59,295 nucleotides of DNA from an uncultured cyanobacterium (GTDB taxonomy: Bacteria; Cyanobacteriota; Cyanobacteriia; PCC-6307; Cyanobiaceae), in the NCBI GenBank assembly GCA_903823115.1, contig CAIJRN010000083.1, forward strand, positions 1 through 59,295, in the 5' to 3' direction. The position numbers and the translations under genes were made by a program. This document shows, one piece after another, positions 1 to 59,295 of this stretch (position 1 is its first letter; every line of letters begins with the position of its first letter). A model generated the notes under the pieces. It made no database searches, was not told the origin of the DNA, and saw only the letters and a list, made by a program, of their open reading frames with translations.

Positions 1-1884
1 ATCGGTGGCAGTCGGAGTGCCAGGGACGGTGGCGAGGGCCTGGGAGCAGCGGTCCACCTCGCGGCGCAGATGCTCACTCAACAGGTCGGAGATGGCCAGC
101 TGGCCTCCCGCCCAGGCCGGCACCGTGCTGCTCTTGCGGCTGGTGGCCTTCACCATGGCGGTCATCTCCCGCAGCCGCACGAACTGCAGCTGCCTGCCGG
201 CAAAGAAGAAGACATCTCCTGGGCGCAATCGCGAGATGAAGGCTTCTTCCACATGGCCGAGCACGGCGCCGCGCACAAAGCGCACCGTGACGGCGCGATC
301 GGCCGTGATCGTGCCGATGTTGAGGCGATGCAGCCGGGCCAGAGCCGGTGCCGTGACGCGATAGAGGAAGCCCTCACCTTTGCTCCCATCGGCGCTGCCT
401 TCGCTGCCGCTGCTGTCTTCGTTGGCGCCGCTGGCGCCGGCCTCTGCGGCGAGCTGCCGCTCGAGCTTGCGGTAGCGGGGATAGGCGCCGAGGCAGTCGC
501 CGCCCTGCTCGAGAAAGCGCAGGCACCAATCCCAGGTGGCCGCATCGAGCTGGCGGTAGCTCCAACAGCTGCGCACGGTTTCCAGCTCGAGCTCCGGATT
601 GAAGCCGGGGCCGCAGGCCAGAGTCACCAGGTGCTGCAGCAACACATCGATCGGCTGGACCGGCGGCGAGCGGTGTTCCACCAGGCCCGCCGCCAGCCCC
701 CGGCGGATCGCCGACACCTCCAGCAGCTCCAGGGCATGGGTGGGCATGAACAGCACCTGGGAGGTGCCGCCGGGGCTGTGGGCGGAGCGGCCGGCGCGCT
801 GCAGCAGGCGGGCCAGATTCTTGGCGGAACCGATCTGCACCACGGTCTGAACCGGCTGGAAGTCCACCCCCAGATCCAGGGAGCTGGTGCAGACCACCCA
901 GCGGATCTCGCCGGCCTTCACCGCCGCTTCGATCTCCTCCCGTCGGCTGCGCTCGATGGCGCTGTGGTGCAGGGCCAGGGCGTCCTCCATCGCGGGAGCG
1001 GCGTAGCGCAGGCACTGATGCCAGCGTTCGGCCTGGTTGCGGGTGTTGGTGAACAGCAAGGTGGAGACCTCGGGCCGCAGCTGTGCCACCAGCTCCTCGT
1101 GCATGCGCAATCCCAGATGGCCTGCCCAGGGGAAGCCGTCGATGCTTTCGGGCAACAGGCTGCGGATCGCCGTGCGGCGCTGAAGGCGGGCCGTGATGAT
1201 CGTGGGAGACGCAACCGGAACCCAGCTGCCGTTCTGCCAGCGCCCGATCCCGGTGGCGGCCTGGGCCGCCTCCTGGAGATTGCCGATCGTGGCGCTGATC
1301 GCCCAGGTGCGCAGGCCGGGCCGCAGCCGCCGCAGCCAGCCGAGGGCCAGTTCGCACTGGCTGCCCCGCTTGCTGCCCATCAGTTCGTGCCATTCATCCA
1401 GCACCACCGCCTCCAGTCCGGCGAACAGGGCGGTGGCGGCGGGGTTCGCCAGCAGCAGGCAGAGCGATTCGGGCGTGCTGATCAGGATTTCGGGCGGTTG
1501 GCGCAGCTGCTTGCTGCGCATGGTGCTGCTGGTGTCGCCGTTGCGGATCGCCACCCGCAACGGCCAACCCATGTCCCGGATCGGGGCCTCGATCGCCAGG
1601 GCCAGATCACCGCTGAGGGCCCTCAGAGGCGTGATCACCAGCAGCCGCAGGCCGAGGGCGGTGCTGCCCTTTGGCGTCTGCGCCTGCGCCTGCTGGGCCA
1701 GCATCTCGGCGATCGGTCCCATCACGGCGGCGTAGGTTTTGCCGCTGCCTGTAGGCACCTGGATCAGGCCGCTCTCGCCGCGCCCGTAGGCGTGCCAGCA
1801 CTGGCGCTGAAACGGCATCGGCCGCCAGCTCTGGTGCGCGAACCAGGCTTCGATCGGCGCCAGCGTCTTGGTGAGCTCCTTCAT
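1..1884 (-). CDS. Ligase-associated Lhr-like DEXH-box helicase, partial (C-terminus beyond left edge)
   Basis: This is a superfamily 2 DNA helicase of the Lhr-like type that travels with bacterial ATP-dependent DNA ligases; it probably unwinds or remodels damaged DNA for the ligase and exonuclease upstream. The frame read leftward from an ATG at 1884 stays open to base 1 (628 codons). It shows Walker A PTGSGKT near residues 44-50, a DEAH-like box DEWHE, the SAT motif SATIGN, and motif VI QRAGRSAH, followed by a long C-terminal region. The ATG overlaps the ligase stop (ATGA), so the two are translationally coupled. The family often has a fourth partner, a PdeM-type metallophosphoesterase, which would lie off the left edge. 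A variable segment rich in Ser, Gly and Glu lies near 380-440. Confidence 0.9.
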   Translation of the reverse strand, partial: MKELTKTLAPIEAWFAHQSWRPMPFQRQCWHAYGRGESGLIQVPTGSGKTYAAVMGPIAEMLAQQAQAQTPKGSTALGLRLLVITPLRALSGDLALAIEAPIRDMGWPLRVAIRNGDTSSTMRSKQLRQPPEILISTPESLCLLLANPAATALFAGLEAVVLDEWHELMGSKRGSQCELALGWLRRLRPGLRTWAISATIGNLQEAAQAATGIGRWQNGSWVPVASPTIITARLQRRTAIRSLLPESIDGFPWAGHLGLRMHEELVAQLRPEVSTLLFTNTRNQAERWHQCLRYAAPAMEDALALHHSAIERSRREEIEAAVKAGEIRWVVCTSSLDLGVDFQPVQTVVQIGSAKNLARLLQRAGRSAHSPGGTSQVLFMPTHALELLEVSAIRRGLAAGLVEHRSPPVQPIDVLLQHLVTLACGPGFNPELELETVRSCWSYRQLDAATWDWCLRFLEQGGDCLGAYPRYRKLERQLAAEAGASGANEDSSGSEGSADGSKGEGFLYRVTAPALARLHRLNIGTITADRAVTVRFVRGAVLGHVEEAFISRLRPGDVFFFAGRQLQFVRLREMTAMVKATSRKSSTVPAWAGGQLAISDLLSEHLRREVDRCSQALATVPGTPTATD

Positions 1885-3476
1885 GGCCGGGTGGCCATCA
1901 GCGCCAGGGCCGTCTGCAGGGTGTCCGCTTCGCTGGCCGGCTTGTCGCGCCGCCAGCGGCTGATGCGGGGGAAGCGCACGGCCAGACCGCTCTTGTGGCG
2001 TTTGGAAGGGCCGATCCCCTCAAAGGCCAGCTCGAACACCTGCAAGGGCTCCACCGCCCGCACCGGTCCGAAGCGCTCGCTGGTGTGGCGGCGGATCCAG
2101 CGGTCCAATTCCTCGATTTCAGCGGCATCGAGCCCGGAATAGGCCTTGGCGAAGCTCACCAACTGACCGTCCGCGTTCCAGAGGCCGAAGGTGTAATCGG
2201 TGTAGAGATTGGCGCGGCGTCCGCTGCCGGGCTGGGCATAGAGCAGCACCGCATCCAGTTGCAGCGGTTCAAGTTTGTGTTTCCACCAGGAACCGCGGCG
2301 GCGGCCCACCAGGTAGGCGGAATCGAGATTCTTGAGCATCAGCCCTTCAGCTCCAGCGGCGGCGGCGCCAGCGCGCAACTCCTCGAGGGCCTGCCAGTGG
2401 GGCAGGGGCAGGGTGGCGGAGAGGCGCAGAAGCCCGGCTGCGGGGGGCGAGGGCGCCGCCAGGAGCTGCTGGTGCAGATCCTCCAGGGCGGCACGGCGTT
2501 GGCGCAAGGGCTCAGGGCGCCGATCGCAGCCCCCCAGTTCGAGCAGGTCGTAGGCCACGAAGGCCGCCGGCAACTCGGCCAGTAGCGAACGGCCGGGAGC
2601 CTTGCGGCCCAGGCGCCGCTGCAGCTCCGCGAAGGGCCGCGGGCCAGGAGCTCCCGGCTCCCAGATGATCACCTCGCCATCGAGCGCCAGCCCATCGGGC
2701 AGCGCCTCGCCCAGGCGAATCAGCTCAGGGAAGGCCGGATGGATCAGCTCCTCGCCCCGGCTCCAGAGCCAGCAGGCACCGTGGCGCCGGATCAGCTGGG
2801 CGCGGATGCCATCCCATTTCCATTCCACCTGCCAGTTGGCTGGTGCGGTGTCGCTGAGGCGTTCGGGATCGAGCGGGCAGGCCAGCTGGAAGGGATAGGG
2901 CCGGCTGCTGAGACTGGCGTCGTCATCGGCAGGGTCGATCAGGGCGGTGAACTGCGCGGCCGAGGGCACAAAGCCACCCATCAGCCGGTGGCGCAGTCGG
3001 GCTGGTTCGAGCTCCGAGAGCTGGGCCAGGGCCTGGATCACGAGCCCCTGGGCCACGCCCACCCGGAAACCGCCGCTGAGCAACTTGTTGACCACCAGCA
3101 GCTCGAGCGGCTCCAGGCCTTGCCACAGCGCCCGCATCGCCTCGGCCTGTGCGTCTGCTTCCAGGCCAGCCAGCGGTGGCAACAGTTCCTCCAGCCACTG
3201 CTGCAGCGAGGCCTCAGCGGCCGGGGATGGGGGCACCATGCCGGTTGCGACGCCCGAGCGCTGCCGCCAGAGCAGGGCGATCGTTTCGGCGCTGTCCCCC
3301 ACCTGGCGGTAGCAGTCGTCAAACAGCCAGGCGGGCAGGCCCGTTCCCTCCAGGCAGATCTGACGCAGTCGCAGGCTGCTCAGCAAGCGGCGGCGCTGGT
3401 TGCCCAGCAGGGCATGCAGCGCCCAGGCCCCATCTCCCGGCGGCACCGCCTGGAAATATTCCACCAGGGCCCGCAC
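1881..3476 (-). CDS. ATP-dependent DNA ligase (ligase-associated repair cluster)
   Basis: ATP-dependent DNA ligase of the bacterial accessory type, distinct from the essential NAD-dependent LigA. It would seal nicks during repair. The adenylation motif EWKWDG, with the nucleophilic Lys near residue 220, is present, followed by the OB-fold domain and the typical C-terminal RFPRISRWR segment. From the GTG at 3476 the product is 531 aa. The frame stays open upstream, and residues LKRFCRLFELLDRSK encoded at 3492-3536 resemble the usual family N-terminus. The real start may therefore be a CTG at 3534-3536 that overlaps the exonuclease stop, giving about 551 aa. There is no ATG nearby. The 3' end overlaps the helicase start by 4 bp. 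Confidence 0.92.
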   Translation of the reverse strand: MRALVEYFQAVPPGDGAWALHALLGNQRRRLLSSLRLRQICLEGTGLPAWLFDDCYRQVGDSAETIALLWRQRSGVATGMVPPSPAAEASLQQWLEELLPPLAGLEADAQAEAMRALWQGLEPLELLVVNKLLSGGFRVGVAQGLVIQALAQLSELEPARLRHRLMGGFVPSAAQFTALIDPADDDASLSSRPYPFQLACPLDPERLSDTAPANWQVEWKWDGIRAQLIRRHGACWLWSRGEELIHPAFPELIRLGEALPDGLALDGEVIIWEPGAPGPRPFAELQRRLGRKAPGRSLLAELPAAFVAYDLLELGGCDRRPEPLRQRRAALEDLHQQLLAAPSPPAAGLLRLSATLPLPHWQALEELRAGAAAAGAEGLMLKNLDSAYLVGRRRGSWWKHKLEPLQLDAVLLYAQPGSGRRANLYTDYTFGLWNADGQLVSFAKAYSGLDAAEIEELDRWIRRHTSERFGPVRAVEPLQVFELAFEGIGPSKRHKSGLAVRFPRISRWRRDKPASEADTLQTALALMATRP

Positions 3477-3532
3477 CCGGGCGCTGCTGGCCTTGCTGCG
3501 ATCGAGCAGCTCGAACAGGCGGCAGAAGCGCT

Positions 3533-4726
3533 TCAGGGGAGAGCCTCCCGCTGCTCGCCGCCCTTGATCAGCCCGGCGTTGATCGGTCCGGCTTCGCCGT
3601 CAGGTTCAGTGGCTTCGCCAGCAGGTTCATGGGCTGCGCCAGCAGTGGCTTCGCCGGTCTCGCCGGTGTCTCCAGCAACGGTGTCGCCAGCAGCGGCTTC
3701 GCGCTCGGCCTCGCCATCGGGATCCCCCCGTTCCGCCAGGCCCCCTCCCTGCAGGGGCTCGGCGGCGATTCCCTCCACCTCGCGCAGATAGCGGGCCAGC
3801 ACCTCGCTCTGGCCGTGGGTCACGTACACCTGGCGGGCTCCGGATTGCCGGGCCGTGTCCACCAGGGCCGGCCAGTCCGCATGGTCGCTGAGCACAAAGC
3901 CCCGCTCGAAGCCGCGGCGGCGGCGGGCGCCGCGCACCGCCATCCAACCGCTGGCAAAGCCGGTCTGGGCGCCGCGCAGCCGTTTCATCCAGGGGGAGCC
4001 CTGGGCCGAGGGAGGCGCCAGCACCAGCCGCCCCTCCAGCCTCTCGTCACGCGGGAGCTGCGAGAGGGGTTGCGTTGGCACCATGGCGATCCCCTGCTGC
4101 CGGTAAGGCTCGATCAAGGCCGCGACGGCGCCATGCAGCAGCACCTCCTGCTCCACCCCCAGGGCGTGCAGTTCAGCCAGGATCCGCTGGGCCTTGCCGA
4201 AGGCGTAGCAGAACAGCACCGAGGGGCGGTGCTGACAGTGTTGCCACCAGTCGCGGATTTCGGCGGCCACCTGGGAACCGGGGGGCCAGCGGTAGATCGG
4301 CAGCGCGAAGGTGGCCTCGCTGATCAACACATCGGCGCCCACCGGCTCAAAGGGTGCACAGCTGGGGTCGGCATCGCGCTTGTAGTCGCCGCTGATCAGC
4401 CAGCTCTCGCCGCCGGCTTCGAGGCGGATCTGGGCGGAGCCCAGCACGTGGCCAGCGCTGTGGAACGACACCTGGGCGTCCTGAATCTGCAGCGCATCGC
4501 CGTAGTCGAGGCTGTGCAGCGCAATGCCCTGACCGAGGCGCCGGCGCAGGATGCCGGCGCCGGCGCCGATCGCCCAGTAGGCGCCGCAGCCGGGCCGGGC
4601 ATGGTCGGCGTGGCCGTGGGTGATCAGGGCCCTGGGCACCGGCCGCCAGGGATCGATCCAGACGTCGGCGGCCCGGCAGTAGAGACCCTGCTCGGTGAGG
4701 GTGACCAGCCCGTCGCTCGGCAGCAT
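3533..4726 (-). CDS. Ligase-associated MBL-fold DNA exonuclease
   Basis: Metallo-beta-lactamase-fold nuclease of the ligase-associated DNA damage response exonuclease family (SNM1/Pso2-like). It would trim damaged ends before ligation. The metal-binding motif THGHADHA is near residues 36-43, and later conserved segments include SGDYKRDAD and the LSDHADWP motif typical of beta-CASP-like proteins. About 330 aa make up the enzyme. The last roughly 65 aa are an acidic, Gly/Ala/Thr-rich tail encoded by imperfect 15- and 21-bp tandem repeats around 3603-3709, which is not normal for the family. The gene starts 7 bp after the nadA stop and runs into the ligase, so it is probably in one transcript. 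Confidence 0.9.
   Translation of the reverse strand: MLPSDGLVTLTEQGLYCRAADVWIDPWRPVPRALITHGHADHARPGCGAYWAIGAGAGILRRRLGQGIALHSLDYGDALQIQDAQVSFHSAGHVLGSAQIRLEAGGESWLISGDYKRDADPSCAPFEPVGADVLISEATFALPIYRWPPGSQVAAEIRDWWQHCQHRPSVLFCYAFGKAQRILAELHALGVEQEVLLHGAVAALIEPYRQQGIAMVPTQPLSQLPRDERLEGRLVLAPPSAQGSPWMKRLRGAQTGFASGWMAVRGARRRRGFERGFVLSDHADWPALVDTARQSGARQVYVTHGQSEVLARYLREVEGIAAEPLQGGGLAERGDPDGEAEREAAAGDTVAGDTGETGEATAGAAHEPAGEATEPDGEAGPINAGLIKGGEQREALP
3603..3709. repeat. Imperfect 21-bp and 15-bp tandem repeats in the exonuclease tail
   Basis: Two 21-bp units (3603-3623 and 3624-3644) are followed by 15-bp-like units (3665-3679, 3680-3694, 3695-3709). All are multiples of three, so the reading frame is kept. 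They encode the acidic low-complexity tail of the exonuclease on the minus strand. Confidence 0.7.
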
Positions 4727-4733
4727 CCGCGCC

Positions 4734-5696
4734 TCAGGCGCTCATCGCCAGCATCCGCTCAATCGGGGCCAGGGCCCGCCGGCGCAGGCTCTCCTCGAGC
4801 TCGATGCCGGGTTCCAGCTGATCGAGGCAGCGCCACAGCTTGTCCATCGTGTTCAGGCGCATGTAGGGACAGGTGTTGCAGCTGCAGCCATCGCTGCCGG
4901 GCACATCGAGGAAGGTTTTTTCGGGGGCGCGCCGCCGCATCTGATGCAAAATGCCCGGTTCCGTGAGCACGATGAAGCTCGCTGCGGGGCTGCTGGTCAC
5001 CCGCTCCAGCAGCTTGCTGGTGGAGCCGATGAAATCGGCCAGATCGAGCAGATGCTGCTGGCATTCCGGATGGGCGATCACCTCCGCTTCGGGATGCTGC
5101 TGGCGCAGTTGCAACAGCGCCTGCTCGCTGAAGCTTTCATGCACGATGCAGCTGCCCGGCCAGAAGGTGAGTTCCCGCCCCGTCTGGCGGGCCACCCAGC
5201 GGCCCAGGTTCTGATCCGGTGCGAACAGGATCGGCCGCTCGGCAGGCAGTTGTTGGATCAGCTGCACGGCGTTGCTGCTGGTGCAGATCAGATCGCTCTG
5301 GGCCTTGACCGCCGCCGAACAATTGATGTAGCTGACCACATAGTGGTCGGGATGCTGGGCTCTGAAGGCGGCGAAGGCCTCGGCGGGGCAGGCGTCGGCC
5401 AGGCTGCAGCCTGCCTCCAGATCCGGTACCAGCACGATCTTGCCGGGGTTGAGAATCTTGGCGGTCTCCGCCATGAAGTGGACGCCGCAGAAGACGATCA
5501 CCTCGGCCTCGGTGCTGGCGGCCTTGCGGGAGAGCTCGAGCGAATCGCCGATGAAATCGGCGACATCCTGGATCGCATCATCCTGGTAATAGTGCGCCAG
5601 GATCACCGCCTTGCGAACGCGGCAGAGCTCGCGGATCGCGGCCCGCAGCTGCGCTGCCGGCGGTGCGGAGTGTGGGGTAGAAACCTGGGAGAACAC
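4734..5696 (-). CDS. nadA: Quinolinate synthase NadA
   Basis: NadA condenses iminoaspartate with dihydroxyacetone phosphate to quinolinate in de novo NAD synthesis, using an oxygen-sensitive [4Fe-4S] cluster. Family motifs are clear: LAHYYQ near the N-terminus, [10 protein letters not shown], and the C-terminal [13 protein letters not shown] segment; the Cys residues in these regions include the cluster ligands. From the GTG at 5696 the product is 320 aa, the usual length. A GAGGAAG sequence lies 6 nt upstream of this GTG, which decides the start. The frame stays open far upstream, but there it lies antisense to the phosphoesterase gene. NadA is the first gene of an apparent nadA-exonuclease-ligase-helicase run, with only 7 bp to the exonuclease. 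Confidence 0.95.
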
Positions 5697-5750
5697 CAAC
5701 GGCTTCCTCGGCTCGGGCAGGATGGGCCAAAGACTAGGAAGACGGCCGGC

Positions 5751-6611
5751 TTGGCAGACCTCAACATCGCCATCGCCGGCGACCTCCATGACCAGTGGGA
5801 TGCCTCCGACCATCTGCTGCTGGATCTGATCCGGCCGGATGCCCTGCTGCTCGTCGGCGATTTCAGCGATGGTCACACCCGCATTCCCACCCTGCTGAAC
5901 GAGCTGGAGCTCCCCGTCGCCTGCATCGCCGGTAACCACGACACCGGTAAAGACGGCAGTGGCCAGCGGCTGCGCCAACAGCTGGAGTTGCTGGGGGAGC
6001 TCCATTGCGGCTGGGGCCTGCGGCAGCTCACCCCCCCCGGTCTGGCCGTGGTCGGCTGCCGGCCGTTCACCGCTGGCGGTGGCTTCACCCTGTCGCGAGC
6101 TGTTCGTACGGTCTATGGACCGGTGACCCAGCAGGAGTCGGCCGATCGCATCTGCCGGGCGGCCCTGTCGGCCGATCCCGAGCTGCCCCTGGTGCTGCTG
6201 GCCCATTCCGGGCCCACGGGCCTGGGCACCAATGCCGGCTCCCTCTGCGGTCGGGACTGGAAAAGCCCCCCCTGCGACTGGGGTGATCGCGATCTGGCCC
6301 TGGCGATCACCCAGATCCGCCGACGTCGCCCCGTGCCCCTGGTGGTGTTCGGCCACATGCATCACACCCTGCGGCGCTTTCTGGGCGAGCGCCAGAGCTT
6401 TCATCGTGATGAAGAGGGCACCGCCTATCTCAATTGCGCCTGCGTGCCCCGCCATGGCAGCGACGATCGCGGCCGCTGCCTGCGCCACTTCAGCTGGATT
6501 CGCTTCCAGGATGGGGAGCTCAGCCAGATCAGCCATCGCTGGTATGGCCTCACCGGTGATCTGCTCTATGAGCAGACCCTCTGGAGTGCCGCTGCCCTGA
6601 GCCGATGCTGA
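5751..6611 (+). CDS. Calcineurin-like metallophosphoesterase (TIGR04168-like, cyanobacterial)
   Basis: Metal-dependent phosphoesterase of unknown substrate. The five-block calcineurin signature is visible: GDLHDQWD at the N-terminus, GDFSD, GNHD, LLAHSG and FGHMHH. The product is 286 aa from a TTG at 5751; a GGAAG about 10 nt upstream and the start of the conserved block just after it support that start. It is divergent from nadA with a 54-bp gap, and overlaps the next glycosyltransferase by 7 bp, so the two are likely co-transcribed. The assignment to the cyanobacterial and plastid family is from overall pattern; the substrate is not predictable. Confidence 0.85.
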
Positions 6612-7669
6612 TCTATGCCTGTATCAGCAGCCATGGCTTTGGCCATGGTTCGCGCAGCGTGGCGGTGCTCCAGCAGCTGGCTCTCCTCAGGCCCCAGTGG
6701 CGCCTGGTGCTGTCCACGGGCTTGCCCCCTTCCTTCTTGAAGCTGGCCCTGGGCCAGGGCGGCTTTGAACAACGCTGCTGCCGCTGGGATGTGGGCGTGG
6801 TGCAGGCGGATGCCCTGGAGGTGGATCCCCAGGCAACCCTGCGCCAGCTGGAGGCCCTCGATGCCAGCCTGCCCGCCCAGATCGAGGCTGAGGTGGCCTG
6901 GCTGAGGCGGCAGGAGCTGCCCGTGCTGGTGTTGGCCGATGTGCCTCCGGCCGCGGCCCTGATCGCGGCACAGCTGGGGGCGCCGCTGGTCTGGCTGGCG
7001 AGCTTCGGCTGGGATGCCATCTATGGCTCGATGGGGCCGGAGTTGGCCCGCCGTGGCCAGGCCGCCCGAGAGCTTTACAGCCAGGGTGATCTGTTGTTGC
7101 GTTGCCCCCTGAATCTGCCGATGGACTGGGGCCTTCCGGTGCAGCCGATCGGGCTCACCAATTCCCAGCCCCGCCCTCTTGATCCGGCTGTGCTGGACCA
7201 ACTGGCCCTGCCGGCTGAGCGCGATCGCTGCGTGCTGATCAGCTTCGGCGGCCTGGGCCTGAGCCTCGATCCTGAGCTGCTGGCCCGCTGGCCCGAGCAT
7301 GTGTTCATCGGCACTGATCCCGGCCTGGCCAAGGCCGCCAACGGCCGCCTGTTGCCCGAGGGCCTCAGGCCCCTGGACCTGATGCCCCATGCCGGCCGCC
7401 TGATCACCAAGGCCGGCTACAGCAGCTTCTGCGAGGCCTTCAGCCAGGGAGTGGGGATCCATCTGGTGGAACGGCAAGGCTTCGCCGAGGCGCCCGTGCT
7501 GGCCCGGGCGCTCCAGGACCATGGCTGCCATCGGCTCCTGAGCCGCAGGCAGCTGGATCAGGGCGATTGGCAGCTGGATCAACCGCTGCTGGCCGCCCGA
7601 CTGGGACCGCTGCCCGCTGGTGGAGCCGAGGCGGCGGCGGCGGCGCTGGCGGCGCTGCGGGGCAGCTGA
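6605..7669 (+). CDS. GT-B fold glycosyltransferase-like protein
   Basis: Cytosolic protein of 354 aa that resembles MurG/UGT-type glycosyltransferases. The N-terminal [16 protein letters not shown] motif is the typical Gly-rich acceptor loop of this group. The C-terminal half has LISFGGLG and [12 protein letters not shown], a nucleotide-sugar-binding arrangement like those of MurG and UGTs. Donor and acceptor cannot be read from the sequence. It starts at an ATG inside the end of the phosphoesterase gene (7-bp overlap). A short inverted repeat (CTGATC/GATCAG, 7666-7686) covers the stop codon, but no T-run follows it. Confidence 0.8.
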
Positions 7670-8045
7670 TCAGGAGTTCCGATCAGTGAGCTGCGCAAGG
7701 TTGGATCTTCTGTACATATGAGTGCTCGCAACCTTCTTGGTCACAGTGATCTGAACTGATCGGGTGTTTTTGGATACCTATGGACACTTGCCTGATCGTC
7801 ACAAAAACGATCGCCTCTCGGGTGGCTGATGGGCAAAGTGGCGCGAACTTCATTTTTTCTCCTCTTTCGATCTCGGTGTGCTTTTCAGGTTCAGTCTCAA
7901 TGGCTGTCTCGCTCTGAAACGCATCTGAACCCCCGAGACCAGCCACGACATCTGGGTTATTGCTGATTTCACTTTCAGTCTGTTGGCTGAACTTCATCAG
8001 CAATCCATCCCCTCTGTCCCGGGCCTGTCCTTCGCTTGATCCGTC
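7670..8045. other. Intergenic region of 376 bp without a recognised gene
   Basis: I find no convincing gene here. An inverted repeat AAGGTTG (7697-7703) / CAACCTT (7729-7735) could fold with a 25-nt loop. The region is less GC-rich than its surroundings and ends at the TTG start of the endolysin-like gene, so it probably holds that gene's promoter, but I cannot place -10/-35 boxes with confidence. Confidence 0.5.
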
Positions 8046-8816
8046 TTGTCGTTCCTTCAGCGCTCCCAACTGGCTCTCCTCCTCGCCGGAGCTGCCCTGG
8101 CCATCGCGGCGCCGGTCCGCGCCGCTGAGCAAGCTGACCCTTGGTCGATGGCCCCCGTGCCGCCCCCTGTGCCCCAGGTGGCCGTGTTGCCGCCCCTGCC
8201 GGAGGCACCCAGGTTCTTCGCGATCACGCCGGAGCGCAAGGCCCTGCTCAACACCATCCGCTACGCCGAAGGCACCTGGAAGGAAGGTCAGCCGCTCGGA
8301 TATCACATCATGTTCGGCGGTGGCTATGTGCCGACCCTCGATCGCCACCCCAACCGGGTCAACTACACCTCCGGCTATGCCAGCGCCGCTGCCGGTGCCT
8401 ATCAGTTCATGCCCTTCACCTGGAACCTGGTGGTCCAGACCCTGGGCCTGAGCGACTTCCAGCCCCCTTCCCAGGACCAGGGAGCCCTGTTCCTGATCCA
8501 GCGCCGCGGCGCCCTGCCCCTGGCCGATCGGGGTGAGCTCTCACCGGAACTCGCCGCCAAGCTGGCCCCGGAATGGGCTTCGTTCCCCACCCTGGCCGGC
8601 AACAGTTACTACGGCCAACCGGTGAGGCGCTACGACGAGTTGCGGCGCTTCTACGAGGACAACCTGGCCCAACTGCGTCAGAACGGCATCGAACCATGGG
8701 AAAGGGTGGCCATTCGCCAGGTGCCCCGCTGTAACGACGACAGCCTCAGCTGCCGACTGGAATCGATCGGCTACCGCGGCCAATCCAGAATGCCGAGCGA
8801 CGTTCAGTCCTACTGA
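8046..8816 (+). CDS. Exported lambda-endolysin-like lytic transglycosylase (GH104/GH24-like)
   Basis: Secreted peptidoglycan-degrading enzyme. Residues 1-27 form a Sec signal peptide (hydrophobic core LALLLAGAALAIAAP, AxA-type site PVRAA), then a Pro-rich linker to about residue 55. The catalytic domain resembles phage lambda endolysin R: RYAEGT (catalytic Glu near 75), GGGY, DRHP, AAAGAYQFMPFTW, LGLSDFQPPSQDQGAL and RRGALPLADRG all have counterparts in order. The start is a TTG at 8046. The product is 256 aa including a C-terminal extension of about 45 aa with a Cys pair (PRCNDDSLSCR). No phage genes flank it, so it is likely a housekeeping cell-wall enzyme. Confidence 0.85.
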   Translation: MSFLQRSQLALLLAGAALAIAAPVRAAEQADPWSMAPVPPPVPQVAVLPPLPEAPRFFAITPERKALLNTIRYAEGTWKEGQPLGYHIMFGGGYVPTLDRHPNRVNYTSGYASAAAGAYQFMPFTWNLVVQTLGLSDFQPPSQDQGALFLIQRRGALPLADRGELSPELAAKLAPEWASFPTLAGNSYYGQPVRRYDELRRFYEDNLAQLRQNGIEPWERVAIRQVPRCNDDSLSCRLESIGYRGQSRMPSDVQSY

Positions 8817-8874
8817 AGTCGTTTGAATCTCCTCCGTGATCTGAGGATCTGAGGCTACAAGTTGCTTGCTGAGC

Positions 8875-8904
8875 ATCCTGCTATGCCAGATGTGCTAGCA
8901 GGAT
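8875..8904. other. Hairpin-forming inverted repeat after the endolysin gene
   Basis: ATCCTGCTA (8875-8883) pairs perfectly with TAGCAGGAT (8896-8904) across a 12-nt loop. It lies 59 bp after the endolysin stop. There is no T-run on either side, so it is at best a weak terminator. Imperfect direct repeats of AACAGGATTGT follow at about 8898-8925. Confidence 0.4.
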
Positions 8905-9065
8905 TGTGTTAACAGGATTGTTGTAACAGTTGATCAATCTGCCCTGAAACGCACAGCATTCGTTGCCAATCAATCTGGCTGAATCGGGCTGATCTGGCTC
9001 GGTTGCTCAGGCCGAAACCAGACCCGCCGTTGTTGCACGGCGATGAGCTGCTGTCTGCTGCCGCT

Positions 9066-9947
9066 TCAGCTCTCCTCGCTGCTGTTGAGATGGCGCCCCA
9101 GGGTCTGCAGGGCGATCAGGTAGGCCGCGGTGGCGCCGCCGAGGAAGCCCAGGGCATTGCGCAGCAGGGGCAAAAGGTCGTTGGTGCGGGTCACGATCGG
9201 GGCGACACCGAAGACACCGAAGAGGATCAGCCACAGCGGTGAGAGCAGCAGCACCCAGGCCCATTCGAAGCGCCGTCCGGGCTTGCGCGGAAAGGCCGCA
9301 AACCCCACGATCAGGCCGCCCAGAATCGAGGTGGCCAGGGTCAGCAGCCACTGTTCCTGGGGCAGGCCCGGCACCACCTGGCAGCCGCCGATCGCCAGGC
9401 AGCCCTTGACGGCGTGAAGTGAATCGAGCACCGCTGCATCCTGGCCGTTGTCGCGCACGTAGTACTGGTTGCCGTAGCGGGTCTGCAGCTCCACCCAGAA
9501 GGTGCGGGGCATCAGGGCGAAGAGGGCGTCGCCGACATTGAAATTGAGCAGATTGCCGCCCCGTTCATCGGCCACCAGCAGCAGGCTGCGCTCATCGAGC
9601 CCCCAGAACTGCTTGATCGCCAGGCCGGGGGTGCGGTCGTACTGGGTGAGCACCCGCAGCTTCCAGCCGCTGCTGGCCTCAAAATCCCTGAGCTCCTGCT
9701 CCAAGGCCGTGCGTTGGCTATCGGTGAGCAGCTTGGCCAGGTCGATCACCGGGGTGGGCTGGGACGGCAGCAGATCGGGATTGTCGAAGGCCCAGGCCTG
9801 CTGGCCGGCCGTGGGGGCCAGCACCAGCAGCAGCACCAGGGCCAGGGTGCAGAGCCGCAGCATCCCCCGCCGCAGGCCGGCCACGGCACGGCTGATCCTG
9901 TCTTGGCGCTGGGCTGCGCTATCCAGACAGGACGTGGGGTTCGGCAT
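9066..9947 (-). CDS. TPM-domain (Psb32-like) membrane protein
   Basis: Membrane-anchored protein with a TPM domain, the fold of Psb32 and TLP18.3, which act in photosystem II repair. After a hydrophobic signal/anchor (LCTLALVLLLVLAP) comes the domain start VIDLAKLLTDSQRTALE, then YDRTPGLAIKQFWG and DERGGNLLNFNVGDALF. Two further transmembrane segments follow near the C-terminus (LATSILGGLIVGFAAF and WVLLLSPLWLILFGVF). The start is uncertain: ATG at 9947 gives 293 aa; ATG at 9965 has GGGAGGGAG about 12 nt upstream; ATG at 9863 would begin right at the signal peptide. The role in PSII repair is inferred from the family only. Confidence 0.75.
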   Translation of the reverse strand: MPNPTSCLDSAAQRQDRISRAVAGLRRGMLRLCTLALVLLLVLAPTAGQQAWAFDNPDLLPSQPTPVIDLAKLLTDSQRTALEQELRDFEASSGWKLRVLTQYDRTPGLAIKQFWGLDERSLLLVADERGGNLLNFNVGDALFALMPRTFWVELQTRYGNQYYVRDNGQDAAVLDSLHAVKGCLAIGGCQVVPGLPQEQWLLTLATSILGGLIVGFAAFPRKPGRRFEWAWVLLLSPLWLILFGVFGVAPIVTRTNDLLPLLRNALGFLGGATAAYLIALQTLGRHLNSSEES

Positions 9948-10137
9948 GGCGCGGCCGCAGTGCATTGGGCCTGCATTCTCCCTCCCATGGGCCAGGAGCC
10001 GTGAGTCGCTCCACCTAGCGTTTCGCCCTGGCCCGCGCCGTTCGACCCAGCCTGTGACGCCCCCAGCATGACGATCCATCCCACTTGCAGCCAGCAGCCA
10101 CGGCAGGCTGGCCGCCAGATCTCAGAGCAATTGATCC

Positions 10138-11310
10138 GTGGCTGCTGAGCTGCCGGCCTGGTTGCGCCAACGGCTGACTGCCGCCGGTGGCAGCGTGCCC
10201 TTTCTCACCTACATGGAGTGGGTCCTCCACGACCCGGCCCATGGCGCCTATGGCAGCGGCCGCCTGCGCATCGGCCCTGCGGGAGATTTCGTCACCGCCC
10301 CCAGCCTCGGCAGCGATTTCGCCGCTTTGCTGGCCCAGCAGGTGATCGACTGGCTGGAGGCGCTGCTGCCGGCCTGCGAAGGGCGTCTCAGCCTGGTGGA
10401 AGCGGGCCCCGGTGAGGGACAGTTGGCCCTCGATCTCGCCCAGCACATCGCCACCGCTCGGCCTGAGCTGGCCTGCCGGCTGGAGCTGGTGCTGGTGGAA
10501 CCCAATCCGGGCATGGCCGAGCGCCAGAAGCTGCATCTGCAGGCCTGCCCGCTGCCACGGCGCTGGGCCAGCTTCGCGGAGCTGGCCGCCGCTCCCGTCA
10601 CGGGGGTGGTGCTGGCCCATGAGGTGCTCGATGCCCTGGCGGTGGAGCGGATCGTGGCGGACGGGGCGCTCTGGCGCCGCCAGCGGGTGGCGCTCCACGG
10701 GGCTGGCCTGCGGCTCGAACCCGGCGAGCCCCTGGAGCCGGAGCAGCTCGCGCAACTCGAAGCCCTGGGACTCCGTGAGCCCGGGCCCCAACGACCGAGC
10801 GGCTGGTGCAGTGAACTCCACCCCGGTCTGGCGTCCTGGCTGGAGGCTTGCGGCCGGGGCCTGGGCTGCGGCCAGCTGCTGGTGATTGATTACGCCCATG
10901 AGGCCTGGCGCTACTACGCGCCCCAGCGGGCCCAGGGCACCCTGATGGCCTATCGGGCCCAACGGGCCAGTGATGATCCGCTGCTGGAGCCGGGCGCCTG
11001 GGATCTCACCGCCCATCTCTGCCTGGAGAGCCTGCAGTCGGCGGCCGAACGCTGCGGCTGGCGATCCCTGGGCCAGTGCCGTCAGGGACAGGCGCTGCTG
11101 GCCCTGGGTCTGGCCGAGCGCCTGCATGGTCTGCAGCAGCAGCCCAGGGCAGGGCTGGAGCAGCTGCTGCAGCGGCGGGAGGCCCTGTTGCGCCTGGTGG
11201 ATCCGCGGACCCTCGGGGATTTCCGCTGGATCGCCCTGGCCCGGGACGATGGCCGCCCGCAGCCTGATGGGCCCCTGCCCCGATTTCTGCAGGAACCGCC
11301 ATGCTCCTGA
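10138..11310 (+). CDS. SAM-dependent methyltransferase, MidA/NDUFAF7 (DUF185) family
   Basis: Class I methyltransferase-like protein of 390 aa. The eukaryotic relative NDUFAF7 methylates an Arg of a complex I subunit; in cyanobacteria an NDH-1 link is plausible but unproven. Seen here: FLTYMEWVLHDPAHGAYGSG near the N-terminus, GDFVTAPSLGSDFAALLA, SAM motif LVEAGPGEGQLALDL, and VVLAHEVLDALAVER. The start is a GTG at 10138; the family motif begins about 20 residues in, as expected. It is divergent from the TPM protein. A membrane protein of unknown function follows about 100 bp downstream on the same strand. Confidence 0.88.
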   Translation: MAAELPAWLRQRLTAAGGSVPFLTYMEWVLHDPAHGAYGSGRLRIGPAGDFVTAPSLGSDFAALLAQQVIDWLEALLPACEGRLSLVEAGPGEGQLALDLAQHIATARPELACRLELVLVEPNPGMAERQKLHLQACPLPRRWASFAELAAAPVTGVVLAHEVLDALAVERIVADGALWRRQRVALHGAGLRLEPGEPLEPEQLAQLEALGLREPGPQRPSGWCSELHPGLASWLEACGRGLGCGQLLVIDYAHEAWRYYAPQRAQGTLMAYRAQRASDDPLLEPGAWDLTAHLCLESLQSAAERCGWRSLGQCRQGQALLALGLAERLHGLQQQPRAGLEQLLQRREALLRLVDPRTLGDFRWIALARDDGRPQPDGPLPRFLQEPPCS

Positions 11311-11406
11311 ACCCCACGGCCCAGCGGTGGCCATGGGTCGGAAGTCTTGCGGAACCCATGGTCTGCGGACAATGATCGTTGCAACTCAAACCAAAGATTG
11401 GTGTCG

Positions 11407-12219
11407 ATGAACGTTCTTTTCAGACTTTTCCGTCAGCGACGCTTTGTCGTGATGGCCAAGGTCTGTGCTTTGGTCGGCGCCATCGTCGGGATCAAGCTGA
11501 TCATCCACTCCCTGGGTCTGGAGATCATCTCGATCAATCCGCTGTTTTCGGCTCTGGTCGCTTCCAGTGTGTTTCTGTTCGGTTTCCTTCTCAATGGCGT
11601 CCTGACGGATTACAAGGAAAGTGAACGTCTGCCGGCGGAACTCGCCTCTGCCATCGAGCTCGTCACCCGGGAGGTCAGCGCCGTGCCGTTGCACACCCCG
11701 GAGGCCAGCGTCGCTGCTGATCTGGCCTCCATCACCGACCTCGGTCGCGCCATTCTTGCCTGGATCAGGGGTGATCTCTCCACCCAGCAGGTGATGCTCG
11801 CCTACGACCGTGCCCATGAGCATGTGACCCGAGCCAGCCTCTGGCTCAGCCATTCCTCGCTCAAGGGGCGCCTGCTGATCGAAATGGGCGGGATCCTGCG
11901 AGTGATCAACCGCATCGATGTGATCCGGGAGACGGATTTCGTCAAGATGGTCTACTGGCTGGCTTATACATCAACGGCCCTGCTCTGTACGGGACTGGTG
12001 CTGGCCAGGGAAGAGCAGATCGTGGAGGCCACGTTTTTTCTGATGGTGATTTCGTTTCTGCTGATCTTCCTGCTTCATCTGATTGCCGATCTCGATAACC
12101 CCTTTGGTTTCAGTGATCCGAATTCGGTCGAAGATGTCTCGCTCGACGTGTTGATTCAGGCCCAGTCCCGCATTGAAGCCATTGCCGGCAGGCATTACGA
12201 ACGATTCGGCGCCCCCTGA
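11407..12219 (+). CDS. Unknown multi-pass membrane protein
   Basis: I do not recognise this 270-aa protein. It has a basic N-terminus (LFRLFRQRR), a transmembrane pair near residues 15-75 ([38 protein letters not shown]), a soluble, probably helical middle of about 100 residues, and a second pair near 185-230 ([38 protein letters not shown]). This 2+2 arrangement recalls bestrophin-like and DUF4239 proteins, which is only a topological resemblance. The ATG at 11407 lacks a clear Shine-Dalgarno; an upstream in-frame ATG at 11347 exists. Its last 25 bp overlap the end of aroB on the other strand. Confidence 0.7.
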
Positions 12220-13355
12220 GTCATTCCAGCAGCAAGGACAGCACGAATGATCGGCTCCGTCACGTCATCATGGATGGCCACTACGCCGATCGCTGACGGC
12301 AAAATGAAGCGAACCCTTCCTTGCTTCACTTTCTTATCGGCCTGCAGGCAGTTCAGCACCTCCTGGGGTGCAAGGTCGGGCAGGTTGAGTGGTAAGCCCG
12401 CCGCCTCAATCACGCGCTTCTGACGCTGCTGGTCGGCCTGGCTCCAGAGACCCATCGCCAGGCTCAGTTCACCGGCGGCCACCATGCCGATGGCCACGGC
12501 TTCGCCATGCAGCCAGGTGCCATAGCCGCTCAGGGTTTCGACCACATGGCCGAGGGTGTGGCCGTAGTTGAGGATGGCCCGCAGCCCGGCCTCATGTTCA
12601 TCGGCGGCCACCACCTTGGCCTTGGCGGCAGCGGAGCGTTCCAGAACCCGCTCCAGCAACTCGGGACCCACGGCGTCGAGGCTGGCCAGGCCGGCCTCGG
12701 GATCGCGACGGGCAGCCGCCTCCAGATGGCCGAAAAGGTCCGGGTCGCCGATGACGCCGTATTTGATCACCTCGGCCATGCCAGCCCGGAACTCCCGCTC
12801 CGGCAGGGTGGCGAGCACGCTCGGATCGATCAGCACCAGCCGCGGCTGGTGAAAGGCGCCGATCAGGTTCTTGCCGCCCGGGTGGTTGACGCCCGTCTTG
12901 CCACCGATGGCGGCATCCACCATCGCCAGCAGGGTGGTGGGCACCTGCACCACGGCAATGCCCCGCAGCCAGGTGGCGGCGGCGAAGCCGGCCATGTCGC
13001 CCACAACGCCGCCGCCGAGGGCGACGATCAGGGAGCCGCGCTCCAGTTGGTGCGCCAGGGCGGCGTCGTGAATCAGGGCCACGGTGGCCTGGTTTTTCTG
13101 GTCTTCGCCGGCCTCGATCACCAGGGTGCTGGCCTCCAGCCCGGCCGCCTGCAGGCTGGCCAGGGCTGAGGCGCCGTAGTGCTCCTGCACCACCGGATTG
13201 GTCACCACCAGCACCTTGGTGCCGGCCTTGAAGCCCTGTAGCCGCAGTTGCTCCCCCAGTTGGCCCAACGCAGCGCCGCCGATCACGATCGGGTAAGGAT
13301 TGCGCTCCAGCTCAACCGGAATCGTGCGCAGCGGCTGGAGCGTCGGGGGCATCAC
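12195..13355 (-). CDS. aroB: 3-dehydroquinate synthase
   Basis: AroB makes 3-dehydroquinate from DAHP, the second step of the shikimate pathway, using NAD and a divalent metal. The 386-aa product has the conserved [19 protein letters not shown] and [20 protein letters not shown] blocks, [10 protein letters not shown], and the metal-binding [11 protein letters not shown] region. Length and motif order are normal. It starts 10 bp after the recQ stop on the same strand, so recQ-aroB read-through is likely. Its C-terminal 25 bp overlap the convergent membrane protein. Confidence 0.96.
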
Positions 13356-13365
13356 AACGGTGGAC

Positions 13366-15174
13366 TCAATCGCCGGAGGCTAGGTCGCCCAGCACCTGCA
13401 GCACGGCTGCGCCGTAGCGATCGAGCTTGGCCTGCCCCACCCCCGCCACCGTGCCCAGTTCGGCCAGCGTCGTTGGCTGGCGGCAGGCGATCTCGATCAG
13501 GGTGCGGTCATGGAACACCACATAGGGCGGCACCCCCTGAGTGCGGGCCTGTTCCAGCCGCCAGCTTCTGAGCACTTCAAAGCGTTCGCGACCCTCCTCC
13601 GCCAGCTCCACGGTCGGCGCCGCTGCTCCCCGCTCGCCGCTGCTGGCTTGCCGCCGTTCTTTGGCTGGGGGCGGCAGGCGCAGGGCCAGGCTCGTCTCGC
13701 CTTTGAGCAAGGGTTTCACCAGGCTGTCCGGGCCGAAGCGCAGGCCGCCACGGTTCTCCGGATCGCTGAGCAGATAACCCTTCGCCAGCAGCTGGCGCAT
13801 CAGGGAGCGCCACTGACCCCGATCCAGCTCCTTGCCGATGCCATACACGCTCAGGCTGCTGTGGCCCAGCTCCCGGATCCGGGCGGTGTCGCCGCCGAGC
13901 AGCACATCCACCAGATGGGCGGCGCCGAAGCGCTGGCCGGTGCGGAACACGGCTGAAAGCGCCTTGCGGGCCGCCTCGGTCACATCGGTGCTGGTGTCGG
14001 GCTCCAGGCAGAGATCACAGTTGCCGCAGGGCTCGGCCAGGGCTTCGCCGAAGTGGCGCAGCAGCACCTGGCGGCGGCAGTCACTGGCTTCGCTGAAACC
14101 GATCAGGGCATCGAGCTTGCCGTGCTCCACCTGTTTCTGGCTCTGGCCCGCATCGGATTCATCGATGAAGCGACGCAGCTGAGGTACATCGCCGGCCCCA
14201 TGCACCATCCAGGCCACGGCCGGCAGGCCGTCGCGGCCGGCTCGGCCGGTTTCCTGGTAGTAGGCCTCCAGGCTCTTCGGCAGATCGATGTGGGCGACGA
14301 AGCGAACATCGGGTTTGTCGATCCCCATGCCGAAGGCGATGGTGGCGACCACCACCACACCGCTCTCACGGCGGAAACGGTTGAGGGCGGTGCTGCGCGC
14401 TTCAGCGCTGAGGCCGGCGTGATAGGCCACCGCATCAAAGCCGGCGGCCCGCAGGTCGGCGGCAAAGCGATCCACCCGGCTGCGGGAGCGGGCGTAGACG
14501 ATCCCCGCCTCACCGCGGCGCTCGGCCAGAAAGGCCAGCAACTGGCTGCGGGCATCGTCCTTGTCGCGCAGCAGATAGCGGATGTTGGGCCGATCAAAGC
14601 TGGCCAGGAACACCCGGTCCTGCTGCAGCTGGAGGCGCTCACGAATCTCCTCCCGGGTGCGGGGATCGGCGGTGGCGGTGAGGGCGAGCCTGGGGATGGC
14701 GCTGAAGCGCTCGGCCAGCACCGACAGCTGCAGGTATTCGGGCCGGAAATCGTGGCCCCACTGGGAGACGCAATGGGCCTCATCGATGGCGAACAGGGCC
14801 AGGGGCAGTTGCGAGAGGCGATCGAGAAAGCCGGGGCTCAGCAGGCGCTCCGGCGACACGTAGATCAGATCCAGCTCGCCCGCCTCCAGTTCGCGCCAGA
14901 TGCCGGCGGCTTCGCCCGCCTCCAGCGAGGAGTTGAGGGCAGCGGCCCGCACGCCCGCCTGGCGCAGTCCCTCCACCTGGTCCTGCATCAGGGCGATCAG
15001 GGGCGAGACCACCACGCCAACGCCGCTGCGGCAGAGGGCAGGAATCTGATAGCAGAGCGATTTGCCGCCGCCGGTGGGCATCAGCACCAGGGCCGAACCG
15101 CCGCCCACCACGTGCCCAACGATTTCGGCCTGGGGGCCGCGGAAGGCCCCGTAGCCAAACACCTGCCGCAACAC
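13366..15174 (-). CDS. recQ: ATP-dependent DNA helicase RecQ
   Basis: 3'-5' DNA helicase for recombination and replication-fork repair. From N to [10 protein letters not shown] (Q motif), Walker [18 protein letters not shown] in [16 protein letters not shown] (including the RecQ aromatic loop), SAT-like LTATAD, motif [12 protein letters not shown], the zinc-binding Cys set ending CGNCDLC, a winged-helix region, and a C-terminal HRDC-like domain (about 525-600). The product is 602 aa from GTG at 15174. The frame remains open upstream but I find no better start and no Shine-Dalgarno, so the N-terminus may be a few residues longer. Confidence 0.95.
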
Positions 15175-15671
15175 CTGGACCGGATCGCGCCACCCAGGCT
15201 GGCCAGAAGAGCCGGTGCCGGCGGCGGCCGTTGGCCCATGAACTGACGCATCGTCAGGGTCGGACCCTGGGCTGGTCAGCGGCGTGCAGCCCAGTGCCGG
15301 GCCTGGATCAGGGGGGGTGATGGCGAGCCTCCGGGGATTTCAGTGCACCATCCCCATCGTTCCACCCTCCGGCCAATTCGAGGCTCAGGCCGGTATCTCT
15401 CGGTCCACTGATTTCCCATCCCGACGCCCCATCACGAAGCCATTGGGCTGTCGGTGGCCCGGCGAGCTTGAGGCCTTGTGCTTCCCAGGGGCCAGCTGGG
15501 CGCAATGGCTGAGCGATCCGCCAGCGCTCAGCCGGCGCCGCCAATCCTCGATCCCAGCCACAACCTCGTCGGTTGAGCAGATCCTGGGATTGTTCCCGGC
15601 CGGGCCAGAGCTGCGACGCTGGGCGTCACCGCTGCACCAGCTGAGCCTGGAGGCCTGCGGCCTCCTTCACA
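15175..15671. other. Unassigned 497-bp region between recQ and a sugar permease
   Basis: This lies between divergent genes. Open frames occur on both strands (for example 78 codons on the minus strand, 15308-15544), but none has a Shine-Dalgarno, a recognisable motif or protein-like composition, so I do not call a gene. The right end holds a strong short hairpin at 15649-15665, listed separately. Confidence 0.5.
15649..15665 (+). promoter_or_regulatory. Perfect 7-bp GC-rich hairpin just upstream of the permease start
   Basis: GGAGGCC, a TGC loop and GGCCTCC form a perfect 7-bp stem with a trinucleotide loop, ending 6 nt before the permease ATG at 15672. In mRNA it would cover the ribosome-binding region, and its 5' arm contains a GGAGG sequence. 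It could restrain translation initiation; this is inference. Confidence 0.4.
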
Positions 15672-16583
15672 ATGGCTCCCATGCCCGATGCCACCCCCAG
15701 CTCCAGCTCCACGGCCAGTACGGCGACGGCCTGGGGTTTTCTGGCGCCGGCCCTGGTGCTGCTGGCCATCTCGGTGCTGATCCCGGGGGCGATGGCCCTG
15801 CTGATCAGCTTCACCCGCAGCGGCCTCGATGTCAGCGAGCCGTTGCACTTCATCGGCCTGGCCAACTTCCGGCGCCTGCTGGCCGATCCGATGCTCCTCA
15901 AGGTGATGGGCACCACCTTTGTCTATCTGATCGGTGTGGTGCCGCCGATTGTGATCGGTGCCCTGGCTCTGGCGGTGCTGGTGAACCGCCAACTGCCTGG
16001 AATCCACTGGTTCCGCGGCGCCTTTTACACGCCGGTGCTGGTGTCGCTGGTGGTGGCGGCGATCGCCTTCCGCTGGCTCTATGCCGAAAACGGCCTGATC
16101 AATGGTTGGCTGACGGCGTTGCTGGGCGAGCGCTTCAGCCCGATCGGCTTTCTCACCAGTCCGGCCCTGGCCCTGCCCGCCGTGATGCTCGTCACCCTCT
16201 GGAAAGGTCTCGGCTACTACATGGTGATCTTCCTGGCAGGCCTGCAGGGCATTGCCCCCGATCTGTATGAAGCGGCGGCGCTGGACGGCAGCGAGGGCTG
16301 GCGCCGCCATCTGGATATCACCCTGCCCCTGTTGCGGCCTTACATCACCCTGGTGGCCGTGATCTCGGCCATCGGTGCCACCAAGGTGTTCGAGGAGGTG
16401 TACCTGATGACCCAGGGCGGACCGGCCGATTCCACTCGCACGATCGTGTACTACGTCTACGACCAGGCCTTCTCCGAACTGGAGATCAGCTATGCCTGCA
16501 CGGTGGGTCTGGCCCTGTTCCTGATCGTGCTGTTGCTCAGCCTGATTCGCTATGCCTTTGCCGGTGATCGCGGTCTCTCCTGA
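15672..16583 (+). CDS. Sugar ABC transporter permease (MalF/UgpA type), orphan
   Basis: Inner-membrane permease of a carbohydrate ABC importer, 303 aa. It has about six transmembrane helices, beginning with GFLAPALVLLAISVLIPG, and the ATPase-contacting EAA loop EAAALDGSEGWRRHLDITLP near residue 200. The conserved VFEEVYLMTQGGP segment, typical of MalF/UgpA proteins, follows. No second permease, binding protein or ATPase lies next to it; a different full importer sits at 40-44 kb. The leader contains the hairpin at 15649-15665. The substrate is unknown. Confidence 0.88.
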   Translation: MAPMPDATPSSSSTASTATAWGFLAPALVLLAISVLIPGAMALLISFTRSGLDVSEPLHFIGLANFRRLLADPMLLKVMGTTFVYLIGVVPPIVIGALALAVLVNRQLPGIHWFRGAFYTPVLVSLVVAAIAFRWLYAENGLINGWLTALLGERFSPIGFLTSPALALPAVMLVTLWKGLGYYMVIFLAGLQGIAPDLYEAAALDGSEGWRRHLDITLPLLRPYITLVAVISAIGATKVFEEVYLMTQGGPADSTRTIVYYVYDQAFSELEISYACTVGLALFLIVLLLSLIRYAFAGDRGLS

Positions 16584-16712
16584 GTCCTGGCCTGCCGGCG
16601 GCTGCAGCGCTTCGCCCAGCCCGCAACAGCACCTGGATCGCGGGGATGAGAAACTGGATGTTTGGCCCCTACGGGCGTTCAGGGCTTGGACACCGCTGCT
16701 GCCCCAACTCCC

Positions 16713-18029
16713 ATGGCCACGGCCCCAGCCAGTCCCGATCAGCGCTCCGATGGGGCACTGAGCTCGATCGGCATCGTCGGCGGCGGCCAGTTGGCCTGGA
16801 TGCTCGCCGATGCGGCCTCCCGCCTTGGTGTCGCCCTGCACGTGCAGACTCCGGCTGTCGACGATCCGGCAGCGGAGCGGGCCGCCAGCCTGGTGCTGGC
16901 TCCGGTGGACGATGTGGCGGCCACCCGCCAGCTGGCCGAGCGCTGCGGCGCCATCAGCTTTGAGAACGAGTGGATTCCCATCGATGCCCTGGAGGTGCTG
17001 GCCGAGGAAGGGGTGCAGTTCATCCCCGGCCTGCATGCACTCCACCCCCTGGTCAGCAAGCGCTCCCAGCGCGAACTGCTCAACCAGCTGTTTCTGCCGG
17101 CTCCCCGCTGGTGCCCCCTCCAGGCCGTCCATCCGCCCTCGCCGCCTGAGCCCCTGAGCTGGGGCCGCTTGGCTGACAACGGCCCGCCGGCCGGGATGGC
17201 GCTGCCCACCACTGCCATGCAGCCCACCTGCGCCGTGCCCTGTCTGCCTGAGGGTTTTCAGTTCCCAGTGATGGCCAAGGCCTGCATCGGTGGCTACGAC
17301 GGCAAGGGCACCCGTCCGCTGCAGAACCAGGCCGATCTGGAGGCCCTGCTGGCAGAGGCTGAAGTCGGTGGCTGGATCCTCGAGGAGATGGTTCCCTTCC
17401 AGCAGGAATTGGCCCTGGTGGCCTGCCGCGATCGCGCCGGCAACGTGGCCTGTTTCCCGCTGGTTCAGACCCACCAGCATCGCCAGGTCTGCGATTGGGT
17501 GCTGTTTCCGGCGCCGGTGGACCACGGCGTCGAAGCCTTTGCCCGCAACGTGGCCGCCTCCCTGCTGACGGCCCTCGATTACGTCGGCGTGCTCTCGATC
17601 GAGTTCTTTTATGGCCCCGGCGGGCTGCAGGTGAATGAGCTGGCCCCCCGCACCCACAACTCGGGTCACTTCACCATTGAGGCCTGTCACTCCAGTCAGT
17701 TTGAGCAACAGGTGCGGATTGTGGCAGGCCTGCCCCTGGCCTCGGTCGAACCCCGGATCCCCGGCGCGCTGATGGTCAACCTGCTGGGCTTCGAGGACTC
17801 CAGCAGCGACTACACCGAGTTGCGCCAGCGGCTGCAGGCCTTGCCCGGCGGCAGTCTCCACTGGTACGGCAAACGCCAGGCCCATCCCGGCCGCAAGCTG
17901 GGCCACCTCTCTCTGGTGCTGGAATCCTGCAGCCTGGAGGAGCGCGCTGAGGAGCTGGAGCGGCGGCTGGCCGAGGTGCGGGCGATCTGGCCGTTGCAAG
18001 GGTCTCCGGATCCGCTCGAATCCGCGTAG
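16713..18029 (+). CDS. purK: 5-(carboxyamino)imidazole ribonucleotide synthase
   Basis: PurK carboxylates AIR with ATP and bicarbonate to N5-CAIR in purine synthesis. This ATP-grasp enzyme begins with SIGIVGGGQLAWMLADAA, then FENEWI, the ATP-grasp block VMAKACIGGYDGKGT, ILEEMVPFQQELALVACRD, and the metal-binding VNELAPRTHNSGHFTIEAC. The product is 438 aa from ATG at 16713; a TTG at 16662 would add 17 residues. An insertion of about 50 residues (roughly 125-175), rich in Pro and Leu, separates the first two domains and is longer than in typical PurK of 355-400 aa. It is transcribed alone. Confidence 0.94.
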   Translation: MATAPASPDQRSDGALSSIGIVGGGQLAWMLADAASRLGVALHVQTPAVDDPAAERAASLVLAPVDDVAATRQLAERCGAISFENEWIPIDALEVLAEEGVQFIPGLHALHPLVSKRSQRELLNQLFLPAPRWCPLQAVHPPSPPEPLSWGRLADNGPPAGMALPTTAMQPTCAVPCLPEGFQFPVMAKACIGGYDGKGTRPLQNQADLEALLAEAEVGGWILEEMVPFQQELALVACRDRAGNVACFPLVQTHQHRQVCDWVLFPAPVDHGVEAFARNVAASLLTALDYVGVLSIEFFYGPGGLQVNELAPRTHNSGHFTIEACHSSQFEQQVRIVAGLPLASVEPRIPGALMVNLLGFEDSSSDYTELRQRLQALPGGSLHWYGKRQAHPGRKLGHLSLVLESCSLEERAEELERRLAEVRAIWPLQGSPDPLESA

Positions 18030-18345
18030 AGTTTCTGCGGACTGCTGTGTTGGTGACTGCCTTTCACAGTTTTCTGATCTGACTCCCTTTCGACATGGGG
18101 GGTCTTCAGCGACGGCAACGTATACCGGCCTCGTAGCCGGAAACGAAGCCCCGCCCCTGACTCCCCTTCTGGTTCATCCAGGTCGAACACTGGGGCAAGA
18201 CGGCATGGCGGTCCACCCCTTTTGCCCAGCCACTGGGCTCCATTCCTGAACCCGGCGCAGCGGTGCGGATGCCGTTCCCAGGTTTGGAAGCGTGCCCCGA
18301 TCTGGCCCTGGGAGCCGCCATTGTGGACGCCGTTCCGTCGCCGCG
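18030..18345. other. 316-bp intergenic region, nothing recognised
   Basis: No tRNA, repeat, terminator with a T-run or credible ORF is visible between purK and the next small gene. It presumably contains the promoter of the gene starting at 18346. Confidence 0.45.
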
Positions 18346-18738
18346 ATGACCACGTTTCAGCAGGCTTTTGAGCAGCTGCTCAGCCGCGCCCCGGGGCCGG
18401 TGTTTCCCAAGGCCAGGGAGCTCTATCTGCGCAAGTACCCGCTCGAGGGGGCCACGGCGGAGCGCTTTCGTACCTTCCTGTTGCGGGAGGAGATTCAGGA
18501 GACCACGGATGGGGCCGTGCGGGTGCGCGCCCTGAGCTTCGCCCTGGTGCACTGGCAGGGCCCCCAGCTCGCAGCTGATTCCTACCTGGCCTATCTGGCC
18601 GAGCACTGGCAGCTGCGGCCGATCGACCTCACCCTGGAGAACGGCGAACCCTGGTTTCGCCAGGGAGGAGCCTGGTGCCGTTTCAGTGCGGCGGCGGTCT
18701 ACGAGCGGGCCGCCCCAACCAGCTTGATGGGCACCTGA
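18346..18738 (+). CDS. Conserved-looking hypothetical protein
   Basis: I do not recognise this 130-aa soluble protein. It starts MTTFQQAFEQLLSR and has a mixed helical profile with aromatic residues toward the end (GEPWFRQGGAWCRFSAAAVYE). There is no signal peptide or membrane segment. Its codon use resembles the neighbours, which supports a real gene. The ATG at 18346 is preferred because upstream codons are Arg/Gly/Pro-rich and not protein-like. It ends 6 bp before the end of the DUF2103 gene on the other strand. Confidence 0.65.
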   Translation: MTTFQQAFEQLLSRAPGPVFPKARELYLRKYPLEGATAERFRTFLLREEIQETTDGAVRVRALSFALVHWQGPQLAADSYLAYLAEHWQLRPIDLTLENGEPWFRQGGAWCRFSAAAVYERAAPTSLMGT

Positions 18739-18744
18739 GTCGGC

Positions 18745-19026
18745 TCAGCGCGCTTCCAGCAGCTGATCCAGCAGCGCCTGCAGCTCCTCGCGTTGCCTGT
18801 CGGTGACCACAAACACCTCCTGGGCGCTGGTGCCTCGGCGCGCCACCAGTTTGTAGCCGCCGATGATCGGGGTTGAAATCCGCAGGCGCAGGCTGGTGCT
18901 GCGTCCTCGCACCCGACTGATCACGGCAGGAGTCACCGTATCGATACCGCCCAGCTGGGCCAGTCGTTTGAGCAGCGGAATCAAGCCCTCGATGTAGGTG
19001 CTGTGGGTGATCACCACCCGTCCCAT
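18745..19026 (-). CDS. DUF2103 family protein (cyanobacterial)
   Basis: A 93-aa protein matching the pattern of the cyanobacterial DUF2103 family: GRVVITHSTYIEGLIP at the N-terminus, then a basic central strand region (VISRVRGRSTSLRLRIS) and GGYKLVARRGTSAQEVFVVT. The family has been labelled metal-binding, but no reaction is established. It lies 25 bp downstream of clpS on the same strand and is probably co-transcribed with it. Confidence 0.8.
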   Translation of the reverse strand: MGRVVITHSTYIEGLIPLLKRLAQLGGIDTVTPAVISRVRGRSTSLRLRISTPIIGGYKLVARRGTSAQEVFVVTDRQREELQALLDQLLEAR

Positions 19027-19051
19027 GGGGTTGGCTCCGCGGTAAGGGGAT

Positions 19052-19375
19052 TCAATCGGGTTCCAGCGGTGCCATGGTCAGCCCTTCGGCCCCCAGCAAC
19101 TGGTGGTAGAGCTCAGCCTGTTCCTGGGGACCCCGCCAGACCGTGGCCGAACCCTCCGAATCGATGCGGTGGGCCAGAGTCCAGGCCTGATCAGGCAGCA
19201 TCGCCGGGATGTGGCGCACCAGGCAATCGACGACATGCTGAAAGGTGTTGACGTCATCGTCGAGAACGATGACCCGGAAGTTCGGATAGGGCTGGCGCCG
19301 AAGCTGCCGCTCCTGAACGGCGGTGGGTGATCCGGCTGGGGTTTCCCCCGAACTGGCTGCAAGGGTGACGGCCAT
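19052..19375 (-). CDS. clpS: ATP-dependent Clp protease adaptor ClpS
   Basis: ClpS delivers N-degron substrates to the Clp protease and binds the ClpC N-domain. The core motif VIVLDDDVNTFQHVVDCL is clear; usually it is LNDDVNT, so an Asp replaces the common Asn. The GSATVWRGPQEQAELYHQLL segment matches the ClpS C-terminal part. The N-terminal roughly 30 residues are a flexible extension. The protein is 107 aa. Cyanobacteria often have two ClpS proteins; the altered motif may mark the divergent ClpS2 form, which is inference. It is divergent from petN. Confidence 0.9.
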   Translation of the reverse strand: MAVTLAASSGETPAGSPTAVQERQLRRQPYPNFRVIVLDDDVNTFQHVVDCLVRHIPAMLPDQAWTLAHRIDSEGSATVWRGPQEQAELYHQLLGAEGLTMAPLEPD

Positions 19376-19409
19376 CGCATCCCGGAGGGGTTCCGGACTG
19401 AAGCCTAGG

Positions 19410-19415
19410 TATCAT
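19410..19415 (+). promoter_or_regulatory. Candidate -10 element for petN
   Basis: TATCAT lies 29 bp upstream of the petN ATG, between divergent clpS and petN. No clear -35 is visible. It is followed by a small GGGT-CGT-ACCC inverted repeat (19420-19430). The call rests on position and similarity only. Confidence 0.3.
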
Positions 19416-19444
19416 GCACGGGTCGTACCCGGCGCACGTCACCG

Positions 19445-19546
19445 ATGTTGATCACCCTTGGCTGGGCCTCCCTGGCCGCCATGTTCACCTTTTCGATCGC
19501 CATGGTGGTGTGGGGCCGTAACGGTGACAACTCCATCGATTTCTGA
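19445..19546 (+). CDS. petN: Cytochrome b6f complex subunit PetN
   Basis: A 33-aa single-helix subunit of the cytochrome b6f complex in thylakoids, needed for stability of the complex. The product begins [17 protein letters not shown] and continues [16 protein letters not shown] before TGA at 19544, matching the petN pattern: hydrophobic helix, then WGRNG. It is too short for most gene callers. Its last 23 bp overlap another small ORF in a different frame. Confidence 0.95.
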
Positions 19547-19691
19547 CCTGCCTCTCAGCACCGGCCCCGTGCTGGCCGCCATCGCCTCGCTGCTGCTGTT
19601 GTTCGTCAGCGTTGGGGTGATCTACCTCTCCGTCATGGAGTGGAAGGATCGGCGTCGCCGCAAGGCGCTGGAAACCCGCTCCCGACCCTGA
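19524..19691 (+). CDS. Small single-pass membrane protein overlapping petN
   Basis: A 55-aa ORF from GTG at 19524, inside the 3' end of petN, to 19691. It has one strong transmembrane helix ([22 protein letters not shown]) followed by a basic cytosolic/stromal-type tail (EWKDRRRRK). The frame stays open further upstream, but those codons read antisense-like Pro/Trp strings, so the GTG is the sensible start. The topology and position suggest a thylakoid or plasma-membrane protein expressed with petN. The function is unknown. Confidence 0.7.
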
Positions 19692-19791
19692 CATCGATGT
19701 CGAGAGCATGGCCTGCCCCGGTGCGATTTGCTGCCTCTGGCGCCTTGGCGCTGGTCGGCACGAACCGCATCGCCAACATTTGCCTGGCGCC

Positions 19792-21432
19792 ATGAGGCTG
19801 TTCCGATCCTTGCGCTGGCGGCCTGTCCCGATCCCCGCTCGCCCGACCCTGGCTCCTGCGGGCTTCGCTCCTGGGGTTGCTGCTCGAGTCGGCGGCCGTC
19901 TGCCGCTGCCGATCACGGCCACGGCGATTGCCCTGCTGTTGGCGCTGCCGCTGACGGCGTTGCAACGCTTGCCCAGGCCCCGGGCCCAGGGACTGGAGCA
20001 GTTGATGGATGGAGTCACCCTCTTACAGAGTTTTCCAGCGGCGCCGCAACGGGCGATCCCCGATCTCTGGCGCCAACGGCTCGGAGGCCCCCTGGCCGAG
20101 CGGGCCTGGCAACAACAGCGGGGTTTCTGGTGGCAGCTCTGGGGAGAGCACGTCGATGGGGCGCCGATGCTGGTCCTGCCGGCCAGGAGCCTGCCGCCGG
20201 CCACGGTGGCCTCCTTGCCGCCTCAGGCCATGCGCCTCGGTGATCTGGTCGTCGTGGCGCCCGATCCGCTGGCGCTGCAGATGCTGCGTGATGGACTCCG
20301 TCCCCAGCAACGGCGCAGCCGCGGCTTGCAGCGCCGTTGCCTCGACCGCCTGCAAAGCACCCAGGCCGTGTTCTGGAATCCCGCCGCCATCGGCGTCATC
20401 GCCGGCCCGATGGCTCCCCTGTTGCAACGCTTTCAGGCCGGTTGCCTCAGCATTGGTCTCGATGGCGGCGGAGTGGTCTGGTCTGGCGAGGCGGCCGCCG
20501 TGGAGGGGGTGCTGACCAGCGTCGCCAGCAATCCCACGCTGATCGAGCCGGCCCTTCAGGGCCCCCTGCCAGCGGACCAGTTGTTGCAGATTCAGGGGGC
20601 TTCCCTGGATCTGTTGATCCAGGGCCTGCTCGCCCGCCAGATGATCCGCGATCCCCTGGCCAGTCGCTATGGGATTGACACCGACCGCCTGGCATTGCTG
20701 CGCCAGGCCCCCTTCCAGTTGCGCCTGCGTCCCTTGCCCCACGGGCCATTCCAGGCCTCCCTGGAGCTGCAGCTGGTGGTCGGCAGGGATCGACGCGCCT
20801 GGCAGGGTCTGCTTGACCAGCTCGGCAGATCTCTGCAGGCGCAGGGGTTGCGCCAGGCAGTCGCCAGCGCACCAATTGCCGCAGCGAAGGCTCAAGGCGC
20901 CGCCGGCTCTGGCGTCCGTATCTCAGCGAGCGCTTCCTCGGCAGGGCTGCCCTCGGCGGGGCCGTCCTCGGCGAACCGTGCTGCCGCACCCTCAGCGCCT
21001 GGGGCTCTGACGGTTCCACCCGGGGGCAGCCTTCCGGTCACGGGCCAGGCCAGCACAGCTCCTGCTGCCGGCCCAGCGTCCAGCACTGCTCCTGGCAGCG
21101 CCACCTGGAGCCGCGATGACGGCGCGGTGGTCGGCGGTTGGCGCTGGTTGCCATCGGTTGGCGGTGAAGCCCAGTTGCTGTTGTTCCTCGGGCCCGTACC
21201 CCAGGCCCCCTTGGCGAGGATCGGTGGCGCTGCCCATCCCTTGCCGTCCAGCGGTGGGCTGCAGTTGCGCAGCCGGCCGGCGGCTCTGGCCCGTCTGGGG
21301 ATGCTGCCGCCTGATGTGCCTGAGCTGGTGCGCCGCTCAAGCCAGCTGGAGCTCGAAGCTCAGTCGCTGCGGGGGGGAATGGACCCGCTGCCGATCAGCC
21401 AGTTGTCGGGACGCCTTCAGGTGTCTCGTTGA
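19792..21432 (+). CDS. Large unknown membrane-anchored protein (DUF3352-like?)
   Basis: I do not recognise a function. The 546-aa product has a basic N-terminus and one transmembrane helix near residues 37-58 (ITATAIALLLALPLTAL), then a long domain presumably outside the cytoplasm. Features include DLVVVAPDPLALQMLRDGL and a C-terminal GELxxLxxLG-like block (PQAPLARIGGA). The pattern recalls cyanobacterial DUF3352 proteins, but I am not certain. About residues 385-445 form a Ser/Ala/Pro/Gly low-complexity linker that splits the domain. ATG at 19792 is preferred over an upstream start because the preceding residues are not protein-like. The 3' end overlaps thf1 by 38 bp on the opposite strand. 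Confidence 0.7.
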   Translation: MRLFRSLRWRPVPIPARPTLAPAGFAPGVAARVGGRLPLPITATAIALLLALPLTALQRLPRPRAQGLEQLMDGVTLLQSFPAAPQRAIPDLWRQRLGGPLAERAWQQQRGFWWQLWGEHVDGAPMLVLPARSLPPATVASLPPQAMRLGDLVVVAPDPLALQMLRDGLRPQQRRSRGLQRRCLDRLQSTQAVFWNPAAIGVIAGPMAPLLQRFQAGCLSIGLDGGGVVWSGEAAAVEGVLTSVASNPTLIEPALQGPLPADQLLQIQGASLDLLIQGLLARQMIRDPLASRYGIDTDRLALLRQAPFQLRLRPLPHGPFQASLELQLVVGRDRRAWQGLLDQLGRSLQAQGLRQAVASAPIAAAKAQGAAGSGVRISASASSAGLPSAGPSSANRAAAPSAPGALTVPPGGSLPVTGQASTAPAAGPASSTAPGSATWSRDDGAVVGGWRWLPSVGGEAQLLLFLGPVPQAPLARIGGAAHPLPSSGGLQLRSRPAALARLGMLPPDVPELVRRSSQLELEAQSLRGGMDPLPISQLSGRLQVSR

Positions 21433-22090
21433 TCTGCTGACGTTCGCGTCGACGTCGATCGGCGGCCACGGTTTCCTCCAGCATTTCCACGGCCACGGCC
21501 AACTTCTCGAGATTGGCGGTGTAGAGACTGAGGTCCTTGTCGAGGCGATCGCGCAACAGGCCCATGGCCTCGCCCACCTCATGGGCGGCGCTGCGCAGGG
21601 CCTGGGGATCGAGGTCCTCGGCACCCTTGGCCCGCTCCAGCAGGGACAGCAGGCCCACGGCCATCAGTCGGGAATAGTGGAAGTCGTTGCGGCGGATGCT
21701 GGCCAGGGCCTGGGCCACGGGTTCCGGTGCACCCTCTCCCTGGCGTTCGATCCACTGCTTCACGTCCTCGACGGAATGCCCACCCATGGCCGCCATGGCG
21801 TCATCGCGCTGCTGGCGCAACCGAGCGGCATCGAAACCAGAGGAACTGCAGAGGGCCTGGAACAGGGGCAACCGTTGCTGCTCCGGGCGGTAGCCGCGGC
21901 TGAAGCCGTCGAACACCTGCACCAGGCCAGTGGCGAACAGGGGGTCGGATGTGAAGCCGCTCTGGTGGCTCAGCAGATGCAGTTCGACCAGCAGCTCATC
22001 GACCATCCGCCGGTACAGCGGGCTGATCACATGGGGGAAAGCGCTGTGGAACGCACGCTTGCTGTCGGCAACGGTCAGGGCGTCGCTCAC
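21395..22090 (-). CDS. thf1: Thylakoid formation protein Thf1 / Psb29
   Basis: Thf1 (Psb29) associates with photosystem II and FtsH proteases and supports PSII repair and thylakoid biogenesis. The 231-aa protein shows the family start TVADSKRAFHSAFPHVISP and the block LYRRMVDELLVELHLLSHQ, then FDPLFATGLV-like FTSDPLFATGLVQVFDGFS and the C-terminal coiled-coil rich in Leu and Arg. It lies near ftsH and clpP here, which fits with a quality-control role. Its end overlaps the convergent unknown gene by 38 bp. Confidence 0.95.
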   Translation of the reverse strand: MSDALTVADSKRAFHSAFPHVISPLYRRMVDELLVELHLLSHQSGFTSDPLFATGLVQVFDGFSRGYRPEQQRLPLFQALCSSSGFDAARLRQQRDDAMAAMGGHSVEDVKQWIERQGEGAPEPVAQALASIRRNDFHYSRLMAVGLLSLLERAKGAEDLDPQALRSAAHEVGEAMGLLRDRLDKDLSLYTANLEKLAVAVEMLEETVAADRRRRERQQINETPEGVPTTG

Positions 22091-22162
22091 GCAGGTCGGC
22101 CATCAAGGGTGCAGCGACCTTAGCGCTGCAGCCTGAGCCGATGCTCCGGCGGCTTCAGTAGT

Positions 22163-22780
22163 ATGGCTCCAGTAGTGCTGCAGCAGCCCATGATCCCGAT
22201 CGTGATTGAGGAGTCGGGTCGCGGCGAGAGGGCGTTTGACATCTACTCCCGGTTGTTGCGGGAGCGAATCATTTTCCTGGGCGAGCCGGTCACGGCCGAA
22301 TCGGCCAACCGGGTGGTGGCCCAGTTGCTGTTCCTGGAGGCGGAAGACCCGGACAAGGACATTTTTCTCTATATCAATTCTCCCGGTGGCTCCGTCTACG
22401 ACGGCCTCGGCATCTTTGACACCATGCAACACATCAAACCCGATGTGCAGACTGTCTGTGTCGGCCTTGCCGCCAGTATGGGAGCTTTTCTGTTGTGTGC
22501 CGGAACCAAAGGCAAGCGCAGCAGCCTCACCCACTCGCGCATCATGATTCACCAGCCCCTCGGCGGCGCCAGGGGCCAGGCCAGTGACATCCGCATTCAG
22601 GCCGACGAGATTCTCTATCTCAAGGACAAGCTCAACCGGGAGTTGGCTGAACGCACCTCCCAGCCCTTGGAGCGCATCCAGACCGACACCGATCGCGACT
22701 TCTTCATGTCACCAGTCGAGGCCATGGCCTACGGCCTGATCGATAAGGTGATCGAGAAGCGTGCGGTACGGCCCGTCTGA
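22163..22780 (+). CDS. clpP: ATP-dependent Clp protease proteolytic subunit
   Basis: Serine peptidase ring subunit of the Clp protease. The catalytic triad is intact with E. coli-like spacing: Ser105 in GLAASMGAF, His130 in MIHQPLGG and Asp179 in DRDFFMS. From ATG at 22163 the protein is 205 aa; the ATG at 22190 ([20 protein letters not shown]) is the usual family start and may be the true one. It is divergent from thf1 and convergent with ftsH. The strong hairpin at 23008-23052 may also stop its transcript. Confidence 0.96.
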
Positions 22781-23086
22781 GCCAAGCTGCAGTGCCTTGG
22801 CCAAGCTGAGCAATCCTCGCAACCCATGCCTGTGTGAGGCATGGCAGGAGCTCCCTGGCCTCAATTTGGTCATTTTATTCTTGATGGCCCATATCCCTGC
22901 GCCGTGATCTGTGCTGAGCCCCAGTCCTTCGGCACGTTGCTGAACAGGCTGTCCAGTTCGCAGGCGCCCTGGACTCACGAAGCTTGCCGGGTTATCGCTA
23001 TTGAAAAGCCCTTGAGAACGGATTGCAGTGTCTGCAAGCTGTTCTCAAGGGCAGGATGGTTGGGCTGTTGAACCAGGGGCTCCGGC
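22781..23086. other. 306-bp convergent intergenic region between clpP and ftsH
   Basis: The 3' ends of clpP (plus) and ftsH (minus) face each other here. The only clear element is the long hairpin at 23008-23052, which is an intrinsic terminator for ftsH. I see no gene in the remainder. Confidence 0.6.
23008..23052 (-). terminator. Rho-independent terminator of ftsH (very long stem)
   Basis: A 12-bp perfect outer stem (GCCCTTGAGAAC, 23008-23019, with GTTCTCAAGGGC, 23041-23052) encloses an internal mismatch and a further 6-bp stem (TTGCAG/CTGCAA) with a 3-nt TGT loop. On the minus strand it is followed by TTTT (23007-23004). It lies 35 bp past the ftsH stop. Confidence 0.8.
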
Positions 23087-25036
23087 TCAGAGTGTTGGTG
23101 TCACGGTTTCACGTTCGCTGATCACGCCGCTGAGGATCGGGCTGAAGCGTTCTTTCTCTGGCACCGTGGTGAATTCGGCGACAACAGCGCGGAACTCCTC
23201 GCCATCGAGGGTTTCTTTTTCGATCAACATGTCCACCAGGCGATCGATGCAGACCCGGTTAGCGGCAACCAACTTGACCGTGTCGAGATAGCAGCTCTGC
23301 ACGATCTGGCGAACCGCATCATCAATGCGGCTGGCCAGGGCATCGGAGCCATCGCTGCGGGTCATCAGATCGCGGCCCAGGAACACTTCCTGGTTACCAG
23401 CTTCGAGCGAGAACTGGCCGAGATCACTCATGCCGAAACGGGTGACCATCTGACGGGAGATCGAGGCCACCTGCTGAATATCCCCGCCTGCTCCGGTGGT
23501 GACTTCTGAATGGCCAAACACCACATCTTCAGCGGCCCGCCCGCCCAGAGCCCCCATGATCCGGGCTCGCAGTTGGGCGCGGCTGACCAGCATCTGCTCT
23601 TCATCCGGTGCAAACCAGGTGAGTCCCTGGGCCTGACCACGGGGGATCAAGGTGACCTTCTGGACCGGGTCGTGGTCCTTGATCAACGTGCCGACGATGG
23701 CGTGGCCAACTTCGTGATAGGCGATCAGCCGTTTGCTGCGTCCGTCCGTGAGCGGTTTGCCCTCCATGCCGGCGATCACCCGATCGACCGCATCGTCGAT
23801 CTCGGCCAGGCTGATTGAATCGCGGCGACGACGAGCGGTCAGAATCGCCGCCTCATTGAGCAGGTTGGCGAGGTCGGCGCCGGTGAAACCGGGGGTGCGG
23901 CGGGCGATGGCTTCAAGGGAGACGCCATCAGCCAGCTTTTTATTGCGGGCATGAACTTCGAGAATCGAGAGGCGACCCTTGATATCAGGGGCATCCACCT
24001 GCACCTGGCGATCGAAACGACCCGGCCGCATCAGGGCTGAATCGAGCACATCGGGACGGTTGGTGGCGGCAATGATGATCACGCCGCTGTTGCCCTCGAA
24101 ACCGTCCATTTCGGTGAGCAACTGGTTGAGGGTCTGCTCCCGTTCGTCGTTGCCACCGCCGATGCCGGCACCGCGCTGGCGTCCGACCGCATCAATTTCA
24201 TCGATGAAGATCAGGCAAGGGCTGTTTTCCTTAGCCCGCTTGAACAGATCGCGCACCCTGCTTGCACCGACGCCGACGAACATCTCGACGAACTCGGAGC
24301 CGGAGAGAGAGAAGAAGGGAACCCCGGCTTCACCGGCGATCGCCTTTGCCAGCAGCGTCTTGCCGGTGCCCGGAGGGCCCACCAGCAGCACCCCTTTGGG
24401 AATGCGGGCACCGACAGAGGTGAAGCGCTCCGGTGTCTTGAGGAAGGTGACGACCTCTTGCAGGTCCTGCTTGGCTTCCTCGACACCGGCGACATCGTCG
24501 AACTTGACCCCGGTTTCAGCTTCCATGGCGAAACGGGCCTTGGTCTTGCCGAACTGCATCGCCTGGCCAGGGCCGCCGGGCATGCCGTTGGAGCGCCTGG
24601 CCAGCAGAACCAGGGAGCCGATCAGCAGCAGCGGGAACAGCAGGTTGCCCAGCAGGCCGATCGCCGGAGGGGTGGTGCGCGGCGGATGGATGTCAAAGCT
24701 GATGCCTTGATCCTTGAGCTTGTTGATCAGCTCCGGAGCCAGGCCAGGCAGGTCGACCCGCAACTGCTGCACCCGATTGTCGAGATCGGGATCGACGGCT
24801 TCAATCACCGCCGTGCGGCCCCCGTCGAAGATGTCCACGGCCGTGACGCGGCCGGCCTCGACGTAGTCAAGGAAGCGGCCGTAGCTCATGCGGGCCACGG
24901 CGGCGTTGCGGGGCGCCACGGTGGGGCCATTGGGGGTGAGCTTGTTGGGGCCTGCCCCCAGCAGTTGCCAGCCCAGAAACAGCGCCACTCCGATTGGCAG
25001 CAGCCAGAGAGCCAGGAGTCGCCAGCGCTGATTCAT
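23087..25036 (-). CDS. ftsH: ATP-dependent zinc metalloprotease FtsH
   Basis: Membrane-bound AAA+ protease that removes damaged proteins such as photosystem II D1. Two transmembrane helices (residues about 6-26 and 128-147) flank a lumenal/periplasmic domain; then Walker A GPPGTGKT, Walker [11 protein letters not shown], the second region of homology and the zinc motif HEVGH. The HEVGH plus [14 protein letters not shown] segment is like the FtsH2/FtsH8 thylakoid group; the 649-aa length is slightly above the usual 600-640. Its neighbours thf1 and clpP fit a role in thylakoid quality control. Transcription ends at the hairpin at 23008-23052. Confidence 0.96.
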
Positions 25037-25128
25037 GGTGAAAAGAGCTTCTTGAACAATCGTAACGGTAGGCGTCTTGGGATCGTGACGTCCCTAGCCC
25101 CTGCCAATCTGCCCCAGCGCCGTCACCT

Positions 25129-25461
25129 TCAGCCCGTCTTCAGCCAGGGGCTGAGCTCCGCGGTTTCCGCCAGCGGGTCGGGCAGGGCGGCTTCCACGGT
25201 CAGGGGCGGCTCGATGATCAACTCCTCGGCTGGGAAGGTCTCGACCAGCTCCGCTCCCCCCAGCCCGTGGCTCCAGATCTCAACCTGGGTGAGGCGAGGG
25301 GATTGGAAACTGAGCAGCTCGAACGGAAACACCACACGCTCCAGGTAGAACTCCTCTGGTCCGCAACAACGCACGATCACCATCCGATCGGTGGCGTTGC
25401 GGTAACCACAATCCACAAGGTCCTGGAGCTCCAAGTTTCGATACAAAGACAAGACATCCAT
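25129..25461 (-). CDS. DUF1830 domain protein (cyanobacterial)
   Basis: A 110-aa protein of the cyanobacterial DUF1830 family, recognised from CGYRNATDRMVIVRC and LERVVFPFELLSFQSP, which match the family's short beta-rich domain. The function is unknown. The last 40 residues are acidic and variable. It lies upstream of ftsH on the same strand with a 92-bp gap, so it may share or precede the ftsH promoter. Confidence 0.82.
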   Translation of the reverse strand: MDVLSLYRNLELQDLVDCGYRNATDRMVIVRCCGPEEFYLERVVFPFELLSFQSPRLTQVEIWSHGLGGAELVETFPAEELIIEPPLTVEAALPDPLAETAELSPWLKTG

Positions 25462-25619
25462 GATTTACCCACCGACTGTTGGTTGCAGACGGTGGCCGTC
25501 GTCACGGTTCCCCGGTCTTAAGGGTTTCTCCTTTTTCCAGGGGTGTTGTGGACCTGGGTCCTTCGGGATCAGGACCGGCCCGGATCTCTGTCCTGGGGGC
25601 TCCAAGGCCGGGGCCTGGA

Positions 25620-26849
25620 TCAGAGGCTGCGCAGCGCCACGATCGGGTCGAGCTGGGAGGCCCTGCGCGCCGGCACCACGCCGAAGAACAGTCCGATGGA
25701 GCCAGACAGCAGCACGGTTCCGATCACCGTGCCGGCGCCGATGCTGGCGGGCAAGGGAGTCAGGGCCGCCACCAGGGCAATGGTGCCGACGCCCAGACCA
25801 CTGCCGATCACACCGCCCATGCTGGCGAGCACCATCGATTCCACCAGGAACTGCAGCAGCACATCGGTGCTGCGGGCGCCAAGAGCCTTGCGCAAACCGA
25901 TTTCCTCGGTGCGCTCACTCACCGACACCAACATGATGTTCATGATGCCGATGCCCCCCACCAACAGGGACACGGCCCCGATCGCCCCCAGCATCAAGGT
26001 GAGCCCGCCGGTGATGGTGCCGACAATCGTCTGGGCATCTTTCTGGGATCGCACCGAGAAGTCGTCGTCGCGCAGGATGCGATGGCGCTGGCGCAACAGA
26101 TTCGTGATCTGGAAGCTGGCGGCGCCGGTGCTCTGTTCGTTCTGAGCTTCGATGCTGATGAAGCTGAGGGTGACCCCGTAGGTGGGATCCCGCCCGCTCA
26201 GCCGACTCACCATCGTGGTGAGGGGGATGTAGGCCGCCTCGTCCTGGTTGGCGCCGAACACCGCCCCTTTGGCCGCCAGCACGCCGATCACTTGGAAGGA
26301 CTGGTCGCGGATGCGCAACTGGCGGCCGATCGCCTCCCCTGTCGGCATCAGTTTGTCGCGCAGGTCGGGGCCGATCACCGCCACACTGCGAGCCCCCTTG
26401 ATGTCGGCCTCGCTGAGAAAACGACCCTGGGCGACTTCGAAGTTGCGCACCGGCAGGAAGTTGGGCGTGACGCCGGAGATCGTCGCGGTGGCGGCCAGGG
26501 AGCCCGACTGAACCACATCGCTGAGGGTGATCTGAGGGGCCACCCGGCGGACGCTGGGCACTTGCTCGGCGATCGCCGTGGCATCTTCGAGCACCAGGGT
26601 TTTCGGCGTGTCGATCCCCTGGCGGCGCGTGTCGTTGCGGCCGGGCACGATGAAGAGCACGTTGGCGCCCAGGGTGCTCAGCTGTCCTGCCGCCAGGTTC
26701 TGGGCCCCCTGTCCCACCCCCACCAGGGTGATCACGGAGGCGTTGCCGATGACGATGCCCAGCATGGTCAGCAGACTGCGCAGCCGGTTGGCCTTGAGGG
26801 TGCTGAGGGCCATGCCCACGGTTTCCCGCAGGGGCAGCTTTTGGGCCAT
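25620..26849 (-). CDS. MacB/FtsX-type ABC transporter permease
   Basis: A 409-aa permease with the MacB topology: a first transmembrane helix (RSLLTMLGIVIGNASVITL), a large periplasmic domain with the conserved TLGANVLFIVPG and PQITLSDVV segments, then three C-terminal helices including LMLGAIGAVSLLVGGIGIMN followed by the RTEEIGLRKALGA coupling motif. These proteins are mechanotransmission permeases that drive periplasmic export or lipoprotein work, not classical channels. No ATPase or periplasmic adaptor gene is adjacent. ATG at 26849 is preferred; an upstream extension would overlap pyk out of frame. The gene ends the pyk transcript direction. Confidence 0.88.
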   Translation of the reverse strand: MAQKLPLRETVGMALSTLKANRLRSLLTMLGIVIGNASVITLVGVGQGAQNLAAGQLSTLGANVLFIVPGRNDTRRQGIDTPKTLVLEDATAIAEQVPSVRRVAPQITLSDVVQSGSLAATATISGVTPNFLPVRNFEVAQGRFLSEADIKGARSVAVIGPDLRDKLMPTGEAIGRQLRIRDQSFQVIGVLAAKGAVFGANQDEAAYIPLTTMVSRLSGRDPTYGVTLSFISIEAQNEQSTGAASFQITNLLRQRHRILRDDDFSVRSQKDAQTIVGTITGGLTLMLGAIGAVSLLVGGIGIMNIMLVSVSERTEEIGLRKALGARSTDVLLQFLVESMVLASMGGVIGSGLGVGTIALVAALTPLPASIGAGTVIGTVLLSGSIGLFFGVVPARRASQLDPIVALRSL

Positions 26850-26925
26850 CGAAAGGGATGCCTGGACTGTGGGGAAGTCTGGCTTGCTGGCGAGGCAAGC
26901 AGGCCCGGTGGACGCCTGCTGCCGA

Positions 26926-28692
26926 TCAGAAGGCCGAGGTGCCGCCCAGCTCCATGGGGCTGAGAGCGCCGCGATGCACCACCCCTTCCTGCACCGCCAG
27001 GGTGATGATTTCGCCTGGACGCAGCGCTGTGGTGGCATTGGCGACACCCACGATCGCCGGGATGCCGAGCTGCTGGGCCAGGCGTGCGGCGTGGCTGTCG
27101 GCTCCGGCCATTTCGCAGATCAGACCGCTGCAGCGGCTGATGGCGCCTTGATAGGCGTCGCTGGTTTCGCTCACCACCAGAATTTCACCTTCCTCCAGGG
27201 CTTCGGCCTCTTCCGGGTTGGTGGCGACGCGCACCCTGCCGTTGATCGAACCGCTGCCCACCCCCAGCCCCCGAATCAGCACGGCCGACACCAGGCCCAC
27301 CCGCACCAGGTCGGTGGAACCACTGACTCCCTTGAGCGTTCCCTGGGTCTGGACCACCAGATCTCCCTCCAGCAACAAGCCCCGTTCCTGGGCCACGCCC
27401 ATGGCCACATTGAAGGTGCTGCCGGTGTTGATCTGCTCGGCAATCAGCAGGGGGGTGACGCCCCACACCAGCTGCAGCTGCCGGGCGACGCTGACATCGC
27501 TGGTGATTGCCAGGATCGGCGTGCTCGGCCTGAACTTGCTGACGTTGCGGGCGGTTGAACCGCTCTTGGTGAGGGTCAGGATCGCCGCTGCGTTGAGTTG
27601 GCGCGCAATCGTGCTCACCGCCTGACAGATGGCGTTCGGGATGGTGGTGGCCATGTGGCTGTCGAGCACCCGCTGCGGGTAATCGCGCTCGATGCGGCGG
27701 GCGATCTGGGCCATGGTGGCCACCGCTTCCACCGGGTAATCGCCGACGGCGGTTTCGTTGGAGAGCATCACCGCGTCGGTGCCATCGAGGATGGCGTTGG
27801 CCACATCGCTGACCTCGGCTCGGGTGGGCCTGGGGCAGGAGGCCATCGAATCGAGCATCTGGGTGGCGGTGATGATCGGAATGCCGAGGCTGTTGGCCTT
27901 GCGGATCAGCTCCTTCTGCAACAGCGGCACCTCTTCCGCCGGCATCTCCACACCCAGATCGCCGCGAGCCACCATGACGCCATCACAGAGCGGCAGGATG
28001 GCATCGATCGAATCGATCGCCTCGAACTTTTCGATCTTGGCCACCACCGGAGTGGTGTGGCCATGGGAGCGGATCAGCTCGCGAATCTCCTGCATGTCGG
28101 AGGGATTGCGCACGAAGCTGAGGGCCACCCAGTCGACGCCCTGCGCCAGACCGAACTCCAGATCAATGCGGTCCTTGTCGGTCAGGGCGCGGATGGAGAG
28201 CTGAACATCGGGGAAGTTGACGCCCTTGTTGTTGGAGAGAACGCCGCCGCAGGTCACTTCACAGTGCAGGGTCTGCTGGGGACGGTCCACCTGCGTGACC
28301 ACCATCTCCACCCGTCCGTCGTCGAGAAGAATCCGGCTGCCGGCGGTGACCTCATCGGCGAGGCGGGAGTAGGTGACCGTGGCGATCTCCTGGTTGCAGC
28401 TCACGTCACGGGAGGTGAGGGTGAAGCTGTCACCGTTGGCCAGGGTGATCGGGCCGCCGGCGAAGCGACCCAGCCTGATCTTCGGCCCCTGAAGATCCTG
28501 GAGGATGCCGATGTGGACCCCCAGCTCGCTGGCGACCTGGCGAATGGTGACGATGCGGGCGGCGTGCTCGCTGTGGTCGCCGTGGGAAAAATTGAGACGG
28601 AAGGTGGTCGCCCCGGCGTTGATCAGGCGACGCAGCACCTCTGGTGATTCGGTGGCTGGGCCGATGGTGGCCACGATCTTGGTGCGACGCAT
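26926..28692 (-). CDS. pyk: Pyruvate kinase with C-terminal PEP-utilizer-like domain
   Basis: Pyruvate kinase converts PEP and ADP to pyruvate and ATP. The start MRRTKIVATIGPATES and the blocks LNFSHGDH, DLQGPKIRLG, VAKIEKFEAID (catalytic Lys), MVARGDLGVEMP and ATQMLDSM are canonical. Residues beyond about 475 form the extra C-terminal domain related to the PEP-synthase phosphohistidine domain (CSGLICEMAGADSHAARLAQ). The 588-aa length is typical of cyanobacterial and Bacillus-type enzymes with this extension. ATG at 28692 is chosen because it gives the usual N-terminus; an ATG at 28716 would add 8 residues. It is divergent from the MazG-like gene. Confidence 0.96.
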   Translation of the reverse strand: MRRTKIVATIGPATESPEVLRRLINAGATTFRLNFSHGDHSEHAARIVTIRQVASELGVHIGILQDLQGPKIRLGRFAGGPITLANGDSFTLTSRDVSCNQEIATVTYSRLADEVTAGSRILLDDGRVEMVVTQVDRPQQTLHCEVTCGGVLSNNKGVNFPDVQLSIRALTDKDRIDLEFGLAQGVDWVALSFVRNPSDMQEIRELIRSHGHTTPVVAKIEKFEAIDSIDAILPLCDGVMVARGDLGVEMPAEEVPLLQKELIRKANSLGIPIITATQMLDSMASCPRPTRAEVSDVANAILDGTDAVMLSNETAVGDYPVEAVATMAQIARRIERDYPQRVLDSHMATTIPNAICQAVSTIARQLNAAAILTLTKSGSTARNVSKFRPSTPILAITSDVSVARQLQLVWGVTPLLIAEQINTGSTFNVAMGVAQERGLLLEGDLVVQTQGTLKGVSGSTDLVRVGLVSAVLIRGLGVGSGSINGRVRVATNPEEAEALEEGEILVVSETSDAYQGAISRCSGLICEMAGADSHAARLAQQLGIPAIVGVANATTALRPGEIITLAVQEGVVHRGALSPMELGGTSAF

Positions 28693-28767
28693 GGGATCGT
28701 GTCGGCCCTCAGGCATGGAGACGCAAGCCGGAAACTACCATCCGGCGGCGACGCGCTCTCGCTTGTC

Positions 28768-29097
28768 ATGGACCTCCGCACCTATCAGGAGCGATCCCGT
28801 CAGACGGCTCTCTACCCCGATGTGGGCAACAATCCGATTTACCCCACTCTTGGCCTGTGTGGTGAGGCTGGGGAGGTGGCCGACAAGGTCAAGAAGGTGC
28901 TGCGCGATCGCGGCGGCGTCTTTGATGCCCAGACCCGCGACGACCTGCGGCTGGAGCTGGGGGATGTGCTCTGGTACGTGGCCCAGCTCGCCAGCGAACT
29001 GGAGCTGGATCTCGACGACATCGCCGCCGCCAATCTGGCCAAGCTGGCCAGCCGGGCGGCCCGTAACGTGATCGGAGGCAGTGGAGATCGCCGTTGA
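28768..29097 (+). CDS. MazG-like nucleotide pyrophosphohydrolase
   Basis: A 109-aa all-alpha NTP pyrophosphohydrolase. The metal-binding ExxE and ExxD arrangement is visible as GLCGEAGEVADKVKKVLRD and LELGDVLWYVAQLASELE. Such proteins hydrolyse NTPs or modified nucleotides to NMP and PPi, for housecleaning or nucleotide balance. The start MDLRTYQERS matches the family. Its stop overlaps the next gene's ATG (TGATG), so the two are translationally coupled. Confidence 0.9.
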   Translation: MDLRTYQERSRQTALYPDVGNNPIYPTLGLCGEAGEVADKVKKVLRDRGGVFDAQTRDDLRLELGDVLWYVAQLASELELDLDDIAAANLAKLASRAARNVIGGSGDRR

Positions 29098-29729
29098 TGC
29101 CGAGTTGCGATCCTTTCGTGTTCCAACGGTTCACTTCTAAACAAGTGGCTGTCAGCTGGCTTGCTGAGCACCGGCTTGCTCTGCAACGAAGGGCTGCACG
29201 ACTGAAGCCGGTTTGGCCCCTGCCCGGTCGATTCCTGCCAGAGCGGCTCCTGCCTGGCCGCCTTGGTGGTGTGCTGCTGGCGCTGGCCCTGGGTTGGCTG
29301 CTGCTGCTGGATGCAGCCCCAGCTCTGGCCGCCGATCTCCAGGTCAGCGAGGTACGGCTGGAGCGCTGCCCGGTCGACGACATCGGCAGCCAGCCCGATC
29401 TCAGCCGGCCCGCTGGGGCCAGTTGCTACGCCCTGCGCGGTGTGGTTGTGAATCCCACCTCCCGGCCGGTGATCGACACCGATGTCTTCGCCCGGATCCT
29501 CGATGCCAGCGGCGAACCGGTGCTGCCCAATCGCACCCGGGTCGGCTCGATCGGCGATATCCCGCCGGGCCGTTCCGACTTCGCCCTCAGGTTGGCGGTG
29601 CCGGCGGGTACACCTGAACCGTTGACGGTCCGCAACCCCAAGGCCCGCGGCTTCTCGGCGCCGGTGCGCACCCGCGTGGCTGAAGGGGAAGAGCGACTGC
29701 CTCTCGAGCAGGCGCTGGCCCTTCAGTAG
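29097..29729 (+). CDS. Unknown exported protein with FxLYD-like domain
   Basis: I do not recognise a function. The 210-aa product has a long basic N-terminus, a hydrophobic signal or anchor near 56-77 (GGVLLALALGWLLLLDAAPALA, AxA-like site), then a beta-rich domain with a Cys pair (VRLERCPVDD, GASCYALRGVVVNPTSRPV). The phrase VVNPTSRPVIDTDVFARILDASG resembles FxLYD-type domains. Four codons overlap YggT's end on the other strand. The ATG shares its A with the MazG-like stop codon. Confidence 0.65.
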   Translation: MPSCDPFVFQRFTSKQVAVSWLAEHRLALQRRAARLKPVWPLPGRFLPERLLPGRLGGVLLALALGWLLLLDAAPALAADLQVSEVRLERCPVDDIGSQPDLSRPAGASCYALRGVVVNPTSRPVIDTDVFARILDASGEPVLPNRTRVGSIGDIPPGRSDFALRLAVPAGTPEPLTVRNPKARGFSAPVRTRVAEGEERLPLEQALALQ

Positions 29730-30010
29730 ATCGAGCTGGCCAGGGTCATCGTGGCGCCGTTGAGCAGGCTCTGGGCCAGCTGCAGGGCCAGGAAGGCCAG
29801 CAGGGCGGAGAGGTCGAGGCCACCGATGGGGGGGATCAGGCCGCGGAAGGCGTTGAGATAGGGATCGGTGATCGCACTGACGCCGGCGAGCAGGGGATTG
29901 CTCCAGTCCAGGTTGGGAAACCAGCTGAGCAGCACCCGCACCAGGAGCACCAGCAGGTAGATGCTCAGGGTCTGGGCAAGCACCTGGAGCAGAAAGATCA
30001 GAACGGTCAT
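29723..30010 (-). CDS. YggT/YlmG family membrane protein
   Basis: A 95-aa protein with two hydrophobic segments (QVLAQTLSIYLLVLLVRVLLSW and ALLAFLALQLAQSLL) and the conserved WSNPLLAGVSAITDPYLNAFRGLIPPIGGLD core of the YggT family. The plastid relative YlmG affects nucleoid distribution, and other relatives assist cytochrome b6f assembly; the role here is not certain. The ATG at 30010 is used because an upstream start adds only non-family residues. The 3' end overlaps the convergent unknown gene by 7 bp. Confidence 0.88.
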   Translation of the reverse strand: MTVLIFLLQVLAQTLSIYLLVLLVRVLLSWFPNLDWSNPLLAGVSAITDPYLNAFRGLIPPIGGLDLSALLAFLALQLAQSLLNGATMTLASSIY

Positions 30011-30094
30011 GTGAGGGCTGCAGGTGGGCGGCTTCCTGCAGAAGGGAAGCCGATTGGGCACAAGTTCGACTCTATGCAGTCCCGGCGGCGCTGT

Positions 30095-30826
30095 TCAAGC
30101 GGCCTGGCGGCGCCGCTGGCCGAACTCATCGGCGCTGACGGCAAAGGTGCGGTGGAATTTCTCGCTCAGGCTCAGCCAGTAGGAGCGCCCCTCGCTCTGC
30201 CGGCGGCGTTCGATGAACTCCTGGGCCAGCAGCTCCTTGATGTGGTCGTAGGCGCCGGAGCCGCGCAGATCCACCAGCTCCGACTGCAGGATGCGTTTCT
30301 TGAGGGCAATGGTGGCCAGGGTGCGCAGAGCGGCGGTCGAGAGATCAACCGGCAGCAGGCTCTGCACCAGATCAGCGAGGTTTTCGCGCAACTGCAGGCT
30401 GTAGCGCTGACCGTCCTGGCGGATTTCCAGGGCCGTGTCGCGATGGGCGTAATCGGTCATCAGGGTGATCAGGGCCATCTCCGCCTGGTCGCGGTCGATG
30501 CCGGCGATCTCGGCCAGCTCGGCCAGAGTGAGTGGCCGGCCCTTGAGATAGAGGATCGCTTCCAGCCGCGACGGCAGCGACAGGCTGCTGAGGGCATCAC
30601 TGGAAGCCCGGGGTGCCGGTGGCTGCGAGGGGGCGGCTCGCCGTCTGGCTGCCGCTGACGTTGTTGTCTCGCCGCTGCTCAGGTCAGCCTGAGGCTGGAT
30701 CAGCAGACTGGCGGTCTGGTCAGAGCCATGAGCGCTCGACTGGTCTGGAGCCAGGGGCGCCTCGTTGGGCAGGGCCGGAGTGTGGACGTCACGGTCGCTG
30801 GGGCCTGGATCGGGGGTGCTGGGCAT
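30095..30826 (-). CDS. scpB: Segregation and condensation protein ScpB
   Basis: Winged-helix subunit of the SMC-ScpA-ScpB chromosome-condensation complex. The core starts near residue 80 (LPSRLEAILYLKGRPLTLAELAEIAG) and shows the two winged-helix domains ending in ELLAQEFIERRRQSEGRSYWLSLSEKFH. The first 75 residues are an Asp/Ser/Pro/Ala-rich disordered extension not found in most ScpB proteins. The length is 243 aa. No scpA or smc is in the window. It is transcribed after ilvA, 42 bp apart. Confidence 0.9.
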   Translation of the reverse strand: MPSTPDPGPSDRDVHTPALPNEAPLAPDQSSAHGSDQTASLLIQPQADLSSGETTTSAAARRRAAPSQPPAPRASSDALSSLSLPSRLEAILYLKGRPLTLAELAEIAGIDRDQAEMALITLMTDYAHRDTALEIRQDGQRYSLQLRENLADLVQSLLPVDLSTAALRTLATIALKKRILQSELVDLRGSGAYDHIKELLAQEFIERRRQSEGRSYWLSLSEKFHRTFAVSADEFGQRRRQAA

Positions 30827-30868
30827 GGCCGGGCTCCTGCACGCACTGGTGTCACGGTATCGCGGCCT

Positions 30869-32491
30869 TCAGGGGGCCACCAGCGCGGCCATCGCCGGCA
30901 GGGGCTGGCGCTGCTCCCCCAGGAACAGCCGGTAGGCGGGATTGTCGGTTTCCTCCCAGTACTGGTAGGGCAGCTCCGCCAGAAACGCCTGCCAGGCCGC
31001 CAACTCCAGGGGCGGCACCTGAACGCCGACCACGATCCGGCCGACATCGGCGCCGTGGTTGCGGTAATGAAAGATGCTGATGTTCCAGTTGGGATGCAGG
31101 GCGCTGACGAAGGCCATCAGCGCCCCGGGCCGCTCCGGAAACTCGAAGCGATAGAGCAGCTCCTCCCCTTGGTCGAGGGCACTGCCGGCGCTGGCGGGCA
31201 GGCGGCCGCCGACCATGTGACACAGATGCAACTTGGCCAGCTCATTACCTGAGAGGTCGAGGCAGGGAAACCCCTGGGACTCCAGATCGCTGCACAGCTG
31301 GGCCGTATCGGCGGGCCCGCTCACCTGCACCCCGACGAACAGGTGGGCCAGTTTCGGATCGGCCAGTCGATAGCTGAACTCGGTGAGGCTGCGCTGGCCC
31401 AGCAGGCCGCAGAAGCGCCGCAGGCTGCCCGGTTGTTCCGGGATCTCCACGGCCAACAGCGCTTCGCGCTGTTCTCCCAGTTCGGCCCGCTCGGCCACGA
31501 ACAGCAGCCGGTCGAAGTTCATGTTGGCGCCACAGGCCACCGCCACCAGGGTGCGGCCCTGGAGCTGGCGCTGCTGCACATCTTTCTTCATGCCGGCAAT
31601 CGCCAGGGCTCCGGCCGGCTCCAGGATCGAGCGGGTGTCTTCAAAGACGTCCTTGATGGCGGCGCAGATCTCGTCGGTGTCCACCGTCACCATCGAGTCG
31701 ACGTACTGCTGGGCGAGGGCGAAGGTGAGTTCCCCCACCTGGCGCACGGCCACCCCATCGGCAAACAGCCCCACCTGCTCCAGCCGCACCCGCTCGCCCC
31801 GGGCCAGGGATTGGGTCATGGCATCGGCATCGACCGGCTCCACCCCGATCACCTCGACCAGGGGCCAGAGACTCTTGACGTAGGCGGCGATGCCGGCGAT
31901 CAGGCCACCGCCACCCACGGCCACATAGATCGCATCCGGCGGCTGAGAACACTGGCGCAGGATCTCCAGGGCGATGGTGCCCTGGCCGGCGATCACGTCC
32001 GGGTCGTCAAAGGGGTGGATGAAGGTCAGCCCCCGCTGCGCTTCGAGCTGGCGCGCCCGCCCGTAGGCCTCGTCGTAGGTGTCGCCGTGCAGCACCACTT
32101 CCGCTCCGCGGTTCGCCACCGAGCGCACCTTCATCTCCGGCGTGGTCACGGGCATCACGATCACGGCGGTGCAACCCAGCCGCTGGGCGGCCAGGGCCAC
32201 GCCCTGGGCGTGGTTACCGGCACTGGCGGCGATCACACCCCGGGCCAGTTCCTCCCGGGTGAGGCTGACCATGCGGTTGTAGGCGCCGCGCAGCTTGAAG
32301 CTGAACACCGGCTGCAGGTCCTCCCGCTTGAGCAGCACCTGATTGCCCAGGCGCCGCGAGAGGTTGGGGGCCGGGTCGAGGGGGGATTCGATCGCCACGT
32401 CGTAGACGCGGGCGCGCAGGATACGCTGCAGGTAGGGGCTGGCCAGTGGGTATCCAGCCGGGCCAAACGGATTGGCGATCGATTCATTCAT
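30869..32491 (-). CDS. ilvA: Threonine ammonia-lyase (biosynthetic)
   Basis: PLP enzyme turning threonine into 2-oxobutanoate for isoleucine. Motifs: LLKREDLQPVFSFKLRGAYN (PLP Lys), the glycine loop VGGGGLIAGIAAYVKS, and two C-terminal ACT-like regulatory domains beginning around 345 and 440. The 540-aa length matches enzymes inhibited by isoleucine. It is divergent from dxs with a 96-bp gap and probably shares a transcript with scpB. Confidence 0.96.
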   Translation of the reverse strand: MNESIANPFGPAGYPLASPYLQRILRARVYDVAIESPLDPAPNLSRRLGNQVLLKREDLQPVFSFKLRGAYNRMVSLTREELARGVIAASAGNHAQGVALAAQRLGCTAVIVMPVTTPEMKVRSVANRGAEVVLHGDTYDEAYGRARQLEAQRGLTFIHPFDDPDVIAGQGTIALEILRQCSQPPDAIYVAVGGGGLIAGIAAYVKSLWPLVEVIGVEPVDADAMTQSLARGERVRLEQVGLFADGVAVRQVGELTFALAQQYVDSMVTVDTDEICAAIKDVFEDTRSILEPAGALAIAGMKKDVQQRQLQGRTLVAVACGANMNFDRLLFVAERAELGEQREALLAVEIPEQPGSLRRFCGLLGQRSLTEFSYRLADPKLAHLFVGVQVSGPADTAQLCSDLESQGFPCLDLSGNELAKLHLCHMVGGRLPASAGSALDQGEELLYRFEFPERPGALMAFVSALHPNWNISIFHYRNHGADVGRIVVGVQVPPLELAAWQAFLAELPYQYWEETDNPAYRLFLGEQRQPLPAMAALVAP

Positions 32492-32587
32492 TCAAGGAGT
32501 CTGGCAATCAGCGACGCGAACGGTCGTCGATGCCGCCGTTTGCCTGAGGGCACGCCGTAGATTGCGGTTCACGGACGTCGAGTGGGT

Positions 32588-34507
32588 ATGCATCCAAGTG
32601 AGCTGAGCCATCCGAACCAGCTGCATGGCCTCAGCATCGCTGAACTGGAAGCGATCGCCCGCCAGATCCGTCACAAGCACCTTGAAGTGGTGTCCACCAG
32701 TGGTGGCCACCTGGGACCGGGCCTCGGTGTCGTCGAACTCACCCTGGCTCTCTACCAGACGCTCGACCTCGACCAGGACCGGGTCTGCTGGGACGTGGGG
32801 CACCAGGCCTACCCCCACAAGCTGATCACCGGCCGCTGGCAGGGCTTCCACACCCTGCGTCAGAAGGACGGGGTGGCGGGTTACCTCAAGCGCAGCGAAA
32901 GCCGCTTTGATCACTTCGGTGCCGGTCACGCCTCCACCTCGATTTCGGCGGCCCTGGGCATGGCTCTGGCCCGGGATCAGCGGGGCGAAGACTTCAAATG
33001 CGTCGCGGTGATCGGCGATGGCGCCCTCACCGGCGGCATGGCTCTGGAGGCGATCAACCATGCCGGCCACTTGCCCAGGACCCGGCTGCTGGTGGTGCTC
33101 AACGACAACGACATGTCGATCTCACCGCCGGTGGGGGCGCTCTCCACCCACCTCAACCGCATGCGGCTGAGCAAGCCGGTGCAGTTCCTGTCCGGCAACG
33201 CCGAGGAGGCGATCAAGCATCTGCCGTTCATGCACGGCGAGCTGCCGCCGGAGCTCAAGAATCTCAAGGAGAGCATGCGCCGCCTGGCCGTGCCCAAGGT
33301 GGGTGCCGTGTTCGAGGAGCTGGGCTTCACCTACATGGGCCCCATCGATGGCCACGACATGGCCGAGATGATCCGCACCTTCCAGGCCGCCCATCGCGAG
33401 GAGGGTCCGGTGCTGGTGCATGTGGCGACCACCAAGGGCAAGGGCTACGCCTATGCCGAAGCCGATCAGGTGGGCTATCACGCCCAGTCCGCCTTCGATC
33501 TGGCCACCGGCAAGGCCTATCCCTCCAGCAAGCCGAAGCCGCCCAGCTGGAGCAAGGTCTTCGGCCAGACCCTGGTGCGCATCTGTGAGCAGGACCCGCG
33601 CGTCGTCGGCATCACCGCGGCGATGGCCACTGGCACCGGCCTCGATCTGCTGGAGAAGGCGCTGCCCGGGCAGTACTTCGATGTCGGCATTGCCGAGCAG
33701 CATGCGGTGACCATGGCCGCCGGCATGGCCTGCGAGGGCCTGCGCCCCGTGGTGGCGATCTACAGCACCTTCCTGCAGCGCGCCTACGACCAGCTGATCC
33801 ACGATGTCGGCATCCAGAAGCTGCCCGTGACCTTCGTTCTGGATCGGGCCGGCATCGTCGGTGCCGATGGCCCCACCCACCAGGGCCAGTACGACATCAG
33901 CTACCTGCGGGCGGTGCCCAACTTCACGGTGATGGCTCCCAAGGATGAAGGCGAGCTGCAGCGCATGCTGGTCACCTCGATCAGCCACGACGGCCCCAGC
34001 GCCATTCGCATTCCCCGGGGCGAGGGCGAGGGCGTGCCGCTGATCGAAGAGGGCTGGCAACCGCTGGAGATCGGCCGCGGTGAGCTGCTGGCCGATGGCG
34101 ACGACGTGCTGATCGTCGCCTACGGCTCGATGGTCTACCCCGCCATGGCGACGGCCGGCCTGCTCCAGGAGCAGGGTGTGCGGGCGGCCGTGATCAACGC
34201 CCGCTTCCTGCGCCCCCTCGATGAGGCTCTGATCCTGCCGATGGCCCGCCGCATCGGCCGGGTGGTCACCATGGAGGAAGGAGCCCTCTCCGGTGGCTTC
34301 GGCGCCGCCGTGGTCGAGAGCCTCAGCGATCACGAGGTGTTGGTGCCGGTGCTGCGCCTGGGCATCGGCGATGTGCTGGTCGACCATGCCAGCCCCGAGC
34401 AGAGCAAAGTCCGCCTCGGTCTCACCCCCGCCCAGATGGCGGACTCGATCCTGAAGCGCTTTGCCGCCGCCTTCAGTCCCGACAGCCGTCGCGTTGTGGC
34501 GGTCTGA
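32588..34507 (+). CDS. dxs: 1-deoxy-D-xylulose-5-phosphate synthase
   Basis: First enzyme of the MEP isoprenoid pathway; joins pyruvate and glyceraldehyde-3-phosphate with thiamine diphosphate. The TPP signature [31 protein letters not shown], the [10 protein letters not shown] region and the C-terminal [14 protein letters not shown] and [15 protein letters not shown] blocks are all present. The 639-aa length is standard. ATG at 32588 gives the common start [17 protein letters not shown] reductase possibly acting on prenyl products follows 17 bp downstream. Confidence 0.97.
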
Positions 34508-34524
34508 GTTCCTCCCCAACGGAC

Positions 34525-35745
34525 GTGGCGGGTCTGCGCACCCAGGTGCTCGTGGTCGGTGCCGGACCGGCCGGTGGCGAGCTGGCACGCCAGCTGGCGG
34601 CAGCCGGTGTCGCCGTGCTGCTGGTGGATCAGCTGGCCGATCTCTCCCAGGCCGCCTTCAGCAGTGCCGCCATGCCCTTCGCCAGCCTCGAGCGCTTCGG
34701 CCTGCCGGCCCAGGTGGTGGCCAGCCGCTGGCGTGGCTGGCAGTTACTCGGTCCATCCCAGGAGCGGCGCAGCTGGACGGCACAGGCTCCCCTGGGGGTC
34801 GTGCTCGATTTCGGCGCCCTGCGCCAGTGGCTGGCGGATCAGTGCAGCCGCTTTGGCGGTGACGTGCGCCTGGGCCTGCGGGCCTTCGATTGCCAGAGCC
34901 AGGGCCCAGTGTTGCGCACCCTGCTGCGCGATCGCCAGGGGCGCGTGCATGCGGTGATCAGTGACTGGGTGATCGATGCCAGCGGCCAGGGGCGGGCCCT
35001 GCTGGGACCGTCCAGGCCGCCGCCGCGCACCGAAAGGGCCGATCGGGATCTGGTCGAAGGTGTCGGCGTCGAGTGGTTGCTGCAGGTGCCGCTGGCCTGT
35101 TGGCAGCGCTGGTCCGATCAGCTCAGTTTCTGTCTCGGCAGCGACTGGGTGGCCCAGGGCTATGGCTGGATCTTTCCGATGGCCCCTGGCCAGTTGAAGG
35201 TCGGCGTCTGCCGGCTGAGGCCCGACCAGCTGCAGCCGCCCCTCGGCCGGGTGCTGGAGCAGCTGCTGGAACGCCTGTTCAGCCCCGACGAACGACGGGC
35301 GAGCGTGGTGCTGGATCGCCATGGCGGTCTGATCGTCAGCTCGATTCGACGCCGCGACTGTCACGGTCGGGGACAGCTGCTGGCGATCGGCGATGCGGTC
35401 AGCACCGCCAACCTGCTCGGCGGGGAAGGCATCCGCCATGCCCTGAGCAGCAGCCGGGTGTTGGCACCTCTGCTGCTGGGGGCGATCCAGTCCCGGCAGC
35501 CGTTCGCTCTGCGGCGCTACGAGCAATTGCTGGCGCAACAACTGGGCTGGCGCTGGAGCCTCAGCGGCCGGCTGGCGCGCCGCACCTGGCTCTCCCTGAC
35601 GGGACCGGAGGCGGACCGCCGGCTCAGCAGCCTGCTGGCGGGTCTGGAGTCCAGGCGGGCTGAGGATCTGGCGGCCCTGCTGTTCGACTACCGCTTCGAG
35701 CGCTACGGGCTCAGGAGCCTGCCGTATCTTCTGGGCTGGCGCTGA
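34525..35745 (+). CDS. FAD-dependent oxidoreductase, geranylgeranyl-reductase-like
   Basis: A 406-aa FAD enzyme of the PHBH/geranylgeranyl reductase superfamily. The dinucleotide-binding VLVVGAGPAGGELARQL is at the N-terminus, and the second FAD motif GDAVSTANLLGGEGIRHALSS near residue 290 is characteristic. Members reduce or hydroxylate isoprenoid chains. It starts at GTG 17 bp after dxs, so an isoprenoid substrate is plausible. It is not the canonical ChlP, whose sequence differs, and I do not assign lycopene cyclase. The end of the gene is partly duplicated in the downstream 30-bp repeat. Confidence 0.75.
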   Translation: MAGLRTQVLVVGAGPAGGELARQLAAAGVAVLLVDQLADLSQAAFSSAAMPFASLERFGLPAQVVASRWRGWQLLGPSQERRSWTAQAPLGVVLDFGALRQWLADQCSRFGGDVRLGLRAFDCQSQGPVLRTLLRDRQGRVHAVISDWVIDASGQGRALLGPSRPPPRTERADRDLVEGVGVEWLLQVPLACWQRWSDQLSFCLGSDWVAQGYGWIFPMAPGQLKVGVCRLRPDQLQPPLGRVLEQLLERLFSPDERRASVVLDRHGGLIVSSIRRRDCHGRGQLLAIGDAVSTANLLGGEGIRHALSSSRVLAPLLLGAIQSRQPFALRRYEQLLAQQLGWRWSLSGRLARRTWLSLTGPEADRRLSSLLAGLESRRAEDLAALLFDYRFERYGLRSLPYLLGWR

Positions 35746-35795
35746 GTCCTTGATCCGAAGCTGGGCTGGCGTCGCGCTGAGCCCATGATCCGGAT
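35731..35795. repeat. Imperfect tandem duplication across the oxidoreductase stop
   Basis: The block CTGGGCTGGC...GCTGAG...TGATCCG at 35731-35760 recurs at 35761-35795 with a few insertions and changes. The first copy contains the stop codon of the oxidoreductase, so the second copy looks like a 3' duplicate. Confidence 0.6.
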
Positions 35796-35866
35796 CTGTG
35801 ACTGCAGACGCTCAGGATCACTGGCGTGAGAGGGCAAGGAACCCGGACCCTTGTCCTTGCTGGGCC

Positions 35867-35896
35867 ATCTCAGACAGTGCTATCTCAGGCAGTGCC
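35867..35896. repeat. Two 15-bp tandem repeats in intergenic DNA
   Basis: ATCTCAGACAGTGCT (35867-35881) is followed directly by ATCTCAGGCAGTGCC (35882-35896), 13 of 15 bases identical. It lies in the convergent gap between the oxidoreductase and psaK. Confidence 0.7.
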
Positions 35897-35901
35897 CGAA
35901 G

Positions 35902-35928
35902 AGGCGATCACCAGATCTGGGATCGCCT
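35902..35928. terminator. Near-perfect 27-bp hairpin between convergent genes
   Basis: AGGCGATC (35902-35909) pairs with GATCGCCT (35921-35928), and the inner CCAGATCTGG is itself self-complementary, leaving one bulged A. It lies between the 3' ends of the oxidoreductase and psaK, so it may act as a bidirectional transcript end, though no T-run follows on either strand. Confidence 0.45.
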
Positions 35929-35995
35929 GTTCGGGGAGCCGTGAACAAGGCAGCAGCCCCCGCCAGCGGCAAGGGAGCTGCCATCGCCCTTGGCT

Positions 35996-36253
35996 TCAGA
36001 GCACGCCGCGGGAGGCCAGGCCCTGAATGGCGCCGAAGCCGAGGATGTGTCCCAGGCTCATGGTGCCGAGCATGGCGCCATGGCTGAAACCGCCGAACAG
36101 GTTGGAGCTGGGCAGCTGCAGACCCACATTCGGTTGCTTGATGGTGGCCTTGCCGATGGCAATGGCGATGATGTTGCAGACGATCATCACCAGGCCCACC
36201 TTCGGTGACCAGGAGATGGTGGCAGGGGCCAGGGCCAGGAGGGGAGCGATCAT
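35996..36253 (-). CDS. psaK: Photosystem I reaction centre subunit PsaK
   Basis: PsaK is an 85-aa two-helix peripheral subunit of photosystem I. The product shows the family pattern APATISWSPKVGLVMIVCN, then AIAIGKATIKQPNVG and the second helix region GAMLGTMSLGHILGFGAIQG. ATG at 36253 gives the normal short N-terminus; the longer open frame upstream is not protein-like. It follows DUF3593 on the same strand with a 68-bp gap. Confidence 0.93.
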   Translation of the reverse strand: MIAPLLALAPATISWSPKVGLVMIVCNIIAIAIGKATIKQPNVGLQLPSSNLFGGFSHGAMLGTMSLGHILGFGAIQGLASRGVL

Positions 36254-36321
36254 CGAACACTTGGCAACGGCCCCATCTTCCGGGGGACCGGAGCACCCGC
36301 AGCAGCTCCCGTAAGACTTGT

Positions 36322-36660
36322 TCACCTCTTGGGGCCGCTGCCGGCTGTGATGCCGGCCGTGGCGAAGCCCAGCATCACCAGCAGATTGCTCAGCGTCAGA
36401 AAGGCTTCTGCGCTGCCGTGCAGCGCATCCACATCGGCCAGCAGGGCCCCGAAGCGCACCTGGGCCACGATCGCGGCGACGATCGTCACGGCCACGAACA
36501 ACAGGGTGAGCTGAAAGCCGCGCAGGGCCAGCCGTGGAAACGCCTCCACCCTGGAGGCCCACCAGAGGAAGGCCAGATAGGGCAACAGCGACAGCACGAA
36601 GAAGGGCGCCGGATCAATCGCCGCCAGCCGCTCCAGCGGTGCCGACCAGGTGTCCGTCAT
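36322..36660 (-). CDS. DUF3593 membrane protein
   Basis: A 112-aa protein with about three hydrophobic helices (FFVLSLLPYLAFLWW, LTLLFVAVTIVAAIVAQVRFG, AFLTLSNLLVMLGFATAGI). The spacing FFVLSLLPYLAFLW and AGITAG near the end fit the cyanobacterial and plastid DUF3593 family. Its ATG overlaps the DUF2499 stop (ATGA). It is expected in the thylakoid or plasma membrane; the function is not established. Confidence 0.82.
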   Translation of the reverse strand: MTDTWSAPLERLAAIDPAPFFVLSLLPYLAFLWWASRVEAFPRLALRGFQLTLLFVAVTIVAAIVAQVRFGALLADVDALHGSAEAFLTLSNLLVMLGFATAGITAGSGPKR

Positions 36661-36968
36661 GGTTGTTGCTGCCGCAGTCGCTGTTGCCGCAACAGATTCC
36701 AGCAGGCGATCGCCATGGTGGTGTTGCCGATGGCGGTGAGGGCGGCCTGGAACACCACCAGACCCTTGAGGGCGGGACTGTTGTCAAACAGATGCCAGGT
36801 GCAGGCCGCCATGGCACTGACCAGGGCCGGAATCATCGCCAGGGCCAGCCAGCGCCAGCCCCCTTCGCGCCGCATCGCGCCGAAAACCTGCACCGCCAGG
36901 ATGGCCGCGAGCCATTCAAGCACCGACGTGACGTGGATCCACCAGGTGCCCAGGGAGAGGGCGTGCAT
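36657..36968 (-). CDS. DUF2499 (Ycf49-like) membrane protein
   Basis: A 103-aa protein matching DUF2499, the family of plastid Ycf49: MHALSLGTWWIHVTSVLEWL at the start, WHLFDNSPAL in the middle, and AALTAIGNTTMAIACW at the end. Several conserved Trp and His residues lie at helix ends. DUF2499 and DUF3593 are commonly neighbours in cyanobacteria, and here both lie directly upstream of psaK. No biochemical function is known to me. Confidence 0.85.
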   Translation of the reverse strand: MHALSLGTWWIHVTSVLEWLAAILAVQVFGAMRREGGWRWLALAMIPALVSAMAACTWHLFDNSPALKGLVVFQAALTAIGNTTMAIACWNLLRQQRLRQQQP

Positions 36969-37018
36969 GGAACGCTGTCATCGTTCCCGGTAATCTACGG
37001 ACCACTCCCGGGCGCCCT

Positions 37019-38077
37019 GTGACGTCAGCCCAGATCCGTTCCGCCGTGCTGGTCTGTGGGTACTACGGCGAGCACAACCTCGGCGATGACGCCCTGCTGC
37101 AGGTGTTGCTCGCCCAGTTGCCACCCGCGGTCCAGCCCCTGGTGACGGCCTGGGATCAGCCCCTGGTCCGGGGTGTCTTCAAGGTGGAGACCACGGACCG
37201 GCGCAGCCTGGTCGGGGTACTGGCCGCCATGGGGCGCTGTCGGGCCTTGGTGCTCGGTGGCGGCAGCCTGTTGCAGGACTCCACCAGCTTCCGCAGCCTG
37301 CTGTACTACGGCGCCCTGATCGTCGCGGCCCGCAGCCAGGGCAAGGACGTGATCCTCTGGGGCCAGGGTCTGGGGCCGCTGCGGCGGCGGCGCAGCCGGC
37401 TGCTGGTCCGCTGGTTGCTCAGCCTGGCCACGGCGATCAGCTGGCGCGATCCCGCCTCCACCCAGCTGGCCCGGCACTGGGGCCTGCGTTGTCTGGAGGG
37501 CAGCGATCCGGTCTGGGGGCTGGAGCCCCTGCCCTGGCTGGGACTGGGTGGACCGATCGTGGTCTGCTGGCGCCCCGCCAGCCAGCTGGATCGCCAGGGC
37601 TGGCGTCCCTACCTGGAGGCCCTGGACCAGCTCGCCGCCGCCAGCGGGCGGCCCGTGCACTGGCTGCCGTTCCACAGGGGTCAGGACCGGGAGCTGCTGG
37701 CCTGGCTTGAGCAGCAGGGTCTGGTGCCGCAGCGGCTGCGGCAGGCCAGCGAGCTGCTGACGGTGCAGGATCCCCAGGCGGCGATGGCCCGGTTTCAGGG
37801 CGCTGGCCTGGTGATCGCCATGCGCTTGCATGGCCTGATCCTGGCCGCGCTGGCGGGCAGTCCCTGCGCGGCCCTCAGCTATGACCCGAAGGTGGCGGAG
37901 GCGGCCCTGGGCATCGGCTGCCCCTGCCAGGATCTGGCCCTGCCGCCGCCGGACACCCTGCTGGCGAGCTGGCAGGCGACGCTCGATCAGCCCCCGCAGG
38001 CCAGCCGCCTGGAGCTGTTGCGGCGTGGAGCCGCCATTCACCGCGAGGTGCTGGCGCCCCTCTCGAGCCTGGCCTGA
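37019..38077 (+). CDS. csaB: Polysaccharide pyruvyl transferase CsaB
   Basis: Transfers pyruvyl groups from PEP to cell-surface sugars, often as an anchor for S-layer or polysaccharide. The 352-aa product has the CsaB start VCGYYGEHNLGDDALLQVLL, the conserved VLGGGSLLQDSTSFRS, LWGQGLGPLRR, and a C-terminal AMRLHGLILAALAGSPCAALSYDPKV block. The start is a GTG at 37019 and has no clear Shine-Dalgarno. The last 40 bp overlap the convergent phosphatase gene. Confidence 0.92.
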   Translation: MTSAQIRSAVLVCGYYGEHNLGDDALLQVLLAQLPPAVQPLVTAWDQPLVRGVFKVETTDRRSLVGVLAAMGRCRALVLGGGSLLQDSTSFRSLLYYGALIVAARSQGKDVILWGQGLGPLRRRRSRLLVRWLLSLATAISWRDPASTQLARHWGLRCLEGSDPVWGLEPLPWLGLGGPIVVCWRPASQLDRQGWRPYLEALDQLAAASGRPVHWLPFHRGQDRELLAWLEQQGLVPQRLRQASELLTVQDPQAAMARFQGAGLVIAMRLHGLILAALAGSPCAALSYDPKVAEAALGIGCPCQDLALPPPDTLLASWQATLDQPPQASRLELLRRGAAIHREVLAPLSSLA

Positions 38078-39012
38078 TCGATGCGCTCGCCCTGGCTGTC
38101 CCAGGCTTCGATCGTGAGCTCGGTGGGGGTGAAACTGAGCTCGGCAAAGCTGTGGCGGCTGACGGCCCTGGCACTGTTGGGCCCCGCCAGCACCGGCCGC
38201 AGGGTGGCGCCGCCACCGCCGACGGTCAGATAGGTGATGCCGTCGATCGGCTTGGAGCGCTCGTAGTTGTGGTCGTGGCCATTGATGTAGAGCTGCACGC
38301 CGTAGCGCCGCATCCAGGGCGTCAGCCGGGCCATGGCGACCGGATCATCGCCATAGAGCCCGGAGGAGTGGATCGGGTGATGACCCACCACCACTTTCCA
38401 CGGTGCCGTGCTGCTGGCCAGGGCCTGCTTCAACCAGGGCAGCTGGTGCTGCCAGGCGGTGTTGCCATTGGTGTCGAGCATGAAGAACTCCACTGGACCC
38501 TGCCGCACGGTGTACCAGCGACCCTTCATGCCGAAGGGGGGGTAGTGGATCTGGGGATCGCCGTTGCCGGAGCGGATGTCGTGGTTACCGAGCACGGCGT
38601 GAAAGGGCACCCCGGCCTGCAGCAGGGCCCGGTAGGGGCGGGTGAAGGTGGCCTCGACCCGCTTGAGGTCGCCTTCGTCGTAGATGTTGTCGCCGGCCAT
38701 GATCACCAGGTCCACCTTGCGGCGGCGATTCACGGCGGCCATCTGATCGGCCACCGCCTGCTGGGCGGCGTTGCCGCCACCGCTGTCGCCGGTGGCCAGC
38801 ACATGCAGCGTGGTGGCGTTGGTGGGGGTGGCCGCCGCGCTCGTCGCGGCCGGCCTGCCGGCCGTAGCTCCCGAGGCCAGGGCAGGGACGACTGGCCCGA
38901 CCAGAGCGGTGACGAGCAGGGTGAAGGCGACCAGCCCAAGGCGACGGCCCGACCTGGCTCGCGGCGTTGACCGCCCAGTCAGGACGGCAGTCACAGAACG
39001 CCGCAGGCTCAC
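38038..39012 (-). CDS. Exported purple-acid-phosphatase-like metallophosphoesterase
   Basis: A 324-aa exported phosphoesterase. The basic N-terminus and hydrophobic segment (LGLVAFTLLVTALVGPVVPALA) form a signal peptide. The calcineurin/PAP blocks are in order: ATGDSGGGN, MAGDNIYDEGD, LGNHDIRSG, VGHHPIHSSG, NGHDHNYER. Acid phosphatases of this kind release phosphate outside the cytoplasm, and the pst operon at 49-52 kb shows that the cell invests in phosphate uptake, but no Pho box is visible here. The product's C-terminal end overlaps csaB by 40 bp. Confidence 0.9.
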   Translation of the reverse strand: MSLRRSVTAVLTGRSTPRARSGRRLGLVAFTLLVTALVGPVVPALASGATAGRPAATSAAATPTNATTLHVLATGDSGGGNAAQQAVADQMAAVNRRRKVDLVIMAGDNIYDEGDLKRVEATFTRPYRALLQAGVPFHAVLGNHDIRSGNGDPQIHYPPFGMKGRWYTVRQGPVEFFMLDTNGNTAWQHQLPWLKQALASSTAPWKVVVGHHPIHSSGLYGDDPVAMARLTPWMRRYGVQLYINGHDHNYERSKPIDGITYLTVGGGGATLRPVLAGPNSARAVSRHSFAELSFTPTELTIEAWDSQGERIDQARLERGASTSR

Positions 39013-39031
39013 AGGGGGACCGGAAGGTGGT

Positions 39032-39634
39032 TCAGATTATCGAAGCTTTCTGCCGTTGCAGCTCCGCCAGCACCTCGCGGCTGTGTCCGGAGGGACGCAC
39101 GGCGGTCCAGCGCTGCCGCAGGATCCCTTGCGGGTCGATCAAAAAGGTGTGCCGCTGGGAATACGGCGCGATCCAGGAGCCATAGCGCCGGCTCACCACA
39201 CCACCGGGATCGGAGAGCAGCGGGAACACCAGTCCCTCGCTGCCGCAGAAGGAGGCGTGGGCTTCCAGGTCATCGGCACTGACACCGATCACACTGGCGG
39301 ACTCGGCCTCAAAGGCCGCCAGATCCTGCTGGAAGCCGCGGGCCTCCAGGGTGCAGCCGCTGGTGAAATCCTTGGGATAGAAGTAGAGCACCAGCCAGCG
39401 ACCGGCCAGCTGGTTGAGCGCGATCTGGATCGGCAGGGCCTCACTGCCCGCCTTGGCCTTGAGCAGCTTGCCGCCCGGGGCCACGCCCTCCAGCTCGAAA
39501 TCAGGCGCCGGCTGCTCCAGCTCCGGCAGCAGCCCGCCGATGGCCCAGGCACGCCTGGGGGCCAGACCCAGGACCAGGGGCCCCAGGACCAGGGGCCCAA
39601 GGGCCAGTGCAGCGAGCAGAGAACGACGCTTCAT
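39032..39634 (-). CDS. Exported PrxQ/BCP peroxiredoxin
   Basis: Thiol peroxidase, 200 aa. Residues 1-31 form a signal peptide starting MKRRSLLAALAL; the twin Arg followed by SLL is compatible with Tat export, and the cleavage site would be after AWA. The catalytic block YFYPKDFTSGCTLEA has the peroxidatic Cys, but the resolving Cys five residues later, usual in BCP, is replaced by Arg. A Cys in HASFCGSEG sits where some BCP proteins carry a helix-3 resolving Cys. A 15-bp tandem duplication at 39568-39597 lengthens the signal-peptide core. It follows rpmB on the same strand but is separated by a terminator. Confidence 0.9.
   Translation of the reverse strand: MKRRSLLAALALGPLVLGPLVLGLAPRRAWAIGGLLPELEQPAPDFELEGVAPGGKLLKAKAGSEALPIQIALNQLAGRWLVLYFYPKDFTSGCTLEARGFQQDLAAFEAESASVIGVSADDLEAHASFCGSEGLVFPLLSDPGGVVSRRYGSWIAPYSQRHTFLIDPQGILRQRWTAVRPSGHSREVLAELQRQKASII
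39568..39597. repeat. Two exact 15-bp tandem repeats in the PrxQ signal peptide
   Basis: CCAGGACCAGGGGCC occurs twice in a row (39568-39582 and 39583-39597). On the minus strand it encodes the repeated LGPLV in the hydrophobic core of the PrxQ signal peptide. The two copies are identical, so the duplication is recent. Confidence 0.85.
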
Positions 39635-39666
39635 CGGCTGGACTCTTGGCTCGTTGGTTCAGGGAC

Positions 39667-39710
39667 AAAAAAATGGATCCGCCAAGGCTCGGGGCCTACA
39701 AGGCGAATCC
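39667..39710 (-). terminator. Rho-independent terminator of rpmB
   Basis: On the minus strand GGATTCGCC and GGCGGATCC pair (9 bp, one G-U), with an inner AGGC/GCCT stem, followed by A and seven T (39673-39667). It lies about 50 bp after the rpmB stop and before the prxQ start, so it separates the two units. Confidence 0.8.
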
Positions 39711-39726
39711 ACTCCAATGCGGAGAT

Positions 39727-39742
39727 CAGAGTCGAGACTCTG
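39727..39742. other. Perfect small palindrome downstream of rpmB
   Basis: CAGAGTC-GA-GACTCTG, a 7-bp stem with a 2-nt gap, lies 17 bp after the rpmB stop and upstream of the main terminator. It may be a processing or protection stem at the mRNA 3' end. Confidence 0.35.
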
Positions 39743-39758
39743 AGTCAGGCTGAAAACT

Positions 39759-39995
39759 TCAGAGGCGGGCGAGGTTGACGCCGAGCTCTTTGGCGTAGTT
39801 ACCCAGACCCTTTTTCTGGATGGTCTTGAGGGCGCGGGTGCAGACGCGCAGCTTGACGAAGCGCTTGCCTTCCGCCCACCACAGGCGGCGCTCCTGCAGA
39901 TTCACCTGCTGCAGCTTCTTGGTGCGCACGTGGGAATGGCTGACCGCCATGCCGTTGTTGGCGCGCTTTCCGGTGAGTTGGCAGACGCGGGACAT
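39759..39995 (-). CDS. rpmB: 50S ribosomal protein L28
   Basis: Large-subunit ribosomal protein of 78 aa. The sequence [20 protein letters not shown], followed by NLQERRLWW and [16 protein letters not shown], is typical of L28. ATG at 39995 is the family start; a longer frame upstream is not conserved. The gene is a single transcript between the ABC importer and its own terminator. Confidence 0.97.
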
Positions 39996-40082
39996 GGGAA
40001 TCAGCTGAGAGTCTTTGGTTCGTGGTTGATCACCACTTGGGGAGCTTATCAAACGGCCTGCAGGCCCTGGTCCGGCCCGGAT

Positions 40083-41102
40083 TCAGGGCCCAGCCAGCCG
40101 TTCGCCGCTGTGGCTGTCGAACCACAGCTCATGGTCGGGCCGCCAGCCCAGTTGCAGGTCCTCGGGCAGCTCCAGATCGGCCGCCACCAGCAGGCGCAGA
40201 TCACCGCGGGCGCTTTCCAGCCAGAGCAGCTGCTGGTTGCCCCACCATTCCCGCCGCTGCAGGCGGGCCGGGATGCCGCCGCTGGCGACCGGCTGCAGAT
40301 GTTCCGGTCTCAGCCCCAGCTGACGCCCTGCTTCGGGCGGCAGCAGATTGATCGCCGGCCGGCCGAGGAAGGCGGCCACGAAGCGATTGGCGGGCCGTTC
40401 GTAGAGCTCCCGGGCGCTGCCCACCTGCTGCAGATGGCCGTCGCGCAGCACGGCGATGCGATCGGCCATGCCCATGGCCTCCTGCTGGTCGTGGGTGACG
40501 TAGACCACCGGCTGCTCGCCGCCGCAGAGCAGTCGGCGCAGCTCCGGCCGCAGCTCCTCGCGCAATTGGGCATCGAGGTTGCTCATCGGCTCATCGAGCA
40601 GCACCAGCCTGGGCTGGCGCAGCAGGGCCCGGGCCAGGGCGACGCGCTGGCGCTGGCCGCCGGAGAGCTGGGCCGGACGCCGCAGACGCAGCTCGCTCAG
40701 CTGCAGCAGCTCCAGCACCGCCGCGATCCGCTCCTCGCGCTCCCGGGCACCCATGCCCCGGATCCGCAGACCCAGGGCCAGGTTGTCGGCCACGCTCAGA
40801 TGGGGATAGAGCGCGTAGCTCTGGAACACCATCGCCACACGGCGATCGCCGGCGCTCAGGCGCGAGATGTCGTCGCCGTCCAGCAGGATGCGGCCGGCAC
40901 TGGCGGCATCGAGGCCGGCCAGCAGGCGCAGGGTGGTGGTCTTGCCGCAACCACTCGGCCCCAGCAGGGCCAGGCACTCGCCCGGAGCCACCTGCAGATT
41001 CAGGTCGCTCAGCAGGCTGCGCCCGCCGATGTGGCGGCTGAGGCCCTCGATCCGCAATCCGGCTGCTGGGTTGGTGGTGATGACAGGCATGGCTTCGATC
41101 AT
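40083..41102 (-). CDS. ggtA: Sugar/compatible-solute ABC transporter ATPase (GgtA-like)
   Basis: A 339-aa nucleotide-binding subunit of the MalK/UgpC type. It shows Walker A LGPSGCGKTTTLRLLAGL, signature LSGGQRQRVALARAL, Walker B LVLLDEPMSNLDAQ, and the switch His in YVTHDQQEAM, then a short TOBE-like C-terminal domain (LGLRPEHL). The ATG overlaps the permease stop (ATGA). The four genes at 40083-44099 match the glucosylglycerol/sucrose/trehalose GgtABCD importer in gene content; substrate assignment is inference and alternatives are other glucosides. Confidence 0.9.
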   Translation of the reverse strand: MIEAMPVITTNPAAGLRIEGLSRHIGGRSLLSDLNLQVAPGECLALLGPSGCGKTTTLRLLAGLDAASAGRILLDGDDISRLSAGDRRVAMVFQSYALYPHLSVADNLALGLRIRGMGAREREERIAAVLELLQLSELRLRRPAQLSGGQRQRVALARALLRQPRLVLLDEPMSNLDAQLREELRPELRRLLCGGEQPVVYVTHDQQEAMGMADRIAVLRDGHLQQVGSARELYERPANRFVAAFLGRPAINLLPPEAGRQLGLRPEHLQPVASGGIPARLQRREWWGNQQLLWLESARGDLRLLVAADLELPEDLQLGWRPDHELWFDSHSGERLAGP

Positions 41103-41899
41103 CCTTTGATGGCCCCCTGGGTGAGGCCGCTGACGATCGAACGCTGGAAGATCAGCACGATCAGCAGCAGCGGCAGGCTGCCGAGCACGGTGGCGGCCGC
41201 AAAGGCGCCGTAGGGCACAGTGAATAGGGAGGAGCCGGCAATCCGGGCGATGGCCGGGGGCAGGGTGAGCAGCTCGGGGCGGCTGATCCAGGTCAGGGCG
41301 ATCGGGTACTCGTTCCAGCTGAACAGGAACACCAGGATCGCCGTGCTGGCGAGGCTGGGGGCCAGCAGCGGCAACAGCACATGGCGCAGGCGCCGCGGCA
41401 GGTTCAGCCCCTCGAGCCGGGCCGCGTCCTCCAGCTCCGCTGGCAGCTCGGCGAAGGCGGCCCGCAGCAGCAGCACCGCCAGCGGCAGGCACAGGGCGGC
41501 ATACGGCAGGCTCAGGGCCAGCAGATTGTTGGCCAGGCCCAGGGCGCGGGCCAGCTGCAGCAGGGCCAGAAACAGCAGCACCGTCGGAAAGATCGCCGTG
41601 GCCAGCAGGGCCAGGGTCACCGCCCAGCGCAGGCGGCCGCCCTGGCGCTGCAGGCCGTAGGCGCAGGGCACGGCCAGGGTGAGGGTCAGGGCCGTGGTGG
41701 CGCCTCCGACCACGGCACTGTTGAGCAGATAGCGCCAGATCGGCGGGTCGGCCAGCCACACCTGGCGGTAGTTCTCCAGGGTCCAGAAGCTGCCGGCGGC
41801 GACGCCGCTGCCATTGACCAGCGCCTCCGGTGTGACCAGGGAGGTGTACAGCTGCCAGGCCAGGGGCGCCAGGCTCCAGAGCAGCAGCAGGCTCCTCAT
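41099..41899 (-). CDS. ggtD: Sugar ABC transporter permease, MalG/UgpE type (GgtD-like)
   Basis: A 266-aa inner-membrane permease with five to six helices. The EAA loop EDAARLEGLNLPRRLRHVLLP near residue 155 contacts the ATPase. The SWNEYPIALTW segment is typical of MalG-type permeases. It overlaps the ATPase gene after it and the GgtC-like gene before it by 4 bp each (ATGA). Confidence 0.9.
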   Translation of the reverse strand: MRSLLLLWSLAPLAWQLYTSLVTPEALVNGSGVAAGSFWTLENYRQVWLADPPIWRYLLNSAVVGGATTALTLTLAVPCAYGLQRQGGRLRWAVTLALLATAIFPTVLLFLALLQLARALGLANNLLALSLPYAALCLPLAVLLLRAAFAELPAELEDAARLEGLNLPRRLRHVLLPLLAPSLASTAILVFLFSWNEYPIALTWISRPELLTLPPAIARIAGSSLFTVPYGAFAAATVLGSLPLLLIVLIFQRSIVSGLTQGAIKG

Positions 41900-42771
41900 C
41901 GGGAGGCCTCCAGAGGGCGACGGACCAACAGCAGCCAGCCGATGGCCGTGAGCAGCACCAGCAACAGAAAAGTGGCGATCACCACGGTGGCGCTGTAGCC
42001 GAAATCGAGGAAACGCATGGCGTTGAGATAGGCATAGAGGGCCAGGCTTTCGGTGCTGCCGGCCGGTCCACCACGGGTGAGCACCTGGACCAGATCGAAC
42101 ACGCCCAGGGCCTGGGCCAGGCGAAACAGCACAGCGAGGCTGATCCAGGGTTTCAGTAGCGGCAAGGTGAGGCGGCGCAGGATCTGACCCGGGCGGGCCC
42201 CCTCCAGCACCAGGTTCTCCTCCAGTTCCGCCGGGATCGACTGCAGTCCCGCCAGCAACAGCAGCGCCACGAACGGCGTCGTTTTCCAGACATCCGCCAG
42301 CACGGTGAACAACCAGGTGGTCGCCGGGGTGGTGAGAAAGCCGTAGGGCGGCGCCCCGAAGGCCCGCAGGATGGCGTTGAGCGGCCCGTAGGGATCGTTG
42401 TAGATCCAGCGCCAGCCCAGGGCGAGCACGGTGGTGGGCAGGGCCCAGGGCAGCAGGGCCAGGGCCCGCAGCCAGCCTCGGCCCCGGCCCGGCCTGTGCA
42501 GCACCAGGGCCATCGCCAGGCCCAGCAACAGCTCCAGCCCCACCGACACCGCGGCGAAGCGCAGGGTGACGGCGGCGTCCTGCCAGAAGCGGGCATCGCC
42601 GAGCAGCCGCTGCCAGTTGGCGCCGTCATTGGCGATCGGGCTCAGGCCGGTGAGCACCGAGCTGGCCTGGCTGCTCAACCAGGCCGAATCCAGCAGCGGC
42701 CAGGCGAACACGATCGCCAGCAGCACCAGGGCCGGCAGCATCAACAGGCTGTTGAGCAGGCTCGGACTCAT
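41896..42771 (-). CDS. ggtC: Sugar ABC transporter permease, MalF/UgpA type (GgtC-like)
   Basis: A 291-aa permease partner. Hydrophobic helices start with LLMLPALVLLAIVFAWPLL. The EAA loop is EENLVLEGARPGQILRRLTLP, a slightly diverged form in which EEN replaces EAA. The FDLVQVLTRGGPAGSTE segment is a common MalF/UgpA feature. It overlaps its neighbours by 4 bp on both sides. Confidence 0.9.
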   Translation of the reverse strand: MSPSLLNSLLMLPALVLLAIVFAWPLLDSAWLSSQASSVLTGLSPIANDGANWQRLLGDARFWQDAAVTLRFAAVSVGLELLLGLAMALVLHRPGRGRGWLRALALLPWALPTTVLALGWRWIYNDPYGPLNAILRAFGAPPYGFLTTPATTWLFTVLADVWKTTPFVALLLLAGLQSIPAELEENLVLEGARPGQILRRLTLPLLKPWISLAVLFRLAQALGVFDLVQVLTRGGPAGSTESLALYAYLNAMRFLDFGYSATVVIATFLLLVLLTAIGWLLLVRRPLEASR

Positions 42772-44099
42772 GTGCTCCCCTGCCGCCCTGAGCCGTGGCC
42801 CGCGGCCGATTCCAGCAGCACCGCGCTCTGCCTCTGGGCCAGGCTCATGGCGGCTTCGGGCGATCCTGCCGTGGTGAGCAGCCCATTCACCTGGCGCTGC
42901 AGCAGGTCGCTGAGCTGGGCATAGAGGGGGGTGAGGGGCCGCACCAGGGGGCCCTGCTCCAGGGCCTGGCGTTGCACCGCCAGCAGGGGGTGCTTCTGTT
43001 GCAGCTCGCGGTCCTCGTAGAGGGCGGCCCAGGTGGGCGCGTAGCCCTGATCGAGCACCAGGGCTTTCTGGGTCTGGGGGCCGGTGAACCAGCGAATCAC
43101 TTCAGCTGCCGCCTGGGGATGGGGACTGCCGGCCAGCAGGGACAGCCCCCAGGTGCCGAGGGTGCCGCCACTGCTGATGCCCGGTGCCGAGACCACGGTG
43201 CTCACGCCCACCTTGCCGACCACCGGTCCGCCTCCCTTTTCAATCTCGCGCCAGGCATAGGGCCAGTTGCGCAGAAAGGCCGCATCGCCGGCGGCAAACA
43301 GTTGCAGGGCTTCATTCTCGGCAAAGTCGGCGACGGCCTCGGGGCTGACGCCGCTGCGCACCAGATGCACCAGCCAGTCGGCCGCTGCGATGGCTCCGGG
43401 GGAATCCAGCTCACTCCGGCCCCCCGCCGGGCCGGAATCGGCCTGCCACCAGTGGCCGCCGAAGGCGTGAATCATCTCGAGCATCACGCAGCTGAGGCCC
43501 TCGTACTGGCGTCCCTGCCAGACGTAGCCCCAGCGCACCTTGCCTTCGGCCTGCAGTCGCCGGGCCACCGCCTCCAGCTCCGTGGTGGTGCGCGGCGGCG
43601 CCGCCATCAGGTCGGTGCGCCAGTAGAGCAGGCCGGTATCGCCGGTCAGCGGCATCCGCCAAAGATGGCCGCCGAAGGCGTTACCCACCCGGGCGCCGGG
43701 CACCATGGGCTCCAGAGCGTCCTCGCCGAGCAGCCCTTCGAGCGGCACCAGCCAGCCGGCGGCCACGTATTTGGCTGTCCAGCTGACATCCATCAGCAGC
43801 AGGTCGTAGCCGCTGTCTCCCAGCAGCAGGCCGCCGATGGCCAGGTCCGACATCGCCTCGGTGTCGAGGGGGCCGCGGGCCACCTCCACCTTGAGCTCGG
43901 GGTGATCGCGGTTGAAGGCGGCCACCAGCGAGGCGGTGGCATCGACAAACGGCGAAGGCATCAGCACCCGCACCGTGGTGGCCGCCGCCACCGGCCTGGC
44001 CAGCAGCGCTGCCGGCAACAGGATCAGCAACAGACCCAGCAGCAGGCCGGCCAAGGCGATCCCGGGGGCTGGCCGCCGTCGAGCTCCGGATCCGGCCAT
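42768..44099 (-). CDS. ggtB: Sugar/compatible-solute ABC transporter substrate-binding protein (GgtB-like)
   Basis: A 443-aa periplasmic binding protein. The signal peptide runs to about residue 40 (LAGLLLGLLLILLPAALLA, ending AxA); no lipobox Cys is seen. The mature part has the extracellular solute-binding family 1 pattern: VRVLMPSPFVDATASLVAAFN, YDLLLMDVSWTAKY, GDTGLLYWRTDLM, and GTWGLSLLAGS. It is first in the operon, so it carries the operon promoter in 44100-44167. Uptake of glucosylglycerol, sucrose or trehalose would fit salt-stress or osmolyte recovery; this is inference. Confidence 0.88.
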   Translation of the reverse strand: MAGSGARRRPAPGIALAGLLLGLLLILLPAALLARPVAAATTVRVLMPSPFVDATASLVAAFNRDHPELKVEVARGPLDTEAMSDLAIGGLLLGDSGYDLLLMDVSWTAKYVAAGWLVPLEGLLGEDALEPMVPGARVGNAFGGHLWRMPLTGDTGLLYWRTDLMAAPPRTTTELEAVARRLQAEGKVRWGYVWQGRQYEGLSCVMLEMIHAFGGHWWQADSGPAGGRSELDSPGAIAAADWLVHLVRSGVSPEAVADFAENEALQLFAAGDAAFLRNWPYAWREIEKGGGPVVGKVGVSTVVSAPGISSGGTLGTWGLSLLAGSPHPQAAAEVIRWFTGPQTQKALVLDQGYAPTWAALYEDRELQQKHPLLAVQRQALEQGPLVRPLTPLYAQLSDLLQRQVNGLLTTAGSPEAAMSLAQRQSAVLLESAAGHGSGRQGST

Positions 44100-44134
44100 G
44101 GAGACGACGGGTCAGTGACTGGACCCTAATCAGC

Positions 44135-44158
44135 GGCCGTCGCCACGGCAAGACGGCC
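44135..44158 (-). terminator. Weak terminator-like hairpin after htpG
   Basis: GGCCGTC (44135-44141) pairs with GACGGCC (44152-44158) around a 10-nt loop, just beyond the htpG stop at 44168. No T-run follows, so its effect is uncertain. It also lies in the leader of the ggt operon. Confidence 0.35.
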
Positions 44159-44167
44159 CAGACAGGC

Positions 44168-46135
44168 TCAGAGCGAGCGCTGCATCAGGCGGCCCATCAG
44201 ATCGCTGCTGCGCTGCTGGAAGCCGGCCAGCTGGTTGGGCTCCAGGCCGCCGACGGCGAGGCGGGCCGTCTCGTAGAGATGGCGCCCCAGCTCGAGCGCC
44301 AGGGTGTGGCTGGGGGAGTCGGCCGAACCGGTGGTGAGCACGGCGCCGCTGGAGAGCTTGAGCAGGCCCTCCACCAGCGGATGGCGGCGGTTGACCAGCA
44401 GCACGTGGTGATCCGGCAGGCCCGGCAGCCGCTGATCCATCAGGGCGCCCATGTCGTTGATGCGGCGCATCTGTTCGGGCAGCAGGATCAGGGCGGCCGG
44501 CGCCTGATCGCCCTTGAGCGACTGCACCTGGATCGTCACCTTGTCGTTGGCGAGAGCCTGGCGGAAGAGGTCGCGCAGCTTTTCGCCGGCGTCCTTGCCC
44601 TCGCTGTCGGCCAGTTCGCTCTCCTGCTCCTTGAGACTGTCGTCGAGTTCGGCATCGACCCGCTGGAAGGTGAGATCGCCGTGGCGCATCTCCAGCCAGG
44701 GAATGAACTGGGAATCAATCAGGGTGTCGGCCAGCAGCACCTCCGCTCCCTGACCTTTCCACAGGGCCAGGGCTCCAGCCTGGCCGGCTTCATCGGTGCA
44801 ATAGAGGATGCGCTTGTTGCTGTCCTCGCTGAGCCGCTGGCGATAGCCCGCCAGGGTGGTGAAGCAGCGTTCGCCGACCTGGATCGGATCTCGCTTGGTC
44901 GTGGCTTCAGTGATCGCGGCTTCATCGACCACGGCTTCTGCGACCGCTGCTTCAGCGGGGCTGGCCGTGGTGGCGAACAGCACCAGATCGGCCACCTGTT
45001 CGGCGAACTTCTCGTCCTCCATGGCGCCGATCTTGATGAAGGGGGAGAGGGATTCCCAGATCTCCGCATAGCGGTCGGGATCATCGCGATGCAGTTCCTT
45101 GAGGCGATCGCCCACCTTCTTGGCGACAAAGCCGCCGATCGAGCGCACGCGGCGATCGGTCTGCAGGGCGCTGCGGCTGACGTTGAGGGGGATGTCGGGC
45201 GAGTCGATCACGCCACGCAGGGGCAGCAGGTAGCGGGGCACCACCTCCTTGATTGAATCGCTGACGAACACCTGATTGCAATAGAGACGGATCTCACCCT
45301 TCTCCCAGTCAGCGCGGCCGGTGATCTTGGGGAAGAACAGAATCCCCTGCAGGTTGTAGGGATAATCCGTGCTCAGGTGCACCCACAGGAGCGGGTCGCC
45401 CTGGAAGGGATAGAGATAGCGATAGAGCTCGATGTAGTCGTTATCGGTGAGATCGCGGGGCGAGGAGCGCCAGGGGGCCTGGCGCTTGTTGACCGTTTCG
45501 CCTTCGAGCTGCACTTCCACCGGCAGGAAGTCGCAGTAGGTGGTGATCAAGGTGCGGATGCGGCTGGGCTCGATGTATTCGAGCTCCTCCTCCATCAGAT
45601 GCAGGATCACATCGGTGCCGGGTTCGCTGCGCTCGGCGCCCTCGAGGCTGAAGTTGGGGGAGCCATCACAGCTCCAGCGCACGGCTTCGCTGTCGGGGCG
45701 AGCCGAAAGGCTCACCAGCTCCACCTGCTTGGCCACCATGAAGCTGGAATAAAATCCCAGGCCGAAGTGGCCGATGATGGCATCGCTTTCCTGCTTGTAT
45801 TTCTCCAGGAAGTCCTCGGCGCTGGAGAAGGCCACCTGGTTGATGTAGCGCTTCACCTCATCGGCGTTCATGCCGATGCCGTTGTCGGAAATGGTGAGCG
45901 TGTTGGCCTCGCGATTGATGCTGATCGAGATCCGGGCTTCCGGACCCTCACTGCAATCTCCGCCCATGGCGGCCATGCGGCGCTTGCTGATCGCGTCAAC
46001 ACCGTTGCTCACCAATTCCCGCAGGAACACTTCATGGCCGCTGTAAACGGCCTTCTTGATGATCGGGAAGATGTTCTCGGTATGGATCTGAATCTGACCC
46101 TGTTCGTCCAGTACCGGCATGGCAGCGTGTGTCAC
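44168..46135 (-). CDS. htpG: Molecular chaperone HtpG (Hsp90)
   Basis: ATP-dependent Hsp90 chaperone; in cyanobacteria it supports stress tolerance and phycobilisome assembly. The 655-aa product shows FLRELVSNGVDAISKRR, the ATP-binding LTISDNGIGMNADEV, and the middle-domain FFPKITGRADWEKGEIRLY region. An Ala/Glu/Thr-rich insertion (about residues 392-411, encoded at 44901-44960) is built of four 15-bp imperfect repeats, unlike usual HtpG. It is downstream of a ferredoxin gene by about 110 bp on the same strand. Confidence 0.96.
   Translation of the reverse strand: MTHAAMPVLDEQGQIQIHTENIFPIIKKAVYSGHEVFLRELVSNGVDAISKRRMAAMGGDCSEGPEARISISINREANTLTISDNGIGMNADEVKRYINQVAFSSAEDFLEKYKQESDAIIGHFGLGFYSSFMVAKQVELVSLSARPDSEAVRWSCDGSPNFSLEGAERSEPGTDVILHLMEEELEYIEPSRIRTLITTYCDFLPVEVQLEGETVNKRQAPWRSSPRDLTDNDYIELYRYLYPFQGDPLLWVHLSTDYPYNLQGILFFPKITGRADWEKGEIRLYCNQVFVSDSIKEVVPRYLLPLRGVIDSPDIPLNVSRSALQTDRRVRSIGGFVAKKVGDRLKELHRDDPDRYAEIWESLSPFIKIGAMEDEKFAEQVADLVLFATTASPAEAAVAEAVVDEAAITEATTKRDPIQVGERCFTTLAGYRQRLSEDSNKRILYCTDEAGQAGALALWKGQGAEVLLADTLIDSQFIPWLEMRHGDLTFQRVDAELDDSLKEQESELADSEGKDAGEKLRDLFRQALANDKVTIQVQSLKGDQAPAALILLPEQMRRINDMGALMDQRLPGLPDHHVLLVNRRHPLVEGLLKLSSGAVLTTGSADSPSHTLALELGRHLYETARLAVGGLEPNQLAGFQQRSSDLMGRLMQRSL
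44901..44960. repeat. Four imperfect 15-bp repeats inside htpG
   Basis: Units at 44901-44915, 44916-44930, 44931-44945 and 44946-44960 share a core of GGCTTCA or a close variant. They encode a pentapeptide series on the minus strand (DEAAI, AEAVV, AEAAV type). The number of units may vary between strains. Confidence 0.75.
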
Positions 46136-46244
46136 TGCCAGCGACCCTAGGGATCGGCGCCCTCCAGCTCAAGGGGGAACAGGGAGGGGTCTCCGAACTC
46201 CCAGCCAGTGCCGGGCCAGCTGCCGGGCCGGGGCTGTGGTGGGC

Positions 46245-46469
46245 TCAGGGCTGCCGTTGCAGCTGCGGCTTTTCTTCCGGCAGGATCGCGCCAGTCACCG
46301 GACAGACCTGCAGGCAGATGCCGCAATCAATGCAGGTGTCGAAATCGATCCAGTAGAAGGCGGTGCCCTTGCTGTTGGCGCCCTGGCCGGGATGGATGCA
46401 GGCGACCGGACAGGCATCGACGCAATCCGCCACCCCTTCGCAGACGTCGGTGACGATCGTGTGGGCCAT
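46245..46469 (-). CDS. Small 3Fe-4S/4Fe-4S (7Fe-type) ferredoxin
   Basis: A 74-aa iron-sulfur protein. The second half has a complete CxxCxxCxxxCP (Cys 46, 49, 52, 56), and the first half has Cys 10, 16, 20 (followed by Pro) and 24. That layout resembles Azotobacter FdI-type 7Fe ferredoxins. It would transfer low-potential electrons in the cytosol. It lies 28 bp downstream of hisZ, and a long frame through it in another register is a shadow. The partner is not visible. Confidence 0.9.
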   Translation of the reverse strand: MAHTIVTDVCEGVADCVDACPVACIHPGQGANSKGTAFYWIDFDTCIDCGICLQVCPVTGAILPEEKPQLQRQP

Positions 46470-46497
46470 CAAGGGGGCGAGCGCGCTGACGCCGAGA

Positions 46498-47676
46498 CTA
46501 GCCAGCCAGCCAGATGGCCCCGCGGCAGCCCCGTTCAGCGGCCAGGACCTCGGCTGCCGCCTGGGAGGCGCAGGGCTGGCTGCAGAGCTCGGCGGCCTGG
46601 CCCAGCTGGTGCAGCTCGCCCATGCGGGCCAGGGCCGCGCCGATGGCCTGGCTGGAGCCGGCCGCCACCAGCCAGGGACTGGCGATGTCGGCCGGGCTGT
46701 CGCCGGAGCCCAGCAGCTCGCGGATGGCGCCGATGTCGAAGCCGAAGCCGGTGCCGGCCGCCTGCTCGGGCTCGGGACTGAAGCGGGCCACCAGGCCGTC
46801 GTAGCGGCCGCCGCTGGCGATCGCCACGGGGGCATCGCTGCCCTGGCAGACCAGCCGCAGCACCAGGCCGTCATAGAGATCGAAATGGGGCTGGAAGGTG
46901 GGATCCACCTGCAGGCGCACGCCGTGCCTGGCGGCGCTGGGCGCCAGGCTGGTGAGCATCGCCGCCAGGTTCTGCAGCAGGGGCACCGGGCCGAGCCATT
47001 GCTGCAAGCTGGCCAGCACCGCCTGGGGTTCCCCCCGCAGACCCAGCAGGCCGGCCAGTTGCCGGCGCTGCGGCTCCGGCAGTTCCAGCGCCTCCAGGGC
47101 CAGGGGATCGAAGCCGGTGAGCGCCTTGCGGGCCGCCAGGCGCTGGGGGCTGGGCACCTCGGCCAGCAGGGCATCGAGCAGGCCGTGGTGGCCGATCAAC
47201 AGGGTGGGGTGATGCTGGGCCTGCAATCCCAGGGTGGCGGCGGCGCTGAGCAGCAGGTGCAGCAGTTCGCTGTCGGCGGCGGCGCTGGCGTCGCCCAGCA
47301 GCTCCACGCCGCTCTGCAGCGCCTCGCTGATGCGTTGGGAGCCGCTGTCGCCCAGGCTGGTGCGGAAGGTGGCGCCACAGGCCCAGAGCCGCAGCGGTCT
47401 CGGTTGGTCGGCCAGCCGGGTGCAGGCGGCCCGGGCGATCGAGGCGGTCAGTTCGGGCCGCAGCCCCAGGGGCTCATCGGTGGCCAGGCGCACGACGTCC
47501 CGCGCGGCGATGGCACCTCCGGCCGCCAGGGTGTCCTGGCGTTCGATCACCGGCGGATCCACCTCCTGATAGCCCCAGAGGCGATAGACCTCGGCCAGCA
47601 GCTCGCAGAGGCGGCGATTGCGGGCGACCTCGCCGGGATTGAGATCGCGCACGCCGGCGGCGGGTTGCAGAGCCAT
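46498..47676 (-). CDS. hisZ: ATP phosphoribosyltransferase regulatory subunit HisZ
   Basis: HisZ is a histidyl-tRNA-synthetase-like protein that activates the short HisG enzyme in the first histidine step. The 392-aa sequence follows the class II synthetase fold: AAGVRDLNPGEVARNRRLCELL, LRPELTASIARAACTRL, and ASGGRYDGLVARFSPEP. It lacks an obvious tRNA-anticodon-binding domain of the full synthetase. An IMPase-family gene is 56 bp upstream on the same strand, and a ferredoxin 28 bp downstream. Confidence 0.9.
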   Translation of the reverse strand: MALQPAAGVRDLNPGEVARNRRLCELLAEVYRLWGYQEVDPPVIERQDTLAAGGAIAARDVVRLATDEPLGLRPELTASIARAACTRLADQPRPLRLWACGATFRTSLGDSGSQRISEALQSGVELLGDASAAADSELLHLLLSAAATLGLQAQHHPTLLIGHHGLLDALLAEVPSPQRLAARKALTGFDPLALEALELPEPQRRQLAGLLGLRGEPQAVLASLQQWLGPVPLLQNLAAMLTSLAPSAARHGVRLQVDPTFQPHFDLYDGLVLRLVCQGSDAPVAIASGGRYDGLVARFSPEPEQAAGTGFGFDIGAIRELLGSGDSPADIASPWLVAAGSSQAIGAALARMGELHQLGQAAELCSQPCASQAAAEVLAAERGCRGAIWLAG

Positions 47677-47732
47677 GGGCCAGGGCTGTCCTGATGGGGA
47701 GAAGGGTTGCTGGTGATCCTATGGAGCGCCGT

Positions 47733-48623
47733 TCAGACGGCGATGCCATCGAGCTCGGCGGCTCCGTAGCTGGCGCCGCGCAGCGGTTCGCAGGCCGCCA
47801 GGTCGTTGATCAGCGCCTGGTGCAGGCCCGGCGCGCAGGCGATCAGTCGCCCGTCCGTGGGGTTGAGCCGCTGGCCGGCGTAGTCGCTGACGATGCCGCC
47901 CGCTTCCTCCACCAGCACGATGCCGGCGGCCAGATCCCAGGGGGACAGGCCCCGCTCCCAGTAGCCATCGAGGCGACCGGCGGCCACATAGGCCAGATCG
48001 ACGGCGGCGGCGCCGGCGCGGCGGACGCCGTGGCTGCGATGGGTGAACCAGGCGAATTCGGCGTAGTTGTTGTCCAGGCGGCTGCAGCGGTCGTAGGCGA
48101 AGCCCGTGGCCAGCAGGGATTTCGCCAGCTGGTCACAGCGGCTGATCGCCAGCGGCCTGTCGTTGCACCAGGCCCCCTGGCCCGCCGCGGCCCAGAAGAA
48201 CTGGTCCAGAGCCGGCAACGCCAGGGCACCGAGCAGGGGCAGCCCTTGCCAGGTGAGCCCGACGGAGGTGGCGAAGAAGGGAAAGCCGTGGGCGTAGTTG
48301 GTGGTGCCATCGAGGGGATCGACGCACCATTCGAGCTCGCCCGTGCCCGGGCGGCGGCCACTTTCCTCGGCCAGGATCCCCAGCCCAGGGGTTGCCGCTT
48401 CCAGCACCGCCAGTACCGCCACTTCGGCCGCCTCATCGGCTTCGGTGACCAGGTCTCCGGCCCGGCTCTTTTCGCGGATCCGCTCAAGTCGGCCGAAGTG
48501 CTGGCGCAACTTGGCGCCGCCGGCTTCGGCCGCCCGCCGGGCCACCGCGGCCAGGTCGAGCAGCTCAGCCTGGGAGAGGCCACTGCCCAGCAGGGCAGCA
48601 CTGGAGAGCCTGAGATCCGTCAT
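47733..48623 (-). CDS. Inositol monophosphatase-family phosphatase (possible histidinol-phosphatase)
   Basis: A 296-aa Mg-dependent phosphatase of the IMPase/FBPase superfamily. Metal-site motifs are intact: EESGRRPGTGELEWCVDPLDGTTNYAHGFP holds the first block (Asp-Pro-Leu-Asp-Gly-Thr-Thr), and [17 protein letters not shown] is the second. It overlaps the ferredoxin upstream by 4 bp and precedes hisZ. Candidate substrates are inositol phosphate, fructose bisphosphate, PAP or histidinol phosphate. Because hisZ is next to it, an HisN role is attractive, but this is inference. Confidence 0.88.
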   Translation of the reverse strand: MTDLRLSSAALLGSGLSQAELLDLAAVARRAAEAGGAKLRQHFGRLERIREKSRAGDLVTEADEAAEVAVLAVLEAATPGLGILAEESGRRPGTGELEWCVDPLDGTTNYAHGFPFFATSVGLTWQGLPLLGALALPALDQFFWAAAGQGAWCNDRPLAISRCDQLAKSLLATGFAYDRCSRLDNNYAEFAWFTHRSHGVRRAGAAAVDLAYVAAGRLDGYWERGLSPWDLAAGIVLVEEAGGIVSDYAGQRLNPTDGRLIACAPGLHQALINDLAACEPLRGASYGAAELDGIAV

Positions 48624-48985
48624 TCGTCGTCCAGGGGCAGACCGGGGCGCACCTTGCCGCGGCCGAAATGACGGCCGAACTGGAGGTCGTAGACCTCATC
48701 TTCATCCTGGGTTTCCACCTCCAGGGGGCCCGTGGCCCGGGCGACGCAGAGCAGGCCGTAGCCATGGCGGCGCACCTCCCGCGAGAGCCCCAGGGCTTCG
48801 CGCTGGTCGATGTCTCCCGCCAGCACCCGCACGGCGCAGGCCGTGCAGCAGCCATTGCGGCAACTGAACGGCAGCGGTTCGCCTTGCTGTTCAAAGCTGC
48901 GCAGGATGTACTCACCTTCCGGCACCTCCAGCCGGATCACCCGGTTCTGCTGGCGCCAGTGGATCGTGATCGGATGGCTTGGCAT
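48620..48985 (-). CDS. Plant-type [2Fe-2S] ferredoxin-like protein (FdC2-like) with C-terminal extension
   Basis: A 121-aa ferredoxin of the plant type. The cluster ligands lie in CRNGCCTAC, with the fourth Cys in LLCVA. An extra Cys is present next to the second ligand. The C-terminal extension of about 25 residues (FGRHFGRGKVRPGLP) is characteristic of FdC2-type proteins, which are not the main photosynthetic ferredoxin. It is the first gene of the run fdx-IMPase-hisZ-ferredoxin. The electron partner is unknown. Confidence 0.85.
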   Translation of the reverse strand: MPSHPITIHWRQQNRVIRLEVPEGEYILRSFEQQGEPLPFSCRNGCCTACAVRVLAGDIDQREALGLSREVRRHGYGLLCVARATGPLEVETQDEDEVYDLQFGRHFGRGKVRPGLPLDDE

Positions 48986-49062
48986 GGGATGGCGGACCTG
49001 GGAGGGAAAATCAAAACCGTGCAGGTCTCCCTGCTACATTGGCATCTGCCCCGTTTGCCCCC

Positions 49063-49149
49063 GGAGAGGTGGCCGAGCGGTCGAAGGCGCAGCACTGGAA
49101 ATGCTGTATAGGGGCAACTTTATCGAGGGTTCGAATCCCTCCCTCTCCG
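49063..49149 (+). tRNA. tRNA-Ser (anticodon GGA)
   Basis: The 87-nt gene folds as a class II tRNA: acceptor GGAGAGG with CCTCTCC, an anticodon loop CTGGAAA with GGA reading UCC and UCU, a long variable arm typical of Ser, and the T-loop GTTCGAATC. The discriminator is G, the Ser identity element. CCA is not encoded. It has its own terminator downstream. Confidence 0.97.
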
Positions 49150-49157
49150 TTCATTGA

Positions 49158-49182
49158 GCCGGTCGTCATGACCGGCTTTTTT
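49158..49182 (+). terminator. Rho-independent terminator of tRNA-Ser
   Basis: GCCGGTC (49158-49164), a GTCAT loop and GACCGGC (49170-49176) form a 7-bp stem followed by six T. It lies 9 bp after the tRNA, on the plus strand. Confidence 0.85.
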
Positions 49183-49218
49183 GTGGCTCAAAATCTTCTT
49201 GAGGGCCACGATTGGAGT

Positions 49219-49249
49219 CAATGCGGCGGCCACCCTGGCCACCGCATTG
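49219..49249. other. Strong hairpin between tRNA-Ser and pstB
   Basis: CAATGCGG (49219-49226) pairs with CCGCATTG (49242-49249), and within it GGCCA pairs with TGGCC around a CCC loop; only one C/A mismatch interrupts a 13-bp stem. It lies 36 bp past the pstB stop on the minus strand. No T-run follows on either strand, so it may protect or process the pst mRNA end instead. Confidence 0.5.
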
Positions 49250-49285
49250 CAGAGGGTTGGAACAATCAGCGAATCACCCGCTGCT

Positions 49286-50122
49286 TCAGCCGAAACGGCC
49301 GCTGACATAATCCTGGGTGGCCTGCTGGGCTGGGGCGTTGAAGATTTCCTCGGTTTCGCTGTACTCCACCAGGTAGCCCACCTTGCCGGAGCCGCCCTCC
49401 ACCGCCTCGGCATTGAAGAAGGCGGTCATGTCGGCCACGCGCACGGCCTGCTGCATGTTGTGGGTGACGATGATGATCGTGTAGTTGCGCTTGAGTTCGT
49501 GCATCGTTTCCTCGATCTTCAAGGTTGAGATCGGATCGAGGGCCGAGCAGGGTTCATCCATCAGGATCACTTCGGGCTCGGTGGCGATGGCACGGGCGAT
49601 GCAGAGCCGTTGCTGCTGGCCACCGGAGAGGGCCAGGCCACTCTTCTGCAGCTTGTCCTTGCATTCATCCCAGACGGCCGCCTTGCGCAGCGAGCGTTCC
49701 ACCAGCTCGTCCATGTCGCCGCGGTAGCCGTTGATGCGGGCGCCGAAGGCGATGTTTTCGTAGATCGTCTTCGGGAAGGGGTTGGGCTTCTGGAACACCA
49801 TGCCGATGCGGCGCCGCACTTCGACCGCATCGATGCGTGGGTGGTAGAGATCCTGGCCGTCAAACAGCACCCGGCCCTTGAGATGGCAGCCCGGGATCAA
49901 GTCGTTCATGCGGTTGAGGGCGCGCAGCACCGTGGACTTGCCACAACCGGAGGGTCCGATGAAGGCCGTGACCTTCCCATTGAGAAGGTCCATGAAGACG
50001 TTTTTGACGGCCTCGAAGTTTCCGTAGGAAATCGAGACGTCCTGCAGGGACATGCAGATATCGCCACTGATCTTGCCGCTGCTTTTGCTGCTGGCGTTGT
50101 GTTGGCTGAGGCTGCTGGTCAT
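49286..50122 (-). CDS. pstB: Phosphate ABC transporter ATPase PstB
   Basis: Nucleotide-binding subunit of the high-affinity phosphate importer. The 278-aa protein has Walker [21 protein letters not shown], signature LSGGQQQR, and Walker [16 protein letters not shown]. The [11 protein letters not shown] segment matches PstB. The first roughly 24 residues are a polar extension. It is last of pstC-pstA-pstB with a 92-bp gap after pstA. Confidence 0.96.
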
Positions 50123-50214
50123 GGCGGGGAGGGGTGCAGGAAATGGCCGGTGAGGAACGGTAGAGGCTTGGCGCCTGATTGAAGATTCAGCTCTGCAGCT
50201 GAGAGGACTCTGGC

Positions 50215-51141
50215 CTATGTCTTCGATAACCGGCTGAGCCAGCGGGCCAGCAGGTTGGCGGCCAGAATCATCATCACGAGCACGAAGGAGGCGGCCCAGG
50301 CCAATTCGTTCTGGGCTGGGTAGGGCATGATCGCGAAGTTGAAGATCAACACCGACATCGTGGCGATCGGATTGAAAATGCCTTCCGGCCAGAAGGCTGA
50401 GAACAGGGCTGTGAAGATCAACGGCGCCGTCTCACCGGCGGCTCGGGCGATCGCCAGCACCACCCCGGTGGAAATCGGTGTCAGGGCAGCGGGAATCACG
50501 ATCTGGGTGATCGTCACGTAGCGCGAGGCGCCAACGCCGTAGGCCCCCAGTCGCAGTTCATTGGGCACCAGTTTGAGGCCCTCATTGGTGGTTTTGATCA
50601 CGGTGGGCAGCATCAACACCGACAGGGCAATGCCCCCGGCCATGGCGCTGTAGCTCTGGCCGAAGAAGACACGGGTGGCGACGATCAGGCCGTAAACAAA
50701 CACACCGCTGATGATCGAAGGCACGCCGGCCAGCACGTCATTGGAGAAACTCACCACCTGGCCGAACCAGCTCTTGCCCGCATATTCCGACAGGTAGACG
50801 CCACCGGCCACACCGACCGGAATGGCGATCAGGGCGGCGATCAGGGTGACGAGCACGGTGCCGAGCATGGCGTTGCCGATGCCGCCGCCTTCCAGGCCCG
50901 GGGCGGGGGGGAGTTCGGTGAACAGGCGCAGACTCAGCAAGCGCCCGCCCTGCACCAACACGTAGACCAACACCAGCACCAGGGGCAGCACCGCCAGGGT
51001 GGCGAACAGGCCGGAGATCAGGGTGAACAGTCCATTGAGCCGGTTGCGCTTCAGCTTCGGATCAAAACTCAGGGGGCGGCGATCAAACAGGCTGGTGTCG
51101 GTGTTGGATTCGCGGCCTGAGCTGGTCATGGAGGACGTCAT
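50215..51141 (-). CDS. pstA: Phosphate ABC transporter permease PstA
   Basis: Inner-membrane permease, 308 aa from ATG at 51141 (a second ATG at 51129 is also possible). Helices and the PstA signature [36 protein letters not shown] and [16 protein letters not shown] are present. It lies 8 bp after pstC and probably forms the channel with it. Confidence 0.94.
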
Positions 51142-51149
51142 GGTGGCGA

Positions 51150-52112
51150 TCAGTATTTGAGGCTGAGCCGGCGGACAACCCACTGGGCGAGCACATTCAC
51201 CGAAAAGGTGAGAAGCATCAGGATCAGGGCCGCATACATCAGCGCTGACACCTGGATGCCATCGGCTTCACCGAACTGGTTGGCGAGCATCGAGGCGATC
51301 GTGTTGCCGGGGGCCAGCAGCGAGAGATCGAAGTTGAGGGAGTTGCCGATGATCATCGTCACGGCCATGGTTTCACCCATCGCCCGACCCAGGGCCAGCA
51401 TCACGCCGCCGATGATCGAGGAGATCGCCGCCGGCAGGATCACGGCGAAAATCGCCCCCCAGCGGGTGGTGCCGACGCCGTAGGCCCCCTGGCGCAACTC
51501 GATCGGCACCTGATTGAGGGCATCGCGGGCGATGGCCGTGATGATCGGCAGCACCATCACCACCAGGATCAGAATCGCCGGCGCCATGCCCGGACCCTGA
51601 GGCGTGGTGGCGAAGAAGGGCGTCCAGCCCAGCAGGTGATGCAGCAACTCCAGGGCTGGCCGGATCGCCGGTTCCATCACGAAGATCGCCCACAGGCCCA
51701 ACACCACCGACGGAATCGCCGCCAGCAGTTCCACCATCAGACCGATCAGTTCGCGCAGGCGAGCCGGGATCAGATCTTCGGTGATGAAGATCGCTGTGCC
51801 GACGCCCAGCGGTACGGCGATCGCCAGGGACAGGATCGAGGTGACCAGGGTGCCGTAGATGGCCACGAAGGCCCCGTACTGCTCGTTGACCGGATCCCAG
51901 GCCGAAGTGACGATGAAGCGCAGGCCGAAGCTGGCCATCGCCTCGCGGGAGCCCTGGAACACGGTGACCAGGATCGCCAGCAGCACGATGGCCACCAGCG
52001 AAGCCAGGGCGAGGGTGAGCTGGCGGAAGCCCAGATCCAGGAATTTTTCGCTGTTGGGGCGACGCCGCAGGGTGAACTGAGCGTCAACGCTGAGCCCGAG
52101 ATCGCTGGTCAT
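51150..52112 (-). CDS. pstC: Phosphate ABC transporter permease PstC
   Basis: First permease of the pst run, 320 aa from ATG at 52112. It shows VELLAAIPSVVLGLWAIFV, LRQGAYGVGTTRWGAIFAVI and ALGRAMGETMAVTMIIGNS, all typical of PstC. No pstS lies next to it; marine and freshwater picocyanobacteria often keep pstS elsewhere. A Pho-box-like site is about 175 bp upstream, so it is likely induced by phosphate limitation. Confidence 0.95.
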   Translation of the reverse strand: MTSDLGLSVDAQFTLRRRPNSEKFLDLGFRQLTLALASLVAIVLLAILVTVFQGSREAMASFGLRFIVTSAWDPVNEQYGAFVAIYGTLVTSILSLAIAVPLGVGTAIFITEDLIPARLRELIGLMVELLAAIPSVVLGLWAIFVMEPAIRPALELLHHLLGWTPFFATTPQGPGMAPAILILVVMVLPIITAIARDALNQVPIELRQGAYGVGTTRWGAIFAVILPAAISSIIGGVMLALGRAMGETMAVTMIIGNSLNFDLSLLAPGNTIASMLANQFGEADGIQVSALMYAALILMLLTFSVNVLAQWVVRRLSLKY

Positions 52113-52284
52113 GGGTTGACGGGCCTGAACGGGACAGAAAGGAACGACGGCAAAGGGTGGGCCTCGGCGGTTCAAAGAACCTGGGTTGACTGGCAGGTGT
52201 TGCGGCCTCAGCAGGAAGGTGGCAGGCCCTCCCGGGAACGCATGAATCCCTTGTTGTGGAATCTACGAAGGGCATCCCGTCCAC

Positions 52285-52303
52285 CGTTTAAGGTCGGATT
52301 AAC
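52285..52303 (-). promoter_or_regulatory. Pho-box-like element upstream of pstC
   Basis: Read on the minus strand: GTTAATCC-GAC-CTTAAACG, two PyTTAA-type 8-bp half-sites with an 11-bp period, which is the layout of cyanobacterial SphR/PhoB sites. A TAGATT -10-like hexamer follows at about 52259-52264. It lies in the divergent gap between pstC and dnaK3, which could affect both genes. Confidence 0.6.
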
Positions 52304-52363
52304 GTCCGGATCAGACTTCTTGTCTGGCCGGTCCCGGTACCTTGGGGTTCCAGGCGGGGTTTC

Positions 52364-54943
52364 ATGGGGCGGATCGTTGGCATCGACCTGGGCACCACCA
52401 ACTCGGTGGTGGCCGTGCTCGAAGGCGGCAGGCCTCAGGTCATTGCCAATGCCGAGGGAGGGCGCACCACCCCATCGGTGGTGGGATTCAGTCGTGAGCG
52501 GGAGTTGCTGGTGGGCCAGCTGGCGCGGCGCCAGCTGGTGCTCAACCCCCGCAACACCTTTGCCAACCTCAAGCGCTTCGTCGGCCGCCGCTGGGACGAG
52601 CTCGACGAGAGCAGCCTGGGGGTGCCGTACACGGTGCGGGCCAATGACCAGGGCAATGTGCGTGTCGTCTGCCCCGTCACCGAGCGCGAATATGCGCCGG
52701 AGGAGCTCGTGGCCAGCATCCTGCGCAAGCTCGTCGATGACGCCGCCACCTACCTCGGCGAAGCGGTGGAGGCGGCGGTGGTCACCGTTCCGGCCTATTT
52801 CGATGATGCCCAGCGCCAGGCCACCCGCGATGCCGGCCGGCTGGCGGGCATCACGGTGGAGCGCATCCTCAATGAACCGACGGCGGCGGCCCTGGCCTAC
52901 GGCTTCGATCGCAGTGCGGTCAAGCAGGTGCTGGTCTTTGATCTCGGCGGTGGCACCTTCGATGTCTCGGTGCTGCGCATCGCCAACGGCGTCTTTGATG
53001 TCAAGGCCACCAGCGGCGACACCCAGCTGGGCGGCAATGACTGGGATCGGCGCATCGTCGACTGGCTGGCCGATGCCTTCCTGACCGAGCACGGCCTCGA
53101 TCTGCGCCGCGATCGCCAGGCGCTGCAGCGTCTCAGCGAAGCGGCCGAGAAGGCCAAGATCGAACTCTCCGGCGTGCAGAGCACGCCGATCTCCCTGCCC
53201 TTCATCGCCACGGGGCCCGAGGGGCCCCTGCATGTCGAAACCAGCCTGGAGCGCCGCAGCTTCGAGGCTCTCTGCCCGGATCTGCTCGATCGGCTGCTGC
53301 GGCCGGTGCAGCGCGCCCTGCGTGATTCCGGCCTTTCGGCCGACGACATCGACGATGTGGTGCTGGTGGGGGGCTCCACCCGCATGCCGATGGTGCAGGA
53401 GATGGTGCGCACCTTGATCCCGCGCGAACCGTGTCAGTCGGTCAATCCCGATGAGGTGGTGGCGATCGGCGCGGCGGTGCAGGCCGGCATCCTCACCGGC
53501 GAACTGCGGGATCTGATGCTCAATGACGTCACGCCGCTGTCCCTGGGGCTGGAGACGATCGGCGGGCTGATGAAGGTGCTGATTCCGCGCAACACCTCGA
53601 TTCCGGTGCGCAAGTCCGATCTGTTCAGCACCTCGGAGGCCAATCAGAACTCGGTCGAGATTCACGTGCTCCAGGGTGAGCGCCAGATGGGCGCTGACAA
53701 CAAGTCGCTGGGGCGGTTCCGGCTCTCCGGCATCCCGCCGGCCCCGCGCGGCGTGCCCCAGGTGCAGGTGTCCTTCGACATCGACGCCAATGGCCTGCTG
53801 CAGGTGTCGGCCACCGATCGCACCACCGGGCGCCAGCAGAGTGTGACGATCCAGGGCGGCTCCAATCTCAGCGAGCAGGAGATTGCGGCCCTGCTGGCCG
53901 AAGCCGAGCTCAAAGCGGTGGAGGATCGCCGCAAGCGGGCGGAGATCGATCGCCGCAACAAGGCCCAGACCCTGGTGGCCCAGGCCGAACGCCGTCTGCG
54001 CGATGCGGCCCTCGAGCTCGGCCCCTATGGCGCTGAACGCCAGCAGCGCTCGGTGGAGATGGCGGTGCGTGACGTGCAGGATCTGCTGGTGGCCGAGGAT
54101 TCCAGCGAGCTGGAGCTGGCCGTCAGTCAGTTGCAGGAGGCGCTGTTCGGTCTGAACCGGCGCCTGATGAGTGAGCGGCGTGCCGAGACCGGTCCGCTGC
54201 AGGGCCTCAAGAACACGCTCGGCTCGCTCAAGGACGAACTGTTCGCCGATGACGACTGGGATGACTGGGATCGCGGCGGCCGTGGTGATCCCTGGGCCTC
54301 GTCGTCCCGTGCCGGCGCCTACGGCGCTGGCGCCTATGGCGCAGGCGGTGGTGCTGGCCGTAGCCCGAGCGGCAGTTTCGGCCTCGGTAGCTTCGGCTCC
54401 GGCACTGCCGGAACCGGCAGTTTCCGCTCTTTTGACGACGAACCCAGGGGCTCTGGTCAGCGCAGCGAGGCCGATCGGTTCGGGGATCGGGGTGCTGGCT
54501 CCGCGGGCAATCCAGCCCGATGGGATCGCGGCGACCAGGATCGATGGCAACGCCAGCCTGCCGAGGCTGAGCGTCCCGGTTCTGAGCGTCCCGGTGCTGA
54601 GAGCCGTTGGCGCGACAGTGGGGCCAGCGGCCGGGATTGGGATCAGGACGGCCGCGTGGATCGGGACTACGGCGACGGCCGCGACAACGGCGACGGCCGC
54701 GATCCAGGCAACGCGCGAACCGCCGGCAACCGGCAGCTGCGCGACCCCGGCGGTGACTGGGACCGCGGCCGTGACCGGGATCCTGGTGGTGACGGGGGGC
54801 GAGGCCGTGAGCGGGACCCTGGTGAGGACTGGGGCCGGGGCGATCCCCGCAGCTCCGGCGGCAGTGCCGCCGGCAGTGCCGGTGGCAGCGCCACCCGCCG
54901 GCGCGATCAGGGTCTGCAGGATGATCCCTGGTCCGACGGCTGA
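52364..54943 (+). CDS. dnaK3: DnaK3-type Hsp70 with exceptionally long disordered C-terminal tail
   Basis: Hsp70 chaperone, 859 aa. The ATPase domain starts [17 protein letters not shown] and has [15 protein letters not shown] and [15 protein letters not shown]; the peptide-binding domain runs to about residue 500 and the lid to about 625. After [17 protein letters not shown] the remaining roughly 235 residues are Gly/Arg/Asp/Ser-rich, built from short tandem duplications (GAYGA, ERPG, DGRDNG and [11 protein letters not shown]-like units). Cyanobacterial DnaK3 has a C-terminal extension used for thylakoid association; in Synechocystis dnaK3 is likewise next to dnaJ. This tail is longer than the roughly 770-aa total of that protein allows. 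The gene is 5 bp before dnaJ3. Confidence 0.93.
54314..54343. repeat. 15-bp tandem repeat in the dnaK3 tail (first)
   Basis: GGCGCCTACGGCGCT (54314-54328) is followed by GGCGCCTATGGCGCA (54329-54343), encoding GAYGA twice. Confidence 0.8.
54567..54596. repeat. 15-bp tandem repeat in the dnaK3 tail (second)
   Basis: CTGAGCGTCCCGGTT (54567-54581) is followed by CTGAGCGTCCCGGTG (54582-54596), encoding an ERPG-type repeat. Confidence 0.8.
54671..54706. repeat. 18-bp tandem repeat in the dnaK3 tail
   Basis: Units at 54671-54688 and 54689-54706 share GGCGACGGCCGCGA and encode DGRDNG then DGRDPG. Confidence 0.75.
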
Positions 54944-54948
54944 TCTCC

Positions 54949-56010
54949 GTGAGCCCTCGTCCCAGTCCCGATCCCCTGGCGAATGCCGGCGCCGATCACT
55001 GGCAGGTGCTCGGCATCGAACCCGGTGCCGATGCGGAGGCGCTGAAGCGGGCCTTCCGCCAGCAGGCGCGCCGCTGGCATCCGGATCTCAACGACAACGA
55101 TCCAGGCGCGGAGGAGCGCTTCAAGCGGCTCAACGAGGCCTATGCGGTGCTCTCCGATCCCAGCCGCCGCCGGGCCTGGGAGCTGGGTGAGGAGTCCGGC
55201 GGTTCCATGGCCGACGGGTCCGATCGGGATCCCTACACGAGTGGCTTTCCCGAGTTTGAGGACTATCTGGCCCATCTCTTCGGCCAGCGCCGCCGCGGCC
55301 AGGATCAGGGCGCCACGGGCGATGCGGCCTTCGCTGACGAGCGCGACAACGGCTTCGGCAGCGATCCGCTGGACGCAGGGGCTGCCGCCTCGCAGCCGCC
55401 AGACGAGCAGGCCGCCGCCTGGCCAGCAGCAGAGGATTCCGCGTCGGACCCGGCTGGCCGGGTCACCACCGCCGCGCCTTCACCGCCGCCGGTGCAGGCC
55501 AGCAGCGATGAGGAGAGCCTGGTGGAGCTGACACCGGAGCAGGCCCTGAATGGCGAACGGCTGGAACTGGAACTGCGCGATGGCACCCTGGTGGAGGTCT
55601 GGACACCAGCGCTGGCCGGCGATGGCTGGCGGCTCTGCCTGCAGGGCGTCGCCCCCGGCGGCGGCGATCATTTTCTGCAGTTGCGGGTGCGCACGGCCGA
55701 AGGACTGCGCATTGATGGTCTGCGGGTGCTCTACAAGCTGGAGCTCTCGCCGGCGGATGCCGCCCTGGGGGTGCAGGCGGTGGTGCCCACCCTCGATGGA
55801 CCGGTGCGACTGCGGGTGCCGTCCGGCTCCTCCAGTGGCCGCCTGCTGCGCCTGCGGGGGCGGGGACAGACCCTGGGCGAGCGGCGCGGCGATCAGCTGG
55901 TGGAGATCAGGATCGTGATCGACGACGGGCTCGGTGAGGATGAACAGGCCCTCTACCGGCGCCTGCGGGAGCTGGAGGCGGAGCGGCGGCTGCAGGCCGC
56001 CGGCGGATGA
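54949..56010 (+). CDS. dnaJ3: DnaJ3-type J-domain co-chaperone
   Basis: A 353-aa DnaJ-type protein without the zinc-binding domain. The J domain is near residues 17-75: DHWQVLGIEPGADAEALKRAF, the HPD tripeptide in RRWHPDLNDND, and FKRLNEAYAVLSDPSRR. After a Gly/Ala/Asp-rich linker (about 80-185) come the two C-terminal substrate-binding domains, beginning VELTPEQALNGERLELELRDG. GTG at 54949 is the start. It lies 5 bp after dnaK3 and presumably stimulates its ATPase and delivers clients at the membrane. Confidence 0.93.
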   Translation: MSPRPSPDPLANAGADHWQVLGIEPGADAEALKRAFRQQARRWHPDLNDNDPGAEERFKRLNEAYAVLSDPSRRRAWELGEESGGSMADGSDRDPYTSGFPEFEDYLAHLFGQRRRGQDQGATGDAAFADERDNGFGSDPLDAGAAASQPPDEQAAAWPAAEDSASDPAGRVTTAAPSPPPVQASSDEESLVELTPEQALNGERLELELRDGTLVEVWTPALAGDGWRLCLQGVAPGGGDHFLQLRVRTAEGLRIDGLRVLYKLELSPADAALGVQAVVPTLDGPVRLRVPSGSSSGRLLRLRGRGQTLGERRGDQLVEIRIVIDDGLGEDEQALYRRLRELEAERRLQAAGG

Positions 56011-56040
56011 GACACTGGCCCTGTTGCAGCAACGCCGATC

Positions 56041-56508
56041 GTGACCCCGAGAGAGTCCGCCTTCGGGCCGGTGCATGTGCTCCTGTTCGATGCCCACAGT
56101 GATCAGGAGGGCATTCATTCCCTGGAGCTGAACGGCCGCACCGTGGTGCTGATGTTTGAGGACCCCGATGACGCCGAGCGCTATGCGGGCCTGCTGGAAG
56201 CGCAGGATTTCCCGGTGCCGACGGTGGAGCTGATCGACCGCGAGGAGCTGGAGCAGTTCTGCCGGGATGCGGGCTACGAGGGGCGCTTCGTGCCGGCGGG
56301 CTTCCTGCCGAGCAGCGACGAGGAGCGGCTGCTGATTGCCCCGCCCGAGCGCAACATGGATGTCAGCAGCTGGAAGGAGCAGGCCGAAGCCGGCGATCTG
56401 GAGCCTGATGCCGCTGGCGGCGACCGGTCTGCTGGCGGCGACAGTGCCGCTGCCAGCCCCGATCCTGAGCTGGAAGCCTTCCGCCGCCGGCTGGAGGGGC
56501 TGCTGTGA
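56041..56508 (+). CDS. DUF3110 family protein (cyanobacterial)
   Basis: A 155-aa soluble protein with the DUF3110 pattern VHVLLFDAHSDQEGIHSLEL and VLMFEDPDDAERYAGLLEAQDFP. The function is unknown. It starts at GTG 56041, 30 bp after dnaJ3, and overlaps murQ by 4 bp (GTGA). The C-terminal part (about 110-155) is acidic and probably disordered. Its position in the dnaK3-dnaJ3 run suggests co-expression with that chaperone pair. Confidence 0.85.
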   Translation: MTPRESAFGPVHVLLFDAHSDQEGIHSLELNGRTVVLMFEDPDDAERYAGLLEAQDFPVPTVELIDREELEQFCRDAGYEGRFVPAGFLPSSDEERLLIAPPERNMDVSSWKEQAEAGDLEPDAAGGDRSAGGDSAAASPDPELEAFRRRLEGLL

Positions 56509-57551
56509 CGGGCGCCGCTGCGGCCGATGCTCCCCTCGCCAGCCTCACCGGCGCTGAACTCTGGAGCCGGGGCCATCTGCTCACCGAGCAGGCCAATGTC
56601 CTGAGCGAAAACCTCGACCAGCTGGAGACAGCGGATCTGGTGGAGCTGTTCTGCCAGAACGATCGCCGCCCCCAGGAGGCGGTGGCCGCCGCCGCCGGCC
56701 CCCTCGTCGAAGCGGTGGATGGCATTGCCGCCCGGCTGCTGGGCGGCGGGCGGCTGTTCTATCTGGGGGCCGGCACCTCGGGCCGGCTGGGGGTGCTGGA
56801 TGCGGCGGAATGCCCACCCACCTTCTGCTCAGCGCCGGAGCTGGTGCAGGGGGTGCTGGCCGGTGGCGCCGCCGCCCTGCTGCGCAGCTCCGAAGGCCTG
56901 GAAGATCTGTTCGAAGCCGGTGTGGCCGATCTGCAGGCGCGCGGATTCGGCGCCGGCGACTGCCTGGTGGGGATCGCCGCCGGCGGCACCACCCCCTATG
57001 TGCTGGGGGGCCTCAGCCATGCCAGGGCGATCGGGGCACTGGCGATCGCCATGGCCTGTGTGCCCAGCGAGCAGGTGGCCATGCCCTGCGACATCGACAT
57101 CCGCCTGCTCACCGGCCCCGAACTGCTCACCGGCTCGACGCGGCTCAAGGCCGGCACCGCCACCAAGATGGCGCTCAACATCCTCTCCACCGGTGTGATG
57201 GTGCGGTTGGGCAAGGTGTATGGCAACCGCATGGTCGATGTGGCGGTCACCAACGCCAAGCTCGAGGACCGGGCCCTGCGCATCCTGGCCGATCTGGCCG
57301 GACTGAGCCGGCAGCGCGGCAGTGAGCTGCTGCGGCAGGCCGAGGGCTCGGTGCGGCTGGCCCTGTTGATGGCCGCCGCCGGCATCGAACTGGAGGCCGC
57401 CCGCGCAGCGATGGCGCTGCATGGGCCGGGCCTGCGCTCGGCGCTGGCGGCCCTGGGGGCTCAGTTGCCGGCTGGGTCGCTGACGCTTGCGTCCCTGGCG
57501 CCTGCGTCTCTGGCGCCTGCGTCTCTGACGCCTGAGTCACCAGCTTCGTAG
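56505..57551 (+). CDS. murQ: N-acetylmuramic acid 6-phosphate etherase
   Basis: MurQ cleaves the lactyl ether of MurNAc-6-P during peptidoglycan recycling. The 348-aa protein has the SIS-domain signature GAGTSGRLGVLDAAECPPTF and GGAAALLRSSEGLEDLFEAG, typical of MurQ. The last roughly 25 residues ([16 protein letters not shown] type) are a tail made of four 15-bp repeats that overlap mtnP on the other strand. It starts at GTG overlapping the DUF3110 stop. Confidence 0.94.
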   Translation: MTGAAAADAPLASLTGAELWSRGHLLTEQANVLSENLDQLETADLVELFCQNDRRPQEAVAAAAGPLVEAVDGIAARLLGGGRLFYLGAGTSGRLGVLDAAECPPTFCSAPELVQGVLAGGAAALLRSSEGLEDLFEAGVADLQARGFGAGDCLVGIAAGGTTPYVLGGLSHARAIGALAIAMACVPSEQVAMPCDIDIRLLTGPELLTGSTRLKAGTATKMALNILSTGVMVRLGKVYGNRMVDVAVTNAKLEDRALRILADLAGLSRQRGSELLRQAEGSVRLALLMAAAGIELEAARAAMALHGPGLRSALAALGAQLPAGSLTLASLAPASLAPASLTPESPAS

Positions 57552-58465
57552 GGGCCCCAGTAGGGAGCTGTGAACAGGTCGGTGCGCCGGCGGGTGGCGG
57601 CGGGTACGGCCTCGACCGGCGTCATCAGGGCGTGGCGCAGGGCGTGGTGGGCGCTGCTGGGGGGGCGCAGGGCCGCCACCCGCTCGGCCGCCAGGCGCAC
57701 GATCTGCTGGGCCAGGCTGGCGTTGGCGCGCAGGTTGTCGAGCACCATCTCGACCGTGACGGAGGCGTGCTCCCGGTGCCAGCAGTCGTAGTCGGTCACC
57801 ATCGCCAGGGTGGCGTAGGCCATCTCGGCCTCGCGGGCCAGTCGCGCCTCGGTGTGGTTGGTCATGCCGATCACATCAGCGCCCCAGGAGCGATAGAGCT
57901 CGGATTCGGCGCGGGTGGAGAAGGCGGGGCCCTCCATGCAGAGATAGGTGCCGCCGCGGTGCAGGCGACGACCCTCGGGCATCAGGCTGTCGCCGACATC
58001 GGCGAGGATGCGGCTGAGCACCGAGCAATAGGGATCAGCGACGGTGACGTGGGCCACGGCCCCTTCGCCGAAGAAGCTCAACGGCCGCTGATGGGTGCGA
58101 TCGATGAATTGATCGGGCACGAGCATGTCGAGCGGCCGCACCTCCTCCTGCAGGGAACCGACGGCCGACACCGACAGGATCCAGCGCACGCCGAGCGAGC
58201 GCAGCGCCCAGAGATTGGCCCGGTAGGGCACCTCGGTGGGGGTGTAGGTGTGCTGGCGGCCATGCCGGGCCAGGAACACCACCTCGAGATCGCCGATGCG
58301 GCCGAGCCGCAGGCTGTCGGAAGGCTGGCCGTAGGGGGTGTCGAGCGTGAGTTCGCGCAGATCGCCGAGGCCTTCCATGGCATAGAGGCCACTGCCGCCC
58401 AGCACGCCGAGGCGGGCCTGCGGCAGATCCAGCTGGCTGCCGGCGGAACCGCGGGGTGCGCTCAT
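57461..58465 (-). CDS. mtnP: S-methyl-5'-thioadenosine phosphorylase
   Basis: Splits methylthioadenosine with phosphate to adenine and methylthioribose-1-P in methionine salvage. The 334-aa product has [31 protein letters not shown], the phosphorylase core [21 protein letters not shown] and [20 protein letters not shown]. Length is greater than usual (about 290-300 aa) because the last roughly 25 residues ([16 protein letters not shown]) derive from the repeated 15-bp units at 57481-57540. It overlaps murQ by 91 bp in the opposite direction. ATG at 58465 is used since upstream residues are not conserved. Confidence 0.94.
57481..57540. repeat. Four 15-bp tandem repeats in overlapping murQ and mtnP tails
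   Basis: Units at 57481-57495, 57496-57510, 57511-57525 and 57526-57540; the two middle ones are identical. Both strands are coding here, so each repeat adds five codons to MurQ and five to MtnP. Confidence 0.85.
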
Positions 58466-58628
58466 GGCAAGGAGAGTGGAGGTCAGGGATCGTTTTACTG
58501 CAGCCCGCTCAGCCAGCGCTGCGTTTCTGCGGCGGGGATCCCGGCCGGGTCCGGAGTTCGGCCATCCCACGGGGGGACGCCGCACCTGGCCTGGCAGGAT
58601 TGACGGCCCCCCTGCCAAGCGAACAACC

Positions 58629-59069
58629 GTGACCAAAGCCCTGATGGACACCGAAGCCGGCAGCATCGCCATCGAACTGTTTGATGCCGATGCCCCAGGC
58701 ACCGTCGCCAACTTCGTCAAGCTGGCCAACGATGGCTTCTATGACGGCCTGGCCTTCCACCGGGTGATTGATGGCTTCATGGCCCAGGGCGGCTGCCCCA
58801 ACTCCAGGGAAGGCGCCCGCGGCCAGGCCGGCACCGGCGGTCCGGGCTACATGATTCCCTGTGAGATCAACAAGAACAAACATCAGGCCGGCAGCCTGTC
58901 GATGGCCCATGCGGGCAAGAACACCGGCGGCAGCCAGTTCTTTCTCTGCCATGGCGCCACACCCCACCTTGATGGCGTGCACACCGTGTTCGGCCACACC
59001 GGCGACCTGGATGTGGTGCTGAAACTGCACAACGGCAGCCGCATCAACAAGGTGACGATCGAGGCCTGA
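58629..59069 (+). CDS. Cyclophilin-type peptidyl-prolyl cis-trans isomerase
   Basis: A 146-aa cytosolic cyclophilin. The pattern [59 protein letters not shown] and [10 protein letters not shown] is canonical, with the catalytic Arg in FHRVI. GTG at 58629 starts the usual short N-terminus. It is divergent from mtnP and ends at a clear terminator. Confidence 0.94.
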
Positions 59070-59102
59070 TCCAGCGGCTACGAAACGAGCGCTGTCGCTT
59101 GC

Positions 59103-59130
59103 GGGCTCCTCACTACGGGGAGCCCTTTTT
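59103..59130 (+). terminator. Rho-independent terminator of the cyclophilin gene
   Basis: GGGCTCC (59103-59109) pairs with GGAGCCC (59119-59125), extended by two further pairs around an ACTAC loop, followed by five T. It overlaps the 3' end of the small gene on the opposite strand. Confidence 0.85.
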
Positions 59131-59289
59131 GCTGGCGTCGGCGTTGTCGAGGAACTCGGTGAGCAGGGAGGTGATCAGATCGGTGAGGGTCTGATCGTTT
59201 TGCAGGGCGTATCGCTTGGCGCGCAGGTGCAGCTGGCTGGACAGAAGCACGGAAAGCTTTTTGACGCCAGGGTTTGATTGCTCTGACAC
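59113..59289 (-). CDS. Small ribbon-helix-helix (CopG/Arc-like) protein
   Basis: A 58-aa ORF from GTG at 59289 to TAG at 59113. An in-frame TAA lies directly upstream of the GTG, so the start is fixed or internal. The sequence VKKLSVLLSSQLHLRAKRYA followed by LQNDQTLTDLITSLLTEFL fits a ribbon-helix-helix pattern: a short beta strand, then two amphipathic helices, as in CopG/Arc repressors or ParD antitoxins. The target is unknown. Its C-terminal codons share DNA with the cyclophilin terminator. A partner gene, if any, would lie off the right edge. Confidence 0.7.
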   Translation of the reverse strand: MSEQSNPGVKKLSVLLSSQLHLRAKRYALQNDQTLTDLITSLLTEFLDNADASKKGSP

Positions 59290-59295
59290 TTAAGG

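Follow-up and report, generated by a model that had tools for sequence, protein, structure and literature searches.

A tandem 15-bp repeat inside a convergent murQ–mtnP overlap lengthens both predicted protein tails in a member of the Cyanobiaceae

Annotation error is a frequent verdict on long convergent gene overlaps, and the 3′ ends of murQ and mtnP in an uncultured member of the Cyanobiaceae raise the question of whether two genuine genes run through each other here and how the DNA that they share has grown. We analysed the locus within a stretch of 59,295 nt, referred to here as the window, and compared it with relatives from the same genus and family. The gene murQ, encoding N-acetylmuramic acid 6-phosphate etherase, occupies 56505..57551 on the plus strand as an ORF of 348 aa that ends in TAG and scores above cut-off in the curated families NF003915 (NCBIfam; 377.5 bits, cut-off 168) and TIGR00274. 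On the minus strand, mtnP, encoding S-methyl-5′-thioadenosine phosphorylase (MTAP), extends over 57461..58465; its start is taken as the ATG at 58465, giving 334 aa, and the longest mechanical ORF reaches 422 aa from a TTG at 58729. Its MTAP profile TIGR01694 gives 313.8 bits (cut-off 274.85), and the longer MTAP model NF005657 gives 434.2 bits, under its own cut-off of 453. Both ORFs delimit the 91-bp overlap on opposite strands that the first-pass annotation had reported (57461..57551). With two curated family matches and each gene continuing past the stop of the other, we consider it a true overlap of more than 60 bp.

The overlap lies beyond the conserved parts of both proteins. The NF003915 match stops at murQ residue 316 of 348, leaving a tail of ~32 aa. 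For mtnP, the longest family profile (NF005657, below cut-off) ends at residue 303 of 334, leaving ~31 aa, and the TIGR01694 match already stops at residue 258. Since the family profiles end before both tails, the shared DNA codes for tails beyond the enzyme bodies, in line with the earlier remark that both tails exceed the usual enzyme lengths. Judged from their open frames, both tails are presumably translated.

The geometry of the two stop codons determines how this DNA can change. The mtnP stop, a TGA on the minus strand at 57463–57461 (57461..57463), lies antisense within a murQ Ala-Gln codon pair (GCTCAG) and is the sole mtnP-phase stop within the stretch examined. The murQ stop, a TAG on the plus strand at 57549..57551, lies antisense within mtnP Pro-Tyr codons, and a second in-frame TAG follows 12 bp downstream (57561..57563, plus strand), antisense to mtnP Pro-Tyr-Trp codons. 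The overlap length is 1 mod 3 and, by our reading of the codons, its phase is (123:213), with third codon positions facing each other. As each stop is antisense inside codons of its partner, the DNA between the stops is in frame for both genes, and an insertion in this interval therefore lengthens both proteins whenever it is stop-free and its length is divisible by three. Similar placements recur among 55 overlapping loci of the genus and family: mtnP Pro-Tyr codons hold the murQ stop in 25 of the 55, the Pro-Tyr-Trp codons corresponding to the second TAG site hold it in 18 of the 55, and in 30 of the 35 overlaps of phase 1 the mtnP stop falls at a murQ Gln residue.

Within this interval, Tandem Repeats Finder (TRF) places 4.5 copies of a 15-bp unit at 57472..57538 (67 bp, both strands; period 15, 84% matches, score 85), where four units had been noted before. 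The copies are free of stops in the two native frames, and the array includes the stop codon of neither gene. Because the unit is stop-free and its length is a multiple of three, each copy is in frame for both genes and contributes five codons to each, with predicted ASLAP repeats in murQ and GARDA repeats in mtnP, so that the proposed coding in both directions is supported by the open frames. The array exceeds chance expectation: in 30 dinucleotide-shuffled versions of the window the highest score was 65, and no row reached 80. The distance between fixed anchors is 140 bp in the window and 92 bp in its nearest relative on the tree, G039. The array is longer than that of this relative, its unit is a multiple of three and both native frames are open, as in-frame duplication would have it.

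The dual openness of the array called for a closer look at the unit itself. One unit, present in two identical copies, has no stop in any of the six frames, but the remaining window units under test are closed in one frame or in three, and both the TRF consensus and the unit of a second genome, G033 (see below), are closed in one. The closed frames of the window copies and of the consensus are ones that neither gene uses. When 20,000 15-mers were drawn from the window, 58% of them would, as an array, leave all six frames open. We therefore reject a special dual-strand design of the unit; dual openness is unremarkable and is expected for 15-bp units in this G+C-rich DNA.

Tandem repeats are common in the window, which contains 17 rows scoring at least 50 (shuffle mean 0.93); in 15 of these rows the period is divisible by three. 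The single other row that outscores the murQ–mtnP array, and the best-scoring one in the window (36 bp, score 108), is found in the plus-strand ORF at 52364..54943, which we take from its start to be dnaK-like and which has a long Gly/Asp/Arg-rich C-terminal tail with tandem repeats at 54254–54892. This tail resembles those of murQ and mtnP in its low complexity and in repeat periods divisible by three; it differs in that one strand is taken as coding there (a mechanical antisense ORF exists), whereas both strands are coding here. A further 15-bp array of 3.7 copies (44903–44957) lies in the minus-strand ORF at 44168..46135, presumably htpG-like, inside the protein rather than at its end.

We compared repeat number and overlap length in relatives, as the first-pass annotation had advised. 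A search of the genus, covering 42 genomes, recovered mtnP from 40 and murQ from 41, and the two genes overlap convergently in 29. The overlap measures 16–50 bp in 27 of these 29; the two exceptions are G033, at 82 bp, and the window, which has the longest (91 bp). In G039 it is 43 bp. In nine genomes 60 bp to about 1.1 kb separate the genes, in two they lie on different contigs (G028, G029), and in two mtnP or both genes are absent (G021, G038). Overlaps were also read in G027 and G015 (L069 and L070), where mtnP is incomplete at a contig end. Five genus members (L063, L064, L065, L071, L072) have ~0.8–1.1 kb between the murQ and mtnP stops. The distance table covers the loci with anchors and omits six (L013, L028, L029, L062, L071, L072), of which L028 and L029 cover parts of two loci that were read once more, at greater length, as L072 and L071.

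Outside the genus, we read 40 stretches representing 18 further genera of the family, hand-picked among the matches listed and thus not a random sample: 26 overlap by 4–34 bp, 13 abut or leave a gap and one is without mtnP in the fetched stretch. The named contigs nearest to the window are labelled Synechococcus, Cyanobium and Aphanothece. Shared by more than half of the genus genomes and of the hand-picked stretches, the overlap is old and conserved, yet it exceeds 60 bp in only 2 of 55 cases. The overlap predates the repeats, and the repeats are not its origin. The idea that the locus exemplifies growth of dual-strand coding DNA thus holds insofar as the repeats lengthen both predicted tails; it has to be restricted in that the overlap is older than the repeats and dual openness is common.

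The second long overlap has an array of its own. In G033, the 82-bp overlap contains a different 15-bp unit, GCCCCGTAGGGGCCA, in 2.9 copies at the same place. The window (G000) and G033, each with a different array, account for the only overlaps above 50 bp among the 55, and a search of the 29 overlapping genus genomes for equally long overlaps without repeats, which would have spoken against the first reading of the locus, found none. A different array at the same place means that array growth happened at least twice. The murQ tail of G019 (L068) carries a 15-bp array whose unit includes GCTCAG, with mtnP-phase stops at −30, −15 and 0, and the overlap remains 22 bp. As this repeat contains the mtnP stop, only murQ was lengthened. 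Two mtnP-phase stops 15 bp apart occur in the murQ tail of L067 (G018), compared with three in L068.

Changes in overlap length are frequent and changes of phase are rare. On a tree of the conserved parts of the 29 overlapping genomes, we count at least 16 length changes and one phase change; the count leaves aside the nine genomes with a gap as well as G028, G029, G021 and G038. Across 60 bootstrap trees the number of length changes ranges from 15 to 18, and the phase change is always one. When genus and family are taken together, 35 of the 55 overlap lengths are 1 mod 3, 19 are 2 mod 3 and a single one is 0 mod 3. Parsimony places a single phase switch within the genus that separates the 2 mod 3 group, in which the mtnP stop is apparently one base off its place in the group of the window. 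Fifteen genus members overlap in this other phase (L014–L018, L020–L026, L030, L031, L070). A binomial probability of 7.7e-7 for 15 of 16 length changes presupposes indels that are blind to phase and the lowest possible count of changes, and serves as a guide only. Because the whole measured distance codes for at least one gene, the multiple-of-three pattern is no proof of dual selection. We do not claim purifying selection on both tails from it, as one coding constraint suffices.

A simpler account may lie in the frames that a shift would open. Read from the overlap midpoint, shifted frames in the mtnP direction have a median length of 159 codons and reach at least 40 codons in 49 of 58 cases, some values being lower bounds where the fetched stretch ends; in the window, the two frames run for 86 and 225 codons before a stop. 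They fall below 40 codons in 9 of the 58 cases (4 codons in L004, 13 codons in L024). Shifted frames in the murQ direction have a median of 14.5 codons and reach at least 40 codons in 25 of 58 cases. Since the latter are often short, the runaway argument holds mainly for mtnP, and the run of mtnP antisense into murQ after a frame shift may be the reason why the phase is kept.

The alternatives can be weighed against these data. Selection could have favoured the tails themselves, with the repeat supplying a flexible extension of use to at least one of the two enzymes and the partner gene simply following along. This reading would account for long tails in two genomes from different arrays and for a frame conserved over about 16 length changes, but the tail sequence is not conserved among 22 aligned murQ proteins, the arrays of the window and G033 encode different peptides, 27 of the 29 overlapping genus members make do with 16–50 bp and nine genomes have a gap instead; we regard it as unlikely. 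Structure models built on 22 sequences are consistent with an unstructured murQ tail: the last helix ends at residue 317 and residues 324–348 form coil with pLDDT below 50, within a murQ model of moderate quality (mean pLDDT 63.4), the mtnP model being too poor to use (mean pLDDT 40.8). The possibility that the overlap harbours a regulatory element strengthened by the repeats, either a bidirectional terminator or an mRNA–mRNA duplex of the 3′ ends, appears quite improbable. The 3′ ends of the two mRNAs would indeed be complementary over at least 91 nt, and in G033, whose repeat unit is nearly palindromic, folding of the full overlap on the mtnP strand is better than that of most shuffles (z −2.14, equalled by 7 of 200 shuffles; the opposite strand gives z −1.21); over 48 of the 82 overlap bases the values are z −0.74 and −1.09. 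Set against this, a scan of 57300–57800 in the window for a G+C-rich stem followed by a T run returned no terminator-like site on either strand, folding of the overlap in the window is ordinary relative to shuffles (z −0.58 and −0.61), and the sequence and length of the overlap vary widely among relatives. A terminator or RNA structure in the window is thus without support.

An assembly or gene-calling artefact, which the draft state of the genome (86 contigs) might suggest, is very hard to reconcile with the locus: the array measures only 67 bp, both genes score above the cut-off of curated families, the 3′ ends do not depend on the choice of start codon and the same embedded stops recur in relatives. 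We consider it highly probable instead that an old, short convergent overlap of two housekeeping genes has grown by tandem duplication in tolerated tails. In the lineage of the window, a 15-bp unit has multiplied between the two stops, with each copy in frame for both genes. The copies probably arose by replication slippage or unequal recombination and would have persisted since both C-terminal tails are disordered and tolerate change; indels that shift the frame would mostly have been purged, as mtnP would otherwise run far into murQ antisense. No special function of the tails or of the repeat is needed.

Long convergent overlaps in prokaryotes are the subject of Palleja et al. 2008 (PMC2478687). 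Its authors examined 178 convergent overlaps of more than 60 bp, calling 124 misannotations and 54 possibly real, and report that most of those judged possibly real are conserved only in very close species (PMC2478687). The routes named there are loss of a stop codon and frame shifts, and its main text nowhere uses the word ‘repeat’. The overlap described here resembles the cases presented in that text in being convergent, longer than 60 bp and formed by 3′ extension, whereas a short form of it occurs in many genera of the family and its extra length stems from internal tandem duplication. Phase statistics across 58 species (Biol Direct 2007, PMC2174442) describe (123:213) and (123:321) as increasingly common in longer convergent overlaps; the phase that we read in the window is one of these two, whereas growth by repeats falls outside the treatment of phases given in that paper. 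In the open-access literature, we found no title or abstract on a murQ–mtnP overlap or on repeats that lengthen two antisense proteins.

A broader reading, which we advance tentatively and regard as rather doubtful at present, is that mutually embedded stops act as a frame lock, such that overlaps in G+C-rich genomes, with their long open antisense frames, change almost only by threes. If true, any tail residues gained or lost between the stops would be gained or lost by two unrelated proteins at once, a stop in the duplicated unit would decide between growth of one protein and of both, and the mechanism would provide a general route to long genuine convergent overlaps. The locus offers a traceable series, from a short and widespread overlap, through two genomes in which it was lengthened by different arrays, to one stop-carrying repeat that lengthened a single protein, and can thereby serve as a natural experiment, if a small one, on how dual-coding DNA lengthens and what preserves its reading phase.
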